Below are positions 1-64,000 of a stretch of 64,000 nt of DNA, piece after piece. The translations under genes were made by a program, and so were the position numbers. Origin of the DNA: Streptomyces sp. NBC_00443 (GTDB taxonomy: Bacteria; Actinomycetota; Actinomycetes; Streptomycetales; Streptomycetaceae); the NCBI RefSeq assembly GCF_036014175.1, contig NZ_CP107917.1:8432001-8496000 (forward strand). The letters are read 5' to 3'. Each line of letters begins with the position of its first letter. The first letter of the stretch is position 1. The notes under the pieces are model-generated. The model did no database searches. It worked only from the letters and a program-made list of their open reading frames with translations, and was not told the DNA's origin.

Positions 1-2
1 TC

Positions 3-785
3 GGGGTGCCCTTCATCGCGGTCATGCCGCGCACGACGAGCGCCGAGAAGTGCCGCCTGATCGAGTTCCACGGCGGGCAGTGCCACTTCGTGGACGACTC
101 GCGGAAGATGTACGAGGAGTCCGCCCGCCTCGCGTTGGACACCGGCGGCCACTACATGGACCAGTTCACCTACGCCGAACGGGCCACGGACTGGCGCGGC
201 AACAACAACATCGCCGAATCCATCTTCCGCCAGCTGGAGTTGGAGCGGTTCCCCGAGCCCGCCTGGATCGTCGCCACGGCCGGTACCGGCGGCACGTCGG
301 CGACCATCGCCCGGTACGTCCACTACATGCAGCACGACACCCGCATCTGTGTGGCCGACCCGGAGAACTCGTGTTTCTTCGAGGGCTGGACCACCGGCGA
401 TCCGGACGTCACCTGCGACTGCGGCTCCCGCATCGAGGGCATCGGCCGGCCGCGCATGGAGCCGAGCTTCGTGCCCGGCGCGATCGACCGGATGATGAAG
501 GTGCCGGACGCGGCGAGCGTGGCCGCCGTACGCGCCCTGGAGCAGGGCATCGGCCGCAAGGCGGGCGGCTCCACCGGCACCGGGCTGTGGAGCGCGCTGA
601 AGATCGTCGCCGAGATGGTGGCCGAGGGCCGGCAGGGGAGCGTGGTGACACTGCTGTGCGACCCGGGGGACCGGTACCTCGACAAGTACTACTCGGACGC
701 CTGGCTCGCCGAGCAGGGCCTGGACATCGCGCCGTACTCCGCGGCCATCGGGCAACTGCTGGAGACGGGCGTCTGGCCGGAGTGA
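3..785 (+). CDS. PLP-dependent cysteine synthase / cysteine desulfhydrase family protein (5' truncated by window)
   Basis: Fold-type II PLP enzyme of the cysteine synthase superfamily. The reading frame is open from the first bases, so the N-terminus, including the PLP-binding lysine, lies outside the window. The visible 260 residues contain the glycine-rich phosphate-binding loop [12 protein letters not shown] (about residue 92) and a C-terminal [12 protein letters not shown] segment. The sequence resembles the mycobacterial Cds1-type L-cysteine desulfhydrase more than housekeeping CysK, from family memory. The likely reaction is beta-elimination or replacement on cysteine or O-acetylserine; substrate choice cannot be settled here. 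A convergent SRPBCC gene follows, with a hairpin between them. Confidence 0.8.
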
Positions 786-794
786 AGGGCGAAG

Positions 795-819
795 CCCGGG
801 GCGCCGCACGATCCCCGGG
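795..819. terminator. Hairpin between convergent genes
   Basis: CCCGGGG pairs with CCCCGGG across an 11-nt loop, just after the PLP enzyme stop and just before the SRPBCC stop on the other strand. No U-tract, as is usual in this GC background. It could serve both genes. Confidence 0.45.
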
Positions 820-834
820 GGCGTTGAGAACTGC

Positions 835-1305
835 CTAGGGCGCCAGCCGTCGGTCCAGTGCTGTCACCGCGTCCCGGAACGCCCGGCCGAGGCCGGGCCG
901 CGCGAGGCCGAAGGTGAAGCGGAACGGCGCCGTGCCGTCCACCGCGAACGTCCACTGCACCCGCGTGCCCGTCCCCGCAGGGGCGAGCCGCCACTCCTCG
1001 ACCATGGCCCGGGCCCCCGGCGCGTTGGTGAGATCGATGCGGTACGCGTACAACTCGGGGCTCTTGGCCGCGAGGATCGTCTCCTCGAAGCGTGTACCGC
1101 CCTTGAGCCGTATCTCGCGCCGGGCGCCGTCGTCGAGCGGGCGGGCCAGCGTCACCGCGGAGAACCACTCCGTCCAGCCGGACACGTCCTCGGCCAACGC
1201 GCGGTAGACCGTCTCCGGGGGAGCGGTGATCTCCCGCGCGAAGACGTGCCGTACGGGCGCGGTCCCGACAAAGTCGAGACCCACCTCATGCAGCAGATGA
1301 GCCAT
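835..1305 (-). CDS. SRPBCC family protein (polyketide cyclase/dehydrase-type fold)
   Basis: A 156-residue START/SRPBCC-fold protein that probably binds a small hydrophobic ligand in a helix-grip cavity; ligand unknown. Typical elements are the HVFAREITAPPETVYRAL opening, the W-TEWF segment, the central strand ETILAAKSPELYAYRI and the ending helix GLGRAFRDAVTALDRRL. The frame extends 12 codons further upstream, but the ATG at 1305 (MAHLLHEV) has a CAGGGGG ribosome site 8-10 nt ahead and is preferred. Convergent with the PLP enzyme gene; co-directional with the DeoR regulator upstream. Confidence 0.75.
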   Translation of the reverse strand: MAHLLHEVGLDFVGTAPVRHVFAREITAPPETVYRALAEDVSGWTEWFSAVTLARPLDDGARREIRLKGGTRFEETILAAKSPELYAYRIDLTNAPGARAMVEEWRLAPAGTGTRVQWTFAVDGTAPFRFTFGLARPGLGRAFRDAVTALDRRLAP

Positions 1306-1394
1306 GGACGAAACCCCCTGTGCCGACGCCGGACCGGGCACGCCACCCTAGCTGGCGCTCCGTCAGCTGTCTGCACCGCGAGACGTCGCCGGTC

Positions 1395-2222
1395 TCAGAG
1401 GTCCGCATCCTCGTCGGGCTCGCCCGCCACCACCAGCCGCAGATGCTCCGCGATCTCCGAGCGTGCCTCGCTCTCGAGACCGGAGTCCGTCACCAGGGTG
1501 TCGATCTGCTCCAGCGCCGCGAACGAACTCAGCCCCACCACACCCCACTTGGTGTGGTCGGCAACCACCACGACCCGGCGCGCCGACTGCACCAGACGCC
1601 GGTTGGTCTCGGCCTCCGCGAGATTCGGCGTGGACAGACCGGCCTCGACCGATATGCCGTGCACACCGAGGAAGAGCACATCGAAGTGGAGCGCCGCGAT
1701 CGCCTGGTCGGCCACCGGGCCCACCAGTGAATCGGAGGGAGTGCGCACCCCGCCGGTCAGCACGACAGTGGCCGCGCCCTGCCGGGGGCCCGACGTACGC
1801 TGCGCGGCGTGGAAGACGTCGGCCACCCGCACCGAGTTCGTGACCACCGTCAGGTCGGGCACGTCCACCAGCTGGTGAGCCAGCGCGTACGTGGTCGTAC
1901 CGCCCGACAGCGCGATCGCGGTGCCCGGCGCGACCAGCTCGGCCGCCGACCGTGCGATGTCCTCCTTGGCCGTCAGCTCCAGACCCGACTTGGCCTCGAA
2001 GCCCGGCTCATGGGTGCTGGCCTCGACCACCGGGACCGCGCCGCCGTGCACCTTCTCCAGCACGCCCTGCCGGGCGAGCGCGTCGAGATCGCGGCGCACC
2101 GTCATGTCCGACACGCCGAGCTTGCGGGTCAGCTCGTTGACACGCACCCCGCCCCGTCGCCGTACCTCGTCCAGGATCAGGGCGCGCCGCTGCTCCGCGA
2201 GGAGGTTCTGATTCTCACTCAC
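1395..2222 (-). CDS. DeoR/GlpR family transcriptional regulator
   Basis: A 275-residue DeoR-type regulator. Residues about 9-60 form the winged helix-turn-helix (RRALILDEVRRRGG, then VSDMTVRRDLDAL). Residues about 75-250 form the DeoRC sugar-phosphate sensor with the ISGGTTTYALA-type phosphate loop (here LSGGTTTYAL) and the conserved ends LFLGVHGIS and VVVVADHTKWG. Such proteins usually repress sugar or polyol catabolic genes and respond to a phosphorylated intermediate. No catabolic operon is adjacent; the divergent neighbour is a membrane hydrolase, so the target may be elsewhere or itself. The 290-bp divergent gap must hold both promoters. Confidence 0.85.
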   Translation of the reverse strand: MSENQNLLAEQRRALILDEVRRRGGVRVNELTRKLGVSDMTVRRDLDALARQGVLEKVHGGAVPVVEASTHEPGFEAKSGLELTAKEDIARSAAELVAPGTAIALSGGTTTYALAHQLVDVPDLTVVTNSVRVADVFHAAQRTSGPRQGAATVVLTGGVRTPSDSLVGPVADQAIAALHFDVLFLGVHGISVEAGLSTPNLAEAETNRRLVQSARRVVVVADHTKWGVVGLSSFAALEQIDTLVTDSGLESEARSEIAEHLRLVVAGEPDEDADL

Positions 2223-2514
2223 GTACGCTCCGGTCCTTTCGCCTCAAGCCGTCCGACACGCCCTGCGCACCTGCTCTGATAAGGACATTCTCGCCCCTCC
2301 CGGTGTGCGGGACGTCTCATCCTCGCACGGGTCGGTACCGGTCGCGCCACTGGCCGTACCGACGCGCGCATGTCACTTCCGCATCTGCCGTTCCCCTGTT
2401 CGTCACACGGATCGGGGAGATTCCGTGACGAGAGGTGTACGGGACCTTCCACGGGGAGATCCTTGTGCCCGCACGGACAGAAGCCGAAGGCTCGTCACGG
2501 GGGAAGTGCGAAAA

Positions 2515-4809
2515 GTGAAACGTGCGCAGAACCGCGCCGCAGCCCTGGAACTCCTGGTCCACGGGGTCGGCGGCACCACACCGCAGGAGATGCTCGACGA
2601 TCCGCGCACGGTGCGGATCACCGGCGACGACACGGCCGCCGTGTTCCGCCGCGCCGAGGACGTCGACGCCGAGGACCGGCCGGACGACCACCGGGACGGC
2701 CCGGTGCCCGAGGCCTACGTCTGGTGCAACCTCACCTCGGGCAACAGCGCACGCGCCCTGTGGCTGCTGTTACTGCCGTTCATGGTGGTCAACCTCGCCC
2801 ACTGGATGCGCCCCACCACACAGGACCGCACGCGAACGGTGCGGCTGTACGGCCTGCTCGTACGGCTCGCCGGGCTGACGCTGACGGTGCTGCTCGTCGC
2901 GGCCGCGTGCGAGGTCGCCCTCGACCTCACGGCCTGGCAGTGCGCGGGCACACGCGCGTGCGCCGACCGGCACAGCTGGCTGGGCTTCCTGTCGCCGCTC
3001 GCCTCGGACGGCGGCTGGTGGAGCCGGCCCGGCCGCAGGCTCGCCCTCGCGGCCCTGGTGCCCGCCGCACTGACCGGCCTGCTGTGGTACCTCTCCCGCC
3101 GCACCTGGAGCGCGTACGAGTCCCAGCAGCCGATGTCCCGCGAGCCCGAGCCCGACGAGGAGTCCGGCGGCACCTCCCTCGGCCGCCCCGGCTTCTGGTA
3201 CGGCCGCCGCCTGGTCGCCCGGCTGCGCGCCGCGCACACCGCCGCCGGCCTGCTGACCGTCGCCGCGGCGGTCAGCGCGGCAACTGCCCGCTTCGACCGC
3301 GGGGCCGGCGGACCCGCGCTCCTCGACATCCTGGGATGGCTCCTGGAAGCGGCGATCCTGGCGGGCGCGGCCGTCGTGGTGTGGGTGGTCTGCCGCCGGG
3401 GCCGCAGCGAGAACCGTCTCGACCGGGAACTCGACGAGCATCTCGTACGGCGCCTGCCGCTCGCCGCCCTCGTCCTGCTGGTGCTCGCCCTGGTGTACGC
3501 CGGGTGGGAACGGCCGGGCTGGCAGTCGACGGGCCGCCTCCCCGGCGACCCCACCTTCGGCGCGATCGCATTCCTCCAGGGCCTGCTCGTGATCGTGCTC
3601 GCCGTCGTCGCCCCCGTCCTGCACCGCACCCAGCCCGACCCGCGCGCCGCGATGCGCGGTCTCGGCGGGCCGGCCGTGGTCATGCTGGCCTGCGCCCTCG
3701 GCGGGGTGATGTCGGGCGGCGTCGCCCAGCGGGTCGCCGACTGGCTGGACGGCACGCGCGCGTCCATCGCAGGCCCGCCGGTCCTGCTGACCTGGCAGGC
3801 GTCCGTGATCCCGCCGCTGCTGGTCCTCCTGCTGCTGCTCTGCGGCGGGCTGGCCTGGCGGGCCTGGCTGCTGCGCCGCACCGAGCTGGGCACGGTGGAG
3901 CTCGACTACGCCGGGGAGCCCCGGGACGTCGCGCGCACCCGCCGTATCGCGAGCACGCGCGCGATGGCCACGCTCACCGACCGTGCCCCTCTCCTCGTCG
4001 CCGTCGCCTCCACCGCGACCCTGCTCCTGGGCGCCGGAGCCCTGGTCGGCGCGATGACGACCGACGAGACACCCAGCGAGGCCGCCGACGGGACGTACGC
4101 CTTCGTGCATGGCGCCGCCGAGACCGCGCAGGCGCTGGGCTCCTGGCTGATCGGCCTCGGCTTCATACTCTTCGTCACCTGGGGCCGGCGCGCCTACAAG
4201 GACGCCTCCGCACGGCGCACCATCGGCATCCTGTGGGATGTCGGCACCTTCTGGCCCCGCGCCGCCCACCCCTTCGCACCGCCCTGCTACGCCGAGCGCG
4301 CGGTGCCCGACCTGACGTGGCGGATGGCGACCTGGACCCGCGCCGAGGAGGGCCGCCGCCTCGTCATCTGCGGGCACTCCCAGGGCAGTGTGCTCGCGGC
4401 CGCGGCGGTCTGGCAGCTGACGCCGGCCGACCGCAGACGGGTCGCGCTGCTGACCTACGGCTCCCCGCTGGAACGCCTCTACGGCCGTTGGTTCCCTGCC
4501 CACTTCGGCCCGGCCGCCCTCGCCTCCCTGCATGCTGAGCTGGACTGCTGGCGCAACCTGTACCGCGTCACCGACCCCATCGGCGGCCCGGTCCGCCTGC
4601 CCGGCAGCTGCACCCCCGAAGTGGACCGCGCGGCTCTCAAGGACCCCTTGGCGTACGGCCGTACGCCCGAGCATCCCCTGCCCGCCCCCATCCTCGGCCA
4701 CGGCGACTACCAGGCGGACCCGGCGTTCGCCGAGGAGCGGGAGCGGCTGCTCGCCCGCTTGAAACCGGAGGTGCCCGCACAGCGGCCGGAGGTCGGCGCC
4801 GAGGGCTGA
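2515..4809 (+). CDS. Multi-spanning membrane protein with C-terminal alpha/beta-hydrolase (lipase-like) domain
   Basis: A 764-residue protein. It opens with LELLVHGVGGTTP, a hydrolase-like strand and oxyanion-type loop, then carries roughly eight to ten hydrophobic segments between residues about 80 and 560, and ends with a second hydrolase piece containing GHSQGSVLAAAA, the nucleophile-elbow GxSxG. Substrate unknown; the active site probably faces the cytoplasm beside the membrane. Start: GTG at 2515 with GGGGGAAG about 9 nt ahead; in-frame GTG at 2506 sits too close to that site. Codon 86 (2770-2772) is TTA, the bldA-dependent leucine codon, so translation may be tied to development. The family is common in Streptomyces but, to my knowledge, uncharacterised. 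Confidence 0.7.
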   Translation: MKRAQNRAAALELLVHGVGGTTPQEMLDDPRTVRITGDDTAAVFRRAEDVDAEDRPDDHRDGPVPEAYVWCNLTSGNSARALWLLLLPFMVVNLAHWMRPTTQDRTRTVRLYGLLVRLAGLTLTVLLVAAACEVALDLTAWQCAGTRACADRHSWLGFLSPLASDGGWWSRPGRRLALAALVPAALTGLLWYLSRRTWSAYESQQPMSREPEPDEESGGTSLGRPGFWYGRRLVARLRAAHTAAGLLTVAAAVSAATARFDRGAGGPALLDILGWLLEAAILAGAAVVVWVVCRRGRSENRLDRELDEHLVRRLPLAALVLLVLALVYAGWERPGWQSTGRLPGDPTFGAIAFLQGLLVIVLAVVAPVLHRTQPDPRAAMRGLGGPAVVMLACALGGVMSGGVAQRVADWLDGTRASIAGPPVLLTWQASVIPPLLVLLLLLCGGLAWRAWLLRRTELGTVELDYAGEPRDVARTRRIASTRAMATLTDRAPLLVAVASTATLLLGAGALVGAMTTDETPSEAADGTYAFVHGAAETAQALGSWLIGLGFILFVTWGRRAYKDASARRTIGILWDVGTFWPRAAHPFAPPCYAERAVPDLTWRMATWTRAEEGRRLVICGHSQGSVLAAAAVWQLTPADRRRVALLTYGSPLERLYGRWFPAHFGPAALASLHAELDCWRNLYRVTDPIGGPVRLPGSCTPEVDRAALKDPLAYGRTPEHPLPAPILGHGDYQADPAFAEERERLLARLKPEVPAQRPEVGAEG

Positions 4810-4844
4810 TCCGACCGGGCCGATGAGGGCCCCGAGGTCAGCCC
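4803..4844. terminator. Hairpin spanning both stop codons of convergent genes
   Basis: GGGCTGATC at 4803 pairs with GGTCAGCCC at 4836 (one wobble), so the stem includes the end of the membrane-hydrolase gene and the end of the opposing AAA+ gene. A bidirectional terminator is likely, though the loop is long (24 nt). Confidence 0.4.
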
Positions 4845-7276
4845 AGCTCGGGCAGGTCCTCGTCGTACAGCAGCGTGAGGTCGTCCGTGCTCGGCTCGTC
4901 GAACTGGGCGACACGGCTCGCGTGCCGCTCCACCATCGCCTCGAAGGTCTGGCGTGCCGTACGCCCGTTGCCGAAGGCCGGGCCCTTGGGGATCGCCGTG
5001 AAGTACTTCAGGAGGGCCTCGGCGAGGCCGGGGCCGAGCCGGTACTCGTGTTCCTCGGCCTGCTGCTCCACGATCCGCAGCAGTTCCTCGGGGCCGTAGT
5101 CGCTGAAGGTGATGGTCCGTGAGAAGCGGGACGCCACCCCGGGGTTGACCGACAGGAAGCGCTCCATCTCGGCCGTGTAGCCGGCGACGATGACGACGAC
5201 CTCGTCCCGGTGGTCCTCCATCAGCTTCACCAGCGTGTCGATGGCCTCCTTGCCGAAGTCCCGGCCCGAGTCCTCCGGCGACAGCGCGTACGCCTCGTCG
5301 ATGAACAGCACACCGCCGCGCGCCTTGTCGAAGGCCTCCTGCGTGCGGATCGCGGTGGAGCCGATGTGCTCGCCGACCAGGTCGACGCGGGACACCTCGA
5401 CCAGATGCCCCTTCTCCAGGACACCGAGGGAGGCGAGGATCTCGCCGTAGAGGCGGGCGACCGTCGTCTTGCCGGTGCCCGGGGAGCCGGTGAAGACCAG
5501 GTGGCGCTTGACGGACGCCGCCTTGAGGCCCGCCTCCTGACGGCGCCGGCCCACCTCGATCATGTCGGTGAGGGCGCGCACCTCGCGCTTGACGCTCTCC
5601 AGGCCCACCAGCGCGTCCAGTTCACCGAGGACGGCCTTGGACGTCCGGGACGGCTGCTCGGGCTCAGCGGCGGCGATGAGCGGTTCCTGCTCGGTGCTGC
5701 GCTGCCCGGGGATCGCGCCGAGCAGTCCGGGGGACTGATTCGCCGTCTGTACGGCGGGTTCCGGCGCCGAGGGCGGCTGCCTGAGGCCCGCGCTCTCGTC
5801 GCTGGTGCAGTCCTCCACGTCGGGGCCGGCCCCGGCCATGTCCGGGCCGCCCTCGGCGAACTCGTACCCGCCCCGCGCGCACCGCTCCGTACGGCACTTT
5901 CGCAGCGTCGTACGGGAGCCGTCGATCACATGGAAGCCATAGCCGGCACTGCCCCTCACCCGGCAGTTCAGGAAGGTGCCCCGGCCCCCCGCCGACACGT
6001 AGAACCCGGCCTCAGCCGGGGACTCGACCGTGCAGCGCTCGATGGTGGGGTCGGCGCCTTTGGTGACGATCACGCCGGTCTGGGTGCCGTCCAGGGTGCA
6101 GTTGTTGAGGGTGCCGCCGCTGCCGTGGTCCCGGAACCAGGCGCCCGTCGCCGCGTCCCGGATGCGGCAGTCGTCGAGCTGCGCGGTGGCGCCGTCGCTG
6201 ACCGACACGGCCGTGTTGCGCACCTGCGACAGGTCGCTGTCCACGACGTCCGCGCGCGAGCCGCGGTCGAGGACGAACAGCGCGTCCGGCACGTCGTGCA
6301 CCCGGCAGGAGTCCAGCACGGCGGTTGCGCCGTCACTGACCCACACCGCCGGGTAGTCGCCCGTGCTGTCGAAGATCTCGCACTGGTTGGCGTCCACGCG
6401 CGTGCCCGGGTCCCACACCGACAGGCCGTTGCGGCCGAACTGACGCACTGTCGTGCGGGTCAGGGTGAGCACGGAGCGGGAGCGCAGGTCGACCGCGTTC
6501 TCCGGGATGTCGTGGATACGGCAGTCGGCCAGGGTCAGCACGGCGTCCGTGTCGAGCGTGACGCCGTCGGCGGTGGTGCGGTGCACATCGCAGTCGGTGA
6601 GGTGGGCGGTGGCCCGTCCGGTGATCTGGACGCCGGAACCCCGGACCTCGTAGATCTCGCAACCCACCGCTTCCAGAGCGGAGTTCTCACCGGTCGCCGT
6701 CAGCCCCGAGCCCGAGGCGTGGTGCACCCGGCAGCGGTCCAGGCGGGGGTGCGCGCCACCGCGTACGGCGATGCCGGCCTGGCCGGCCGCGACGACCTCG
6801 CACTCCTCGAACACGCCGCCCCCGCCGTCGAGTACGGCGATACCGATGCCCGCGGGGTTGTCGACGGTGCAGCGGCGCACGGTCGGCCGCGCGCCGCCCC
6901 GCACCTCGATACCGGCCGCGGACCGCGTGACGATGCGGACGTCCGACAGCTCCGGGGTGCCCTCCTCGACGAGCAGCGCGGGTGCCGCGGCGTCCTGGCC
7001 CTCGACATGCAGGTCCTGAACCACCGCCGAGGCGCGCACCGTCAACGGCACACCGTCCAGGGGCGCGATGCGCACCGAGCCCGGGGAGCCCTCCGGGCCA
7101 CGCAGGGTCACTGCCCGCTGGACGACGAGGTTCTCCCGGTAGGTGCCCGGCGCGACGGTGAGGACGTCACCGTCGGTCGCGGCCTCCAGGGCTGCGGCGA
7201 GCGATGCGTACTCACCCGTGCGGCGCCGCCACCGCGATGTGCCGGTGTGCGTCACCTGGACCGTGCCCTGTGCCAT
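4838..7276 (-). CDS. Right-handed beta-helix repeat protein fused to CbxX/EccA-type AAA+ ATPase
   Basis: An 812-residue fusion. Residues about 20-500 are parallel beta-helix repeats of roughly 22-24 residues with recurring patterns such as DCRIHD, RCTVDNPAG and NCTLDGTQTGV, beginning with the pectate-lyase-like opening TVAPGTYRENLVV. After a linker, residues about 550-812 form a CbxX/CfqX-class AAA+ module: Walker A GSPGTGKTT near 597, Walker B VLFIDEAY near 660, and an arginine-finger region SRFSRTI. The ATPase class includes EccA of type VII secretion and Rubisco-activase-like remodelers. The helix may act as substrate-recognition scaffold; that is inference. No secretion signal is visible, so it is probably cytoplasmic. 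Confidence 0.85.
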   Translation of the reverse strand: MAQGTVQVTHTGTSRWRRRTGEYASLAAALEAATDGDVLTVAPGTYRENLVVQRAVTLRGPEGSPGSVRIAPLDGVPLTVRASAVVQDLHVEGQDAAAPALLVEEGTPELSDVRIVTRSAAGIEVRGGARPTVRRCTVDNPAGIGIAVLDGGGGVFEECEVVAAGQAGIAVRGGAHPRLDRCRVHHASGSGLTATGENSALEAVGCEIYEVRGSGVQITGRATAHLTDCDVHRTTADGVTLDTDAVLTLADCRIHDIPENAVDLRSRSVLTLTRTTVRQFGRNGLSVWDPGTRVDANQCEIFDSTGDYPAVWVSDGATAVLDSCRVHDVPDALFVLDRGSRADVVDSDLSQVRNTAVSVSDGATAQLDDCRIRDAATGAWFRDHGSGGTLNNCTLDGTQTGVIVTKGADPTIERCTVESPAEAGFYVSAGGRGTFLNCRVRGSAGYGFHVIDGSRTTLRKCRTERCARGGYEFAEGGPDMAGAGPDVEDCTSDESAGLRQPPSAPEPAVQTANQSPGLLGAIPGQRSTEQEPLIAAAEPEQPSRTSKAVLGELDALVGLESVKREVRALTDMIEVGRRRQEAGLKAASVKRHLVFTGSPGTGKTTVARLYGEILASLGVLEKGHLVEVSRVDLVGEHIGSTAIRTQEAFDKARGGVLFIDEAYALSPEDSGRDFGKEAIDTLVKLMEDHRDEVVVIVAGYTAEMERFLSVNPGVASRFSRTITFSDYGPEELLRIVEQQAEEHEYRLGPGLAEALLKYFTAIPKGPAFGNGRTARQTFEAMVERHASRVAQFDEPSTDDLTLLYDEDLPELG

Positions 7277-7385
7277 GGCGTTGATGTGCCCCCACCTCGT
7301 AGTACGCGGGTTCTGCTCCCGGAGAGTTCGGCCGGTCCACCGTAGCGTGCGCGCGGGCGGTGGGTTGACCAGAGCGGTAAGGCCG

Positions 7386-7991
7386 TCAGCTGCCGGTGCC
7401 GGTCCGGCCCCAGTCCGGACCCGCCTTGTCCCAGGCCTGGTCCCAACGCGCGTACCGGCGACGGATCATGCGCCAGACGACCAGCCGTCTGCCGCCCTCG
7501 ACAAGGCCGATGGCCAGCAGGGCCGCACCGACCCCGGCGAGCACGGCGTGCGTCGCCGCGGTCGCGGAGTCCAGGGGGCGGGCCACTGTGCGCCCCTGTT
7601 GGTCCGTCCATATCTTGAACTGGTCACCGGGCTGTGGGGTGTCGAGGCTCGCCATGGCCTGCCCCTGGTGCGCGCTGCCGTCCGGCGCGGTCCAGTCGGC
7701 CACGACGCGGGTGCGGCGGTCCCGTCCGGTGGTGGCCTCGGGGTCGGCGTCCAGCGGGGTGCCGTCCAGCTTGCGGACAACGGTCGCCGTCACCAGGTGC
7801 CGGGACGCGCGCTGGGCACGCACGGACTCCTGAAGGGTGTCCTGGGCGAGGCCGCCGGCCAGGGAGCCGACCACGGGGGTGACGACCAGGATCAGCAGCA
7901 GGGCCGCGAGGGCGATCCAGGCTTCGGCCAGATCGGTCGCACGGCACAGCGGATTGTGCCGCCAGCGCCAGAGTCCGCTGATCGCCCGCAT
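7386..7991 (-). CDS. Rv1733c-like two-helix membrane protein
   Basis: A 201-residue membrane protein with one hydrophobic helix near residues 25-50 (WIALAALLLILVVTPVVG) and a second near 150-170 (AVLAGVGAALLAIGLVEGG), separated by an extracytoplasmic beta-rich domain holding WTAPDGSAHQG. This architecture and the RWRHNPLCRATDLAEAW opening match the actinobacterial Rv1733c family; the function is unknown. ATG at 7991 is favoured because GGGAAGGGGG lies about 10 nt ahead; a longer in-frame start at 8042 exists. Possibly transcribed with the downstream AAA+ gene, 109 bp away. Confidence 0.7.
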   Translation of the reverse strand: MRAISGLWRWRHNPLCRATDLAEAWIALAALLLILVVTPVVGSLAGGLAQDTLQESVRAQRASRHLVTATVVRKLDGTPLDADPEATTGRDRRTRVVADWTAPDGSAHQGQAMASLDTPQPGDQFKIWTDQQGRTVARPLDSATAATHAVLAGVGAALLAIGLVEGGRRLVVWRMIRRRYARWDQAWDKAGPDWGRTGTGS

Positions 7992-8168
7992 GTCCGGCCA
8001 CCCCCTTCCCGCTCCGTGAGAGCCCCTGCCGGAGCCGCTCACCCGCGAGCCCGGCGAAGGCAGAGCGAAATCACCTGCCGCCAGGGCTTCTCATGAACTT
8101 CTCACGAAATGCCCAACGCGCGGGCCCCCGGCCTCGGTTCCCGCATGTCGCCTCCCACGGGAGATCTT

Positions 8169-8201
8169 TCTCGGTCGACTTCCTCAGTCTCGGTCGACTT
8201 C
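8169..8201. repeat. 14-bp direct repeat beside the MOSC gene stop
   Basis: TCTCGGTCGACTTC occurs at 8169-8182 and again at 8188-8201, 19 bp apart, abutting the MOSC gene stop codon. Probably a small slippage duplication; no function proposed. Confidence 0.6.
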
Positions 8202-9029
8202 TCAGTCGAGGACCGTGACCGGGTCGCCGGCCCGGATCGTGCCTCGGGAGAGGGGCACCAGGTTCTGGCCGAACACCAGCTTGCCGTCCAGCCGGCGGTG
8301 CCTGCCCAGGGTGTGCAGGGGCTCCCTGCCGCGCTCGGCGGTGGCCTGGTCGGTCGTGGTCACCACGCAGCGCCCGCACTTCTTGGCGACACGGAAGGCG
8401 ACCTCGCCGATGGCGATGTGCGACCAGTCGTCCTCGGCCCAGGCGGGGGTGCCCGACACGACGACGTTCGGCCGGAAGCGGTTCATGGGCAGCGGGCCCT
8501 CTGCCGGGTGATCACCTCGGGCCAGGAGGGAGTTGAGGGCGTCGAGGGAGGCGGTCGTGGTGACCAGCAGCGGGTAGCCGTCGGCGAAGCTGACCGTCTC
8601 GCCCGGCAGGGCGTACTCCGGATCGACGGGCCGGCACGTGCCTGGATCGGCCATGTGCACGAGGCGCGTCTCGATGCCGAGATACGCGCTGCACCAGGCG
8701 TGCGCGGCCTCGTCCTCGGCTGGGGCCGCTTCGACCTTGTCGCGGAAGATCTCCATCGGCACCGCGCCGGACGCGTGCGGCACGGGCACGGTCAGCGGGG
8801 CCATGCCGGGCCCGGACAAGCGAACACTGCCGCCGGGCAACAGCTCGGCGGCGGCCAGGGCGAGGCGCGCTTGCTGGCGCTGCGTCACGACCTTTCCCCC
8901 TGCGTCGATCAGCGCCCAGCGTCGATCTCCGGCCAGCCCCCAGGGCTCCACGACGGCTGTCCGGGGCGTGATGCCCCGGAAGGCCTTGACCGGATGAACG
9001 TGGATCGACTGCAGCTGTGCTTGCCCCAT
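8202..9029 (-). CDS. MOSC domain-containing protein (YcbX/mARC-like)
   Basis: A 275-residue protein with an N-terminal MOSC beta-barrel (residues about 1-110, HVHPVKAFRGI) and a C-terminal MOSC domain (about 130-270) with the motif MNRFRPNVVVSG and the conserved cysteine in KKCGRCVVTT. In YcbX and mARC enzymes that cysteine binds the molybdenum cofactor, and the enzymes reduce N-hydroxylated compounds; the same role is inferred here, with an electron donor encoded elsewhere. No C-terminal 2Fe-2S ferredoxin domain is present, unlike E. coli YcbX. Start ATG at 9029; apparently monocistronic. Confidence 0.85.
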   Translation of the reverse strand: MGQAQLQSIHVHPVKAFRGITPRTAVVEPWGLAGDRRWALIDAGGKVVTQRQQARLALAAAELLPGGSVRLSGPGMAPLTVPVPHASGAVPMEIFRDKVEAAPAEDEAAHAWCSAYLGIETRLVHMADPGTCRPVDPEYALPGETVSFADGYPLLVTTTASLDALNSLLARGDHPAEGPLPMNRFRPNVVVSGTPAWAEDDWSHIAIGEVAFRVAKKCGRCVVTTTDQATAERGREPLHTLGRHRRLDGKLVFGQNLVPLSRGTIRAGDPVTVLD

Positions 9030-9074
9030 GGGGTCATCGTGCCAGGTGGCGACGGCAACCCGGAGGGGAAGGGG

Positions 9075-9506
9075 TCAGTAGCCGCGGTACTGCTGGTTGT
9101 TGTACGGGTCCTGGTAAGGAGCCGCGGCGGGCCGGGGAGCCGCGGGGCGCATCGCCTCGTAGCCCATACCGCCGGGCGCCACCGGGCGATGCTGCTGCGC
9201 CTGCGGACCCGGATAGCCTCGCGGTGCGGCCTGCTGCGGGATGTAGGCGGCAGGCGCCTGCTGCAGCGGAGCCGGCTGCTGCGCATGCGGATAGCCGTAG
9301 GAGGGCTGGGACGGGGCCGCCGGGAGGGCGGGCAGTGCCGACGGGAGCGCAGGCAGGTGGCTGCCCGGGGCGTCGTACGCGGCGGGGACCCGGATCGGGG
9401 CGATCTGCGGGGTGCCCCGCTCGGCCACGAGCGAGTCGTAGATCGGAGTGTCCGGGAAGGAGGCGGAGTAGTAGCCGCCGCCATAGGTGGAGCGGGGGGA
9501 GGTCAT
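9075..9506 (-). CDS. Small Pro/Tyr/Gln-rich protein (DUF6643-like)
   Basis: A 143-residue low-complexity protein beginning MTSPRSTYGGGYYSASF and ending in Pro-, Gln- and Tyr-rich stretches (QQPAPLQQAP, YQDPYNNQQYRGY). The conserved opening and the VAERGTPQIAPIRVPAAYD segment suggest a Streptomyces-specific family I recall as DUF6643; the assignment is tentative and no function is known. No membrane helix or catalytic motif is visible. An in-frame ATG exists at 9611, but the 9506 start has a -10-like TACCTT 7 nt ahead, consistent with a leaderless mRNA. Divergent from the TerD gene. Confidence 0.6.
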   Translation of the reverse strand: MTSPRSTYGGGYYSASFPDTPIYDSLVAERGTPQIAPIRVPAAYDAPGSHLPALPSALPALPAAPSQPSYGYPHAQQPAPLQQAPAAYIPQQAAPRGYPGPQAQQHRPVAPGGMGYEAMRPAAPRPAAAPYQDPYNNQQYRGY

Positions 9507-9519
9507 GGCACATAAGGTA
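9507..9519 (-). promoter_or_regulatory. Putative -10 element (TACCTT) of a leaderless transcript
   Basis: Reading the minus strand, TACCTT lies 7 nt before the ATG of the Pro/Tyr-rich protein and no Shine-Dalgarno sequence intervenes. No clear -35 hexamer. Confidence 0.35.
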
Positions 9520-9796
9520 AGCCCACGATGTGCTGGTTGGGGAGACCGATAAGAGGGTTGTTTTATGTGTCCGCAGTGACGCTGGATCCCCAATGCGAGC
9601 GAACTTGGCAAAAAGGGACGCCAATCCGCGTTCGGATCGTGTAAATGCCGAGTTCCGGGCGGGTTACCGGCGGTTGACCGGCGGTGTTCATCCGCCCCTC
9701 ATGGGAGTTCGATGTCGCGGGGAATAGGTTGACCCTGTAAGAAGCCGATGAGCTGCCAGGACGTGCCTGGCACGGTGACCCGTGATGGGGGCGGAC

Positions 9797-11089
9797 ATGT
9801 CAATGCCGAAAGGGTCGAATGTTCCGGTGCCGACGACGGCACTGCGGGTCGAATTGGGCTGGCGCTCCGGACCGGGCGTGCCCGACGCGGACGCCTCGGC
9901 GCTGTTGCTGGTCGGCGGAAAAGTGCGCTCCGACGCGGACTTCGTCTTCTACAACCAGCCCGAGCACTCCTCCGGCGCCGTCCGGCACGAGGGCAAGCGG
10001 GACGCCGGCGGCCGGGTGACCGACAGTGTGCTCGTCGACCTGGCGCGCGTGGAGCCCGCGATCGAGACCGTCATCCTCGCCGCCTCCGCGGACGGCGGAG
10101 CGTTCGGCCAGGTCCCGGATCTCCACATCGAGGTCAAGGATGCCGCGCAGGGCACCGCCGTCGCCCGCTTCGACAGCACGGGCGCCACCGTCGAAACCGC
10201 TTTCGTCCTCGGTGAGTTCTACCGCCGTCAGGGCGCCTGGAAGTTCCGCGCCGTCGGCCAGGGCTATGGCAGCGGCCTGGAGGGCCTGGCCACCGACTAC
10301 GGCATTGCGGTCGACCAGAGCGCGGCATCCGCTTCCGCGTCCGGAGCCCCTCCGGTCGCGCCTCCGATGACCACGCCCGCACCACCGCCGCCGGCGATGC
10401 AGCCGCCCGCCATGCCGCCGGTTCCCCCGCCCGCACCCCAGGCGCCGCCGGTCAGCCTGAGCAAGGTGACGCTCACCAAGGCGGCGCCCTCGGTGTCCCT
10501 GACCAAGCAGGGCGGGACCTCGGGCGCCATGCGCGTCAACCTCAACTGGGAGGTGCGCAAGCAGTTCTCGGGCTGGGCGAGCAAGCTGGGCCGCCCGGTC
10601 GCCATGCACAACGACCTCGACCTCGACCTGTGCGCCCTGTACGAGCTGACCGACGGCAGCAAGGGAGTCATCCAGTCCCTCGGCAACGCCTACGGCGCCC
10701 TGCATCAGCCGCCGTACATCCACCTCGACGGCGACGACCGGACCGGCGCCGTGACCAGCGGCGAGAACCTCACCGTCAACCTCGACCACCAGCGGGCCTT
10801 CCGGCGCATCCTGATCTTCGTGACCATCTACCAAGGTGCGCGTTCCTTCGCCGACCTGCACGCCACGGTCACCCTCACACCGCAGCACGGCGCCCCGATC
10901 GACTTCTCGCTCGACGAGTGCACGGTCCCCTCGACGGTGTGCGCGCTCGCCCTGATCACCAACACCGGCAGCGACCTGGTCGTGCAGCGCGAGGCCCGCT
11001 ACCTGGTGCCCGAGCGCGGGGTGAGCCCGCAGCGCACGGTCGACCACGCGTACGCGTGGGGCATGAACTGGACACCCGGCCGCAAGTAG
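9797..11089 (+). CDS. TerD-family protein with two Ter domains joined by a proline-rich linker
   Basis: A 430-residue cytoplasmic protein. Residues about 1-180 are a TerD domain: ALRVELGW start, [20 protein letters not shown], and the diagnostic end [15 protein letters not shown] linker of about 50 residues rich in Pro and Ala ([19 protein letters not shown]) follows. Residues about 235-430 form a second, TerA-like domain with [23 protein letters not shown] and [10 protein letters not shown], whose acidic residues suggest Ca2+ binding as in characterised TerD. These families are linked to tellurite and stress response, but their biochemical role is unsettled. Start ATG 9797 is chosen for the GGGGG about 7 nt ahead; earlier in-frame starts at 9782 and 9785 lack one. 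Confidence 0.85.
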
Positions 11090-12264
11090 TCAGCCCTCGT
11101 CGGGGACCGCCTCCGGACGTGCGTAGGTGCGGCCCTTCCAGGCCGCGCCGCGCCCCCGGTAGTGCTGCACCGCGGAATCGATCGTCATGAGGAGATAGAG
11201 GAACGCGGTGAACGGCAGCAGGGGAGCGAGCCACAGCGGCTGGCGGTAGTAGCGGAGCATCGGCACATACGTCCCCGTCATCACCAGCCACGCAAGGCCA
11301 CCGACGACCGCCGTCACCGTGTCCCCGCCGGCCGGCCCCGCGATCACGGCCACGGGGGGCACCAGATAGACCAGCGCCAGCCCGGCGACCGTCCCGGCCA
11401 GCAGCAGCGGGTTGTGCCGCAACTGCGCGTACGCACTGCGCGAGACCATGCGCCACAGGTCACGCAGTCGCGGATACGGGCGCACGCTGTCCACCCGCTC
11501 CGCCAGCCCCAGCCAGATGTGACCGCCGCCGCCCTTGACGGCCCGCGCGAGCGCCACGTCGTCGATGACGGCGTGCCGGATGGCGTCCGGGATCCGCGCG
11601 CGCTCGGCTGTCTCGGCACGCAGCAGGACGCAGCCGCCCGCCGCGGCCGCCGTACGTGTCCCCTTCTTGCCGATCCGGCGGAACGGATACAGCTGCGCGA
11701 AGAAGTAGACGAAGGCCGGCACGACCTGCCGTTCCCAGAGACTCTCCACCCGTAGCCGGGCCATCTGCGACACGGCGTCGAAGCCGCCGGTGCGCGCCGC
11801 CGCCACCAGCTCACGCAGGCTGTCGGGTGCATGCGCGATGTCGGCGTCCGTCAGCAGCAGGTACTCGGGGTCACGCGCGCGTGCCAGGCCGATGCCGTGG
11901 CGCACCGCCCAGAGCTTGCCGGTCCAGCCGGCCGGTGGTTCGCCGGGGAGTCCACGGTCAGCGGCAGTCCGCCGTGCCGCCGCGCGAGCTCGCGCGCCAG
12001 CTCCCCCGTGCCGTCCGCGCTGCCGTCGTCGATCAGGAAGATCTCCGCGCGCCCCGGATAGTCCTGGGCGAGCAGCGACGGCAGAGCGGACGGAAGGACC
12101 GCAGCCTCGTCGCGCGCGGGGACGACGACGCAGACCGACGGCCACCGGTCCGGTTCCGTCCGATTCGGAAGCCTGACATCCGTACGCCAGAAGAAGCCCT
12201 GGCAGAGCAGCAGCCACAGCCAGGCGGCGAGTGATCCGGCGGCGGTCCACGCGATGGCGCTCAC
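11090..12264 (-). pseudogene. HpnB-like family 2 glycosyltransferase, interrupted by a one-base frameshift
   Basis: Membrane-anchored GT2 glycosyltransferase resembling hopene-associated HpnB. The N-terminal part (GTG 12264) has a signal-anchor helix, then WPSVCVVVPARDEAAVLP and the nucleotide-sugar motif IDDGSADGTGE. The frame breaks after TVDSP: one missing base in the run at 11943-11948 would restore SPGEPPAGWTGKLW, and the second frame then runs uninterrupted through LLTDADIAHAPDSL (metal-binding DxD region), AAAAGGCVLLR, and C-terminal helices to the stop at 11090. All catalytic parts survive, so a sequencing error is plausible; otherwise the gene is inactive. The stop sits directly against the opposing TerD gene. 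Confidence 0.8.
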
Positions 12265-12308
12265 GCGCGAAGTCTGCCCCACCCGGGGGCTCGTAAGGGC
12301 GGATCGAC

Positions 12309-12320
12309 TATCGTGGCCGG
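12309..12320 (+). promoter_or_regulatory. Putative -10 element (TATCGT) of a leaderless transcript
   Basis: TATCGT ends 6 nt before the GTG start of the racemase-like gene; no ribosome site is present. No obvious -35. Confidence 0.35.
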
Positions 12321-13106
12321 GTGAAGATCGCGCTGATGGACTCCGGAATCGGCTTGCTCGCGGCCACCGCCGCAGTACGGCGTCTGCGACCCGACGCAGA
12401 TCTCGTGCTCTCACTCGACCCGGACGGCATGCCCTGGGGACCCAGGACTCCCGAAGATCTCACTCAGCGTGCCGTGGCCGTCGCCGACGCCGCCGCCGCG
12501 CACCGCCCCGATGTGCTGATCATCGGCTGCAACACGGCATCCGTGCACGCGCTGCCCACGGTGCGCGCCCGCCTCGAACCAGCCATTCCGGTCATCGGCA
12601 CGGTCCCGGCGATCAAACCGGCCGCGGCCGGGGGCGGCCCCGTCGCGATCTGGGCCACGCCCGCCACCACCGGCAGCCCCTACCAGCGTGGGCTCATCAA
12701 GGACTTCGCCGATGGCGTCACCGTCACCGAGGTGCCGTGCTTCGGGCTCGCCGAGGCGGTCGAGCACGCGGACCAGACGGCGATCGAGGCCGCCGTCGCC
12801 GCGGCCGCCGCGCTGACCCCCGAGGACGTGACGACCGTCGTCCTGGGCTGCACGCACTACGAACTCGTCTCGGACCGCATCCGCGCCGCCGTCCAGCGCC
12901 CCGGCTTTCCGCCGCTCGTCCTGCACGGCTCCGCCGGAGCGGTCGCCGCACAGGCGCTGCGCCGACTGGGCGAACAGCCCGCCCCCACGGCTGAAGCGAA
13001 CGGCACCCTGACGGTGCTGCTGAGCGGCCGCGAGGGAACGCTCCCCGAGCCCGCTCTCGCCTACGACGAAGGCCGTCTCCTGCGGGCGATCAGCCCCGCC
13101 CGGTAA
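12321..13106 (+). CDS. Aspartate/glutamate racemase family protein (MurI-like paralogue)
   Basis: A 261-residue cofactor-independent racemase-fold protein. The MurI pattern is visible: DSGIG at residues 7-11, GCNTAS with Cys70, and LGCTHYEL with Cys177, the two cysteines that in glutamate racemase act as paired acid/base. The opening lacks the usual GGL after DSGxG (here DSGIGLLAA), which suggests a divergent paralogue and not the housekeeping enzyme for peptidoglycan D-glutamate. Substrate could be glutamate, aspartate or another amino acid. GTG start at 12321 appears leaderless. Divergent from the glycosyltransferase gene. Confidence 0.8.
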   Translation: MKIALMDSGIGLLAATAAVRRLRPDADLVLSLDPDGMPWGPRTPEDLTQRAVAVADAAAAHRPDVLIIGCNTASVHALPTVRARLEPAIPVIGTVPAIKPAAAGGGPVAIWATPATTGSPYQRGLIKDFADGVTVTEVPCFGLAEAVEHADQTAIEAAVAAAAALTPEDVTTVVLGCTHYELVSDRIRAAVQRPGFPPLVLHGSAGAVAAQALRRLGEQPAPTAEANGTLTVLLSGREGTLPEPALAYDEGRLLRAISPAR

Positions 13107-13198
13107 CCGGCGGTCACCAAGCGGACGCGCGTGGTCCGTGGTGGCCCGGTCGGCGCATTCACGCTCTGCAGCGCGGTACCAGCGGAGCGAAACCTGAG

Positions 13199-13211
13199 TA
13201 ACCTCATAGGC
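13199..13211 (+). promoter_or_regulatory. Putative -10 element (TAACCT) of a leaderless transcript
   Basis: TAACCT at 13199-13204 lies 7 nt before the ATG at 13212; no Shine-Dalgarno sequence between them. Confidence 0.3.
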
Positions 13212-13754
13212 ATGAGGGACCACCCCCACGGCAGGAAACCGCACCCCGATGTCTGGACCGGGCGGGCGACCAACCGGGTCCAATGGCTGCTGGCGCTCGT
13301 CGGCGGCGCTTGCATGGCGCTCGGGATCGAGCTGGCCATCGACTCGCCGTGGACGGACGGCATCCTCCCGCTCGTCATGGCCGTCGTCGGCTGCATCGCG
13401 GCCGGGCTGCTGGTCCTCTTCGGCACTCTGGCGTTCGTGCACGTCGCCCTGAGGGTCGACCAGGAGTGCCTCGAGGTGCGCTGCGGCCACATCGGTGTGC
13501 CGCGCCGCCGAATCCCCCTGTCCGAGGTGGTGGGCGCCGACTTCGTCCCGCTCGTCACGCCGCGTCACTGGGGCGGCTGGGGCTACCGGTGGCGGCCCGA
13601 GAAGGGCACCGCGGTCGTCGTACGGCGTGGTGAGGGCCTGGTGCTGCAACTGTGGGACGGGCACACGTTCACGGTCACCGTGGACGACGCGGAGGCAGCC
13701 GTACGCGTCATCAGGGACCGGCTGCCGACCCGGACGGCCGACACGGCGCTCTGA
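13212..13754 (+). CDS. Two-helix membrane protein with PH-like cytoplasmic domain
   Basis: A 180-residue protein with two transmembrane helices (about residues 20-40 and 50-75) followed by a small beta-rich domain containing VDQECLEVRCGHIGVPRRRIPLSE and the Trp/Gly-rich WGGWGYRWRPEKGTAVVVRRG. This layout matches bacterial PH/DUF3093-like membrane proteins common in Streptomyces; the ligand and role are unknown. An earlier in-frame start at 13131 would add 27 residues with no membrane or domain features, so ATG 13212 is preferred. Confidence 0.65.
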   Translation: MRDHPHGRKPHPDVWTGRATNRVQWLLALVGGACMALGIELAIDSPWTDGILPLVMAVVGCIAAGLLVLFGTLAFVHVALRVDQECLEVRCGHIGVPRRRIPLSEVVGADFVPLVTPRHWGGWGYRWRPEKGTAVVVRRGEGLVLQLWDGHTFTVTVDDAEAAVRVIRDRLPTRTADTAL

Positions 13755-13820
13755 GAATGTCCCCGCGAGGCGGCCCCCGACGGCCCTGTGTGTCTGCGGA
13801 CCCCTTTATCTCGCCCCGAG

Positions 13821-14903
13821 TCATGAGATCGGCCGCTCGCCACGCGCGGGTGCGTTGAGCTCACGCGGCGACGGCACCCCGGCGATCGGACGGGCCGTGG
13901 CCAGTCCGGCCAGCAGGCCGGCGCCCACCGACACGGTGGTGAAGCTGAGCGCATTGCCGACCGCCGCGATCGCCGCCAGTGCCGTCAGGGCCGCGCCCGC
14001 GGTGAGCGCGACCGGGGTGGGGCGCGCGGTCCGCCACAGCGCGAACAGCATCCAGCAGAACGCCGCTGCCAGCAGCAGCACACCGATGACTCCCTGCTCC
14101 GCCGCCTGCTGCAACAGCGCCGAGTGCGGCTTGCCGTCGGACGGCAGCGTCTCGCCCGCCGTCGTACTGAGCTCCCCGAAGCGCCCTGGGCCCGCGCCCA
14201 GGACGGGGTCCCGGCCCGCCAGGTGCGCGGCGTCGTGCCACAGCTCGATCCGGTGCCGGGTGAGCTGACCCTCCAGCCAGGCGGCGAGTCCGTCGGGCGC
14301 CACGTTGCTCGCGACCGTCCAGGTCAGGCCGGTGACCGCCGTCGCGCCCAGGGCCAGCCCGGCGATGCCCACGCCGCGATGGCGGAGGTGGCCGGCGGCG
14401 AGCGAGCACAGCACTACGGCGCAGCAGGCGACGAAGCCGCTGGTCGAGCCCAGCACCGCCGCGGTCACCGCGATTCCGGCGGCCAGCGCGCGTAGGCCGA
14501 GTCGCAGGGCCGGTGCCGAGGCCGTCCAGGCGGCGCAGCACGCGGCGCCGGCGGAGAGAGTCAGTACGGCTGCGGTGGCCCCGGCGTGGCCCAGTGGGAC
14601 GTCGATCCGGGGCCCGGGGGAGAGGTGCGGAACGGCCAGGGTCAGGCTCACTCCGGCCAGTGCTCCGGCGCACGGCGCGGCGACGGGCAGGAGCGCCCCG
14701 CTGATCCGGCCCGCGGCATAACCGGCGGACACGGCGAGGATCGCGAGCAGGACACCCTCGGGGCGGCCGTCGTGCACGGCAGCCGAGATGAGCGACCAGG
14801 CGGCGCAGGCCCCCAGAACCACTACGCCCGTCGCGTCAGAAACGTTTCGCCTGTCGTCGTCCTCATCCGGACCTGCCGCAGACGTCATCCCCGTGACATC
14901 CAC
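13821..14903 (-). CDS. O-antigen ligase-like polytopic membrane protein
   Basis: A 360-residue protein with about ten predicted hydrophobic helices and one larger periplasmic-type loop carrying RIELWHDAAHLAGRDP, GAGPGRFGEL and PHSALLQQAAEQGVIG. The last segment matches the Wzy_C / WaaL signature HS-x2-LQ-x3-EQG-x2-G. Family members join or polymerise glycan units outside the membrane. A polysaccharide role in this Gram-positive host is inference; no other glycan gene is adjacent except the disrupted glycosyltransferase 1.6 kb away. Start ATG 14903 or 14888; neither has a strong ribosome site. Confidence 0.75.
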   Translation of the reverse strand: MDVTGMTSAAGPDEDDDRRNVSDATGVVVLGACAAWSLISAAVHDGRPEGVLLAILAVSAGYAAGRISGALLPVAAPCAGALAGVSLTLAVPHLSPGPRIDVPLGHAGATAAVLTLSAGAACCAAWTASAPALRLGLRALAAGIAVTAAVLGSTSGFVACCAVVLCSLAAGHLRHRGVGIAGLALGATAVTGLTWTVASNVAPDGLAAWLEGQLTRHRIELWHDAAHLAGRDPVLGAGPGRFGELSTTAGETLPSDGKPHSALLQQAAEQGVIGVLLLAAAFCWMLFALWRTARPTPVALTAGAALTALAAIAAVGNALSFTTVSVGAGLLAGLATARPIAGVPSPRELNAPARGERPIS

Positions 14904-15208
14904 CCCGCCCCCCGAACCCGGTCCCCCGACCTGTGACGGGCCTCGGCCGCCCGGACCTGACCGGCCGGTACGACTGAGGCTCCGGCATACCGTAACGGGT
15001 GATGGGCGATTTGTGGACGTGTCGTGCAGGAACGATGCGTCACAGGAAAGACCGGGGGATCGGGGGACGCACCGTTCGAGTCGGCCCGGGGCGGACGGAC
15101 CGGACCGTGCGTGCGGGCCGGGGCCCTGTGCCCAGGCGCGCGTGCACAGCCCCGGCTGCTGTCGGACCGCGCTGTCGGACCCAAGGTCGGCCGCCGTACA
15201 CTCCCGGA
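14904..15208. other. Divergent intergenic region
   Basis: 305 bp between the O-antigen ligase-like gene and lnt. It must carry both promoters; I can only point to the -10 candidate for lnt. No conserved coding frame or RNA gene recognised. Confidence 0.5.
15174..15208 (+). promoter_or_regulatory. Putative promoter of a leaderless lnt transcript
   Basis: -10 TACACT at 15197-15202, 6 nt before the GTG start; TGTCGG at 15174-15179 is a possible -35 with 17-bp spacing. No Shine-Dalgarno sequence. Confidence 0.4.
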
Positions 15209-16822
15209 GTGACCGTCACCGCAACTTCCGTGGGCGAGTCGGACCAGTTGGAGCCGCAGATCGCGACCGCGTCGCGCGCGGCACGGCTGGCACGCCGCCT
15301 GGTTCCGGCCCTCGCCGCGGCGCTCTCCGGAGTGCTGCTCTACGTCAGTTTCCCGCCCCGCACCCTGTGGTGGCTGGCCCTGCCGGCCTTCGCCGTCTTC
15401 GGCTGGGTGCTGCGCGGCCGCAGCTGGAAGGCGGCCTTCGGCCTCGGCTATCTCTTCGGCCTGGGCTTCCTGCTGCCCCTGCTGGTGTGGACCGGCGTGG
15501 AGGTCGGACCCGGTCCCTGGCTCGCGTTGGTCGTGATCGAGGCGATCTTCGTCGCGCTGGTGGGCGTGGGTGTCGCCGCGGTGTCGAAGCTGCCTGGCTG
15601 GCCGGTGTGGGCGGCGGCGCTGTGGATCGCCGGAGAAGCGGCACGCGCGCGTGCGCCCTTCAACGGCTTCCCCTGGGGCAAGATCGCGTTCGGCCAGGCC
15701 GAGGGCGTCTTCCTGCCGCTCGCCGCGGTGGGCGGCACACCCGTGCTCGGCTTCGCGGTCGTCCTGTGCGGGTTCGGCCTGTACGAGGTCGTACGCCTGG
15801 CTGTCCAGGCGCAGCGCACACGGGCCGTACAGCGGTCCGCCGCTGCGGTCGCCCTGCTGAGCGTGGCCGTACCGGTGGTGGGCGCGGTGGCCGCCCGACC
15901 CCTGGTCAGCGACAAGGCGGAGGACGGCACCGCGACGGTCGCGGTCATCCAGGGCAATGTGCCGCGCGCGGGCCTGGACTTCAACGCCCAGCGGCGGGCC
16001 GTACTGGACTACCACGCGCGTGAGACCGAGCGCCTGGCCGCCGAGGTCAAGGCGGGCAAGGCAGACCGGCCCGACTTCGTGCTCTGGCCCGAGAACTCCT
16101 CGGACATCGACCCGTTCGCCAACGCCGACGCCCGCGCCGTCATCGACACGGCCGCCAAGGCGATCGGCGCGCCCATCTCCGTCGGCGGTGTGGTGGAGCG
16201 GGACGGCAAGCTGCTCAACGAGCAGATCCTGTGGGATCCGGTCAAGGGACCCGGCGACACCTACGACAAGCGGCAGATCCAGCCGTTCGGCGAGTACCTG
16301 CCGCTGCGCTCGCTGGTCGGGGCGATCAACGAGAACTGGACCTCCATGGTCCGCAAGGACTTCAGCCGCGGCAGCGAGCCCGGCGTGTTCACCATGGACG
16401 GCGCCAAGGTCGGCCTCGTCACCTGCTACGAGGCCGCCTTCGACTGGACCGTGCGCTCCGAGGTCGTCGACGGCGCCCAGATGATCTCCGTGCCGAGCAA
16501 CAACGCGACCTTCGACCGCAGCGAGATGACCTACCAGCAGCTCGCCATGTCCCGCGTCCGTGCGGTCGAGCACAGCCGGACCGTCACCGTGCCGGTGACC
16601 AGTGGGGTCAGCGCGATCATCATGCCGGACGGGACGATCACACAGCGGACGGGCATGTTCGTGCCCGACTCGCTGGTCCAGAAGGTGCCGCTGCGCTCCA
16701 CCGAGACGCCCGCCACGCGGCTCGGCATCCTCCCGGAGATCGCGTTGCTGCTGGTCGCCGCAGGCGGTGTCGGCTGGGCGATCGGCGCCAGGATGCGCGC
16801 ACGACGCGCCGGTGACGCCTAG
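15209..16822 (+). CDS. lnt: Apolipoprotein N-acyltransferase
   Basis: A 537-residue integral membrane enzyme that transfers an acyl chain from phospholipid to the N-terminal cysteine of lipoproteins. The N-terminal half has about six transmembrane helices with the family motif PFNGFPWGKIAF. The C-terminal nitrilase-like domain shows the expected catalytic triad: Glu295 in LWPENSSD, Lys354 just before the QPFGEYLP motif, and Cys406 in LVTCYEAAFDW. A final helix anchors the C-terminus. Length agrees with the family. GTG 15209 is chosen because the preceding -10 fits a leaderless mRNA; longer upstream frames are Arg/Gly-rich and implausible. Confidence 0.9.
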   Translation: MTVTATSVGESDQLEPQIATASRAARLARRLVPALAAALSGVLLYVSFPPRTLWWLALPAFAVFGWVLRGRSWKAAFGLGYLFGLGFLLPLLVWTGVEVGPGPWLALVVIEAIFVALVGVGVAAVSKLPGWPVWAAALWIAGEAARARAPFNGFPWGKIAFGQAEGVFLPLAAVGGTPVLGFAVVLCGFGLYEVVRLAVQAQRTRAVQRSAAAVALLSVAVPVVGAVAARPLVSDKAEDGTATVAVIQGNVPRAGLDFNAQRRAVLDYHARETERLAAEVKAGKADRPDFVLWPENSSDIDPFANADARAVIDTAAKAIGAPISVGGVVERDGKLLNEQILWDPVKGPGDTYDKRQIQPFGEYLPLRSLVGAINENWTSMVRKDFSRGSEPGVFTMDGAKVGLVTCYEAAFDWTVRSEVVDGAQMISVPSNNATFDRSEMTYQQLAMSRVRAVEHSRTVTVPVTSGVSAIIMPDGTITQRTGMFVPDSLVQKVPLRSTETPATRLGILPEIALLLVAAGGVGWAIGARMRARRAGDA

Positions 16823-16877
16823 CGGTACGCCGATCGCACGCCCTCGGAACCCGCCGGGGGCGCCGCCATAGGCCCGT

Positions 16878-16890
16878 TAGGGTCGGGTCC
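16878..16890 (+). promoter_or_regulatory. Putative -10 element (TAGGGT) of a leaderless transcript
   Basis: TAGGGTCGGGTCC precedes the ATG of the Nudix gene with 7 nt between hexamer and start. Nearly the same string precedes the next gene's ATG. Confidence 0.4.
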
Positions 16891-17370
16891 ATGGCTACTC
16901 CTGACTTCATTCGTACGATCCGGGCCTCTGCCGGCCACCAGCTGCTGTGGCTGCCGGGCGTCAGCGCCGTCGTCTTCGACGACCAGGGACGGGTCCTGCT
17001 GGGGCAGCGCGCCGACAACGGCAAGTGGACGGTCATCAACGGCATCCCGGACCCGGGGGAGCAGCCCGCCGCTGCCGCCGTGCGGGAGGTGTACGAGGAG
17101 ACGGGTGTCCGATGCGTCGCCGAGCGGGTCGTCCTCATCAGGTCCGGGGGCGAGGTCACCTATCCCAACGGTGACACCTGCCAGTTCATGGACATCACCT
17201 TCCGCTGCCGGGCCGTCGGCGGCGAGGCGCGCGTGAACGACGACGAGTCCCTGGAGGTGGGATGGTTCGAGGTGGACGCGTTGCCCGCGATGGACGAACG
17301 TCAGCTGTTCCGGATCAAGCAGTCGCAGTGCGATGAACCCACGTGGTTCGAGCCTATGACCTCGGACTGA
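16891..17370 (+). CDS. Nudix hydrolase
   Basis: A 159-residue Nudix protein. The Nudix box occupies residues 51-73 and fits G-x5-E-x7-REUxEExGU, with REVYEETGV as its core; the glutamates bind the catalytic metal. It likely hydrolyses a nucleoside diphosphate linked to another moiety (NDP-sugar, dinucleotide or oxidised nucleotide); substrate not predictable. The N-terminal FIRTIRASAGHQLLWLPG opening is typical of a Streptomyces Nudix subgroup. ATG 16891 fits a leaderless transcript. Confidence 0.9.
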   Translation: MATPDFIRTIRASAGHQLLWLPGVSAVVFDDQGRVLLGQRADNGKWTVINGIPDPGEQPAAAAVREVYEETGVRCVAERVVLIRSGGEVTYPNGDTCQFMDITFRCRAVGGEARVNDDESLEVGWFEVDALPAMDERQLFRIKQSQCDEPTWFEPMTSD

Positions 17371-17412
17371 AGTATGGGTTGTGGCCATATGTGGTCAGGC
17401 GAGGGCGCTGCC

Positions 17413-17424
17413 TAGGGTCGAGCC
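17413..17424 (+). promoter_or_regulatory. Putative -10 element (TAGGGT) of a leaderless transcript
   Basis: TAGGGTCGAGCC runs directly into the ATG at 17425, with 6 nt after the hexamer. Matches the element of the Nudix gene almost base for base. Confidence 0.4.
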
Positions 17425-18234
17425 ATGACCCCGCCCAGCATTCTTCCCGCGCAAGGCTCGTCGTCGCCTTCTCCGCTCGACCTCGGCGGCCGCACCGCCC
17501 TGGTCACCGGCGCCGCGGGCGGCATCGGCCGCTCCTGCGCGCTACGGCTCGCGGGCGCGGGAGCCAAGGTGAGAGCGGTCGACCGGGACGCCGCGGGACT
17601 GGAAGAGCTCGCGGAGATGAGCCGGGGGCTCGCGGGCGCCGTCGAGCCGCATGTCCTGGATCTGACCGACCTGGACGCGGCCGAACTCGCCGCCGCCGGC
17701 ACCGACATCCTCGTCAACAACGCAGGGTTGCAACTCGTGCGCCCCATCGAGGAGTTCCCGCCGGAGGTCTTCCACACGGTGCTCACCGTGATGCTGGAGG
17801 CACCGTTCCGGCTCATCCGTGGCGCCCTGCCCCATATGTACGGGCAGGGCTGGGGTCGCATCGTCAATGTGTCCTCCGTCCATGGGCTGCGCGCCTCGGC
17901 CTTCAAGTCGGCCTATGTGGCCGCCAAGCATGGTCTGGAGGGGCTCTCCAAGACCGCCGCCCTGGAAGGCGCACCCCACGGCGTCACCTCCAACTGTGTG
18001 AACCCCGCCTATGTGCGCACCCCACTGGTCGAGAAGCAACTCGCCGACCAGGCCCAGGCGCACGGCATTCCCGAGGAGCGGGTGCTGACCGAGGTGCTGC
18101 TGCAGGACAGCGCGGTCAAGCGGCTCATCGAACCGGAGGAGGTCGCCGAGGCCGTGGCGTATCTGTGCAGCCCGTCGGCGTCCTTCGTGACCGGTACCTC
18201 ACTCGTGCTCGACGGTGGCTGGACGGCGCACTGA
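17425..18234 (+). CDS. Short-chain dehydrogenase, 3-hydroxybutyrate dehydrogenase-like
   Basis: A 269-residue classical SDR. Rossmann motif TGAAGGIGRS near residue 32, NNAG near 95, catalytic serine in VNVSSVHG, and YxxxK in SAYVAAKHG. The combination SSVHGLRAS...KSAYVAAKHGLEGL and PAYVRTPLVEKQL is characteristic of NAD-dependent D-3-hydroxybutyrate dehydrogenases, which oxidise 3-hydroxybutyrate to acetoacetate. Cytoplasmic, usually a tetramer. The first 18 residues are an extra Pro/Ser-rich leader, so a slightly later start is possible, but ATG 17425 has the promoter-like TAGGGT immediately ahead. Confidence 0.8.
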   Translation: MTPPSILPAQGSSSPSPLDLGGRTALVTGAAGGIGRSCALRLAGAGAKVRAVDRDAAGLEELAEMSRGLAGAVEPHVLDLTDLDAAELAAAGTDILVNNAGLQLVRPIEEFPPEVFHTVLTVMLEAPFRLIRGALPHMYGQGWGRIVNVSSVHGLRASAFKSAYVAAKHGLEGLSKTAALEGAPHGVTSNCVNPAYVRTPLVEKQLADQAQAHGIPEERVLTEVLLQDSAVKRLIEPEEVAEAVAYLCSPSASFVTGTSLVLDGGWTAH

Positions 18235-18259
18235 TCGGGCGGGGCCGGCGGAATCCGAG

Positions 18260-18268
18260 TTATCCACA
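18260..18268 (+). promoter_or_regulatory. Single DnaA-box-like 9-mer (TTATCCACA)
   Basis: Matches the E. coli consensus DnaA box exactly; isolated in the gap before the GAF/PucR gene. A single box does not indicate an origin; it may bind DnaA or be chance. Confidence 0.35.
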
Positions 18269-18290
18269 GGGCTGACGGGGTGGCGATGCG

Positions 18291-20254
18291 ATGAGCAATC
18301 CTGTCGGCATGTCCCGCGATCACGTGCACCCCGACCAGCGTTCCGCCACCGATGCCGGAGCGCCCCCGAGCAGCGCCGAGACTCCTTTCCTCGAACTGCT
18401 GGCCCGGGGCGCGTCCGCCGACGCCTACGAGCAGCCGGTGCTGCTCGCCCGCGCCGAGGGCAGAGCCACCGAGCGGATCGCCGCGCTCGAGCAGGCCAAG
18501 CTGCTCGCGCTGCGGGTGCGCTCCGAGCTGGAAGGGCGGCGCAGGCGCGAGGCCGAACTGTCGGCCCTCTTCGAGACGGCCCATGACCTGGCCGGGCTCC
18601 GGGACCTGGACGCCGTACTGCAGGCGATCGTGCAGCGTGCCCGGTCGCTGCTCGGCACGGACGTCGCCTACCTCAGCCTGAACGACCCGGCCAGGGGCGA
18701 CACCTACATGAGGGTGACCGAGGGCTCGGTCGCCGCCCGCTTCCAGCAACTGCGGCTCGGCATGGGGAGGGCCTCGGCGGACTGGTCGCGCAGACCGCCC
18801 GCCCCTATGTCACCGACGACTACTTCAAGGACGAGCGCTTCCAGCACACCCTCGCCATCGACTCCGGCGTGCGGGACGAGGGGCTGGTCGCCATTCTCGG
18901 GGTGCCGCTCATGCTGGGACACCATGTGATCGGTGTCCTCTTCGCGGCGGACCGGCGCGCCCGGGTCTTCGAGCGGGAGCAGATCGCGCTGCTCGGCTCC
19001 TTCGCCGCCCTCGCCGCGGCGGCCATCGACACCGCGAACCTGCTCACCGAGACCCGCTCGGCCCTCGCGGAGCTGGAGCGGGCCAACGAGATCATCCGTG
19101 ACCGCAGCGGAGTCATCGAACGGGCCTCGGAGGTGCACGACAGGCTCGCCGAGCTCGTGCTGCGCGGCGGCGGTGTCCACGACGTGGCCGCCGCCGTCTC
19201 CGAAGTCCTCGACGGCACGGTCGAGTTCGAGGAGGCCACCGCCGTCCCCGCCGGGGCCCTGGAGATCTCCCGCGTAGAAGGCCACGCGGAACGGCACGAA
19301 GACGACTGGATCGCAGCTGTCGCCGCGGGCGGCGAACTGCTCGGCGCGCTGGTCCTGCGCGGCCACCCGGGCCTCGATCCCGTCGACCAGCGCACTCTGG
19401 AACGGGCCGGGATGGTCACCTCGCTCCTGCTGCTCGCCCGCCGCTCCGCCGCCGAGGCCGAACAGCGCGTCCGGGGCGAGCTGTTGGACGACCTGCTCGA
19501 CGCCCGCGACCGTGACCCTCGTCTGCTGCGCGAGCGCGCGGCGCGGCTGGCCGCCGACCTCGATGCCACCCACGTGGTCCTCGCCGCCCGTCTCGAAGCG
19601 ACCGCCGCCGACGCCGACCAGGAGGCAGCCGCCCGCAGACGCCTGTGGTCCGCCGCGTCCCACCTCGCCGCCACCCGGCACGGTCTGGCCGCCGCCCGCG
19701 ACGGCGGCACGGTCCTGCTGCTCCCCCTCGAAGCGTCGGACACGGCGACCGACCTGGCCCGCCGCGCCGCCCGCCATCTCGGCACGGCCGTCCACGAGGC
19801 GGTCACGGTCGGAGCCTCCGCCCCGGTCGAGAACCTGGCCGCCCACCCGGAGGCCGTGGCCGCCGCCTACGAGGAAGGCCGGCGCTGTCTCGACGCCCTG
19901 CGGCTGCTCGGCCGCTCCGGGGACGGCGCCGCCGCGGAGGACTTCGGGTTCGTGGGACTGCTGCTGGCCGGTGACCGCGACATCGCGGGCTTCGTGGACC
20001 GCACGATCGGCAAGGTCGTCTCTTACGACGACCGCCGCGGCACCGACCTGTTGCGCACCCTCGACGCGTACTTCGCCTGCGGGATGAGCCCGGCCCGCAC
20101 CAAGGACGAACTGCACGTCCACGTGAACACGGTCGCTCAGCGCCTGGAACGCGTCGGCCGCCTTCTCGGCGACGACTGGCAGAGCCCCGCCCGCGCCCTC
20201 GAAATACAACTGGCCCTGCGGCTGCACCGGTTGTCCACCCCGGCACAGCGCTGA
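18291..20254 (+). pseudogene. GAF-domain PucR/CdaR-type transcriptional regulator, interrupted by a one-base frameshift
   Basis: Intended product about 655 residues. Coiled region around residues 50-90 (ERIAALEQAKLLALRVRSEL), then a GAF domain (about 95-250), a central region, and a C-terminal PucR-type helix-turn-helix ending ARTKDELHVHVNTVAQRL. The frame breaks in GMG...: adding one G to the run at 18764-18767 restores GMGEGLGGLVAQTARPY and joins the two frames perfectly, with the GAF ending EGLVAILGVPLMLG. No other lesion is visible in either part, so the defect is either recent or a sequencing error. Such regulators typically sense a small molecule and control catabolic genes; the convergent MHS transporter is a possible target. 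Confidence 0.8.
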
Positions 20255-20280
20255 CCCCCGCACGCGCGAGCGTACGGGGG
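20255..20280. terminator. Bidirectional terminator hairpin
   Basis: CCCCCGCACGC (20255-20265) pairs with GCGTACGGGGG (20270-20280), 10 of 11 positions, loop GCGA. Lies between the convergent GAF regulator and MHS transporter genes. Confidence 0.7.
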
Positions 20281-20309
20281 CCGGTTCTCGGATCAGGGTC
20301 CGTGGTGCT

Positions 20310-21695
20310 TCAGACGGTGTGCGCGTTCGCCGACCGGGCCGTCACGGGCTCCGCGTCGTCCACGGGCTCGATGTCGGCCAGGTCGCGGTGGCGGGTCTCC
20401 TTGGCCAGGCCGACCGCGATCACCGTGAGGACGGCCGCGGCGATGACGTACAGGGCGATCGGGGTGGAGTTGCCGTAGTCGGACAGCAGGGCGGTGGCGA
20501 TCAGCGGTGCGGGGGCGCCCGCCGCGACCGAGGCGAACTGCGCGCCGATCGAGGCACCGGAGTAGCGCATCCGGGTCGCGAACATCTCGGAGAAGAAGGC
20601 GGCCTGGGGTGCGTACATGGCGCCGTGCAGCACCAGTCCCACGGTCACCGCGAGGATCAGGTTGCCGAAGCCGCCGGTGTCGATGAGCGAGAAGAACGGG
20701 AACATCCACAGCCCGACGCCGACCGCGCCCAGCAGATAGACGGGCCGGCGGCCGATCCGGTCCGACAACGCACCCCAGGCCGGAATGACGGCGAAGTGCA
20801 CGGCGGAGGCGATGAGTACTGCATTGAGGGCGGTCTGCTTGGAGATGCCGGCCGAGGTGGTGGCGTAGACGAGGATGAAGGCGGTGATGACGTAGTAGCT
20901 GATGTTCTCCGCCATACGCGCGCCCATCGCCACCAGCACATCACGCCAGTGGTGCCGCAGTACGGATACCAGCGGCAGCTTCTCGGCCGGGGCCGCATGT
21001 GCGACCTTGCGCGCTTCCGCCTGGGCCAACGCCTGCTTGAAGACAGGCGATTCATCGACAGACAGACGAATCCACAAACCGACGATCACCAGTACACCGG
21101 AGAGCAGGAACGGGATCCGCCAGCCCCAGCTGACGAAGGCGCTGTCCGACAGCAGGGCCGTCAGCAGCGACAGCACGCCGGTCGCCAGCAACTGGCCCGC
21201 GGGCGCGCCGGTCTGCGGCCACGAGGCCCAGAAACCACGCCGCCGCGCGTCCCCGTGCTCGGACACCAGCAGCACGGCCCCGCCCCACTCACCACCGAGC
21301 GCGAAGCCCTGCACCAGGCGCAGCACGGTCAGCAGCACGGGCGCCGCGGTGCCGAGGGTCGCGTGCGTCGGCAGCAGCCCGATCGCGAAGGTCGCCCCAC
21401 CCATCAGCAGCAGACTCAACACCAGCAGCTTCTTGCGGCCGAGCCGGTCGCCGTAATGCCCGAACACAAGCGCACCCAGCGGACGGGCGGCGAACCCGAC
21501 GGCGTACGTCAGGAAGGACAGCAGCGTGCCGACGAGCGGATCGGAGTCCGGGAAGAACAGCTTGTTGAAGACGAGGGCGGCGGCGGAACCGTAGAGGAAG
21601 AAGTCGTACCACTCGATCGTGGTGCCGATGAGGCTGGCGGCGACTATGCGCTTGAGATTCCCGGATGGTGGGGGAGCGGTTGCTGCGGAGGCCAT
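20310..21695 (-). CDS. MFS transporter, metabolite:H+ symporter (MHS) family
   Basis: A 461-residue, 12-helix permease. The MHS signature TTIEWYDFFLYG sits at the first helix, followed by the MFS motif GHYGDRLGRKKLL between helices 2 and 3, GEWGGAVLL in helix 5 and SDRIGRRPVYL between helices 8 and 9. Relatives carry proline, betaine, citrate, ketoglutarate or shikimate with protons; the substrate here is undetermined. ATG 21695 is chosen for AGGAAG about 10 nt ahead; an upstream ATG at 21743 is in frame. A truncated copy of this gene's start and promoter occurs near 55.9 kb. Confidence 0.85.
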   Translation of the reverse strand: MASAATAPPPSGNLKRIVAASLIGTTIEWYDFFLYGSAAALVFNKLFFPDSDPLVGTLLSFLTYAVGFAARPLGALVFGHYGDRLGRKKLLVLSLLLMGGATFAIGLLPTHATLGTAAPVLLTVLRLVQGFALGGEWGGAVLLVSEHGDARRRGFWASWPQTGAPAGQLLATGVLSLLTALLSDSAFVSWGWRIPFLLSGVLVIVGLWIRLSVDESPVFKQALAQAEARKVAHAAPAEKLPLVSVLRHHWRDVLVAMGARMAENISYYVITAFILVYATTSAGISKQTALNAVLIASAVHFAVIPAWGALSDRIGRRPVYLLGAVGVGLWMFPFFSLIDTGGFGNLILAVTVGLVLHGAMYAPQAAFFSEMFATRMRYSGASIGAQFASVAAGAPAPLIATALLSDYGNSTPIALYVIAAAVLTVIAVGLAKETRHRDLADIEPVDDAEPVTARSANAHTV

Positions 21696-21820
21696 GTGCG
21701 CCACTTCCTCGTGTGCGGTGGGGACGGGTAGGTTTTCGCACACCGTAGAAACGTGCAGGTCAGGCGCACATGTGGTGGGACAACATAGTTCAGTGCCGGG
21801 CTATGCGTCTGGCCCCCATG
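21604..21820 (-). repeat. Promoter and 5' end of MHS transporter shared with 55832-56050
   Basis: This stretch (first ~30 codons plus ~125 bp upstream) is roughly 80-85% identical by eye to 55832-56050. Conserved upstream core, minus strand: CCCACCACATGTG and TGACCTGC. It includes the CACATGTG palindrome. Confidence 0.75.
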
Positions 21821-22409
21821 CCCGCTCGTCGGGGGGTGATTGAAGGGCTCGACGGGGCCAGAAGGCGAGTGCCTGTGATGTGTCATTACTGGTGATTTGA
21901 CGGTGGCGTGCTGACTCCGGTGCTGGTTTGGTGCTGACTGAAAGCCCATGTCATCACCCGTCTTCACCGTTCCCGTGCTGACTTGGTGCTGACTACGCTG
22001 CGTTGAAGTCCGGCGTTTGGTGTTGATCGGGCAAGCGATCCTGATGGGCAACTCCAGGGTCGTCTCGCTGTTTGCAGAGCGCCTCTTCGACGCAGACAGC
22101 GGACCTTGAACGGGCTTCGCGAGGTCTGCCCTGGGGCGCAGCGGTGTCACTTGATGTCGGGAGATTCTTGGTCTGCTCGCGGTGCGCCCTACGTGGCGCT
22201 GTGATCGTCGAAACGAGAGTCGGCGGGGATCTGAAGGCCTTTGACCGATATGGGGTCTGTGAGGGAGGGGACACCGAGGTCGGTCGCCAGGCTTGCGATA
22301 TCCGCGTGGAGCGCGCCGAGCGGGGTCAAGACTTTGGTGCACGCGCGCACTGCGTGGCCGGGCCTGCCCCTGACCCAGGGCACGCACACACCCCCGCCGG
22401 GACCGTCGT
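21821..22409. other. Long non-coding gap
   Basis: About 590 bp between the MHS transporter promoter and the exonuclease-TerD gene. Contains four copies of GTGCTGACT (see repeat). No recognisable protein; short frames here lack coding-type codon bias or homology I can name. Confidence 0.5.
21908..21994. repeat. Paired GTGCTGACT repeats
   Basis: GTGCTGACT at 21908, 21931, 21975 and 21986; the second and fourth copies extend to TTGGTGCTGACT (21928-21939, 21983-21994). Arranged as two similar pairs about 60 bp apart. Confidence 0.6.
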
Positions 22410-24320
22410 TCAGTCGGCGATGTCGACCCCGTATCCGCGTGCGAGGGCGTCCAAGCCGTGGTCGTAGCCTTGGCCGACGGCTCGTAGGCGCCAGACCGGA
22501 CCTCTGCGGTAGATTTCCGCGAGCAGCATGCTGCGTTCGGTGGTGGCGGCGTCCAGGGTGGCCCGGGCGAGAGGTGCCCCGCTGCTGCCGGGGGCCGCAC
22601 CGATCTGGATCGCACCGACCGTTCCGAAGGCGGCGGCGCCGTCGATGGCCGCAGCGACGACGACCTTGCGCGTTGCGGGTGGCAGGGATGCCAGGTTGAG
22701 GGCGATGGTCTGTTCGGCCGGGCCGCCGGTCAGCAGTCGCACAGTTCCGGCGGGGCTCTCCGGAGCTCCGTAGAAGATGAAGTCCTCGTCGAAGGTGACC
22801 TGTTCGTCCTCGTCGAGGAGGAAGGCGACGACGTCGATCTCGTAGTCGGTGTGCGGGGCCCAGCCGGCGGTGACATACCACTCCCGCGCGGGTCTGCCGT
22901 GCGGCATGGGCAGGTCGATGACGCCGCCTCTCGGCATCACGTGCGGTTCCTGAGGCCGGAGAACTTCTTCGACCGGGGCGGTGGCGGGTGGAGTGGTGAG
23001 CCAATGGAGGTCGTGCACGGGGAGTCCAAGGGCAGTGATGCGGCTCATGCGCCGGTCACCCTCCCCTCCCGGCAGCAGTACGACATCGGTGACGCTGGCG
23101 GACAGGTTGACCGCCGCGGACCCGCCCAGCTCGACGACGCGGGTACGAGCCGCCGCGGCATCGGCATGGGCACCACCGAGCACCAGCACGCGACGCCTGG
23201 CCAGGGGCTTGCCCAAGGTGCCGACGGAGGGCTCCGGTTGGCGCGGAGCGGGTACTGACACACCAGAAGCGGCCGTGTGGGGGGTGGCTGCTTCCGAGAG
23301 GGGCGCGGTAGGGGCTGTGACGGGAGCCAACTCCGCGGGCACTACGACTGGTTCCGCTTCCGGCTCAGCCACGGGGACGGCAACGACGGCCGTCGCCTCA
23401 TGCAATGTCCCCGGCCGTACGTCGGCCAGCAGTCGCAGGAAGGTGTGCTCGTCGATGACCGGCACGCCTTCGGCGAGTGCGCGTCGGGCCTTTGCCGAAT
23501 CGGACGCTGGTTCATTGGTGACCAGCACGCTGGTGTGTCGGCTTACGGAGGTCATCATGTTCAGCCCGGCGGCAACCGCCCGCCCGACCAGCTCCGCCCG
23601 GGCATGGGCGGTCTCGCCGGTGATCGCAACTTTCATCCCTTGCTGGAGAGGTCCGGCGGGAATGAGCCGTCCCGGATTGCGGTAGGCGCAGGGGGTCTTC
23701 GGCGGCTTCGGCGTGAACTGCGATTCCGCCCGGGGCGGGCAGGTCACGAGCGGCAAGGGCAGATCGAGCTGTGCTGCCTCGCGCAGGGACGCCCGCAGGA
23801 TTCCGGCCAGTACACGGGTGTCGTCCAGCGCATCGTGAGCACGCTGCTGGGGGACGCCGTAATGGGCGGCGAGGGTACCGAGCTTCATGTCGTCTGTCGG
23901 CGGATCCACCTGGCGATTCAGTGCAAGGGTGCAAAGCCGCTGCGACACCGGCAGCCACATGCGAGCCCGGGCGAACTCGTAGGCCAGGAAGTCGTAGTCG
24001 AACTGGGCGTTGTGGGCGACCAGGACCCGGTCCTGAAGCATCGCTCCGATCCGCCCGGCGACCTGGTCGAACGTCGGCGCACCGCGCAGTCGCTCGACGG
24101 TCAGCCCGTGCACCTCAACCGGTCCCGGATCGCAGCCCGGATTGAGCAGCGTCGAGAACTCCCCGGTCTGCTCGCCGTCCGGACCAATCGTGATCACCGC
24201 GACGGACAGCACGCGGTCTCGCCGGGCTATGAGGCCCGACGTTTCCACATCAACCAAGGCCCAGTCGTAGGCGTAGTCGTCCATGGCGGGCACATCGAAG
24301 GAGGTGGAGACGAGATTCAT
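22410..24320 (-). CDS. DEDDh exonuclease - BRCT - BRCT - TerD fusion protein
   Basis: A 636-residue cytoplasmic protein. Residues about 18-195 are a DnaQ/epsilon-type 3'-5' exonuclease with all five catalytic positions: Asp24 and Glu26 (VDVETSGL), Asp108 (HNAQFDYDFL), His162 and Asp167 (AHDALDDTRVL). Residues about 225-300 and 370-440 resemble two BRCT domains (MKVAITGETAHARAELV and RRVLVLGGAHADAAAA). Residues about 470-636 form a TerD domain ending VWRLRAVGQGYDHGLDAL. The domain set suggests nucleic-acid processing in a stress response; target unknown. A Pro/Glu/Ala-rich linker near 305-365 separates the BRCTs. ATG 24320 or 24284 could be the start; neither has a clear ribosome site. Confidence 0.85.
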   Translation of the reverse strand: MNLVSTSFDVPAMDDYAYDWALVDVETSGLIARRDRVLSVAVITIGPDGEQTGEFSTLLNPGCDPGPVEVHGLTVERLRGAPTFDQVAGRIGAMLQDRVLVAHNAQFDYDFLAYEFARARMWLPVSQRLCTLALNRQVDPPTDDMKLGTLAAHYGVPQQRAHDALDDTRVLAGILRASLREAAQLDLPLPLVTCPPRAESQFTPKPPKTPCAYRNPGRLIPAGPLQQGMKVAITGETAHARAELVGRAVAAGLNMMTSVSRHTSVLVTNEPASDSAKARRALAEGVPVIDEHTFLRLLADVRPGTLHEATAVVAVPVAEPEAEPVVVPAELAPVTAPTAPLSEAATPHTAASGVSVPAPRQPEPSVGTLGKPLARRRVLVLGGAHADAAAARTRVVELGGSAAVNLSASVTDVVLLPGGEGDRRMSRITALGLPVHDLHWLTTPPATAPVEEVLRPQEPHVMPRGGVIDLPMPHGRPAREWYVTAGWAPHTDYEIDVVAFLLDEDEQVTFDEDFIFYGAPESPAGTVRLLTGGPAEQTIALNLASLPPATRKVVVAAAIDGAAAFGTVGAIQIGAAPGSSGAPLARATLDAATTERSMLLAEIYRRGPVWRLRAVGQGYDHGLDALARGYGVDIAD

Positions 24321-24380
24321 GGCGGCAAGGATGATCTGATATCCAGTCCTCCTTCAACCTGTATGGCGATTTGCCCTCAT

Positions 24381-24950
24381 CTAGACCCGTACTTCGCGGG
24401 TCGTTGATTCGTATGGTGTGACCGGTCCGGGGGTGTCCCCGGGCCGGTGGTGTGGCGTTGGGTGTGTCGAAGTCTTCCCGGTCCCCGCGGACACGGTCCC
24501 AGCGTCAGCGCTTTGAAGTAGCGGTTACCTCCGTGGTGGAGAAACGTCTGGGCGCTCTGCCTGTCGTTTCCGAGTTCACTCGTCGGCTGGATCTGTCCGG
24601 TATCGTCGATGGAGTGTGTCCGGGCGGTGCGAGTGCGCTGGTGACGCACAGGCAGGTGATCGAGGCACTGGTGGCCAATCGGCTGACCGCGCCCGCACCG
24701 TTGGTGCGGGTTGGAGACTGGGCCCGCACCTGGGCGGTGTAGGAGGCCTTCGGGATCGACGCCGGCCTACTCAACGACGACCGGCTTGCCCGGGCCATGG
24801 ACGCGATCGCCCCACATCTGGAGCACATCACCGGGACCGTCGGGGCGCGGGCGATCGGAGAGTTCGGCATCGATGTATCCCGCCTGCACTGGGACATGAC
24901 CAGCATGTCCGTGCAGGGCGCTTACCCGGCCGAGGGTCAGGATGAGGACG
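24381..24950 (+). mobile_element. Remnant of an IS1634-family insertion sequence
   Basis: Left part of an IS element: a non-coding end beginning about TAGACCCGTACTTCGCGGG, a hairpin at 24421-24448, then the 5' third of a transposase gene. The right two-thirds are gone; similarity stops near 24950 inside the membrane-protein gene that follows. The exact left end is inferred. Confidence 0.65.
24421..24448. repeat. Strong hairpin in IS left end
   Basis: ACCGGTCCGGGG pairs with CCCCGGGCCGGT (one wobble), loop GTGT. Lies upstream of the transposase frame; IS elements often carry such a stem to block read-through. Confidence 0.5.
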
Positions 24951-24954
24951 CCGC
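24452..24954 (+). pseudogene. IS1634-family transposase, N-terminal fragment with internal stop
   Basis: Encodes VEKRLGALPVVSEFTRRLDL, THRQVIEALVANRL, then a TAG at 24740-24742 where GAG (Glu) would be expected in WAVEEAFGI, then continues in the same frame through LNDDRLARAMDAIAPHLEH and LHWDMTSMSVQGAYPAE. This is the DUF4277-type N-terminal region of IS1634/IS4-class transposases. The catalytic core is missing because of the 3' truncation. Not functional. Confidence 0.8.
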
Positions 24955-25461
24955 CCGGCGTAACTCCCCTGCCGCAAAGGCGACATATGCGGCTCCAGCA
25001 AAGAGCATGCCTGGGATCGCAAGCATGGACCGCTGATCGCTCTCGAGGACGGCCTCGTACTGGCTGTGCGAAACCTCAATCGTGCCGCGTGCGTAGGGAG
25101 TCGTGTCGAAAACGAAGTATCGGCCATCCTTGACCTCTGGCGCCTGCAAGTTCCCCGCGTCAGCCGTGCTGAAAAGCATCAGCAGGACTCCCGAGATTGC
25201 CAGAGCTCCAAGAACTGCCTGCAACCTGCCAGGCAGACATCGAAAGGCGAGCCACATCGAGTGCCGGTCTGCCCCACTCAGGAACATGCGCACCAAGGCA
25301 GCTATAAACATTGGGAAGAGAAGCACCACGATCGCCACCATCGGCCACTTCGAGCCCGACAGCGGCAAGGTCCCCGGCAGCCACGTGAGCCCGGCGAGCA
25401 ACAGCAGCACGGTACTCAACCCGGCCGCGATCCCCCCGTGCAACTTGAAACTCCACTCCAT
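24937..25461 (-). CDS. Hypothetical three- or four-helix membrane protein, 3' end altered by IS remnant
   Basis: A 174-residue protein with hydrophobic helices near residues 10-30, 40-62, 80-98 and 145-165 and one extracytoplasmic segment (DGRYFVFDTTPYARG). I recognise no family. The last codons (ASSS and stop) lie inside DNA that matches the opposing transposase fragment, so the natural C-terminus was probably replaced when the IS was inserted or deleted. It also carries a TTA codon at 24961-24963, close to that junction. Expression and function uncertain. Confidence 0.55.
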   Translation of the reverse strand: MEWSFKLHGGIAAGLSTVLLLLAGLTWLPGTLPLSGSKWPMVAIVVLLFPMFIAALVRMFLSGADRHSMWLAFRCLPGRLQAVLGALAISGVLLMLFSTADAGNLQAPEVKDGRYFVFDTTPYARGTIEVSHSQYEAVLESDQRSMLAIPGMLFAGAAYVAFAAGELRRAASSS

Positions 25462-25620
25462 ACCCCAGAGCCTGCCACGCGCGCCGCCTCAACCTCATTG
25501 CCGGGGCTCGGCAGAGATGACTGCTCCCCGATGCCGGGTTCCGCTTCGAGCCAGCAGATGAACTGCCTTCGGAGCTGAGGCCAACACCGGCCCCCAGCAT
25601 GGTCGGCAACAAGAACCAAG

Positions 25621-26268
25621 TTCAGAGAAGGCGTCATCAACCAGGGCCTGTTCTACCTGGCGTGGCTGATGGACCATCGCGCCGAGTTCGAGCACCTGGT
25701 CCGCGACCGGCTCGGGGTGACGGCCGCGTCCCAGGTCCTGTGGAGCGGCCCGCGCCTGATCTGTATCGCTGGCGACTTCACGCGCTACGACGTGCATGCC
25801 GTGCGTGAGCACCGGCGGTCGATCGACCTGGTCCGCTACCGACTCTTCGGCAGCGACTTGCTCGGGCTTGAGACTGTGGCGTCCGCGAGCGGCGTGGCAC
25901 GCCGGGCGCGCCGCCAGGCGGTTGCCCAGGCGGCAGCCGACGTCCAGGGTGCGTCGGTGGTGGAGCTGGCGAGCGCGGTCGACGAGGCACCGTTCGGACT
26001 CGGGGACGGTGTGAACCGTGTCGAGCGCAAGCAGTACCGGGCGTATCAGTGGTTGCGGAACTTCGCCTGCCTCTGCCCGCCGCAGCGCAGCAAGCTGCTG
26101 GTCTACCTGAAGGTCGACCCGCAGGACGTCGACCTCGTGCCGGGATTCACCCGTGACGTGTCAGGTCTCGGTCACCACGGGACGGGTGATCTGGAGGTGC
26201 AGCTGCGTACGCCGAAGGACGTGGAGCGGGCGAAGGATCTGTTCCGGGCCAGCTACGCGGCGGCGTGA
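25621..26268 (+). pseudogene. DUF5655-type protein, 5' truncated
   Basis: The frame is homologous-looking from FREGVINQGLFYLAWLMDH (25621) through the C-terminus, but no start codon precedes it; the first ATG is at 25669, inside the conserved region. The ending YLKVDPQDVDLVPGFTRDV and GTGDLEVQLRTPKDVERA is the DUF5655 domain found at the C-terminus of actinobacterial proteins, probably nucleic-acid related. About the first third or more of the protein is missing. A 199-residue product from 25669 is possible but likely non-functional. Confidence 0.65.
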
Positions 26269-26391
26269 TTGCCTGCCGGCCTCTGGTTTCTATGTGTCGT
26301 GGGGTGATGCCTTTCGACGTGCGAGTAGGGCGTGGCGGTGGACTACAGATGATGCGCGGGTTCGCCGGTTTGGCGAACAGGCGATCCCGCG

Positions 26392-27168
26392 CTATGTTGC
26401 CCCGCTCTTTTGTGCCGATGACCAGCGTGAACGGCTGGCAGCGCGGTTGGCCGCGACCGAGGGAGGGGCTGGCGGGCTCGTGATGAGGCTCGTTCTGCGT
26501 TTGGGGCTGGCGGTTTGTGGGCGGCGAAGGCCGGTTTCGTGGGCGAGGGTCTCGGAGAGGTTGGCCAGCAGCGAACTCGGGGTGTGCGGGGACGCGGTGA
26601 CAGCCCAGGTGGGCCGGTCACGGTCGGGACCGGCCCAGACGGTCCAGGTGCCCAGGTTCTGTCTCGGGTGCTGGGCCGCGAAGGCATCGAACTGTACGCC
26701 AGCGTCTCCGCCGGGGGACGTCCAGCGGATCCACCGCTCGTCCACGGTGTGCTTTCATCCGGCGTCGGAGAGGGGCTGCGTGGCCGCGGTGAACATCTTC
26801 TCGTCCACCGGGGTGCCGATGGCGGTGTCCCAGCCGTCGCCGTCGGCGAGGTGATTCAGAAGCTGCTCCATTACCGGGGCAGGGGTGGCGCCGGTCGCGG
26901 TGAGGTGCCACATGCGGTCGGAGACGGGTGTCTCGTAGGCGGCCACGGTCCATGCTGTTTCGTGAGCGGGTGTTTCGTGGACGCGCTCGATGCGCAGGGC
27001 CTGGGACTCGTGGATGGCATGGGTCGTCGCGTCTGACCAGGTCCTTTCCCTGTCAAGTTCGGCGTGTTGCAGTAGACCGCGCTCGTGGGCTGCCTTGTGT
27101 CGATGAGCCCGATTCCCCCCAGGGCTAACCTCACGTAATTCCCCACCTCTCCGAGGCGTCAGACCGTG
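26392..27168 (-). pseudogene. DUF317 protein with an internal stop codon
   Basis: On the minus strand one frame reads continuously from about 27168 to 26392 except for a TGA at 26755-26757. Upstream part: HETAWTVAAYETPVSDRMWHL and LADGDGWDTAIGTPVDEK. Downstream part: VDERWIRWTSPGGDAG, WTVWAGPDRDRPTWAVTAS and LLANLSETLAH. Both halves are DUF317-type modules seen in Streptomyces accessory regions. The stop falls where the family has Trp before KHTVD (TGG to TGA). No convincing start codon remains at the 5' end. Function of the family is unknown. Confidence 0.75.
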
Positions 27169-27247
27169 TCACGTCCCTGCCGTGCTGCTGTAGTCCTAGG
27201 CCGGAGGTCGGTAGGCAAGAGACGCATGGCACCACAAAATTGGCGAT

Positions 27248-27688
27248 GTGACATCTCGTAGCTTCGATGTGGACACGTTCCTGCAGCAGCCGCTCACCGC
27301 TCGCCTAGCCACCAATGGGCCCACCGTGCGCCCGGTCTGGTTCTTGTGGGAGGACGGTGCATTCTGGGTGCTGACGGGTCCGTGGACCCGGTTGTTCGAC
27401 CGGGTGAAGAACGATCCGGACGTCGCGCTCGTGGTGGATGAATGCGATCTCGTGACGGGATGTGTCCGGCAGGTGATCGCGAGGGGGCGGGCTGAGCTCG
27501 TGCCGTTCGACGTGCCGAGAGGCCGACGCAAGCTGGTCCGCTATCTGGGGGTGGATGAGGCTCTCTGGGATGCGCGGTTCGTGGGCTATCTGTATGACAA
27601 TCCGGGTGAACGAGGCACGATGTGGCTGCGTTTGAGGCCCGCCTCGCTCAGGGTCCAGGACCTCAGTTATGCCGTCGTCCCGTCCTGA
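27248..27688 (+). CDS. Pyridoxamine 5'-phosphate oxidase-like split-barrel protein
   Basis: A 146-residue flavin/F420/heme-binding split-barrel protein. Recognisable elements are LARLATNGPTVRPVWFLWEDGAFWVLT near residues 15-45 (typically RLATvgpdGxPxvxPvwF), RVKNDPDVALVVDE, and a middle strand RQVIARGRAELV. Relatives are often F420H2- or FMN-dependent reductases or heme oxygenase-like; the cofactor cannot be chosen here. GTG 27248 has no obvious ribosome site. It stands between two decayed genes and looks intact. Confidence 0.7.
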   Translation: MTSRSFDVDTFLQQPLTARLATNGPTVRPVWFLWEDGAFWVLTGPWTRLFDRVKNDPDVALVVDECDLVTGCVRQVIARGRAELVPFDVPRGRRKLVRYLGVDEALWDARFVGYLYDNPGERGTMWLRLRPASLRVQDLSYAVVPS

Positions 27689-27716
27689 GACTGATGTCGC
27701 TGGCTGGGGTGGGAGA

Positions 27717-27834
27717 GTCGCCAACGCCGACCAGGTCATCGACATGGGGACGCGGCGGCGGCGTCGCAGGCGGAACCATCGTCGCCACTGGCACCCCCGA
27801 CAGAGCCACCGGCCGCTACACCGCGACCACCTGA
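27717..27834 (+). pseudogene. C-terminal scrap of a UvrA-like ATPase
   Basis: One frame reads VANADQVIDMGT from 27717; the adjacent frame continues GGGVAGGTIVATGTPD and TGRYTATT to a stop at 27834. Together these match the last ~40 residues of UvrA-type ABC ATPases (ADxVIDLGPxGGxxGGxIVAxGTP...TGRxL), with a frameshift between. Nothing of the ATPase body is present. Confidence 0.6.
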
Positions 27835-28176
27835 GCCCGGAGCGGACGGATTGACCGCAGCCGCCCGTGGTCAGGCGAGGGCAAGTCTTTCCAGCTTCCT
27901 GGTGTCGACGCTGTCACGGCCGCCTTCGGCCGGGCACTGCTCCAGGGCGATCGCGGCCAGGGTGTCCGCGGCTGGTGGCGTTGTTGACGGTCGCGAGTCG
28001 GGTGAGAGGACAAGTCGAGTCACCGTGCCGCTCTCAAAACCGTGCCTGACCCACCCTGTTGAGCCACTGCGATCACAGCTCCGGGGAGCCCAGTGAAGTG
28101 ATCTGATTCACAACCTGTCACAGCGACCGGCTATGCGGTGACTTAAGGCCGAACACCTGGAACCGAAGGAGGCGCC
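27835..28176. other. Gap before oxidoreductase-sigma factor operon
   Basis: About 340 bp with no recognised gene. It must contain the promoter of the downstream operon; no clear -35/-10 pair could be chosen. Confidence 0.45.
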
Positions 28177-29385
28177 ATGACTGGGAACACGCATGTGCTC
28201 GTGATCGGTGGCGGATACGCCGGCGTGATGGCCGCGAACCGGCTGACGCAGCGCGACGACGTGACGGTGACGCTGATCAACCCGCGCCCGGATCTTGTCC
28301 ACCGGGTCCGCCTGCACCAGTTGGTGGGCGGGTCCGACGACGCGGTCGTCGCGTACGAGGACGTCCTGGCCGAGCGGGTCCGGCTGGTGGTCGACACCGT
28401 GACCCGGATCAACGCGGCCGAGCGCAGCGTGACGCTGTCGGCTGGCGGCACGCTCGGCTACGACTACCTGATCTACGCGGTGGGCAGTGGCAGCGCCGAA
28501 CCGAGCGTGCCGGGGGCGGCTGAATTCGCTTACCCGATCGCCACCCTGGAGGCGGCGCAGCGGCTGCGTGCCGTCCTCGAAGCCACGCCGGAGACGGCCC
28601 CGGTGACGGTGGTCGGCGCCGGTCCCACCGGCATCGAGACCGCCGCCGAACTGGCGGAACAGGGCCGCCAAGTGACCCTGGTCTGCGGCGGAGCTCTCGG
28701 CCCGTACCTGCACACGCGGGGCCGGCACTCGGTGGCGAAGCGGCTGGCCGCGCTCGGTGTGACGGTCGTCGACGGCTCGGACACGAAGGTGACGGCGGTG
28801 ACCGGCGACGCCGTACGGCTCGCCGAGGGCCGTGAGCTGCCGAGCGAGATCACCGTCTGGACCGTCGGTTTCGGCGTTCCCGACCTGGCCGCGCGCAGCG
28901 GGCTGAGCACCGACGCGGTGGGGCGCCTGCTCACGGACGAGACGCTGACGAGTGTGGACGACGCGCGCATCGTCGCGGCCGGGGACTCGGCGGCACCCTC
29001 CGGCCTGCCGCTGCGGATGAGCTGCCTCAATGCGACGCCGCTGGGCGCGCGGGCCGCCGACACGGTGCTCAGCCAGCTCGCGGGTGAGCAGCCGGAGAAC
29101 CTCCACCAGTCGATGTACGCCCAGTGCATCAGCCTGGGGCGAAGCGCGGGCATCTACCAGTTCGCCAACAGGTCCGACGTCGCGGTGCGGCTGTACATCG
29201 ACGATGGCTTGGGCGCCCGGATCAAGGAAATGGTTTGCCAGGGCATCCCCAAGCACCTGGCCGGGGAGGCGCACAAGCCCGGTTCGTTCAGGCTGCACCG
29301 CATGCCGGGAGGCGTCGCCAAGCGCAAGCAGATGCTGCGCGCCCACCGCGCCGGGACACCGGCCGCAGCCGACCGGGCAGCCTGA
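28177..29385 (+). CDS. NAD(P)/FAD-dependent oxidoreductase (type II NADH dehydrogenase-like)
   Basis: A 402-residue two-dinucleotide-binding-domain flavoprotein. FAD-binding GGGYAG at residues 10-15, second Rossmann motif VGAGPTGIETAAELAE near 150, and the C-terminal FAD motif IVAAGDSAAP near 270. Family members pass electrons from NAD(P)H to quinones or other acceptors. GGAGGC lies 4-5 nt before ATG 28177. It is followed 93 bp later by an ECF sigma gene; the pairing of this oxidoreductase type with SigJ-like sigma factors is frequent in Streptomyces and suggests co-regulation under redox or peroxide stress. Confidence 0.85.
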   Translation: MTGNTHVLVIGGGYAGVMAANRLTQRDDVTVTLINPRPDLVHRVRLHQLVGGSDDAVVAYEDVLAERVRLVVDTVTRINAAERSVTLSAGGTLGYDYLIYAVGSGSAEPSVPGAAEFAYPIATLEAAQRLRAVLEATPETAPVTVVGAGPTGIETAAELAEQGRQVTLVCGGALGPYLHTRGRHSVAKRLAALGVTVVDGSDTKVTAVTGDAVRLAEGRELPSEITVWTVGFGVPDLAARSGLSTDAVGRLLTDETLTSVDDARIVAAGDSAAPSGLPLRMSCLNATPLGARAADTVLSQLAGEQPENLHQSMYAQCISLGRSAGIYQFANRSDVAVRLYIDDGLGARIKEMVCQGIPKHLAGEAHKPGSFRLHRMPGGVAKRKQMLRAHRAGTPAAADRAA

Positions 29386-29478
29386 CCGGTGGGTGCTGGG
29401 GAGGATCTTGCTGTGGACGCACGCGAACGCGATCGGCCGCCACGCCCGACTGCGAAGGACGAGGAGAAGGGACGAGAG

Positions 29479-30375
29479 ATGAGCGACGACGCCACCGACC
29501 CGGCGACCGAGGCATTCCTCGCCCACCGCAACCTGCTGTTCACCGTCGCCTACGAGGTACTCGGATCGGCGGCCGACGCCGAGGACGTCCTCCAGGAGAC
29601 CTGGCTGCAATGGGTTAAGGCCGACCCGGGCCAGGTGCGCGACCAGCGCGCCTTCCTCGTCCGGATCACTACCCGCCAGGCGCTCAACCGGCTGCGTACC
29701 ATCAAGCGCCAGCGGGAGGCGTACGTCGGCTCCTGGCTGCCCGAGCCGCTGCTCACCGCGCCGGACGTGGCCCAGGACATCGAGCTCGCCGAGAGCGTTT
29801 CGATGGCGCTCATGCTCGTCCTCGAGACGCTGTCACCGACCGAGCGTGCCGTCTTCGTGCTGCGTGAAGCCTTCGACATCGGCTACGACGAGATCGCCGA
29901 GGCCGTCGACAAGAGCCCCGCGGCCGTCCGCCAGATCGCCCACCGCGCCCGCCGGCACGTCGACGCCCGCCGCCCCCGCCGGGTGGTCTCCTCGAACGAG
30001 GGCCAGGCGGTCCTGGAATCGTTCCACCACGCGGTCGAAACCGGGGACTCGCACGCCCTCCTTGAGGTCCTCGCACCTGAGGTCGTCCTGATGAGCGACG
30101 GCGGCGGCATCAAACACGCCGCGCTGCGGCCGGTGGCCGGCGCCGATCGGGTGGCCCGGATGTTCGGCGGCGGCATCGGCAAGGTCGAAGGCGCGATCAC
30201 CACCGAACCGACCGTGATCAACGGCAACCCGGCGCTCCTCGTCCGACTGGACGGAGAGATCGACGGCGTCATGGCGATCAGTGTCCAGGACGCCCTCATC
30301 ACCGGCCTCTACTACGTCCGCAACCCCGAGAAACTGTCCCGCCTCACATCCGCGACCCCGCTCACCCTGCGCTGA
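29479..30375 (+). CDS. ECF RNA polymerase sigma factor, SigJ (ECF41-like) type
   Basis: A 298-residue extracytoplasmic-function sigma factor. Region 2 (about residues 10-80) includes AYEVLGSAADAEDVLQETWL; region 4 (about 115-170) includes LSPTERAVFVLREAFDIGYDEIA and SPAAVRQIAHRARRHV. Residues about 180-298 form a SnoaL-like domain, the C-terminal extension typical of SigJ/ECF41 factors, which regulate themselves through that domain and have no anti-sigma factor. ATG 29479 has GAGGAGAAGGGACGAG upstream. Probably co-transcribed with the flavoprotein before it, its likely target. Confidence 0.9.
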   Translation: MSDDATDPATEAFLAHRNLLFTVAYEVLGSAADAEDVLQETWLQWVKADPGQVRDQRAFLVRITTRQALNRLRTIKRQREAYVGSWLPEPLLTAPDVAQDIELAESVSMALMLVLETLSPTERAVFVLREAFDIGYDEIAEAVDKSPAAVRQIAHRARRHVDARRPRRVVSSNEGQAVLESFHHAVETGDSHALLEVLAPEVVLMSDGGGIKHAALRPVAGADRVARMFGGGIGKVEGAITTEPTVINGNPALLVRLDGEIDGVMAISVQDALITGLYYVRNPEKLSRLTSATPLTLR

Positions 30376-30541
30376 ACACCGACGGTCCCCGACCGCGGAA
30401 GTCAATCCTTCCAACGCAGCGGACCTGGCCTACCTCGCCCTGGCCGCATGGCGTGGGGCCGCTTCAGCCGCGAGTCCTTCACCAGCTGACCCGCCAGGGG
30501 GACAACCGATGAGCCACTCAAGCGAGCGAAGAGGAGAAATC

Positions 30542-31576
30542 ATGAAGGCAGTGCGTTACCACTCCTACGGCGGCAGCGATGTCCTCGTCTACGAGGAAGC
30601 AGGCCGACCGGTGCCAGGCGTGGGCCAAGTAGTGGTGCAGGTGGCCGGCACCTCGTACAACGACGCGGACTCGGGCCTCCGCGCGGGATTGCGACAGGAC
30701 ATGCTCCCCCTGGCCTTGCCGCACATTCCCGGCCTCGACCTGGCCGGAGTCATTACCGCGCTCGGCGAGGGGGTGTCCGAGTGGAGGGTGGGGGACGCGG
30801 TGGTCGCGCTGCTGCCGGCGGACGCCCCCGGCGCGGCCGCCGAATACGTCGCCGTATCCGCCGAGGCGCTGGCCACCGCCCCCCACACCGTCGGGCTGGC
30901 CGACGCCGCGGCCCTGCCTCTCGTCGGGCTGACTGCATGGCAGGCCCTGTTCGAACACGCCGACCTCAAGCCTGGGCAGAGCATCCTGATCAACGGTGCG
31001 GGCAGCGCAGTGGGCGGGTACGCCGTCCAGCTTGCCGCGCAGGCTGGTGCCATCGTGACCGCGACCGCCGGTGCGCGCAGCCGCGACCGTGTCCGCTCCT
31101 ATGGCGCTGACCGGATCGTCGACTATGCCGTGACCCCCGTTGTGCAGGCGCTGGCCGGGCAGCACTTCGACGTGGTGCTGCAGCTGGCTCCCGCCGGTCC
31201 CGAGGAGAACGCGCACCTGGTGGACCTGGTCGCCGACGGCGGAGCCTTCGTCAGTGTCACCACTCCAGGCCCGCAGGATGCCGGGCGCGGGGTGCGCGCG
31301 GTGCACGTGTTCGGGCGCAGCGACGCCGCCCAGCTCACCGAACTGGTCGCCCGCGTCGACGCCGGAGAGCTGGTGATCGAGGTGGCCGAGCGGCTGCCAC
31401 TGGCCGACCTGGCCACGGTCCACGCCCGTGCCGCCGGCCGGTTCGCCCGGATCGCCGAGTTGGCCGCCCGGGCCGAGGGCGGAGTCCTGGCCGAGCGGCT
31501 GCGTGCCGACCCGGCCGCGGTCCGCGCCCCGGCTGCCGCCGGAGAGCTGGTCGGCAAGACCGTCCTGACCCCCTGA
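30542..31576 (+). CDS. Quinone oxidoreductase-like MDR dehydrogenase
   Basis: A 344-residue zinc-independent medium-chain dehydrogenase/reductase of the QOR class. N-terminal GroES-like half with KAVRYHSYGGSDVLVYEE and NDADSGLR; C-terminal Rossmann half with INGAGSAVGGYAVQLA near residue 150. Typical zinc-ligand cysteines are absent. It likely uses NADPH to reduce quinones or enones. RBS GAGGAG 8 nt before ATG 30542. It follows the flavoprotein-sigma pair by 166 bp and may belong to the same redox-stress unit, though a separate promoter is possible. Confidence 0.85.
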   Translation: MKAVRYHSYGGSDVLVYEEAGRPVPGVGQVVVQVAGTSYNDADSGLRAGLRQDMLPLALPHIPGLDLAGVITALGEGVSEWRVGDAVVALLPADAPGAAAEYVAVSAEALATAPHTVGLADAAALPLVGLTAWQALFEHADLKPGQSILINGAGSAVGGYAVQLAAQAGAIVTATAGARSRDRVRSYGADRIVDYAVTPVVQALAGQHFDVVLQLAPAGPEENAHLVDLVADGGAFVSVTTPGPQDAGRGVRAVHVFGRSDAAQLTELVARVDAGELVIEVAERLPLADLATVHARAAGRFARIAELAARAEGGVLAERLRADPAAVRAPAAAGELVGKTVLTP

Positions 31577-31665
31577 CCCGAGCGACGCCGGCGCCAGCCC
31601 GGTGACCGTGATGGCGCCCCTCTGAAACGGCAGGGTGATGCTCGCATCCTGCCCAGACGGGCTCA

Positions 31666-31788
31666 GTGGAGCGGGCCATCGGAAAACTGAAGCAGTTCAG
31701 AGCCGTGGCCACCCGCTGTGACAAGCGCGGATACGTCTACCTCGGCACTGTCACCGCCACCGCTGGCGTTATCTGGCTCTGCTCATGA
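31666..31788 (+). mobile_element. C-terminal remnant of an IS5-family transposase
   Basis: The frame GTG 31666 to TGA 31788 encodes VERAIGKLKQFRAVATRCDK, GYVYLGTVTAATAGVIWL: the usual end of IS5-type DDE transposases (ExxxxxLKxFRxxATRYDK). It contains the last catalytic-region Glu but nothing upstream. No flanking inverted repeats recognised. Confidence 0.75.
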
Positions 31789-31879
31789 TCGGCCGGACCA
31801 CACGGATGGGGCCGACGATGAGGTGTTCGAACCGGGGCGCACCGCAGAGTTCGCCCGCCGCTCTATGCAAGGAGGGCCT

Positions 31880-32209
31880 GTGCAACGTGGCGAAGTCTGG
31901 TGGGCGGATATCGACGAGCGGCGGCCGGTCGTACTGCTGTCGGGGGAAGCGTCCGAGTTCCGGGCGATGCAGGTCGTCGCTCCCGCTGGCACCGAGCTCG
32001 GCGGGGTGGCTGCTGAGCTGGCAGTAGGTGCCTCCGAAGGACTACCTGTTGAAGGCGTGCTGCGAGTCGCATTCCCCCGCCCCGGCCTCATCCCCTGCAC
32101 GTGGCTGGTCACCTTGACCCGGAAGGACCTGGTCGAGCAGGCGGGAGTCCTGTCGTCCGCGAAGCTTGGTGATCTTCAGGAACTCCTCCACCTCGGTGGA
32201 CTTGAGTAG
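31880..32209 (+). CDS. PemK/MazF-family toxin-like protein
   Basis: A 109-residue PemK/MazF-fold protein. Opening QRGEVWWADIDERRPVVLLSG matches the MazF RGDVWWvdldp...RPvlVis motif, and VVAPAGTELGGVAAELAVG with the ending TWLVTLTRKDLVEQAGVLS matches the RNase toxin core. GTG 31880 is preferred for AAGGAGGG 3-4 nt ahead. Active relatives cut mRNA at short sequences. No antitoxin gene of recognisable type lies directly upstream (31789-31879 is too short) or downstream, so it may be an orphan or a domesticated regulator. Confidence 0.75.
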   Translation: MQRGEVWWADIDERRPVVLLSGEASEFRAMQVVAPAGTELGGVAAELAVGASEGLPVEGVLRVAFPRPGLIPCTWLVTLTRKDLVEQAGVLSSAKLGDLQELLHLGGLE

Positions 32210-32298
32210 GAGCCTGCACCGTGACCGCCAACGCACTCCTCGTCTGGCTCCGATCGTGCTCGAAGAGACAGACCCGATGTAGAAGGAGGTATGCGCTT

Positions 32299-33015
32299 GT
32301 GGATCTGACTGGGCGCACAGTGGTAATTACCGGGGCCGGGCGTGGGTTCGGGCGAGCGTTGGCCCTGCTGGCAGGCCGGCTGGGTGCGCGAGCTTTCGTG
32401 TCCGCACGTGCTCTGGCTGCGGCACAGAGGGTGGCCGATGAGGTGGCGACCGACAGCGGCGCGAGAGTCGACGCGTTCGCCTGCGATCTGGCCAACCCAG
32501 CCTCCATCCGGGCCTTCACGGAGGGGATCGCTGCCCACGCCGACCGCGTGGATGTGCTGATCAACAATGGTGCCCGCTACCTGGAAGGCACCGATCTGTG
32601 GGACGCCGACGACGACGCGATCACCAACACCATCGCCTCCGGAGCCACCGGCACACTGCTGACGGTCAAACACTTCCTGCCGCTGCTGCGCGCCTCTGTT
32701 GGTGCGGACGTGGTCAACGTGGTCTCCTCCGCCGCGGAAGCCCGAAACCACCGCTCCCAGGCACACCCCGCGTTCTACGCGGCCAAGACCGCCCAGGTCG
32801 GCTTCGCCGACATCCTCTCCCACCGGCTCCGACCCGAGGGTATCCGTGTCATCTCGCTCTATCCGCCGGACTTCACGGACGGTGACCCGCTCCACTCCAC
32901 CTGGGATCACGCTTCCCGGACCGCGCCCACGGCACGGACAAGGGAGACAAGGGTGGTGGCGAAGGCGGAGGGGTGCCGCCGGAACAGCAGGCCGAGCACC
33001 CGTGATCTGGCCTGA
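32299..33015 (+). CDS. Short-chain dehydrogenase with aberrant C-terminus
   Basis: A 238-residue SDR. Rossmann motif TGAGRGFGRALA near residue 10, LINNGARYLEG near 88, serine in VVSSAAEARN and catalytic YAAKTAQ. GTG 32299 follows AAGGAGGT by 8 nt; in-frame GTG 32221 would add 26 implausible Arg-rich residues. After HSTWDHASRTAP the last ~30 residues are Arg/Thr-rich and do not look like an SDR end, where a closing VLDG/AD-type strand is expected; a frameshift or deletion near 32935 is likely. Substrate unknown; activity doubtful. Confidence 0.65.
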   Translation: MDLTGRTVVITGAGRGFGRALALLAGRLGARAFVSARALAAAQRVADEVATDSGARVDAFACDLANPASIRAFTEGIAAHADRVDVLINNGARYLEGTDLWDADDDAITNTIASGATGTLLTVKHFLPLLRASVGADVVNVVSSAAEARNHRSQAHPAFYAAKTAQVGFADILSHRLRPEGIRVISLYPPDFTDGDPLHSTWDHASRTAPTARTRETRVVAKAEGCRRNSRPSTRDLA

Positions 33016-33085
33016 CGGCCCGTCGCTGCCTGATGAGGTCGACGCGGCTACCTCGCCACCGTCCCTATGAGAAAGGAGAGCCACC

Positions 33086-33412
33086 ATGCCGGCCGGATCC
33101 AGCTCAAAGCGCGAGCGCCAGTACGAACATGTAAAGAAGAGTGCCGAGGACCGTGGCGAGTCGTCGAAGCGGGCCAAGGAGATCGCCTCGCGGACCGTTA
33201 ACAAGGAGCGGGCCAGGTCCGGCGAGTCGAAGACCGCCAGCAAAACCTCGACCCGTGACCCGAAGTCGGCGTCCCAGCGGGGTGGGCAGCGCTCGCACAG
33301 CGGCGCGGAGGGCCCGACCAAGGACCAGCTGTACAACGAGGCCAAGAAGCGCAACATCCAGGGCCGTTCCTCGATGACCAAGAAGCAGCTGAGGAACGCG
33401 CTGGGCGGCTGA
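33086..33412 (+). CDS. Small basic protein with Rho-N/SAP-like C-terminus (annotated elsewhere as plasmid stabilization protein)
   Basis: A 108-residue, Lys/Arg/Ser-rich protein. The first 75 residues are hydrophilic and probably disordered (KRERQYEHVKKSAEDRG, KEIASRTVNKERAR). The final 35 residues, TKDQLYNEAKKRNIQGRSSM and TKKQLRNAL, fit a Rho-N/SAP-like helix-extended loop-helix that binds nucleic acid. The family is widely labelled plasmid stabilization protein, but I know of no demonstrated role. RBS GAAAGGAGAG before ATG 33086. Confidence 0.7.
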   Translation: MPAGSSSKRERQYEHVKKSAEDRGESSKRAKEIASRTVNKERARSGESKTASKTSTRDPKSASQRGGQRSHSGAEGPTKDQLYNEAKKRNIQGRSSMTKKQLRNALGG

Positions 33413-33690
33413 CCAGAGGACGCCTTGCCACCGGGCGGCCGGGGTGTGGCGGGCGGAGCCTGCGATGGGTCAGCGCCCGCTGCCAGTTGCCGCGGCGCGG
33501 AGGCCGACGCCCGTCCGGCCCGTCCGGGGCAAAGCCGGGATCCGGCATGGGGCACTCCACCGCCCGTTTTCGCAGGATTGTAGTCCACGCGCATACGTCG
33601 GATTACCCGGCTACCCGGCGCATCGCACACACAGGAGGCCGGCTCGCTCCATGCGGCCAGCCCCCGCGAAGAGCGGACCAGGAGGGATCG

Positions 33691-34167
33691 ATGAGCACAG
33701 TCAAGGGAACGGTCGACGTGGAGGTCCCGCTCCACATGGCGTACGACCGGTGGACCCAGTTCGAGGACTTCCCGTCCTTTATGGAGGGCGTCGACGAGGT
33801 CAGGCAGCTCGACGACCGGCACAACCACTGGACCACCAGCATCGGTGGTGTGCGGCGCGAGTTCGACACGGAGATCGTCGACCAGCTGGCGGACGACCGG
33901 ATCACCTGGCGGTCCATCGGCGGGGACACTCAGCAGCGCGGCTCGGTCCGGTTCGAGCGGCTGGACGACACGCACACGCGGGTGGAGCTCACGATGGACG
34001 TGGAGCCGACCGGTGTCGCCGAAAAGGGCGCGGACGCGCTGGGCATGATCGACCGACGGGTCAAGGGAGACCTGCACCGGTTCAAGGAGTACGTGGAGGG
34101 CGGCGGCGGCCAGAGCCGTGGCTGGCGCGGACGCATCCGCCCGGAAGACCCCGGCACCAGCCTCTGA
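33691..34167 (+). CDS. SRPBCC family protein (cyclase/CoxG-like)
   Basis: A 158-residue SRPBCC/polyketide-cyclase-fold protein. Family pattern: VDVEVPLHMAYDRWTQFEDFP, FMEGVDEVRQLDDRHNHW, DDRITWRSIGG and the closing helix DLHRFKEYVE. Proteins of this subgroup are short stand-alone lipid- or aromatic-binding domains in actinobacteria, often beside stress genes; ligand unknown. ATG 33691 follows GGAGGG. The 103-bp gap to the molybdopterin oxidoreductase gene, on the same strand, makes a shared transcript possible. Confidence 0.75.
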   Translation: MSTVKGTVDVEVPLHMAYDRWTQFEDFPSFMEGVDEVRQLDDRHNHWTTSIGGVRREFDTEIVDQLADDRITWRSIGGDTQQRGSVRFERLDDTHTRVELTMDVEPTGVAEKGADALGMIDRRVKGDLHRFKEYVEGGGGQSRGWRGRIRPEDPGTSL

Positions 34168-34270
34168 CAGCTGTACATGCCGGGCGCAGACAGAGCGACC
34201 CCGGCCGGGAAGGCCGCCCCGGGGCTGGGTTACACAGCCTGAACCGGTGCGAAAGACAGGGAGGTTGGGG

Positions 34271-36745
34271 ATGCGAGCCGAGGTGGACCGGATCGCGGAG
34301 CCCTGGGGCGGGCGCACCCCGTACGGTCCTGACACGCAGTGGCCTGCACGGGTCGACTCGTTCCTGGAGCCCGGAGTGACGGCCGACGGCGTGGAGCGGT
34401 GGGTGCAGACGGCGTCGCTTCTGCACTCCAACGGGGACGCCATGGATCTCGCTGTCGCAGACGGCCGGATCGTCGGGGTGCGCGGCCGTCCGCAGGACCG
34501 GGTGAACCGCGGTCGGCTCGGGCCGAAGGACCTGTTCGCCTGGCAGGCGAACCACTCCCGGGACCGGCTGACCACTCCGCTGATCCGCGAGGGCGGGCGG
34601 CTGGTGGCCTGCGACTGGGACACCGCCATGGACCGGATCGTCGACCGGTCCCAGCAACTGCTGCGCGAGCGCGGACCGGGCTCTGTCGGCTTCTACACCA
34701 GCGGCCAGCTGTTCCTGGAGGAGTACTACACCCTCGCCGTGATCGCCCGGGCCGGGATCGGCACCAACCATCTGGACGGAAACACCCGCCTGTGCACGGC
34801 GACCGCGGCCGAGGCGTTGAAGGAGACCTTCGGCTGCGACGGGCAGCCCGCCTCCTACACGGACGTTGACCACGCCGACGTCATCGCCCTGTTCGGGCAC
34901 AACATGGCCGAGACCCAGCCGGTGCTGTGGATGCGCGTCCTGGATCGACTGGCGGGTGGCGAGGCGCCCCGGCTGGTGTGCGTGGACCCGCGCCCGACGC
35001 CGGCCGCCCGGCACGCGAGCGTCCACCTCGCCCCTCGCGCCGGCACGAACCTGGCCCTGCTGAACGCCCTGCAGCACGAGATCATCCGTACCGGCCGGAT
35101 CGATCACGGCTTCATCGATGCGCATACGGTGGGTTTCCACGAACTCGCCGCGGGCGTCGCCGACTGCACACCGGACTGGGCCTCCCGGATCTGCGACGTA
35201 CCGGCCCGCAGGATCAGCGAGGCAGCCGAGATCCTCGGCGGCGCCGAACGGCTGCTGTCCACTGTGCTCCAGGGCGTCTACCAGTCCCACCAGGCCACCG
35301 CGGCCGCCTGCCAGGTCAACAATCTCCAGCTGATCCGCGGCATGCTCGGCCGCCCCGGCTGCGGCGTACTGCAGATGAACGGCCAGCCCACCGCCCAGAA
35401 CACCCGCGAATGCGGCGCGAACGGCGACCTGCCGGGCTTCCGCAACTGGGAGAATGACACGCACGTCGCCGACCTCGCGCGCGTGTGGAACGTCGAGCCG
35501 TCTCGCATCCCCCACTACGCACCGCCCACCCCCGCGATGCAGATCTTCCGCTACGCCGAGCAAGGCTCGATCCGGATGCTGTGGATCTCCGGCACCAACC
35601 CGGCGGTCTCCCTGCCCGAACTCGATCGCATCCGCTCCATCCTCGGCCAGGAACGGCTGTTCACCGTCGTCCAGGACCTGTACCTCACCGAGACCGCCCA
35701 GCTCGCGGACGTCGTTCTGCCCGCCGCGACCTGGGGAGAGAAGACCGGGACGTTCACCAACGCCGACCGCACCGTCCACCTCTCCGACAAAGCGGTCGAC
35801 CCGCCCGGCGACGCTCGCCCGGACCTGGACATCCTGCTCGACTACGCCGGCCGGATGGACTTCCGCGACAAGGACGACCGCCCGCTCGTCCCCTGGCACG
35901 ACGCCGAGTCGGCGTTCGAGGCATGGAAGGAGTGCAGCCGCGGCCGGCCGTGCGACTACACCGGCCTGACCTACGAACGGCTTCGGGGGGCCAGCGGCAT
36001 CCAGTGGCCCTGCACGCGCGAAGCACCCGAGGGCACGGAGCGGCTCTACACCGACGGGATCACCTGGGCCGCCCCCGGCACCTGCGAGACGTACGGCAGG
36101 GACCTGATCACCGGCGCTTCCGTGTCCGAGACCGAGTACCGGGCGCTCAACCCGAACGGCAGGGCAGTCCTCAAAGCCGCGGAGTACCTGCCGCCGCACG
36201 AGACGACGGACGACGCTTACCCCTTGCAGCTGAACACGGGCCGTACCCTGTACCACTTCCACACCCGCACCAAGACCGGCCGCACCCCACAACTGAACGC
36301 CGCCGCCCCCGAAGTGTGGGTGGAACTCTCGGCCGGAGAGGCGCTGCGGCACGGCGTGGAGGAGGGCGATCTGGTCGAGGTCACCAACCCGCGCGGATCG
36401 GTGCGCGGGCGCCTGCGGATCACGGGCATCCGCGACGGCATGCTGTTCCTGCCCTTCCACTACGGCTACTGGGACACACCGGAAGGCGACCACCCCGGAA
36501 AGGACGGTGGCCGGGCGGCGAACGAGACCACCGTCACCGATTGGGACCCGGTCTCCAAACAGCCGCTGTTCAAGACCGCCGCCGCGCGTCTGACACTCGT
36601 CGAGCGCGCCGAGGGCACCCTCTGCCCGGCACCGACCACCACGGCCTCCGCCCCGGTCGACCCACGATCCGTTCCGCCCACCACGGGCGGTCCGCCCGCC
36701 ATCGCCCACCAGACCGTCGCATCCACGGAATGCGACCGGCGATGA
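34271..36745 (+). CDS. Molybdopterin oxidoreductase, nitrate reductase/formate dehydrogenase-like, without N-terminal Fe-S cysteines
   Basis: An 824-residue bis-MGD molybdoenzyme of the DMSO reductase superfamily. Cofactor-binding regions are recognisable (FYTSGQLFLEEYYTLA, GHNMAETQPVLW, WISGTNPAVSLPE, PAATWGEKTGTFTNADRTV) plus a C-terminal molydop-binding domain (LNTGRTLYHFHTRTKTGR, FLPFHYGYWDTPEGD). Cys175 in NTRLCTATA is positioned like the Mo-ligand Cys of NasA/NapA. The N-terminal region WVQTASLLHSNGDAMDLAV aligns with where a CxxCxxxC [4Fe-4S] motif sits, yet the first cysteine appears only near residue 113. Electron transfer must differ, or the partner supplies it. ATG 34271 has AGGGAGG upstream; the next gene overlaps its stop. 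Confidence 0.85.
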   Translation: MRAEVDRIAEPWGGRTPYGPDTQWPARVDSFLEPGVTADGVERWVQTASLLHSNGDAMDLAVADGRIVGVRGRPQDRVNRGRLGPKDLFAWQANHSRDRLTTPLIREGGRLVACDWDTAMDRIVDRSQQLLRERGPGSVGFYTSGQLFLEEYYTLAVIARAGIGTNHLDGNTRLCTATAAEALKETFGCDGQPASYTDVDHADVIALFGHNMAETQPVLWMRVLDRLAGGEAPRLVCVDPRPTPAARHASVHLAPRAGTNLALLNALQHEIIRTGRIDHGFIDAHTVGFHELAAGVADCTPDWASRICDVPARRISEAAEILGGAERLLSTVLQGVYQSHQATAAACQVNNLQLIRGMLGRPGCGVLQMNGQPTAQNTRECGANGDLPGFRNWENDTHVADLARVWNVEPSRIPHYAPPTPAMQIFRYAEQGSIRMLWISGTNPAVSLPELDRIRSILGQERLFTVVQDLYLTETAQLADVVLPAATWGEKTGTFTNADRTVHLSDKAVDPPGDARPDLDILLDYAGRMDFRDKDDRPLVPWHDAESAFEAWKECSRGRPCDYTGLTYERLRGASGIQWPCTREAPEGTERLYTDGITWAAPGTCETYGRDLITGASVSETEYRALNPNGRAVLKAAEYLPPHETTDDAYPLQLNTGRTLYHFHTRTKTGRTPQLNAAAPEVWVELSAGEALRHGVEEGDLVEVTNPRGSVRGRLRITGIRDGMLFLPFHYGYWDTPEGDHPGKDGGRAANETTVTDWDPVSKQPLFKTAAARLTLVERAEGTLCPAPTTTASAPVDPRSVPPTTGGPPAIAHQTVASTECDRR

Positions 36746-37263
36746 ACGGCATCCCCACCGTCCTGCGCGCCCTGTACTACGGCGAACGCGCCCTGGAACA
36801 AGATCTGCTCGCCACCGCCGAACGCCACCCCGCCGAGCACGAGGTGCATCACGTCGCCATCGACCTCGCCCGCTGGTCACACGAGCACGCCGAACGCATC
36901 GCCCGCACCGTCGAACCCCACGGACTCCACCTGCCCAACCCCGCCGTGCCGCCGACTGCGTGGCAGCGAACGGAGCGACCCGCCCACGCCCTCGAGGAGC
37001 CCTCTGAACCCGACCTGCGCTTGCTGAGCGATCTGCGTGCCCTCCACCTCGCCGCCGCCGAGAACTCCCTCTACTGGGAGATGCTCGCCCAGGCCGCACA
37101 AGCCACCGGCGACAGCCGCCTGCTCGAACTCAGCACCGCCTGCCACCCGCAGACCCTGCGGCAGATGCGCTGGACGAACACCATGATCAAAACCCTCTCC
37201 CCGCAACTGCTCTCGAAGGCGAACGGCCCTGACGAAGCCGACGGATCGAAGGCGAAGCATTAG
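36742..37263 (+). CDS. Helical protein translationally coupled to the molybdoenzyme
   Basis: A 173-residue, mostly alpha-helical protein (RALYYGERALEQDLLATAERH, HHVAIDLARWSHEHAERIAR, DLRALHLAAAENSLYWEMLAQ). Its start overlaps the molybdoenzyme stop as ATGA at 36742-36745, so the two are probably made in equal amounts. The many Glu, His and Trp residues and four-helix look are reminiscent of ferritin-like or chaperone folds, but I cannot assign a family. A role as accessory subunit or maturation partner of the molybdoenzyme is inferred from coupling. An in-frame ATG at 36730 is also possible. Confidence 0.6.
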   Translation: MNGIPTVLRALYYGERALEQDLLATAERHPAEHEVHHVAIDLARWSHEHAERIARTVEPHGLHLPNPAVPPTAWQRTERPAHALEEPSEPDLRLLSDLRALHLAAAENSLYWEMLAQAAQATGDSRLLELSTACHPQTLRQMRWTNTMIKTLSPQLLSKANGPDEADGSKAKH

Positions 37264-37631
37264 ATCCCGGGCGTGGAAAGTCGGAGTCCACATGCCATGG
37301 GCCCCGGGGGAGGAGAGATGCCCGGGGCCTGGCGCGAAGGGAGGCCGCCCGTGTCCGCCCGGCTGTTGGTGTGGTCGGCTGGCGCGGGTCGTGGCTATGC
37401 GTCGGACCACCATGCTCCGCTCGCGGAGCGATGGCTCAGCGCCCGGCGGACCTGCTCAGCGTCTGCGCGTGCGGGATCGGCGCTGTGTAGCCCACCCAGC
37501 GATGCGCGTCCGTCCTGGCGGCCCGTCCGGCCCGCGTCATGGTCCGTCCGCTGTCGCGGACACGGCCTTCTCCCAGGGTTTGACCGCTGATTCCAGCAGA
37601 TGAAGCAGGAGGCGGAGGGATGAGGGCCCGG
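37264..37631. other. Gap between convergent genes
   Basis: 368 bp between the helical-protein gene and the SCO6745-family gene. I see no gene, RNA or clear terminator. Confidence 0.45.
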
Positions 37632-38453
37632 TCAGCCGAGATCGAGAAGGCCGGCTTTGACAACGGCGCGGCCGAAGGGACTGGCGAGTTCGGCGAGACG
37701 CTCACAGTCCGCGTCACCCAGGACGGCGTAGGCGGGGAGGGCCAGGCGGTCGGTGCGGTCCTCGATGTGCCGGCGCAGGCGTGCGCCTTCCGGGCTGAGG
37801 GAGTCGCCGTCGAGGAGACCTCGCGTGCGTAGGCGCTCCTGGGTGTCGGCCCACTTCTCCTCGGGCCATGCACGGCTCGCCTTGAGGAAGTCGACCGGAA
37901 CCTCACCGGTCGCGGCGTGCAGAATCAGGGCCTCCAAGCCTGAGACGCCCTCGCTCAGCAGGCACGCGACATGGCCGTCTCCACGGAACTCCCGGAGCAG
38001 TGTCTGAGCATGCCACAGCTGCAGTACCGGCTCCTGCGGCCAGGGCAGTGCGGCATGCGCGGCGAACAGCGGGCGGCCCTGCGCGTGCTCGCAGGCCGCC
38101 TCAGCAGCCCGGCGGGTCAGCGCCAGCACCTCGTCGAAGTTGGGCAACCCGTGGATTCCCGCCCGTCGCAGGGCTTCGCCCGCCGCGGCATACCGCGCTT
38201 CCAGCACCTGCTGCGGAGTGGTTGCGTCCCAGGCCCCATCGACCGCCTGCCGTACGACATCGGGGTTGAAGTTGTAGAAGGTCGATGTGACCAGCTCGGC
38301 GGATGCGCGGCCGAACGCGGCGCTCCTGGAGGTGAAGTACCCGGCGCGACCGCTCAGGCCGAGGTCCGCGTACCGTCGCCTCCCCTCGGGGACGAAGTAG
38401 ATCATTGCGTGGACGGGCTCGAGGCGGCGCCAGGCCGCGCGCGCAGTCTCCAT
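37632..38453 (-). CDS. SCO6745 family protein
   Basis: A 273-residue protein of the actinobacterial SCO6745 family: ARAAWRRLEPVHAMIYFVPE opening, GYFTSRSAAFGRASAELV, FYNFNPDVVRQAVDGAW and a C-terminal IEDRTDRLALPAYAVLGD segment. The C-terminal half looks like a winged-helix/MarR-like fold, but DNA binding has not been shown as far as I know. Upstream on the same strand, 46 bp away, is an alpha/beta-hydrolase gene; the two are probably one operon controlled by the palindrome at 39353. Confidence 0.75.
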   Translation of the reverse strand: METARAAWRRLEPVHAMIYFVPEGRRRYADLGLSGRAGYFTSRSAAFGRASAELVTSTFYNFNPDVVRQAVDGAWDATTPQQVLEARYAAAGEALRRAGIHGLPNFDEVLALTRRAAEAACEHAQGRPLFAAHAALPWPQEPVLQLWHAQTLLREFRGDGHVACLLSEGVSGLEALILHAATGEVPVDFLKASRAWPEEKWADTQERLRTRGLLDGDSLSPEGARLRRHIEDRTDRLALPAYAVLGDADCERLAELASPFGRAVVKAGLLDLG

Positions 38454-38499
38454 GGGTCACCTCTCCGGAGAGTCGACGAACAAGAAATTCGCTGCTGAT

Positions 38500-39339
38500 T
38501 CAGTACTCGCCGTGCGCTCGCAGGTGTTCGAGCATGAGGCGGCTCAGCGCTTCGGGCGCCTCCTCGGGGATCCAGTGGCTGACGCCCTGCAGGGGCTCGA
38601 ACCGGTACGGCCCGTTGACCCATCGCTCGGTTTCCTGCGCGGCTGCCGGGCCGAACGCGCTGTCCTCCGTGCTCCAGACGTACAGCGTGGGCAGGTCGAC
38701 AACGTCGATCGCGCTGTCGGGGCGGCCGGACCGGTACCAGTTCAGCGCCGCGGTGAGAGCGCCGGGCTGGGACAGGTGGCGCACGTAGGCGTCCGCACTG
38801 TCTTGCGGGACCTTTCCGGCGTAGACATCCCGAAGCTCTTGGGCATCGTGGGCGAGCATGCGCTCCTCGGTCGCGGGTGTTTCGCGCCAGTCGATCATGT
38901 AGCGGGAGCGTTTGCGCTGATCCTGGTCGGTGCGCAGGGCGGTGGCCAGAGCGCCGGGGTGCGGGGTCGAGACAACCGTCAGGGTGCGTACGCGGTCGGG
39001 ATGGGCGTGCGCGGTCCACCAGGCCACCGCGCCTCCCCAGTCATGGCCGACCAGGTCGAACGCCGCCCAGCCCAGTTCCTCACTGATCGCGACCACGTCG
39101 TCTACGAGAAGGCCGATGCGATAGTCCTCGGGCCGCGCGGGGCGGGCGCCGGGGGAGTACCCACGCTGGTCCGGTGCCACCACCCGGTAGCCGTGCGCGG
39201 CCAAAGCCTCGATCTGCCGTCGCCACACCAGCCCCGTCTGCGGAAAGCCGTGCAGCAGCAGCACCGGGCGGCCCTCGGGCGGTCCCGCCGCGATCGCGTC
39301 GAACAAACCCGCACCCGTGGAGATGCTCAGCTGAGTCAC
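38500..39339 (-). CDS. Alpha/beta hydrolase, epoxide hydrolase / haloalkane dehalogenase-like
   Basis: A 279-residue alpha/beta hydrolase. Oxyanion region LLLHGFPQTGLVWRRQI (HGxP), nucleophile elbow GHDWGGAVAWW with Asp as nucleophile, and catalytic His in GVSHWIPEEAPEAL. The DWGG elbow is the mark of epoxide hydrolases, haloalkane and fluoroacetate dehalogenases. Substrate unknown. GTG start at 39339 follows AGAGGTGG. A perfect palindromic operator starts 14 bp upstream of the start codon. Confidence 0.85.
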   Translation of the reverse strand: MTQLSISTGAGLFDAIAAGPPEGRPVLLLHGFPQTGLVWRRQIEALAAHGYRVVAPDQRGYSPGARPARPEDYRIGLLVDDVVAISEELGWAAFDLVGHDWGGAVAWWTAHAHPDRVRTLTVVSTPHPGALATALRTDQDQRKRSRYMIDWRETPATEERMLAHDAQELRDVYAGKVPQDSADAYVRHLSQPGALTAALNWYRSGRPDSAIDVVDLPTLYVWSTEDSAFGPAAAQETERWVNGPYRFEPLQGVSHWIPEEAPEALSRLMLEHLRAHGEY

Positions 39340-39352
39340 GGCCCACCTCTTT

Positions 39353-39370
39353 GTACCGACTGGTCGGTAC
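39353..39370. promoter_or_regulatory. Perfect 18-bp palindrome, TetR-type operator
   Basis: GTACCGAC-TG-GTCGGTAC: 8-bp perfect arms around a 2-bp centre, immediately upstream of the hydrolase start. Size and symmetry are typical of TetR-family operators. The cognate regulator is not certain; two TetR genes lie 4-10 kb away. Confidence 0.75.
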
Positions 39371-39410
39371 CTTCCAGGTGCGGGAGTGAACTGTCAAGAC
39401 CGAGGCGTGA

Positions 39411-39439
39411 TTGAACTTGACGCCGAATTCAACTATAAC
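39411..39439 (+). promoter_or_regulatory. Promoter with internal operator, thiolase-HAD-ligase unit
   Basis: -35 TTGAAC (39411-39416), 17-bp spacer, -10 TATAAC (39434-39439). The spacer holds TTGAC and the TTCAA half of an imperfect repeat (TTGAA...TTCAA). Nearly the same 29 bp recurs at 44013-44041. AT-rich for this genome. Confidence 0.7.
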
Positions 39440-39633
39440 CAGTCGGAAGGCCGACCCCTGGCCCCCGCAGCCATGGCATGTCATCGGTCAGCCGAGGAGT
39501 CGGTCAATGAGCCCTCTCCCCGCCGCAGTTGGCGTTCGGCACCCCCTACCGGCGATCGAGCCCGGCTCGCGGCGTTCGAAGTTCCGGCCCGAGGGTCCGG
39601 ACGAACCGGACCAACAGGAAACAGTGAGGCGAC

Positions 39634-40833
39634 ATGAGGGAAGCAGTCATCGTTTCGACGGCACGGACGCCGATCGGCAAGGCGTACCGCGGCGCGTTCA
39701 ACGACACCCAGGCGCAGGAACTTGCCGCCCATGCCCTTTCGCACGCGGTGCAGCGCGCCGGGCTCGAGGGAGGTGAGGTCGAGGATGTGGTCTTCGGCTG
39801 TGCCGTGCAGCAGGGGTCCTCGGGTTTCAACGTCGCGCGGCAGGCCGCTCTGCGTGCCGGACTTCCGGACATCGTGTCGGGGATGACGATCGACCGGCAG
39901 TGCTCGTCGGGTCTGATGGCCATTGCGACGGCCGCCAAGCAGATAGTCGCGGACGGAATGCAGGTCGCTGTCGGCGGCGGTGTCGAGTCGATCTCCTTGG
40001 TGCAGAACGACCACATGAACACCCACCGCATGACGGACCCCTGGCTGGTTGAGCACACGCCGGACATCTACCTGCCGATGCTGCACACGGCGGAGATCGT
40101 CGCCGAGCGCTACGGCGTGAGCCGGGAACGCCAGGACGAGTTCGCGCTGGTGTCACAGCAGCGCACCGCTGCGGCGCAGGACGCCGGCCGATTCGACCAG
40201 GAGATCGTCACGCTCGACAGCGTCAAGAAGGTCCTGGACAAGCAGTCCGGGGAGGTGCGGGACGAGGCTGTGACCCTGACCCGGGACGAGGGCAACCGCG
40301 CGTCGACGACGCTCGAGGGCTTGGCCGGGTTGGCGCCGGTGCTGCCGGACGGTCAGGTGAGCGAGCATTCCGGCGTCACGGCGGGCAACTCCTCGCAGTT
40401 GTCGGACGGGGCGTCGGCGTCGGTGCTGATGGAGTCGAAGGAGGCCGAGCGCCGCGGACTGGAACCGCTGGGCGTCTACCGGGGTATGACCGTTGCCGGT
40501 TGCGGGCCGGACGAGATGGGCATCGGGCCGGTGTTCGCCATTCCGAAGCTCCTGAAGCAGCACGACCTCACCATTGACGACATCGGCCTGTGGGAACTCA
40601 ATGAGGCGTTCGCTTCACAGGCGTTGTACTGCCGGGACGAACTGCACATCGACCCGGAGCGGTTCAACGTCAATGGCGGCGCCATCTCGGTCGGTCATCC
40701 GTACGGAATGACCGGTGCCCGACTGGTGGGGCATGCCCTCATCGAGGGCAAGCGCCGGGGCGTCCGGTACGTGGTGATCTCGATGTGCGTCGGCGGCGGA
40801 ATGGGCGCAGCCGGACTGTTCGAGGTTGCCTGA
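39634..40833 (+). CDS. Acetyl-CoA C-acyltransferase (thiolase)
   Basis: A 399-residue thiolase of normal length. Acyl-accepting Cys90 in [17 protein letters not shown], the histidine motif [16 protein letters not shown], and the second catalytic cysteine in [11 protein letters not shown]. The enzyme cleaves 3-ketoacyl-CoA to acyl-CoA plus acetyl-CoA in beta-oxidation, or acts in reverse. First gene after the promoter-operator at 39411, though the leader is about 190 bp. ATG 39634 follows GAGGCG. Its stop is next to the HAD gene start, so they are surely co-transcribed. Confidence 0.9.
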
Positions 40834-40834
40834 G

Positions 40835-41473
40835 GTGTCGACCGTGACGGACAAGGCGCGAACCGCGGTCCTCGTGGACTTCGGCGGGGTCATCACCTCC
40901 AGTGTGCTGCGGGCTTTCACCGACTTCGGCGCCTCGCTCGGCGGCGACCCGCGCCTGCCGCTCGACCTCCTCGGCAAGGACGAGGCATCACGCACCCTGC
41001 TGGTCGACCACGAGTGCGGCCGTATCGACGCCGAAGCCTTCGAGCGAGGATTCGCCGCACGGCTCCGTGCACACGGAGCCGACGTGGTGGCCGAGGGGCT
41101 CACGGCCCGCATGCAGGCGGCGATGTCGATCGACCAGGACATGCTCGCGCTGCTCGGTGATCTCCGAGCCGCCGGCCGTCCCGTCGCGCTCGTCTCCAAT
41201 TCCTTCGGCACCGGAACCTACGACGGGGTCGAACTCGCCGCTGTCGCCGACGTGATCGTCATCTCCGCCGAGGTCGGGATCCGCAAGCCCTCCCGGCGGA
41301 TCTACGCGATCGCATGTGAACGCCTCGGCGTCGACCCCGAGGAGGCGGTCATGATCGACGATCTGCAGCAGAACCTCGACGGAGCGGCGCGGATCGGAAT
41401 CGAGGGCGTACTGCACACCAGCGCCCCCGATACCCGCCGCCAACTCGCCGAACGCTTCGGGATCACTACCTGA
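40835..41473 (+). CDS. HAD-superfamily hydrolase-like protein (ACAD10 N-domain-like)
   Basis: A 212-residue HAD-fold protein with VLVDFGGVITS (nucleophile Asp15; the usual second Asp is Gly), ALVSNSFG (motif II) and RKPSRRIYAIACERLGVDPEEAVMIDDLQQNLDGA (motifs III-IV). The DFGGV form resembles the N-terminal HAD domains of ACAD10 and soluble epoxide hydrolase relatives. A phosphatase, dehalogenase or non-catalytic role is open because of the changed Asp. It lies between thiolase and CoA ligase; a phosphatase would make sense beside the kinase at the end of the cluster. GTG 40835 or 40844 could be the start. Confidence 0.75.
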   Translation: MSTVTDKARTAVLVDFGGVITSSVLRAFTDFGASLGGDPRLPLDLLGKDEASRTLLVDHECGRIDAEAFERGFAARLRAHGADVVAEGLTARMQAAMSIDQDMLALLGDLRAAGRPVALVSNSFGTGTYDGVELAAVADVIVISAEVGIRKPSRRIYAIACERLGVDPEEAVMIDDLQQNLDGAARIGIEGVLHTSAPDTRRQLAERFGITT

Positions 41474-41607
41474 CGAATCCACCGAGCGGCCGAGGTCGGT
41501 CATCCGGCCGCACCGCCCGAGGACTTGATGCCGAAGCCGGGCCAAGTCAACCCATCGGAGAGGGTGCGCCCGCACCATCACCTGCTCTCGTCCCGGAAGG
41601 CACGCCC

Positions 41608-43130
41608 ATGACCAGCGTCTTCGATCCTGTGTGCCGCCACGCGGCCGCCACTCCCGACAGCATCGCACTGCGCGGCGCCACGGATCAGTGGACCTACCTT
41701 CGGCTGCGTGACGCGAGTATGCGGTACGCGGGAGCCCTGGTCGCCGCGGGCCTGTCCCCGGGGGACCGGGTGCTGCTCGCGGCGCCGTCGGTGCCCGAGT
41801 TCGTGGTGGCCTACCTCGGGATTCAGGCCGCGGGTTGTGTCGTGGTGCCGGTCAACACGATGTCCACCCGGGCCGAGGTCGAGTACGTTCTCGGCGATGC
41901 CGGATGCTCATTGGCGATCGCATGGCACGCCCTCGGCCCCGCTGTCGCGGAGGCGGCCGCGACGCTCTCGATGCCCTCTTGGACGCTGTCCCCGGGCGCG
42001 TCGGCCGCCGCTGCTCCTGTCGGCGTCGCCGACCGGCACCGCGACGAGACCGCGGCCATCCTGTACACCTCGGGAACCACGGGGCGGCCGAAGGGGGCCC
42101 AACTCACTGTCGGGAACCTGCTGTCCGCCGGGGAGATCGGCGCCGAGTGCAGCCGTGCCTCGAGCGCCGACCGTACCGGCACCGGACTCCCGCTGTTCCA
42201 TGTGTTCGGCCAGGCATCGGTCATGATGGCGACCTTGACGGTGGGCGGCTCGATGTCGTTGCTGGCCCGGTTCGACCCGGCGTCGATGCTGGACATGCTC
42301 CGCCGCGACCGGCTCACCATCATGGCCGGTGTGCCGACCATGTGGAACGCGCTGCTGCACGCGGCGGGTGATGCGAGCCCGGCGGACTTCGCCGGGCTCC
42401 GTGTCGCCGTCTCCGGCGGCGCGTCGCTCCCAGGGAGATCGCCCGGGCCTTCGAGGCGCGCTTCGGCTGCACGATCCTCGAAGGGTATGGGCTCACCGAG
42501 ACCACTGCGTTCGGCACCTTCAACGACCTCGACCGCGGCGGCAAGACGGGGTACACGGGCAGGGCAGTGCCGCGGACGCAGGTTCAGGTGCGTGACGACG
42601 ACGGCCAGGAGTGTCCGCCGGGCACCGTCGGAGAGGTCCACATCAAGGGACCCACAGTGATGCGCGGCTACTGGAACCGCCCTGCGGACACCGCCGCGGC
42701 CATCTCGTCCGACGGCTGGTTCCGAACCGGCGACCTCGGTGAAACCGACACGGACGGGGACCTGCGCATCGTCGACCGCATCAAGGACCTGATCATCCGC
42801 GGCGGTTACAACGTCTACCCCGGCGAGGTCGAGGAAGTTCTCTACGAGCATCCGGACATCGTCGAGGCAGCCGTGATCGGCGTTCTGGACGAGCACTACG
42901 GCGAGGAGGTCGCCGCGCTCATCGCGGCCCGGCCCGGTTCCGGGCTCGGTGCTGCCGAGGTGACGACCTGGGCACGAGAGCGGCTGTCCGCCTACAAGAT
43001 CCCGCGCATCGTCCGGTTCGTCGACGCGCTGCCCAAGGGCCCGAGCGGGAAGATTCTCAAGCGGTCCATCGACCGTGCCGCTCTGACCCGTGACACGCCG
43101 ACCGCCGACGTTGCCGCCGACCGCCACTGA
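41608..43130 (+). pseudogene. Acyl-CoA synthetase (AMP-forming), interrupted by a one-base frameshift
   Basis: Intended product about 507 residues, ANL-family ligase that activates a carboxylic acid as acyl-AMP, then acyl-CoA. First frame: AILYTSGTTGRPKGAQLT (P-loop, A3), LPLFHVFGQ, AVSGGASLP. Second frame, after the break: LEGYGLTETT (A5), WFRTGDLGETDTDGDL (A7-A8 region), IIRGGYNVYPGEVEEVL and PKGPSGKILKR (A10 lysine). One extra G in the run at 42433-42435 would join them as SLPGEIARAFEARFG. No other lesion, so an error in the sequence is as likely as inactivation. It would supply the CoA-thioester substrate for the rest of the cluster. Confidence 0.85.
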
Positions 43131-43169
43131 GCGTCCCGGCGTCCCCACCTTACGGATGGTGAGCATGGT

Positions 43170-43194
43170 GTCGGATTCAAGTACAGTTTCCGGG
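43170..43194 (+). promoter_or_regulatory. TetR gene promoter with operator half shared with the two cluster promoters
   Basis: GTCGGATTCAA at 43170-43180 is identical to 44024-44034 and near-identical to 39422-39432. TACAGT at 43182-43187 is a -10 candidate 7 nt before the ATG, implying a leaderless transcript. Suggests autoregulation. Confidence 0.55.
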
Positions 43195-43887
43195 ATGGAC
43201 ACCACTGCTCCCGAGGAGATCGACGGCGACGAAGCGCCACCCATGGCGCCCCTCTCGCACCTTCGCGAGCCGCCTACGACGAAGCGCGGAGCTCGGACAC
43301 GGGCCGCATTGGTGAAAGCCGCACGGAAGGTGTTCGAGCGGGACGGTTACCTCGACACCCGCCTGACCGACATCACCAAAGAAGCTCAGTGCGCGGCGGG
43401 ATCCTTCTACACCTACTTCGCCAACAAGGAGGAGGTGCTCGCGGCCGTCCTCCTGGAGGCGCAGGAGGACATGATGCACCCCGGCATGCGCCGGGTGCAG
43501 GGCACCGACGACCCCTATGCGGTACTCGAGGCGAGCAATCGCGCGTACCTCGAGGCGTACAAACGGAACGCGAAGCTGATGGGCCTGCTCGAGCAGGTCG
43601 CCCAAGTGGAGCCGGAGTTCCGCGACTTCCGAAGCCGGCGCGCCGACGCGTTCATCCGCCGCAATGCCCGCGGCATCGCCGACCTGCAGGCGCGGGGTGT
43701 CGCAGACCGTGAGGTCGATCCGATGATGGCCTCCCGTGCGCTGTCGGGCATGGTCAGCGTCATGGCCTACAACGCCTTCGTGCTCGCCGAACGGCAAGAA
43801 GAAGGTGCTTCGGCGGACTTCGAGGAGCTCGTGTCCACGGTCACCCGGCTCTGGGCGAACGCCCTTCGTTTCCCCGACCACCGCTGA
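43195..43887 (+). CDS. TetR/AcrR family transcriptional regulator
   Basis: A 230-residue TetR-type repressor. Residues about 35-85 form the helix-turn-helix (RGARTRAALVKAARKVFERD, ITKEAQCAAGSFYTYFANKEEVL). The rest is an all-helical ligand and dimer domain. It sits inside the catabolic cluster and shares operator elements with the promoters at 39411 and 44013, so it probably represses both halves and responds to a pathway CoA-thioester; that is inference. Start ATG 43195 matches the leaderless promoter; an in-frame upstream start at 43090 would overlap the ligase end. Confidence 0.85.
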   Translation: MDTTAPEEIDGDEAPPMAPLSHLREPPTTKRGARTRAALVKAARKVFERDGYLDTRLTDITKEAQCAAGSFYTYFANKEEVLAAVLLEAQEDMMHPGMRRVQGTDDPYAVLEASNRAYLEAYKRNAKLMGLLEQVAQVEPEFRDFRSRRADAFIRRNARGIADLQARGVADREVDPMMASRALSGMVSVMAYNAFVLAERQEEGASADFEELVSTVTRLWANALRFPDHR

Positions 43888-44012
43888 TCCGGCGGCTGCA
43901 CCACACCACCTGCCTCACAGCACCCGGCACCGCCGGGTGCTTCTCCTTTTTTGCCTCCTCCGCAGGGGCGGTCAGTTCGTTCTTCTTCGTGCGGTGTCCT
44001 GCATCCCGCTAT

Positions 44013-44041
44013 TGAACTTGACGTCGGATTCAACTATACAG
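44013..44041 (+). promoter_or_regulatory. Promoter with internal operator, SDR-ECH-ACAD-SDR-kinase operon
   Basis: -35 TTGAAC (44013-44018), 17-bp spacer, -10 TATACA (44036-44041). Identical to the 39411 element at 25 of 29 positions, including TTGAACTTGACG and ATTCAACTATA. Confidence 0.7.
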
Positions 44042-44114
44042 TTCAGCAGAGCACGGCCTCACGATCTCCGGGCCGGTCCCGGCCTCGCACGCCCCGCCAC
44101 CGAGAGGGTTCGCT

Positions 44115-44933
44115 GTGAACGTTGCACAAAGAGTCGCTGTCGTCACCGGTGGTGGCGCAGGCATCGGCAGTGCGCTGGTCGCACGGCTCGCTCGCGCAGG
44201 CGCCCGGGTCGTCGTCGCGGACCTCGACGCGGACAGCGCGCGGGCGGTGTCGCAGAGCGTCAACGCCGACCATCCGGGAAGCACCGTCAGCGCCGGCGCG
44301 GACGCGTCGGACACCGAGCAGATCCAGCAGTTGGTCGACCTGGCGGAGAGCACCTTCGGCCCAGTCGACCTCTACTTCGCGAACGCGGGCATCGCCGGGG
44401 CGCCCGGCCTCGACGCGAGCGAGCAGGACTGGGACCACTCGATCGACGTGAATCTGCGCGCCCACATCCGTGCGGCAAGGCTGCTGGTACCGGGGTGGCT
44501 CGAGCGCGGTGAGGGCTACTTCGTGAGCACGGCCTCGGCGGCGGGACTGCTCACCCAGATCGGCTCCGCCACGTACGCCGTCACCAAGCACGCGGCCGTC
44601 GCCTTCGCCGAATGGCTGAGCGTCACCTACGGCGATCGCGGGGTCCGGGTCAGCTGTCTGTGCCCGATGGGGGTGAACACCAAGCTGCTGTACTCCGGGG
44701 AGGACTCGGGGGACGCCCTGGGAAGAGCCGCGACGCGAGCCGTCACCTCCGCCGGTGACGTCCTCGAGCCGGCCGAAGTCGCCGACGCCGTCCTGGCCGC
44801 AATTGGCGACGAGCACTTCCTCGTCCTGCCGCACGAAGACGTTCTTGAGATGTACCGGCACAAGGGCTCGGACTACGACCGGTGGCTGCGCGGAATGCGT
44901 CGGTACCAGAGCTCCCTGCTGGCGCAGGGATGA
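44115..44933 (+). CDS. Short-chain dehydrogenase/reductase
   Basis: A 272-residue SDR. Rossmann motif TGGGAGIGSALVARLA at about residue 10, FANAGIAG near 90, catalytic Ser in VSTASAAGLL and YAVTKHAAV. The end CPMGVNTKLLYSG and ADAVLAAIGDEHFLVLPHEDV matches a subgroup often next to acyl-CoA dehydrogenase genes. It could reduce a 4-oxoacyl-CoA or oxidise a hydroxyacyl-CoA. First gene of the second operon, 74 bp from the -10 at 44036; its stop overlaps the next start as ATGA. GTG 44115 is the start. Confidence 0.85.
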   Translation: MNVAQRVAVVTGGGAGIGSALVARLARAGARVVVADLDADSARAVSQSVNADHPGSTVSAGADASDTEQIQQLVDLAESTFGPVDLYFANAGIAGAPGLDASEQDWDHSIDVNLRAHIRAARLLVPGWLERGEGYFVSTASAAGLLTQIGSATYAVTKHAAVAFAEWLSVTYGDRGVRVSCLCPMGVNTKLLYSGEDSGDALGRAATRAVTSAGDVLEPAEVADAVLAAIGDEHFLVLPHEDVLEMYRHKGSDYDRWLRGMRRYQSSLLAQG

Positions 44934-45742
44934 CCGGCGCGCCGGGCGAGCTCGTCCTCGCCGAACACCGAGGGCCGGTGCTGCTGCTCACGTTCAACCG
45001 GCCCGCCAAGCTGAACGCCTGGACCGAAGAACTCGAGGACCGCTATTTCGCGCTGCTCGACGCCGCCGAGGACGACCCGGACGTACGTGCCGTCGTGATC
45101 ACCGGCGCGGGACGCGGATTCTGCGCCGGAGCCGACCTGCAACTGCTGCGGGCGGTCGGCGAGGTCTCCGAGGCGGACAGGGCACGGCGCCGTCCGCGGA
45201 ACGTTCCGCGGACCCTGCGCAAGCCGCTGATCGGCGCGATCAACGGGGTGGCCGCCGGCCTGGGCATGGTGGAGGCGCTCTACTGCGACATCCGCTTCGG
45301 CTCGCCCTCGGCCCGGTTCATCACGGCATTCGCGCAGCGCGGGCTGATCGCCGAGTACGGGATCTCCTGGCTGTTGCCCCGGCTGGTGGGGCACAGCCGG
45401 GCAGCGGACCTGTTGCTGTCGAGCCGCATGGTGGATGCCGAGGAGGCTTTCCGTGTCGGACTCCTCGACCACCTGGTCCCCACCGCCGACGTGGTGGATG
45501 CCGCTGTCGCGTACGCCGCCGATCTGGCGAGGTGCTGCTCCCCGGCATCCATGGCCGCCATCAAGAGCCAGCTGAGCAACGACGCGGACGGCACCTACGC
45601 CGATTCCGTGAGCCGGGCGGAAGGCCTCATGCTCCAGGCCTTCCGCGGGTCCGACGTCGTCGAAGGCGTGGCCAGTCACCTGGACAAGCGCCCGCCCAAC
45701 TTTCCCTCCCTACCCGTCAGGAGTTCGGATGTCCCTGTTTGA
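44930..45742 (+). CDS. Enoyl-CoA hydratase/isomerase family protein
   Basis: A 270-residue crotonase-fold protein. Oxyanion-hole segments [14 protein letters not shown] and [20 protein letters not shown], then [18 protein letters not shown], where Glu in AEYG aligns with a catalytic position. It hydrates enoyl-CoA to 3-hydroxyacyl-CoA or isomerises double bonds. Overlaps the preceding SDR by ATGA (44930) and the following dehydrogenase by 14 bp, so it is translationally coupled on both sides. The longer frame to 44882 has no start with a ribosome site. Confidence 0.85.
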
Positions 45743-46955
45743 GATGTCGGACCGCGCCAAGAAGTACCAGGCGGATCTGCTCGAGTTCATGGATTCACGC
45801 GTCTACCCCGCCGAGGCGGTGTACGACGAGCAGATGCGCGCGTCGGGCGACCCGCACTTCCACCCGCCGGTCATCGAGGAGCTCAAGGCCGAGGCGCGCA
45901 GGCGTGGACTGTGGAATCTGTTCCACCCGCACCCGGACTGGGGCCCCGGTCTGACCAACCTCGAGTACGCGCCGTTGGCGGAGATCATGGGCCGCAGCCA
46001 CATCGCCTCCGAGGCCTGCAACTGCAACGCGCCCGACACCGGCAACATGGAGGTGCTCACGCTGTTCGGCAGCGACGAGCACAAGGAGAAGTACCTGGGG
46101 CCCCTGCTCGACGGAACGATGGCTTCGGCCTTCGCGATGACCGAGCCGCGTGTCGCCAGCTCCGACGCCACCAACATCGAGCTGCGGATGGAGCGCGACC
46201 GCGACGAGTACGTGCTCAACGGCCGCAAGTGGTTCGCCTCGAACGCGATGCACAAGAACTGCAAGGTGCTCATCGTGATGGGCAAGACCGACCCCACGGC
46301 GGCCCCACATCGCCAGCAGTCGATGATGGTCGTCCCGATCGACGCCCCCGGGGTCACTGTGGTCCGGAACCTCCCGGTGTTCGGGTACGCGGATCGCGAG
46401 GGCCATGCGGAGATCATCTTCGAGGATGTCCGGGTGCCGGCCAAGGACGTACTCAAGGGCGAGGGCGAGGGTTTCGCGATCAGCCAGGCCCGGCTCGGGC
46501 CCGGTCGCATACACCACTGCATGCGGGCCATCGGCGCGGCCGAGAGGGCGCTGGAACTGATGTGCCGGCGTGCACAGTCACGGGTGACCTTCGGCAGTCC
46601 GGTCGCCGAACGGTCCAACATCCAGGACTGGATCGCGGAAGCGCGTATCGACATCGAGATGATCCGCCTGCTCACGCTCAAGGCCGCCTATCTCATGGAC
46701 ACGGTCGGGAACAAGGAAGCGCGCACCGAGATCGCGGCCATCAAGGTGGCCGCCCCCGACATCGCGTTGAAGATCGTCGACCGCGCGATTCAGGTGCACG
46801 GGGGAGCCGGAGTGACCGACGACTTCCCCTTGGCGATGATGTACGCGCATCTGCGGACGTTGCGGCTGGCGGACGGTCCCGACGAGGTTCACAAGCGGGC
46901 CATCGCCAAGCAGGAACTGCGGCAGTACCGCGACACCACGGCGGCGGTGAGCTGA
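45729..46955 (+). CDS. Acyl-CoA dehydrogenase, ACAD10/ACAD11-like
   Basis: A 408-residue flavoprotein. Family features: [27 protein letters not shown] (FAD/substrate strand), [19 protein letters not shown], and [40 protein letters not shown]. The QVHGGAGV...[10 protein letters not shown] ending is the one seen in ACAD10/ACAD11 and bacterial LvaC-like enzymes, which process 4-phosphoacyl-CoA made by a partner kinase. The paired APH kinase gene lies 0.8 kb downstream. A conventional alpha-beta dehydrogenation cannot be excluded. ATG 45729 has AGGAG 6 nt upstream. Confidence 0.9.
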
Positions 46956-46956
46956 G

Positions 46957-47739
46957 GTGACAGGACTCGATCTCACCGGTCGCACCGCCGTCGTCACCGG
47001 GGCCTCACGCGGTATCGGGCTGGCGGTCGCCCAGGCCATCGCCGCGGCCGGCGGAAACGTCGTCCTCACCTCCCGGTCCCAGGAAGCGGCGGACGCCGCC
47101 GCGGCCCAGGTCAAGGGCACGGCGGTCGGCATCGGTGCGCATGCCGTCGACGAAGAGGCGGCCCAGCGCTGTGTGGACCTGACGCTCGAGCGCTTCGGCA
47201 GCCTGGACATCCTCGTCAACAACGCGGGGACCAACCCGGCGTTCGGGCCGGTCATCGACCAGGACCACGGTCGGTTCGCGAAGACCTTCGACGTGAACCT
47301 GTGGGCGCCCGTCCTGTGGACGGGTCTGGCCACGCGGGCCTGGATGGGGGAGCACGGCGGTGCGGTCGTCAACACCGCGTCGGTGGGCGGCATGGCCTCC
47401 GAGGCGAACATCGGGTTGTACAACGCCTCGAAGGCCGCACTGATCCATCTCACCAGGCAACTGGCCATGGAACTCTCGCCGAAGGTCCGCGTCAACGCGG
47501 TGGCACCGGGTGTGGTGCGCACGAAGCTGGCCGAGGCTCTGTGGAAGGAGCACGAGCAGGCGGTGTCCGCCTCGGTGGCGCTGGGCCGCATAGGGGAGCC
47601 TGCCGACATCGCCTCCGCGGTCGCCTTCCTCGTCTCGGACGCCGCGAGTTGGATCACCGGCGAGACCATGGTGATCGACGGGGGGCAACTGCTCGGTGAC
47701 GCGCTCCCGTTCAGGCAAGGGGCCGGCATCGGTGTCTGA
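46957..47739 (+). CDS. Short-chain dehydrogenase/reductase (FabG-like)
   Basis: A 260-residue SDR. TGASRGIGLAVAQAIAAAGG at the N-terminus, LDILVNNAGTNPAFG, serine in NTASVGGMAS, YNASKAALIHLTRQLAMEL (catalytic Tyr-x3-Lys) and the closing WITGETMVIDGGQ. This is a typical 3-hydroxyacyl-CoA or 3-oxoacyl reductase/dehydrogenase; in this setting it likely oxidises the 3-hydroxyacyl-CoA made by the hydratase, feeding the thiolase. GTG 46957 is one base after the ACAD stop, with no separate promoter. Confidence 0.85.
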   Translation: MTGLDLTGRTAVVTGASRGIGLAVAQAIAAAGGNVVLTSRSQEAADAAAAQVKGTAVGIGAHAVDEEAAQRCVDLTLERFGSLDILVNNAGTNPAFGPVIDQDHGRFAKTFDVNLWAPVLWTGLATRAWMGEHGGAVVNTASVGGMASEANIGLYNASKAALIHLTRQLAMELSPKVRVNAVAPGVVRTKLAEALWKEHEQAVSASVALGRIGEPADIASAVAFLVSDAASWITGETMVIDGGQLLGDALPFRQGAGIGV

Positions 47740-48766
47740 CGCGGACATTCTCGGCATCGACGCCGGGGCGGTGGGCCGCTGGTTCGCAACCCTCGGCGTC
47801 GACTTCGCCGGGCCCTTGGCCTTCGAACGGATCGGGCTGGGCCAGTCGAATCTGACGTATCTCGTACAGGACCAGGACGGCCGCAGATGGGTGCTGCGGC
47901 GCCCGCCACTGGGTCGTCTGCTGGCGTCGGCGCACGACGTGGCCCGCGAGGCGCGGATTCTGCGGGCCCTGGAAGGCACCGCCGTCCCGACCCCGCGGGT
48001 GCTCGGGCTGACCGATGATCCCGCCGTGACCGAAGTCCCGCTGCTGCTCATGGAGTTCGTGGACGGCGAGGTCGTCGACAGGATGTCGATCGCGCGGTCG
48101 TTGACGCCCGAGCGCCGCCGGGCGATCGGGATGTCGTTGCCACGGACGCTGGCGAAGATCCACGCGGTCGATCTCGAGGCGGCCGGGCTGACCGGTCTGG
48201 CCGGCCACAAGCCGTATGCGCAGCGTCAGCTCAAGCGGTGGTCGGCCCAGTGGGAGAGGTCCAGGACCCGCGAGCTGCCCGTCCTGGAGGACCTCACCCG
48301 GCGACTCGTCGCGGCCGTGCCGGAGCAGTGTGAACTGACGCTCGTGCACGGGGACTTCCATCTGCGCAACGTCATCACCTCCTACGACAGCGGGGAGGTG
48401 AGCGCGGTGCTCGACTGGGAGCTGTCGACACTGGGAGACCCGTTGGCGGACTTGGGCAGCCTGCTGGCCTACTGGCCGGCCAAGAGTGAGAACACCTTGA
48501 GCGACTTCGTCGCGACGGCTCTCGACGGTTTCCCGCCCCGCGAGGAACTCGTGGCGGCCTACTCGGCGGCGTCGGGACGCGACTTGAAGGCGTTGGGCTA
48601 CTGGCACGCGATGGGACTGTGGAAGGTGGCGATCATCGGGGAGGGCGTCATGCGCCGCGCGATGGACGAACCGCGGAACAAGGCCGCGTCGGGGACCCCG
48701 ACCGCTGCGCGCATCGACGCACTGGTGGCGAAGGCCCACGAAGTCGCGGACATGGCAGGCATCTGA
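47732..48766 (+). CDS. APH-family phosphotransferase, ACAD10/11 kinase-domain-like
   Basis: A 344-residue aminoglycoside-phosphotransferase-fold kinase. N-lobe FERIGLGQSNLTYLVQDQDG (nucleotide loop), RRWVLRRPPLG (ATP-binding Lys replaced by Arg here), EARILRALEGTAVPTPRVLG; C-lobe catalytic loop LVHGDFHLRNV (His206, Asp208, Asn213) and VLDWELSTLGDPLADLG (metal-binding Asp). The GxSNxTY and RRPPLG patterns are those of ACAD10/ACAD11 kinase domains and LvaA, which phosphorylate 4-hydroxyacyl-CoA, not antibiotics. GTG 47732 overlaps the SDR stop. No resistance role is suggested. Confidence 0.85.
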   Translation: MSDADILGIDAGAVGRWFATLGVDFAGPLAFERIGLGQSNLTYLVQDQDGRRWVLRRPPLGRLLASAHDVAREARILRALEGTAVPTPRVLGLTDDPAVTEVPLLLMEFVDGEVVDRMSIARSLTPERRRAIGMSLPRTLAKIHAVDLEAAGLTGLAGHKPYAQRQLKRWSAQWERSRTRELPVLEDLTRRLVAAVPEQCELTLVHGDFHLRNVITSYDSGEVSAVLDWELSTLGDPLADLGSLLAYWPAKSENTLSDFVATALDGFPPREELVAAYSAASGRDLKALGYWHAMGLWKVAIIGEGVMRRAMDEPRNKAASGTPTAARIDALVAKAHEVADMAGI

Positions 48767-48902
48767 CCACCGGTACGTCAGACCCGGCGTGGGCGCGGTG
48801 CCAGGAGCGCCGGCCCTGGCCCGGCTTCCGGTGCCGGGTGTCCGGGATTCGGGTGTCGTCGGGCTGTGGCCTCGTCCTGTCGCCCGCCCCGCGCAGGGCG
48901 TT

Positions 48903-49568
48903 TCAGCCGGTCGGTGCCGTCAGATGGATCAGGATGCCGCATACCTCGTCCACGATCTCCAGGGCCTCCGTCTCGTCCCCGCAGTCGCCCAGCTCGCGTG
49001 CCGCACCGCCGATCACGGTGGTGAGCACTCTCACCCGAACCCGGCCGGCACGTCGCTTCTCGTCCACCTCCAGGAGCCGGGCGTTGCGCCGTACCCACGC
49101 GCGGTCCCACTGGCGGCGCAGGGCGTCGAAGCCCGCGGGACCGTCGTCCTCCGCGATGAGTCTGCCGAGCCGCCGGTTGTTCCAGGCACCCTCCAGGTAC
49201 GCCCTGGCTCCCGCCACGAAGAGGGCGATGGGGTCGTCCACGCCACGGCCTCGCTCGGCGGTCAGCGTGGCTGCGGTCCGGCGCTCCTGTTCCTCCCGGA
49301 ACTCCTCCCAAAGGGCGAGGTAAAGCCCTCGCTTCCCGCCGTAGTGCTGGAAGAGGCTGCCCACCGGGATGCCGGCGCGCGCCGCGATCTCGGCGAGACC
49401 GGCGTCGGCGTAACCGCGCTCGGTGAACGCCTCCAGCGCTGCGTCAAGAAGCGCACTGCGGACCGTACGGTGCTCCCCGGTGGCTGCCTCCGGCCGGTCC
49501 ATTCCCTCATGCCCGTCCGCCGGCTGACGCAGCGCCTCGGTCCCGGCAGACTCCACGATGCCGCTCAC
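48903..49568 (-). CDS. TetR/AcrR family transcriptional regulator
   Basis: A 221-residue TetR-type regulator. A Glu/Pro-rich leader of about 30 residues precedes the helix-turn-helix: TVRSALLDAALEAFTERGYAD and AARAGIPVGSLFQHYGGKRGL. Convergent with the kinase gene; it could control that operon or the decayed Liv locus next to it. The GTG start at 49568 overlaps the stop of the PucR fragment (GTGA) and is preceded by GGAAGGTGGGGA. It is a candidate for binding the palindrome at 39353. Confidence 0.8.
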   Translation of the reverse strand: MSGIVESAGTEALRQPADGHEGMDRPEAATGEHRTVRSALLDAALEAFTERGYADAGLAEIAARAGIPVGSLFQHYGGKRGLYLALWEEFREEQERRTAATLTAERGRGVDDPIALFVAGARAYLEGAWNNRRLGRLIAEDDGPAGFDALRRQWDRAWVRRNARLLEVDEKRRAGRVRVRVLTTVIGGAARELGDCGDETEALEIVDEVCGILIHLTAPTG

Positions 49569-49985
49569 CGGCAATCCCCACCTTCCCCGGCCCCGTCGCG
49601 GATGGCGAGGGCGACCAGCAGTTCCAGGAGGTCGGCGATCCGGCGCGGATTGCGCCCGGTGCGTTCCTCGATCCGGCGCAATCGGTAGTGCGCCGTGTTG
49701 TGGTGCACCCGCAGCCGGTCGGCGGCCAGCCGCAGGTTGAGGTCGGCCTCCGCGAAGGCCCGTATGGTGGTCGCCAGCGTGTCGCCACGTCCGCGGTCCT
49801 CCTCCAGCAGCGCACGCACGCGGGGATCGACCAGCTGCCGGGCGAGGTCGTCGCACGCAGCGCCAGATAGTCGAACGGGGACAGCCGCGGCAGTCCAACA
49901 GCTCGTCCCACAGCACCTGCCGGCCCACCCGGAAGGCACTGATCCAGTCCTCGAGGGCGAACCCCGCGCGTGCCCTGCGCATGGC
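49565..49985 (-). pseudogene. PucR-type regulator, C-terminal remnant with frameshifts
   Basis: Pieces of one protein appear in three minus-strand frames: RRARAGFALEDWISAFRVGRQ and VLWDELLD first, then LPRLSPFDYLALRA, then DLARQLVDPRVRALLEED through the PucR helix-turn-helix ADRLRVHHNTAHYRLRRIEER. Two frameshifts and loss of the N-terminal part. Upstream it runs into the truncated LivG gene on the opposite strand. Confidence 0.75.
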
Positions 49986-50530
49986 TGCCGCGCGGCTGAA
50001 GACCACGGCACTGGACGGTGTCGCGTTCACCGTCGAGCCGGGCACCGCCGTGGGGCTCATCGGACCGAACGGAGCCGGCAAGACCACCTTGTTCAACTGC
50101 CTCACCAGGCGCTGCACCCCTGATGCGGGGACGGTCCGGTTCGAGGACGAGGACCTGCTCGCCCTCCCACCGCACTCCGTGGCCGGGCGCGGAATTGCCC
50201 GCACCTTCCAGAATCTGGGTCTGTTCCCACGGCTCAGCGGTCCGGGAGAACGTCATGGTCGGCTCCCACAGCCGGGGGCATACGGGACACCTCGCCGCGG
50301 CGCTCCGGCTGCCCCGCGTCCGGCGGGAGGAGAGGGAACTACGTGACCAGGCGGACGACTTGCTACGGCGTCTCGGTCTGGCGGATGTCGCCGACCACCC
50401 CGCCTCCGGGCTGCCGTTCGGCACGCTCAAACGCGTCGAACTCGCCCGGGCGCTCGCGGTACGGCCCCGGCTGCTGTTGCTCGACGAACCCGTCAACGGG
50501 CTCAGCCACGGCGAGGTCGACCAATTCTGA
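49981..50530 (+). pseudogene. LivG-like branched-chain amino-acid ABC ATPase, frameshifted and truncated
   Basis: First frame: Walker A GPNGAGKTTLFNCLT, GIARTFQNLGLFPRLS. One extra G at 50239-50240 shifts to the second frame: VRENVMVGSHSRGH, LPFGTLKRVELARALA, Walker B LLLLDEPVNGLSHGEVD. The expected H-loop and C-terminus (about 60 residues) are missing; the sequence goes straight into a substrate-binding-protein fragment. Confidence 0.8.
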
Positions 50531-50996
50531 ACCCGCTGCACATCGTGAACAACGTGTCCTCGTCAGCCACCGTGCTCAAGCCTGTCGGGTTCAAGAACGT
50601 CCAGGGCGTGGTCTCCGCGACCTACTTCAAGGACCCCGCCGACCCGCAGTGGGCCGACGACGCGGAAATGAAGACGTACCAGGACGCGCTGCGCACGTAC
50701 GCGCCCGGCTCCGACCCGGCCAACCAGTTCAACGCTTACGGCTGGGCCGCAGCCTCCAGCCTGCACAAGGCCCTGGACGCGATGACGTGCCCGACCAGGA
50801 GGGGATGCGGGACGCCGTGCGCAACCTCAAGGACGTCAAGGTGGACATGCTGCTGCCCGGTGTCACCCTCTCCACCGGGCCCGATGACGCCTTCCCGATC
50901 GAGACGATGCAGCTGATGCGGTTCGAGGGCGAGCGCTGGCAGCTGTTCGGTGAGCCGGTGGACACCCGCAAGGAGTTCGGCCCGCTGGCGAAGTGA
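50527..50996 (+). pseudogene. Branched-chain amino-acid ABC substrate-binding protein, C-terminal remnant
   Basis: LNPLHIVNNVSSSATVLKPV, YFKDPADPQWADDAEMKTYQ, NQFNAYGWAAASSLHKALDA in one frame, then a shift near 50800 to MRDAVRNLKDVKVDMLLPGV and FPIETMQLMRFEGERW to the stop at 50996. This is the C-terminal third of a LivJ/LivK-type periplasmic-binding protein. It is fused directly to the broken LivG gene by a deletion. Confidence 0.75.
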
Positions 50997-51077
50997 GCCG
51001 GGCGGGGGCGGCCCCGGTCGATGCCCTGTCCCTGGGGACCGCCCCTCATCGGCGTGTGATTCATCACAGCAAGTTAT

Positions 51078-51089
51078 ATTGTGCACAAT
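51078..51089. promoter_or_regulatory. AT-rich 12-bp palindrome ahead of catalase-family gene
   Basis: ATTGTGCACAAT is a perfect palindrome inside an AT-rich island (51071-51098) in otherwise GC-rich DNA, 56 bp before the start codon. Size and sequence suit a MarR/OhrR-type peroxide sensor; no such regulator gene is adjacent. Confidence 0.6.
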
Positions 51090-51144
51090 TTAATTGCTGG
51101 CTAGATTTTGGGAATCAACGGCACTGTCAGAGAGAGGCAGCACC

Positions 51145-52257
51145 ATGGATCCCGTCAGCTATGAGGACTACCGCCCCGCCGAACGTCCGGGCTATCAAGC
51201 CGAGTTGGACGCAGTGGTCGCACAGGTGGCGCAGCGGACCGGCGCCTCCGTCGAGCGCGAGGCCGTCGGCCGCGCCGTCCGTACTGCCCACGGAAAGACG
51301 TACGGCCTTCTCAAGGCCACCGTCACGGTTGGTGACAACCGCGGCTCCCACGCCCAGGGCATCTTCGCCCGGCCCACCGTGTACGACGCCGTCGTCCGCT
51401 ACTCCAACGGCCTGGGCCACCAGCGTCCCGACCACCAGCTGGGCGCGGCGTGCGGGATGGGCATCAAGCTGTTCGGCGTCCCCGGCCGGTCACTGCTGGC
51501 CGATGAACCGGACACCGGTACCTTCGACCTGAACCTGATCAACAATGACGTCTTCTTCGCGAACACCGCGTATGACTACATGGTCATCGAGGAGCTGTTC
51601 GCGGAGCTGCCCGAAGGCCTGGCGAACCCCGCCCGCCGCAAGACCTGGATGGCGGAGTTCCTGACCCGCCGGGGCACGCTCACCGATCCCGCCGGCTGGC
51701 TGTGGGACGAACTGTTCGCCATGCTCTCGTTCACCACCGTCCCGCGCAGGAACCTGCTTTCGTACACCTACAACAGCATGGGTGCCTTCCGATACGGCGA
51801 CCACATCGCCAAGATCCGTACCGTGCCGACGGCCGAGTCCCTGGCCGCCCTCACACACCAGATCGTGGACGTGCGCGCGGACAACGAGGCGTTCCGCCGC
51901 ACGCTGGTTGCCGAGGCCACGGAGCGCGACCATTCCTTCGAGCTCCAGGTGCAGCTCAACACCGATCTGGCTCGTATGCCGGTGGACAACACCTCCGTGA
52001 AGTGGCCCGAGGAGTCGTCCCCCTGGGTGACCGTCGCCCGTGTGGACCTCCCGCGTCAGGACATCGGCGGGGAGGACAACGTGGCGGCCGCCGACGCCAC
52101 GTCGATCACACCGTGGCGCTCCCGGGAGGAGCACCGGCCCATCGGCGAGATCCAGCGGGTGCGGCAGGAGGTGTACCGGCGCTCGTCCATCGAGCGGCAC
52201 CGCATCAATGGACAACAGCGGCGCGAACCGGTCAGTAGCGCGCAACTGCTCGGTTGA
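51145..52257 (+). CDS. Catalase-family (heme-binding catalase-related) protein
   Basis: A 370-residue protein related to the catalase superfamily but shorter than true catalases (about 480-plus residues). Recognisable parts are AHGKTYGLLKATVTVGDN, GIFARPTVYDAVVRYSNG (the catalase R-x-SxG-type strand), CGMGIKLFGVPG and TFDLNLINNDVFFANTAYDY. Such proteins are often fatty-acid-hydroperoxide lyases or allene-oxide-synthase-like; the reaction is not determined. ATG 51145 follows AGAGAGG. The upstream AT-rich palindrome suggests induction by peroxides or similar stress. Confidence 0.75.
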   Translation: MDPVSYEDYRPAERPGYQAELDAVVAQVAQRTGASVEREAVGRAVRTAHGKTYGLLKATVTVGDNRGSHAQGIFARPTVYDAVVRYSNGLGHQRPDHQLGAACGMGIKLFGVPGRSLLADEPDTGTFDLNLINNDVFFANTAYDYMVIEELFAELPEGLANPARRKTWMAEFLTRRGTLTDPAGWLWDELFAMLSFTTVPRRNLLSYTYNSMGAFRYGDHIAKIRTVPTAESLAALTHQIVDVRADNEAFRRTLVAEATERDHSFELQVQLNTDLARMPVDNTSVKWPEESSPWVTVARVDLPRQDIGGEDNVAAADATSITPWRSREEHRPIGEIQRVRQEVYRRSSIERHRINGQQRREPVSSAQLLG

Positions 52258-52333
52258 GCCGGCACCGCCGCCCTCGTCGGTGCTGCGGGCCTGGGGGCGA
52301 ACTCCTCCGTCAGCTCAATGTGGCTGAACCGAC

Positions 52334-52666
52334 CTACCCCTGCTCGGGGACGGCCATCTCGCCCAGCAGCGACCAGTCCTCCTGCGGAATGTTCGCGTTC
52401 ACGATGCGGGGTGTCTCGATCAAATGGGGCGGCAACGTCTGCTGCGCGGCCCTGAAGTGCGCCGACTGCACGTGAGCAGCGCCTGCTTCGTCATCGCGGA
52501 AGGCCTCGACCAGGACGTACTCCGTGGGGTCGGCCACGCTTCGCGACCAGTCGAACCAGAGGCAGCCGGGCTCCCGGCGCGTGGCTTCGGTGAAGTCGGC
52601 GGCGATGTCCGGCCACCGGTCGGCATGCTCGGGACGGACTCGGAACTTGGCGGTGATGAAGATCAT
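52334..52666 (-). CDS. Antibiotic biosynthesis monooxygenase-domain protein (quinol monooxygenase-like)
   Basis: A 110-residue ABM-fold protein: MIFITAKFRVRPEHADRW, ATRREPGCLWFDWSRSVAD, EYVLVEAFRDDEAGAAHV and SAHFRAAQQTLPPHL. ABM proteins such as YgiN are cofactor-free, dimeric monooxygenases acting on quinols or polyketides; others are heme-degrading or non-enzymatic. Stop is convergent with the catalase-family gene. ATG at 52666. Confidence 0.8.
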   Translation of the reverse strand: MIFITAKFRVRPEHADRWPDIAADFTEATRREPGCLWFDWSRSVADPTEYVLVEAFRDDEAGAAHVQSAHFRAAQQTLPPHLIETPRIVNANIPQEDWSLLGEMAVPEQG

Positions 52667-52879
52667 CAGCCTTCGTGTCTCCTTGGACGTGGGTCGTCTC
52701 GGTTGCGGTCCGGCAGCAGATGACGGAGGCCGGCATGTGCGGCCCGTCCGGTATGCCGGGTGGTGCGGTTCGAAAGGGCCGGCATTGGAGTGCCGGCCAT
52801 GCCGGTCCGCCGAACGCGCTGTCGCCGGCTCGTACCCTGCGACCAGTGATACGTGGCGACAAGATCGTACGACGTAAGC

Positions 52880-53210
52880 CGCGCATGGGCAGGGCGTCCT
52901 GCCCGCGTCCGCCGGTCATTTTCCCGTACGACCGTCCGCGCATCGTCGCCCTCGACCGGCTCGACCTCCAGGGTGCCGGCGAAGGCGCGGCGCTCCGCGA
53001 CCAGGTCCGCGCCCAGCACCCGCGAGGCGGCCATGGCGAAGGCGGACTGGGCGGCCATGAGGTCGGCCGGGCCGGGACCGGTGACCAGGACGGTCTCACC
53101 GGGGTGCATGCGGACACCGCGGCACACCCCCGCCGCCACCGGAAACGACGACGGTCTGGCCGGGCTCGGGCTGCCCGGCGTCGATCAGGCCGATCGGGCC
53201 GGGCCGGGCC
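52880..53210 (-). pseudogene. Degenerate MDR-dehydrogenase fragments
   Basis: On the minus strand, IDAGQPEPGQTVVVSGGGG (near 53150-53200) and VRMHPGETVLVTGPGPADLM followed by AAQSAFAMAASRVLGADLV (near 53010-53125) resemble the Rossmann entries of quinone-oxidoreductase or alcohol-dehydrogenase proteins. They lie in different frames and no complete protein is possible. Weak; the GC-rich background can mimic such glycine-rich strings. Confidence 0.35.
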
Positions 53211-53366
53211 GGGTCGGATCAGGACAGGACGTGTTCGTGATCAAGGGAGCGATCCGGCGCGACGGCTCGATACATCCGACTATTTCTTCAACTCCGAGCC
53301 ACAGCCGTGTCATTGACAAGCCAGCGCTGCGATTCCATGCTCTGAACATCCGATGAATGGAGAGCC

Positions 53367-55748
53367 GTGGTGCAGGAATCCAGTTCATTCGTGAGACGCC
53401 AAGTACTCGGAGCCGCAGCGGGTGCAGCCGCAGCTGGCGTGATCCCCGCGGCGGCCCCGTCCCTGGCCGCGTCCGCGCAGACGGGCAGCTCGGAAAAGGA
53501 GGCTGAGTGGGTTGGCAAGGACGGCGTCTGGGGCGCCGTTCCGGACCCCGTGCCCGTGCCGCTCGAGGCCTATGCCGACAACGACGGCATCGACACCGCC
53601 TCGGCGCGCGGCGGGGACTTCGACGGGTCCGGCTACACCTTCCCTGGTGAGGAACTGACTGCCGGTCGCGTCGAAGTGGACGGGGTGTCCTACCTCTTCC
53701 CCTCATCCGGTTCCGGCCCGAACAACGTGGTCGCGATGGGGCAGCGCATCGAGCTCCCCAAGGGCCATCATCTGTCGCTGCTGTTCCTGACGGCCGGCAG
53801 CTACGGCGACGCGGCCGGTACCGCGACCGTGCACTACGCGGACGGATCGACGACCACGGCCCAACTCGGCGGAGGCGACTGGTATCAGGCGGGCGGCGCC
53901 CTCTCCGCCCCGTACCGGTACCGTCCGGACGGCACGAAGGACGAGCACCGCGTCGGCATCGGGTCGGCGGAGGTGTGGTGCGATGCCAGGCGCGAGGCCG
54001 TCGCGGTCACGCTGCCCATCACGCACCGTCCCGAGCCGAACAAGGCCTCTCTCCACGTGTTCGCGCTCACGGTCCAACCGGCCGCCCAGGGCAAGGCCCT
54101 GACGCTGCGTCATGCCCACTCCACGGCCTCGCTGCTGGATCCCGGCGGCGCCCAGAGCGTGGAGGCGACGCTCGTCAACGCGGGGACGGAGCCCGTCCTT
54201 GCGGCAGACGGCGTGACCGTGCGCGTGGACGTGCCCGGCGCCCGCACGGTGCGACCCGTGTCGGTGCCGCGTCTCGACCCGGGCGAACAGAGCCGCCTCC
54301 GCATCGGGATACGCAGCAGGGGACAGACGCCACCCGGAACCCAACAGGACGGCAGTGTCATCGCCCACGGTCGCGGCGGGCGGGCCGCCGTCGCGGGCAG
54401 TCGGCTCACCCTCGGTGTGGCCGACTACGAAGCGACGGACACCTCACTGGCCGGGCACCAGGCGCCGTACTGGTTCAGAGACGCCAAGTTCGGCATCTTC
54501 ATCCACTGGGGCGTCTACTCCGTCCCGGCCTGGTCGCCGGTCGGCAAGCAGTATGCCGAGTGGTACTGGAACCACATGCAGGACCGGAACAACGCCGTGT
54601 ACGCCCATCACGCACAGACGTACGGCGAGGACTTCGCCTACGACGACTTCATCCCCATGTTCCGGGCCGAACGGTTCGATCCGCGGGCGTGGGTGGAGCT
54701 GTTCCGGGACGCGGGCGCGCAGTACCACGTCCTGACCTCGAAACACCACGAGGGCTTCGCGCTGTGGGACACCAAGCTCTCCGAACGGAACTCGGTGAAG
54801 ATGGGGCCCGGGCGGGACCTGGTGCGCGAACTCTTCGACGCGTCGGCGAAGTACACACCCGAGCTGCACCGCGGTCTGTACTTCTCGATGCCGGAGTGGT
54901 TCAACCCCGACAACCCGTGGATGGGGCACGCTCCGCGCAATCCCTACACCCTCGAACCGCTGCCGTACACCGGATACGTCTCCGGCAAGGACTACGTGAA
55001 GGACTATCAGGCCCCGCAGATGCTGGAGCTGATCCACGACTATGCCCCGGAGCTGTTGTGGTGCGACATCGGAGGGGTCAACGACAGCCGCAACGTCCTG
55101 GCCGAGTACTTCAACCTTGCGAAGAACAGCCGCAAGCCGGTCGACGTGGCGGTCAACGACCGAGCCGGAATCCCCTTCCACGACTTCACCACGCCCGAGT
55201 ACACGACCTACGCGAACACCGTCGTGGCGAAGTGGGAGTCCAGCCGAGGCCTCGACCCGTTCAGCTACGGCTACAACCGGGCCACTCCCGATGACGCGTA
55301 TATGACGACGAAGGAGGTCGTGCACAACCTCGTCGACATCGTCTCCAAGAACGGCAACCTGCTCCTCGACATCGGCCCGCGTGCCGACGGCACCATCCCC
55401 GAGATCATGCAGACGCGGCTGCGTGAGACCGGCCGCTGGCTCAAGGTCAACGGCGAGGCGATCTACGACACCACCTACTGGTCCCGCATGGCGCAGCTCG
55501 GCGAGGACCTTCGTTTCACGGTGCGGCAGGGCAAGGCGTTCTACATCCACTCCCTGGCCGAGCCGGGAAGCCGCCTGACCGTCGAGGCGCCGGTGCCCAT
55601 CCGCAGCGGTGACAAGGTGACGCTGCTCGGCCACGACCGGCCGCTGACCTGGGCCGTGGGAGGTGGAGCACTGGTCATCGACGTGCCGGGGGCCGCTCGG
55701 GCGGCGGGGGAGCACGTGTGGGTCTTCAAGGTGAAGTGGAGCAACTGA
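53367..55748 (+). CDS. Secreted alpha-L-fucosidase (GH29) with N-terminal accessory domain
   Basis: A 793-residue protein. Tat-type signal: FVRRQVLGAAAGAAAAG then a cleavage-prone ASA near residue 37, so it is exported folded. Residues about 50-350 form a beta-rich accessory domain of unknown binding. The GH29 catalytic barrel starts near 365: WFRDAKFGIFIHWGVYSVPAW, YHVLTSKHHEGFALWDT and LLWCDIGGVN, where Asp567 is at the nucleophile position; NGNLLLDIGPRADGTIP closes it. A small C-terminal beta domain follows. It removes alpha-linked fucose from glycans. GTG 53367 follows GGAGAG. Confidence 0.9.
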   Translation: MVQESSSFVRRQVLGAAAGAAAAGVIPAAAPSLAASAQTGSSEKEAEWVGKDGVWGAVPDPVPVPLEAYADNDGIDTASARGGDFDGSGYTFPGEELTAGRVEVDGVSYLFPSSGSGPNNVVAMGQRIELPKGHHLSLLFLTAGSYGDAAGTATVHYADGSTTTAQLGGGDWYQAGGALSAPYRYRPDGTKDEHRVGIGSAEVWCDARREAVAVTLPITHRPEPNKASLHVFALTVQPAAQGKALTLRHAHSTASLLDPGGAQSVEATLVNAGTEPVLAADGVTVRVDVPGARTVRPVSVPRLDPGEQSRLRIGIRSRGQTPPGTQQDGSVIAHGRGGRAAVAGSRLTLGVADYEATDTSLAGHQAPYWFRDAKFGIFIHWGVYSVPAWSPVGKQYAEWYWNHMQDRNNAVYAHHAQTYGEDFAYDDFIPMFRAERFDPRAWVELFRDAGAQYHVLTSKHHEGFALWDTKLSERNSVKMGPGRDLVRELFDASAKYTPELHRGLYFSMPEWFNPDNPWMGHAPRNPYTLEPLPYTGYVSGKDYVKDYQAPQMLELIHDYAPELLWCDIGGVNDSRNVLAEYFNLAKNSRKPVDVAVNDRAGIPFHDFTTPEYTTYANTVVAKWESSRGLDPFSYGYNRATPDDAYMTTKEVVHNLVDIVSKNGNLLLDIGPRADGTIPEIMQTRLRETGRWLKVNGEAIYDTTYWSRMAQLGEDLRFTVRQGKAFYIHSLAEPGSRLTVEAPVPIRSGDKVTLLGHDRPLTWAVGGGALVIDVPGAARAAGEHVWVFKVKWSN

Positions 55749-55807
55749 GCGTCCCCTCCAGCTGCCATCGCTTGGGCGCTCCCCGCAGACGCGTCCAGGC
55801 GTTCGCG

Positions 55808-55924
55808 CTAACCCTTCGCCATCATCTCCGTGTCGTACCACTCGATGGTGGTGCCGATGAGGCTGGCGGCGACGATGCGTTTGAGGTTGCTCGGGGGTGG
55901 GGGAGCGGTGGTTGCGGAGGCCAT
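55808..55924 (-). pseudogene. Truncated 5' end of a second MHS transporter gene
   Basis: ATG 55924 starts MASATTAPPPPSNLKRIV followed by AASLIGTTIEWYD, the same as the transporter at 20310-21695, then diverges after TTIEWYD into TEMMAKG and a stop at 55808. The remaining 430 residues are absent. The ribosome site and about 125 bp of upstream DNA are conserved with the other copy, so a 38-residue peptide could still be made. Confidence 0.75.
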
Positions 55925-56050
55925 GTTCGCCACTTCCTCGTGTGCGGTGGGGACGGGTATGTGTTCGCACACGGTAGGAATCCGGCAGGTCAGGGGCACA
56001 TGTGGTGGGACTACAAAGTTCGGGGGCGGGGTGTGCGTGTTGCCCCTATG
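55832..56050 (-). repeat. Duplicate of MHS transporter promoter and 5' end (partner of 21604-21820)
   Basis: About 80-85% identical by eye over roughly 215 bp. Conservation upstream of the start codon is as high as in the coding part, including the CACATGTG palindrome. Confidence 0.75.
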
Positions 56051-56291
56051 TCGGGGCTTCGATAGCCGTACCGAGGTCTTGATCGGCAGTAGATCCGCCC
56101 AACCGGATGAAGGCATGTGGTGACGCACCCAGCGCTACCGGCAAGAGCTGAGACGAGTATCCGGTGGCCACGTCCTACCGAGGACTCAGTGCTGGCGGGA
56201 TGCGTCGCATGCTCGCTGCACACACGGTAGACACGACGCCATCCTCGGCGCCCTCCGGGCACGAGACGCCCGCACCTGAGTCCGATCGGTC

Positions 56292-57410
56292 TCAGTCCGA
56301 GCCGAGGGGAATCCGTAGGCGCACCCGGTAGCCACCCTCCGCGGTGGGGCCCGACTCCAGGGTGCCGCGCAGGATCTCGGCCCGTTCCCGCAGGCCGATC
56401 AAGCCGTGCTGGGAACCGGGCAGAGACAGGGAGAGACGCGTGGGCCGGGTGTTAATGACGGTCACTCCGACGTCGTCGCCGGCCTGCCACAGCTCGACGG
56501 AGGCCGTGGCGCCGGGGGCGTGCTTGCGGACGTTGGTCAATGCCTCTTGGACCGTGCGGTAGATGGCCCGTTGGGCGGGTGTGCCGACGGTCGGCGGAAG
56601 TTCACCCGCCAACTGCGTCTCAGCGCCGCTTGATTCCACCAGCTTGTGCAGCTCGGCGAGGGTGGGCTGAGGAGTCAGCTCGGTGGCATGGCCGCCGGAG
56701 GCGCGCAGCAGCGTGACCATGGTGCGCAGTTCGTCGAGGGTGTCGACGCTCAGCGAACGGATCGTGCGGGCGGCCTCTTTGGCGTCCGCGTCCCTGGCGG
56801 CGACCTGCAGGGCTCCTGCCCGTACGGCGATCAGGCTGACCTGGTGGGAGACCACGTCGTGCATCTCCCGGGCCAGCAGCGTACGTTCGCGGGCGATCAC
56901 GGCTTGGGCGTGCAGTGCCCGCTCGTGCTCCCTGGCCTCCTCGATCTCGACCAGCCGCCGTGCCAAGTCCCTTTGTGCCTGGATGAGTTGACCGAAGAGG
57001 ACCGGGGCGGCAGCGATTGCCAGGCTGTACACGAAGGCGATCAGCGTCATGGTCCGGTCGACCTCGGCGACGCCGGCGAGCGGCCAGGGGGTGCTGCTTG
57101 CCAGAGCGCTCAGTGCGACGCAGACCGCGAGGAGAGGGCGGTTGCGGGAGCGTTCGGCCAGGGTGAACAGCGCGACGAGCGGAGCGAGGGCGACATCCTG
57201 CATGAGCGCGATCGGCAGGGTCAGCAGGAACACGGCGAGCGGGAACCTGCGTCGGAAAGCCAGCGCGGCGCAGCCGAGCGCGGCCAGCGCGACGCCAAGT
57301 CGCGTGTCGTCCCAGAGGTTGAGCCAAATGTCCACGGCTGCCGCAGCCACCAGGAAGAGGTCGACGACCGGCGCGGGCACACGCGTCCACAGCGCGCGTG
57401 CGCGGCTCAT
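56292..57410 (-). CDS. Sensor histidine kinase, NarL-system (HisKA_3) type
   Basis: A 372-residue kinase. Four to five N-terminal transmembrane helices (to about residue 155), a short coiled segment, then HisKA_3 with phospho-acceptor His in LAREMHDVVSHQVSLIAVRAG near residue 185, and a HATPase_c with AIYRTVQEALTNVRKHA (N-box) and SQHGLIGLRERAEI (G-box). The signal is unknown, perhaps membrane state because there is no large sensor domain. Its start overlaps the response-regulator stop (57407-57410), so the regulator gene comes first in the operon. Confidence 0.9.
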   Translation of the reverse strand: MSRARALWTRVPAPVVDLFLVAAAAVDIWLNLWDDTRLGVALAALGCAALAFRRRFPLAVFLLTLPIALMQDVALAPLVALFTLAERSRNRPLLAVCVALSALASSTPWPLAGVAEVDRTMTLIAFVYSLAIAAAPVLFGQLIQAQRDLARRLVEIEEAREHERALHAQAVIARERTLLAREMHDVVSHQVSLIAVRAGALQVAARDADAKEAARTIRSLSVDTLDELRTMVTLLRASGGHATELTPQPTLAELHKLVESSGAETQLAGELPPTVGTPAQRAIYRTVQEALTNVRKHAPGATASVELWQAGDDVGVTVINTRPTRLSLSLPGSQHGLIGLRERAEILRGTLESGPTAEGGYRVRLRIPLGSD

Positions 57411-58111
57411 CGTCCGGCTTTCGGCTGCGGGGGCTCATCCAGCAGTCCGGCCCGCTGCGCCAGCAGCGCGGCCTGCACCCGGCTCGTCACCCGCAGCTTC
57501 GTGAGGATCGCGCTGACGTGGTCCTTGACCGTGCCGGCGCCCAGGTGGATGCGCGCCCCGATGTCCGCGTTCGACAGCCCCTCCGCCACCAGGACGAGGA
57601 CATCGCGCTCGCGGGCGGTGAGCAGCCGGACGCGGGCCGCCGCCTCGTCGACGGGCGCCTCGGTGCCGGGATGGCTGTGCAGCAGCGTCCGGGACGCCTT
57701 GGGGGACAGCACGACGCCGCCCGCGGCCAGGGTGCGCACCAGGTGGGCCAACTGCTCCGGCTCGGTGTCCTTGAGGAGGAATCCGGCCGCGCCGGAGTTC
57801 AGCGCGGTCAGGATGTACTCGTCGGCGTCCAACGTCGTCAGCATCGCCACCACCGGAGCGTCGGCCCTCGTCCGCAACTCCCGCAGGACGGTGAGTCCGT
57901 CGACGTCCGGCATCCGGATGTCCAGCAGAACCACGTCGGGCCGCTCCCGGCGGACGGTCTCCACGGCCTCGCCGCCGCTCGCGGTCGCGACGACCTCGAT
58001 GTCGTCGGACGCGCCCAGAATGAGCCCGAACCCGGACCGGACCAGTGCCTCGTCGTCCACCACCACTACCCGCACCACCGGGTTCACGCGCTCCGCCCCA
58101 CCTTCGTCCAT
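57407..58111 (-). CDS. NarL/LuxR-family response regulator
   Basis: A 234-residue regulator. Receiver domain residues about 10-130: acidic pair in VVVDDEALVR, phospho-acceptor Asp in VVLLDIRMPDVDGL, and Lys in FLLKDTEPEQL. LuxR helix-turn-helix near residues 165-225: LTARERDVLVLVAEGLSNADIG and VKDHVSAILTKLRV. Partner of the adjoining histidine kinase. The unit is divergent from the DUF418 gene, a probable target. ATG 58111 or GTG 58087 (with GGAG just ahead) may be the start. Confidence 0.9.
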   Translation of the reverse strand: MDEGGAERVNPVVRVVVVDDEALVRSGFGLILGASDDIEVVATASGGEAVETVRRERPDVVLLDIRMPDVDGLTVLRELRTRADAPVVAMLTTLDADEYILTALNSGAAGFLLKDTEPEQLAHLVRTLAAGGVVLSPKASRTLLHSHPGTEAPVDEAAARVRLLTARERDVLVLVAEGLSNADIGARIHLGAGTVKDHVSAILTKLRVTSRVQAALLAQRAGLLDEPPQPKAGR

Positions 58112-58277
58112 GTCGTCCGGCGCCTTGCCGCCTTGACCCTAGACCCCTGGTGAGGGCCGGCGGCCCGGCGAGCCGCAGCTCCAGCCACACGGCGGGGGTA
58201 TCACCCTCCGGTCGGCAGGGACACAGCAGACCTGTGCCGGGTACTCCCCGGCCCGCACGATCTTCAGGCTGACAGCC

Positions 58278-59483
58278 ATGACACAGCCCTCGAACACCGC
58301 CATGCTCCCGGCCGACGTCAAGGATCGGACACGCGAGAGCAGTAAGTCCCCGACGGGCACACCCGGCGTGGGCCGGCTGGTCGGCCTGGACCTGGCCCGC
58401 GGCCTCGCCGTCTTCGGCATGTACGCGGCCCATGTCGGCCCCGACCCCAGCGAGGGCGGAGTGATCGGGTTCCTGATGGAGCTGGCCCACGGTCGCTCCT
58501 CCGCCCTCTTCGCGTTCCTGGCGGGTTTCGCCGTCGTGCTCATCACCGGGCGCAGCAGCCCGAAGACGGGCCGGGCCGGACGCCAGGCCGTCGCCAAGGT
58601 GCTCATCCGGGCCATGATCCTGCTGGCCCTGGGGACAGCGCTGACCATGTCCGGCACCCCGGTCGAGGTGATCCTCGCCTTCTACGGCGTGTACTTCCTG
58701 CTGGTCCTGCCGCTGTACCGGCTCGGTACCGGTCCCTTGGCAGCCATAGCCGCGGGCACGGCCCTCGTCCTGCCCCAGGTGCTGTACGTGGTGCAGCCGA
58801 TGTTTCCCGACCGGGAATTCCCCTCGCCCGGCCGGCCCGACGACCTCGTCTCCCTGCTCTTCACCGGAAGCTACCCGGCCCTGACGTGGATCCCGTTCGT
58901 CATCGCCGGCATGGCCGTGGCCCGCCTCGACCTGGCCGCCACCGCCGTGCCCGCACGCCTGGCGTGGGCCGGTGTCGCGCTCGCGGTCATCGGATACGGC
59001 GGCTCCTGGCTGGCGCTCCACCTCGTGCCCGGCGCGCTCCCCGCCATCGGTGCATCCGGGTGGGGCGGGAACCCGGCGAGCGCGTGGTGGTCCGACACGG
59101 CCGGTGGCCCGTCGGACACCCCCTACTCGCTGCTGGTGGCCTCCCCGCACAGCGAGACGACGCTGTCGATCCTCGGCAGCACCGGCGTGGCGATCGTCGT
59201 CGTGACGGCCTGCGTCGCGGCAACGAGCCCCTTCCCCCGTCTGCGCCGCCTGGCGGGTCCGGTCGTCGCCGTCGGCTCCATGTCGCTGACCGCCTACGTG
59301 TTTCACATCGTCGGCATCCAGCTTCTCGGTATCGAGTCGCTGCCCGGGTCGCCGTTGCACGTGCTGGTCGGCTTCGTCGTGGCTGTCACGGTGTGCGCGG
59401 TGCTCTGGTCCCGGTTCTTCTCGCGTGGCCCACTGGAGTGGCTGATGGCGAAGGCGACCGGTGTCGCGCGCCACGTCCGGTGA
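58278..59483 (+). CDS. DUF418/HGSNAT-type multi-spanning membrane protein
   Basis: A 401-residue protein with about ten helices. Opening LVGLDLARGLAVFGMYAAHVG fits the heparan-alpha-glucosaminide N-acetyltransferase domain, and the C-terminal part (MSLTAYVFHIVGIQLLG, FSRGPLEWLMAKAT) fits DUF418. Members may move acyl groups across the membrane; substrate unknown. Divergent from, and likely controlled by, the two-component system 166 bp away, which makes a cell-envelope response plausible. ATG 58278. Confidence 0.8.
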   Translation: MTQPSNTAMLPADVKDRTRESSKSPTGTPGVGRLVGLDLARGLAVFGMYAAHVGPDPSEGGVIGFLMELAHGRSSALFAFLAGFAVVLITGRSSPKTGRAGRQAVAKVLIRAMILLALGTALTMSGTPVEVILAFYGVYFLLVLPLYRLGTGPLAAIAAGTALVLPQVLYVVQPMFPDREFPSPGRPDDLVSLLFTGSYPALTWIPFVIAGMAVARLDLAATAVPARLAWAGVALAVIGYGGSWLALHLVPGALPAIGASGWGGNPASAWWSDTAGGPSDTPYSLLVASPHSETTLSILGSTGVAIVVVTACVAATSPFPRLRRLAGPVVAVGSMSLTAYVFHIVGIQLLGIESLPGSPLHVLVGFVVAVTVCAVLWSRFFSRGPLEWLMAKATGVARHVR

Positions 59484-59904
59484 GACGGAGCACCCGCAGC
59501 TGAGCGAGGTGCCCGCCCGGGAGCGTCCCCGGACGGGCACCGGCCTCAGATCAGGATGTCGTGCCGGTCATCGTGCTTCCGGACTTGGTCACGTGGCCAG
59601 TTGGTCGGGCCGGCGTTGCCGCTGTCGGCGTACTCGAGGAGAAGGTGGCCTGGAGGGTCGCGTTGACGGCGTGGGCCCGGTTGCCGCCGCCGGGACGGCC
59701 GACTGCACATGGCAACCGGCAGCCCGTACCCGTGGCAGCTGCGGGTCGGCGGCCCGGACGGAACGGTGCACACCCGGCCCGCCGGCACGGCGGAGGCCGA
59801 CCTGCCGTACCCGGCCTGGACAGAACAGCCAGGACGGGGCCCCGCGGGGGCCCCGTCCTCGGCGCGGTTCGCCGCCGCCGCGCCCCACGAACAACCGGCC
59901 GGGA
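59484..59904. other. Gap between convergent genes
   Basis: About 420 bp. Contains the terminator at 59831-59859. Short frames exist on both strands but none shows a family I know. Confidence 0.5.
59831..59859. terminator. Strong terminator hairpin
   Basis: AGGACGGGGCCC (59831-59842) pairs perfectly with GGGCCCCGTCCT (59848-59859), loop of 5 nt. Lies 45 bp past the DUF4394 stop on the minus strand. Confidence 0.75.
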
Positions 59905-60780
59905 TCAGGATCCGGTGAGGGAGATGGCCAGGTCCGTGATGTTCAGCGGGAACTGGCCGATGGAGGTGGCCTGGCCGGTGAAGATGTTGATGCTGTACAG
60001 CGAGGGGGTGCCGGCGCCGTACGGGGTGAGGGAGGCGAAGGCGGCGTTGTCGACCGTCTTTCCGCCGGACAGGGTGCTGTAGATGTCCATGCCGGCGTTG
60101 ATCCCGGCGTCGATGCCGAGGCTGCCGGTCGGGGCGAGCGTGCCGTTGTTCGCCGGGGACTGCAGGACGACCTGGTCGGTGGTCGTGTTGATGTCGACGA
60201 GCGTGGTCGCGGTGGCCGCGTTGAGGTCGTTGTTCGTGTACGCGGCGGCCGAGACGCCCTTGGTCGTGCCCTCGATCGGCGGGGTGGTGAGGTTCAGGTC
60301 CTGGATGGTGCTGTGGTCGTTGAGGTTGTGCCGCAGGTTCTGGCCGTTGTCACTGATCACGCGCAGGCGGTCGGCCGCCGGATTGAAGTCGACGCCGAAG
60401 TTCGCGCCGTGCAGCGCGTACTGGAGCTGGGACACCTTGGTGACCACGACGTCCGTGGTCGTCGGCGGGGTCTTGATCGTGTAGATGCCACCCTTGTTGC
60501 CGACGCCGTACATCAGGCCGTCCTGCACCCGGAAGTCGATCCCGATCAGGCCTGTGTCGCCGCTGAGGCCGGTGACGACCCTGACCCAGTCGAGGACCTG
60601 CGGCCGGTCGGTCGTGAACGTGGCCATCAGGGTGCCGTCGCCGCTGATCCCGAAGGCGCGCAGGCTGGGTGCGGCGGCGGGGGCGGCCGAGCCGGTGCCG
60701 GGTGTGCCGAGCATGAGTGCCGTCGACGTGACCATGACCGCGACCGCCGCCATGATTCTCTTTCTCGTGCCTGCCTTCAT
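59905..60780 (-). CDS. Secreted DUF4394 protein
   Basis: A 291-residue exported protein. Sec signal: KAGTRKRIMAAVAVMVTSTA with cleavage near GSAAPA (about residue 35). The mature part is DUF4394: LRAFGISGDGTLMATFTTD, VQDGLMYGVGNKGGIYTI, GANFGVDFNPAADRLRVISD and ASLTPYGAGTPSLYSINIFTG, resembling a beta-propeller-like repeat of six or so blades. Function unknown, extracellular. ATG 60780 follows GGGAGGG by about 8 nt; the longer frame to 60816 lacks one. Confidence 0.85.
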   Translation of the reverse strand: MKAGTRKRIMAAVAVMVTSTALMLGTPGTGSAAPAAAPSLRAFGISGDGTLMATFTTDRPQVLDWVRVVTGLSGDTGLIGIDFRVQDGLMYGVGNKGGIYTIKTPPTTTDVVVTKVSQLQYALHGANFGVDFNPAADRLRVISDNGQNLRHNLNDHSTIQDLNLTTPPIEGTTKGVSAAAYTNNDLNAATATTLVDINTTTDQVVLQSPANNGTLAPTGSLGIDAGINAGMDIYSTLSGGKTVDNAAFASLTPYGAGTPSLYSINIFTGQATSIGQFPLNITDLAISLTGS

Positions 60781-60971
60781 CGGAGTTTCCCTCCCGTTTG
60801 GGTGGGCGCCATTCAAGGCGCCGAGCTGCGAATTCCCCTACTCCTGCCCGCACTGAATACCGCAGTCAAGCCGGAGTCGCGCCGGAGTGATTCCGGCGGT
60901 GTTCTTCCGACGGACGTGCGGGTGGTTCTCATTAAGGCCGTTTCACAGTTCCTCCACAAGCAGAAGGGTTG

Positions 60972-62357
60972 ATGAAAAAGCCCCGATCCGGGAATTTTGC
61001 GCACTGTGACAAAAGCCTTGTCGACCCACTTGCCGCCGTTTTGTGCGCAGTGATGAACGCCGTCCGGATCTCCTCTGTCGGCCCGCTTGTCCTGAATGGC
61101 ATGCTCGCGTTCATGGGGAGCCTCTTCGCCGAGTTGGCCCGGCAGGCGTCGACCAACGCCCGCCGTGAGGTCGAGACATACACACGTGAGATCCCGGAGT
61201 TCGGGTTCCTGGACAAGGACCGCCGGGCGCGAGCCGAGACGCTCGAACACTCGATGTGGTTCCGGCGTCGCACCGTCGAACTGTCGCCGGACAACAGCGA
61301 GTTGAGCGGAGACGATCTCGGCTACATCGCGTCGATGGGGGAGCTGCGGGCCGGTGCCGGGATGTCGCTCGGTGCGCGGCAGCGGGTGCTGCGCGTGCAC
61401 ACCGCCCTCATGCTGCGCGAGATCAACGAGGCGACCGAGGCCCAGCGCGGCGGCGGTGTCGACGAACTCATGCGCATGATGAGCTGGTTCGCCCCGCAGG
61501 GCGAACGCGGCATCGCTGCCTACCGCCAAGGATTCGTGCGCGTACTGCGCCGCCGAATTCCGTATACCGAGCAGGTCGCCCTGCTGGCCCGATCATTGCT
61601 GAACGGAGATCCGATTTCGACGGAACTCGCCGCGGCCGTCGACATGGAACTCCCGGATCGCTACGCGGTGACGGTCTTCCGGCTTCCGGACCGGCCCACC
61701 GTCGATCGTTTCCTGGAAAACGAGATCGGTGCGCTGGTGAAGAGCCACCGGGCGCCGGTCATGTGGGGACCGGAGGGCGGCGACGGGAGCGGTGAGCTGA
61801 TCGCCCTGCTTCCCCCGACCTCCGGCGCCGCGGCCGCGGAAAACGCACCGCCGCAGGTTGTTCCCGACCTCTTACCCGACCTCACTCCCGACCACCTGCC
61901 GGATCTCGTACGGGACTTCGCCCGCGCCCTCGGCCGTCCCTGCGCCGTCGGCACGGCCACCGCACCGCTGCCGGAACTGGCCGATGCGCTGAACCGTGCC
62001 CGGCGGGTCAGCCAGGCAGCCCCGCTGCGCCCGGCGTCCGCCCGGCTGCGGCCGCACACCCTGGCGGACGTCTTCGTCGAACTCGCCGTCGCGGACGTGC
62101 CCTTCGTCGACGACTGGCTCCGCACCCTGGCCCGTCGCCTGGAGACCGGCCCCGACCTCCTCGCCACCCTCGACGCGTACTACCGCCACGACATGCACCG
62201 CGGTGCCGCGGCGACCGCGCTCAACGTCCACACCCGCACCCTGGACTACCGCCTGCGCCGGGTCCGTGAGCTCACAGGCATCGACCCTGGATCGACACGG
62301 GGCGTACGCACGCTCAGTGCCGTCGTCACCCGGCGCCTGTCGGGAGCGTGGCGCTGA
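60972..62357 (+). CDS. PucR-type helix-turn-helix transcriptional regulator
   Basis: A 461-residue regulator without a recognisable N-terminal sensor; residues about 100-200 are mostly helical (LGARQRVLRVHTALMLREI). The C-terminal PucR helix-turn-helix (about 410-455) reads RGAAATALNVHTRTLDYRLR and RVRELTGIDPG. Codon 301 (61872-61874) is TTA, so translation may need the bldA tRNA. A linker near residues 295-315 repeats PDLLPDLTPDHLPDL. ATG 60972 follows AGAAGGG by 3 nt; ATG 61053 is an alternative. Divergent from the DUF4394 gene, which it may control. Confidence 0.8.
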   Translation: MKKPRSGNFAHCDKSLVDPLAAVLCAVMNAVRISSVGPLVLNGMLAFMGSLFAELARQASTNARREVETYTREIPEFGFLDKDRRARAETLEHSMWFRRRTVELSPDNSELSGDDLGYIASMGELRAGAGMSLGARQRVLRVHTALMLREINEATEAQRGGGVDELMRMMSWFAPQGERGIAAYRQGFVRVLRRRIPYTEQVALLARSLLNGDPISTELAAAVDMELPDRYAVTVFRLPDRPTVDRFLENEIGALVKSHRAPVMWGPEGGDGSGELIALLPPTSGAAAAENAPPQVVPDLLPDLTPDHLPDLVRDFARALGRPCAVGTATAPLPELADALNRARRVSQAAPLRPASARLRPHTLADVFVELAVADVPFVDDWLRTLARRLETGPDLLATLDAYYRHDMHRGAAATALNVHTRTLDYRLRRVRELTGIDPGSTRGVRTLSAVVTRRLSGAWR

Positions 62358-62436
62358 ACGCTTCGGGCGCCACGGCCCGGTGCGAATCCATGGGGCTGGG
62401 ACCGCCGGCTGATCGCCGCTGCCTTCACGCCGGGCT

Positions 62437-64000
62437 TCACGGGGCGGCTGCCTCGTCGTCCAGGGGCGTGTCGGCGTCGGCCCGACTCGGGGCGGGCTGC
62501 TGTACGACCTCGGGCAGGGACTGTTCGGCCCAGATCACCTTGCCCTGCGGGGTGTACCGGGTCCCCCAGCGCTCAGCCATCTGCGACACCAGGAACAGGC
62601 CCCGGCCTCCCTCGTCCGTCGTCGCGGCGTAGCGCAGATGCGGGGAGGTGCTGCTGCCGTCGGCCACCTCACAGATCAGCGTGCGGTCGCGGATCAGCCG
62701 GACGTGGATCGGTCCGGCGCCGTACCGGATGGCGTTGGTGACCAGCTCGCTCAAGATGAGCTCCATGGTGAACCCGAACTCCGACAGGCCCCACGCCTCG
62801 AGCCTCTGGGAAACAGCGTCGCGCATACCCGCGACAGCGGCCGGGTCCGCTGGTACGTCCCAGTCGGCGATGCGATCGCGCGGCAGTTCCCGCGTGCGGG
62901 CGACGAGCAGGGCGACATCGTCCTTGGGGCGTCCGGGGAGCAGGCTGTCCAGCACGTCCTGGCAGGTCTCCTCGGGTGGCCTGCCGGGGTGGCCCGTCAG
63001 CGCGTCGCGCAGTAGTTCCATTCCCACGTCCAGGTCGCGCCTACGGTCCTCGATGAGGCCGTCGGTGTACAGGACGAGCTGGGTTCCCTCCGCCAGGCAC
63101 AGCTCCGCGGTCTGGAACGGCATGCCGCCGAGGCCCAGGGGCGGACCGGCCGGCACGTCCGGGAAGGTGGCGGTTCCGTCAGGGTGGACCAGTGCGGGCA
63201 CCAGATGCCCTGCACGCGCCATGACGTAGCGGCGCGTCACGGGGTCGTAGATCCCGTACAGGCAGGTGGCGCCCACGACGCCCGCTGCGCTCTCTGCCGT
63301 CTCGTTCTGGTCGATGCTCCCGACCAGGTCGTCCAGATGGCTCAGGAGCTCGTCGGGTGGCAGATCGAGCGCGGAGAAGTTATGGACCGCGGTACGCAGC
63401 CGTCCCATCGTGGCGGCGGCGTGCAGGCCGTGGCCGACCACGTCGCCGACGGCCAGTGCCACCCGGCTCCCCGGCATGGGAATCACGTCGAACCAGTCGC
63501 CGCCCACGCCAGACTGGGCGGGGAGGTAGCGGTAGGCGATGTCGAGCGCGTTCTGCTCGGGCATCGCCTGCGGCAGCAGGCTGCGCTGAAGGGTGACGGC
63601 CAGGGCGTGCTCGCGGGTGTACCGGCGGGCGTTGTCGATGCTTATCGCGGCACGGGCCACCAGCTCCTCCGCCAGCGACAGGTCCTCGTCGTTGAACGGC
63701 TCGTGCTGCTGCCCGCGCCAGAAGCTGGCCATGCCCAGCACGACGCCGCGGGCCTGGATGGGGGCGGTGATGAGGGAATGGATGCCGTAGTCAATGATCG
63801 CCTGGGCGCGCTCCGGGTCCTGCAGGCGCCAGCCCGTGGCGGTCGGCAGATCGGTCACCAACTGGGAGTGGCCGCTGCCGTAGCCGCGTGCCTGGGGAGT
63901 GGAGGGAAGGTAGTCGAAGAGCCGGCCGCGTTCGGAGAGCGGGTGGTCGTCCCGGATGCCGCACACGGCCGCGCGTCGCATGTCCGTCCCCGTGGGGGCG
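62437..64000 (-). CDS. SpoIIE-type PP2C phosphatase with GAF and ATPase domains (5' end beyond window)
   Basis: At least 520 residues, continuing past the window. GAF domain at the visible N-terminus (LITAPIQARGVVLGMASFWR). SpoIIE phosphatase: GVGGDWFDVIPMPGSR, ALAVGDVVGHGLHAA, metal-binding Asp in RPKDDVALLVAR. C-terminal anti-sigma-type ATPase with LSELVTNAIRYG and DEGGRGLFLVSQMAERWG. Such proteins reverse phosphorylation of anti-sigma antagonists (RsbU-like) and set sigma-B-type activity in Streptomyces. ATG 63981 is internal: the frame is open upstream (APTGTD), so the real start lies outside. Confidence 0.85.
   Translation of the reverse strand, partial: APTGTDMRRAAVCGIRDDHPLSERGRLFDYLPSTPQARGYGSGHSQLVTDLPTATGWRLQDPERAQAIIDYGIHSLITAPIQARGVVLGMASFWRGQQHEPFNDEDLSLAEELVARAAISIDNARRYTREHALAVTLQRSLLPQAMPEQNALDIAYRYLPAQSGVGGDWFDVIPMPGSRVALAVGDVVGHGLHAAATMGRLRTAVHNFSALDLPPDELLSHLDDLVGSIDQNETAESAAGVVGATCLYGIYDPVTRRYVMARAGHLVPALVHPDGTATFPDVPAGPPLGLGGMPFQTAELCLAEGTQLVLYTDGLIEDRRRDLDVGMELLRDALTGHPGRPPEETCQDVLDSLLPGRPKDDVALLVARTRELPRDRIADWDVPADPAAVAGMRDAVSQRLEAWGLSEFGFTMELILSELVTNAIRYGAGPIHVRLIRDRTLICEVADGSSTSPHLRYAATTDEGGRGLFLVSQMAERWGTRYTPQGKVIWAEQSLPEVVQQPAPSRADADTPLDDEAAAP

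Follow-up and report, generated by a model that had tools for sequence, protein, structure and literature searches.

Gene and domain architecture

The locus encodes a single protein in which a DEDDh exonuclease domain, two BRCT domains and a C-terminal TerD domain follow one another (Table 1). The window referred to here is the whole stretch of 64,000 nucleotides that was analysed, from contig NZ_CP107917.1 of Streptomyces sp. NBC_00443. The order from exonuclease to TerD along the gene corresponds to descending coordinates, from 24320 to 22410, and no internal stop interrupts the frame counted from its ATG. The first-pass annotation described one fused protein, and this description stands. 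Two separate ORFs are ruled out by the intact ORF in the window and by the uninterrupted loci of relatives: among the best 80 GTDB loci, only two show frame changes, both near the C-terminus. A chance fusion or a pseudogene is ruled out as well, by the selection acting on the gene and by the spread of the family. The full-length AlphaFold model is poor (pLDDT 60.5), and the BRCT2-TerD part was folded separately from a deeper alignment.

Table 1. Features of the fusion gene and its immediate surroundings in the window.
Feature	Coordinates	Strand	Evidence or remark
Exonuclease-BRCT-BRCT-TerD fusion gene	22410..24320	minus	Single intact ORF, 636 aa
DEDDh (RNase_T/DnaQ-like) 3'-5' exonuclease domain, residues 23-174	23799..24254	minus	Pfam and catalytic residues
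BRCT1, residues 224-303	23412..23651	minus	Pfam, matches in relatives, conserved T234-G235 and K277
Unconserved linker, residues 304-368	23217..23411	minus	dN/dS
BRCT2, divergent, residues 369-445	22986..23216	minus	Weak profile matches in relatives and fold
TerD domain, residues 463-630, without the canonical calcium loop	22431..22934	minus	Pfam and fold
Promoter-like block (TTGAAG, 18 bp, CATCCT) up to the ATG	24321..24378	minus	Conservation upstream of relatives
NucS-like/DUF5655 gene, N-terminal part lost, PADLOC PDC-S18 homologue	25632..26268	plus	Decayed neighbour

Exonuclease and BRCT domains

The N-terminal domain is recognized by the RNase_T profile of Pfam with 79.8 bits against a cut-off of 24 (4.4e-22), and the catalytic DEDDh set that had been read from the sequence is complete in the window protein (D24, E26, D108, H162 and D167). 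These five residues are conserved in relatives, being kept in 78 of the 79 aligned fusions; the single exception lacks the first of them because its ORF starts late. Residues 13-313, which comprise the exonuclease and BRCT1, align with the actinobacterial DnaQ-like exonuclease-BRCT family PRK06063/NF004719 of NCBIfam at 385.7 bits, just below the curated equivalog cut-off of 389. The fusion differs from this family in the addition of BRCT2 and TerD and in being accessory and mobile. The predicted exonuclease chemistry is the most secure part of the proposed mechanism. A role in repair or end processing appears more likely than one in replication fidelity because DnaQ-like DEDD exonucleases are dispensable in replicative proofreading in mycobacteria (PMC5636811).

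Both BRCT-like domains that had been proposed for the middle part of the protein hold up, BRCT1 by profile and BRCT2 by fold only. BRCT1 scores 19.8 bits in the window protein (residues 227-296), just under the Pfam cut-off of 21.3, and exceeds the cut-off in six of the eight relatives scanned. The conserved residues T234, G235 and K277 resemble a phosphate pocket and occupy the phosphate-binding positions of ligase/RFC-type BRCT domains. BRCT2 has no Pfam BRCT match in the window protein; in relatives, BRCT is the most common profile match for this region but a weak one (3 of 28 scanned), and the best sequence match in the PDB is the BRCT domain of E. coli DNA ligase (2owo, E 0.094). Residues 369-445 are conserved about as strongly as TerD. 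The BRCT2-TerD model has a mean pLDDT of 84, and in Foldseek a large number of BRCT structures align with its BRCT2 part at probability 1.00, among them BRCT1 of Rad4 with an rmsd of 1.4 A over 72 columns. It is this modelled fold, not the sequence, that confirms the region as a real, divergent BRCT domain.

TerD domain

The presence of a C-terminal TerD domain, noticed at the outset, is confirmed by the Pfam profile (105.1 bits against a cut-off of 25.3, 4.1e-30) and by the fold, given that the TerD structures from S. coelicolor (3IBZ, TM 0.78 by target) and Klebsiella (2KXT) are among the top Foldseek matches of the model. Canonical TerD domains possess a calcium-binding loop of the form HTGDN...GDDE. 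This loop was not found in the TerD domain of the fusion, where a shorter loop takes its place; a calcium switch is thus unlikely, and the involvement of Ca2+ initially considered is not substantiated. The roles left for the tail are those of a ligand sensor or of a docking module for other TerD proteins. The domain belongs to the same fold and sequence family as the canonical TerD proteins but, apart from the missing loop, differs from them in being joined to a nuclease and in lying outside any ter operon in the window.

There are 18 TerD matches in the same genome. A further TerD protein is encoded in the window itself, at 9782-11089 (435 aa), its second half being a divergent TerD-like region. 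TerD and TerE are described as forming complexes (PMC4633105); according to a review, TerD may sense nucleotide-like signals, and Ter systems have been tied to phage inhibition (PMC7824862). The fusion resembles the Ter-dependent stress systems surveyed in 2012 by Anantharaman, Iyer and Aravind, for which, as cited in the same two papers, a link of Ter domains to DNA processing and nucleotide-like signals has been proposed.

Distribution, selection and history of the family

The fusion is not rare; the family is widespread. Of 150 genomes sampled from the same genus, about 25 carry the full fusion, and it is present in at least 80 GTDB genomes, the best 80 matches being mostly from Streptomyces, with two from Actinomadura. 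It is also found in other genera of Streptomycetaceae and in other families of the class; one copy resides on a linear Streptomyces plasmid (60% identity) and another in Nocardia farcinica (49% identity). Broken copies occur as well, one with a stop (G005) and one with an N-terminal truncation (G053). In the same genome as the window, there is a second TerD of the fusion type that has decayed, its frame being shifted and broken by a stop (L017 and L018; 930 kb).

In comparisons with close relatives, dN/dS is 0.02-0.09 for the exonuclease, 0.05-0.10 for BRCT1, 0.20-0.39 for BRCT2 and 0.09-0.18 for TerD, and the linker is near neutral at 0.39-1.05. All domains are under strong purifying selection, and the linker drifts freely.

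A TerD-less exonuclease-BRCT paralogue, about 45-53% identical to the fusion, is encoded elsewhere in the same genome (G000:C1:7303496, 7.303 Mb), and such a paralogue is likewise present in all 11 other fusion-bearing genomes checked. In the TerD tree, all TerD domains of the fusions form one clade that is recovered in every bootstrap tree (96/96), which implies that the join is old. The sister of this clade is the TerD domain of a second exonuclease-TerD architecture (L195). In the exonuclease tree, the fusions appear in several places, with three label changes, and several rows have long branches. The simplest reading of these trees would be that the fusion arose early and that the housekeeping copy later lost the tail in some lineages.

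None of the papers covered by the literature search joins TerD, BRCT and exonuclease. The 2012 survey of Ter systems by Anantharaman, Iyer and Aravind, the title of which names DNA-processing, may list this exact architecture. The fusion is a real, conserved and little-noticed family, still unnamed and built from known domain families.

Mobility and the promoter-like element

Several observations bear on the mobility of the gene. The fusion is 89-90% identical to the copies in two other genomes (G055 and G374), whereas the housekeeping exonucleases of these genomes are only 77 and 81% identical. In comparisons with two copies of 90% identity, the similarity of the DNA stops on either side about 60 bp beyond the gene, and genomic contexts differ between fusion copies. 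The GC3 of the fusion is 0.797, compared with 0.895 +/- 0.028 for the genes of the window. By these comparisons, the fusion is evidently an accessory, gene-sized unit that moves horizontally together with its own promoter-like element. A transposase-like remnant with an in-frame stop, recognized by eye, adjoins this element (24431-24950).

The promoter-like block reaches the ATG and contains GGTTGAAGG and ATCATCCTTG, about 14 bases apart; its core, GGTTGAAGG..CATCCTT, lies at 24327-24359. In closer relatives, the block is conserved across unrelated contexts, and in distant ones it is degenerate. The pattern has one match in the 9.45 Mb genome, just upstream of the fusion gene, and is matched in 10 of 61 genomes, again always just upstream of a fusion gene as judged from coordinates; a regulon search with this element returned no gene besides the fusion. 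No ribosome-binding site is visible between the promoter-like block and the ATG, from which we infer a leaderless transcript. On the 3' side of the gene, the hairpin is no better than in shuffled sequence (z 0.56). In distant relatives (e.g., L148 and L163), a GGATGA-N4-TCATCC palindrome that is perhaps an operator is found just upstream of the TTGAAG box.

Genomic context

Among the best 80 loci, a dynamin pair is encoded divergently from the fusion in 22, an SSB paralogue is found nearby in 12, and a TerC/DUF475 gene is located near the fusion in 7, where WGR and polyprenyl-synthase genes are also encoded. In the remaining fusion loci, no single family accounts for more than 3 of the 82 neighbouring genes. 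A test for a Ter operon, i.e., for adjacent genes of the terB, terC or telA type, identified no conserved partner among the best 80 loci. In some loci (L147, L149, L150, L151, L152, L159 and L184), genes of the TerC/DUF475, Fur-like and WGR types lie close to the fusion, and these surroundings might represent a stress cluster.

The first-pass annotation placed the gene at the border of a decayed region and took this location as an argument for a defence island. The decay is genuine, as the neighbouring NucS-like gene, a candidate defence gene 1.3 kb upstream of the fusion, is truncated, but the defence setting was rejected: around some 50 other copies of the fusion, PADLOC matches are no more common in the nearest genes than in distant ones. 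The NucS-like/DUF5655 neighbour is not part of the fusion system. In two relatives, a gene of this family is also divergent from the fusion, intact in L117 (5174-6226) and broken in L120.

Proposed function

The domain content, the order of the domains and the intact catalytic residues that had been noted at the outset are supported, and so is the proposal that the protein processes nucleic acids in connection with a Ter-type domain; the assignment of the exonuclease to DNA damage is putative. The reading that we prefer, and to which we give about an even chance, is that the fusion is a stress-linked DEDDh exonuclease of the PRK06063 lineage that processes DNA ends and carries a BRCT2-TerD tail, with TerD used for docking or sensing. 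Under this scheme, BRCT1 would position the nuclease by binding either a phosphopeptide or phosphorylated DNA ends, and the exonuclease would trim 3' ends with two Mg or Mn ions. The TerD tail, as a docking or ligand-sensing module, could tie this trimming to the stress machinery (tellurite, oxidative or genotoxic) of the many other TerD proteins of the cell. The fusion would then add stress-directed DNA-end processing beside the housekeeping TerD-less exonuclease-BRCT protein. The proximity of 7 of the best 80 copies to TerC/DUF475 counts in favour of this scheme; the lack of a conserved operon partner, the missing calcium loop and the possibility of RNA as the substrate count against it.

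The fusion might instead be a redundant paralogue that works like the housekeeping exonuclease-BRCT protein, with TerD as a passive oligomerisation or stability domain that has no link to Ter stress responses. The two proteins do have the exonuclease-BRCT core in common and coexist in every fusion-bearing genome checked, but TerD and BRCT2 are both under selection and conserved across several families, which makes mere redundancy unlikely. Similarly doubtful is a mobile, self-contained stress or immunity effector in which TerD would sense a small-molecule signal and gate the exonuclease positioned by the two BRCT domains.

A single-gene anti-phage effector, with TerD recognising an infection signal and releasing the exonuclease to attack the nucleic acid of the phage or the host, seems rather improbable. 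The patchy distribution of a mobile single gene would fit such a role, as would the PDC-S18 gene next to the fusion here and in the two relatives, the ties of Ter systems to phage inhibition and nucleotide-like signals, and a match to PDC-S48, a phage-defence candidate of PADLOC. The PDC-S48 match, however, consists only of pieces, namely the exonuclease and a second short stretch in the BRCT part, the best piece covering 6-172 of 411, and the housekeeping paralogue scores higher than the fusion (247 against 234 bits). Furthermore, PADLOC matches do not concentrate near the fusion, and a phage-borne gene was rejected, as no close copy was found in phage records and viral contigs yielded only TerD matches of about 30%. 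An end-to-end match to PDC-S48 is lacking for the window fusion, in contrast to the L195 protein, which matches nearly end to end. The latter, from another genus of the family (L195:3052-5325), has 757 aa and combines a PDC-S48-like front (344.7 bits) with an added TerD.

BRCT domains occur mainly in DNA-repair proteins, and the closest sequence relatives of the exonuclease domain are the DnaQ, PolC and DinG exonucleases, so that an RNA-processing enzyme that trims RNA 3' ends in stress, like RNase T or oligoribonuclease, is very unlikely, even if RNase T structures are among the Foldseek matches of the exonuclease and the substrate is not determined by the DEDDh fold.

The role of TerD is a question that has been around for decades, and here the domain is covalently joined to a nuclease of known chemistry, a join kept under selection over deep evolutionary time. 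If TerD indeed gates the exonuclease, the fusion would represent a direct link between a Ter domain and DNA processing inside one polypeptide. The family thus offers a simple test case for the action of Ter domains in nucleic-acid processing.
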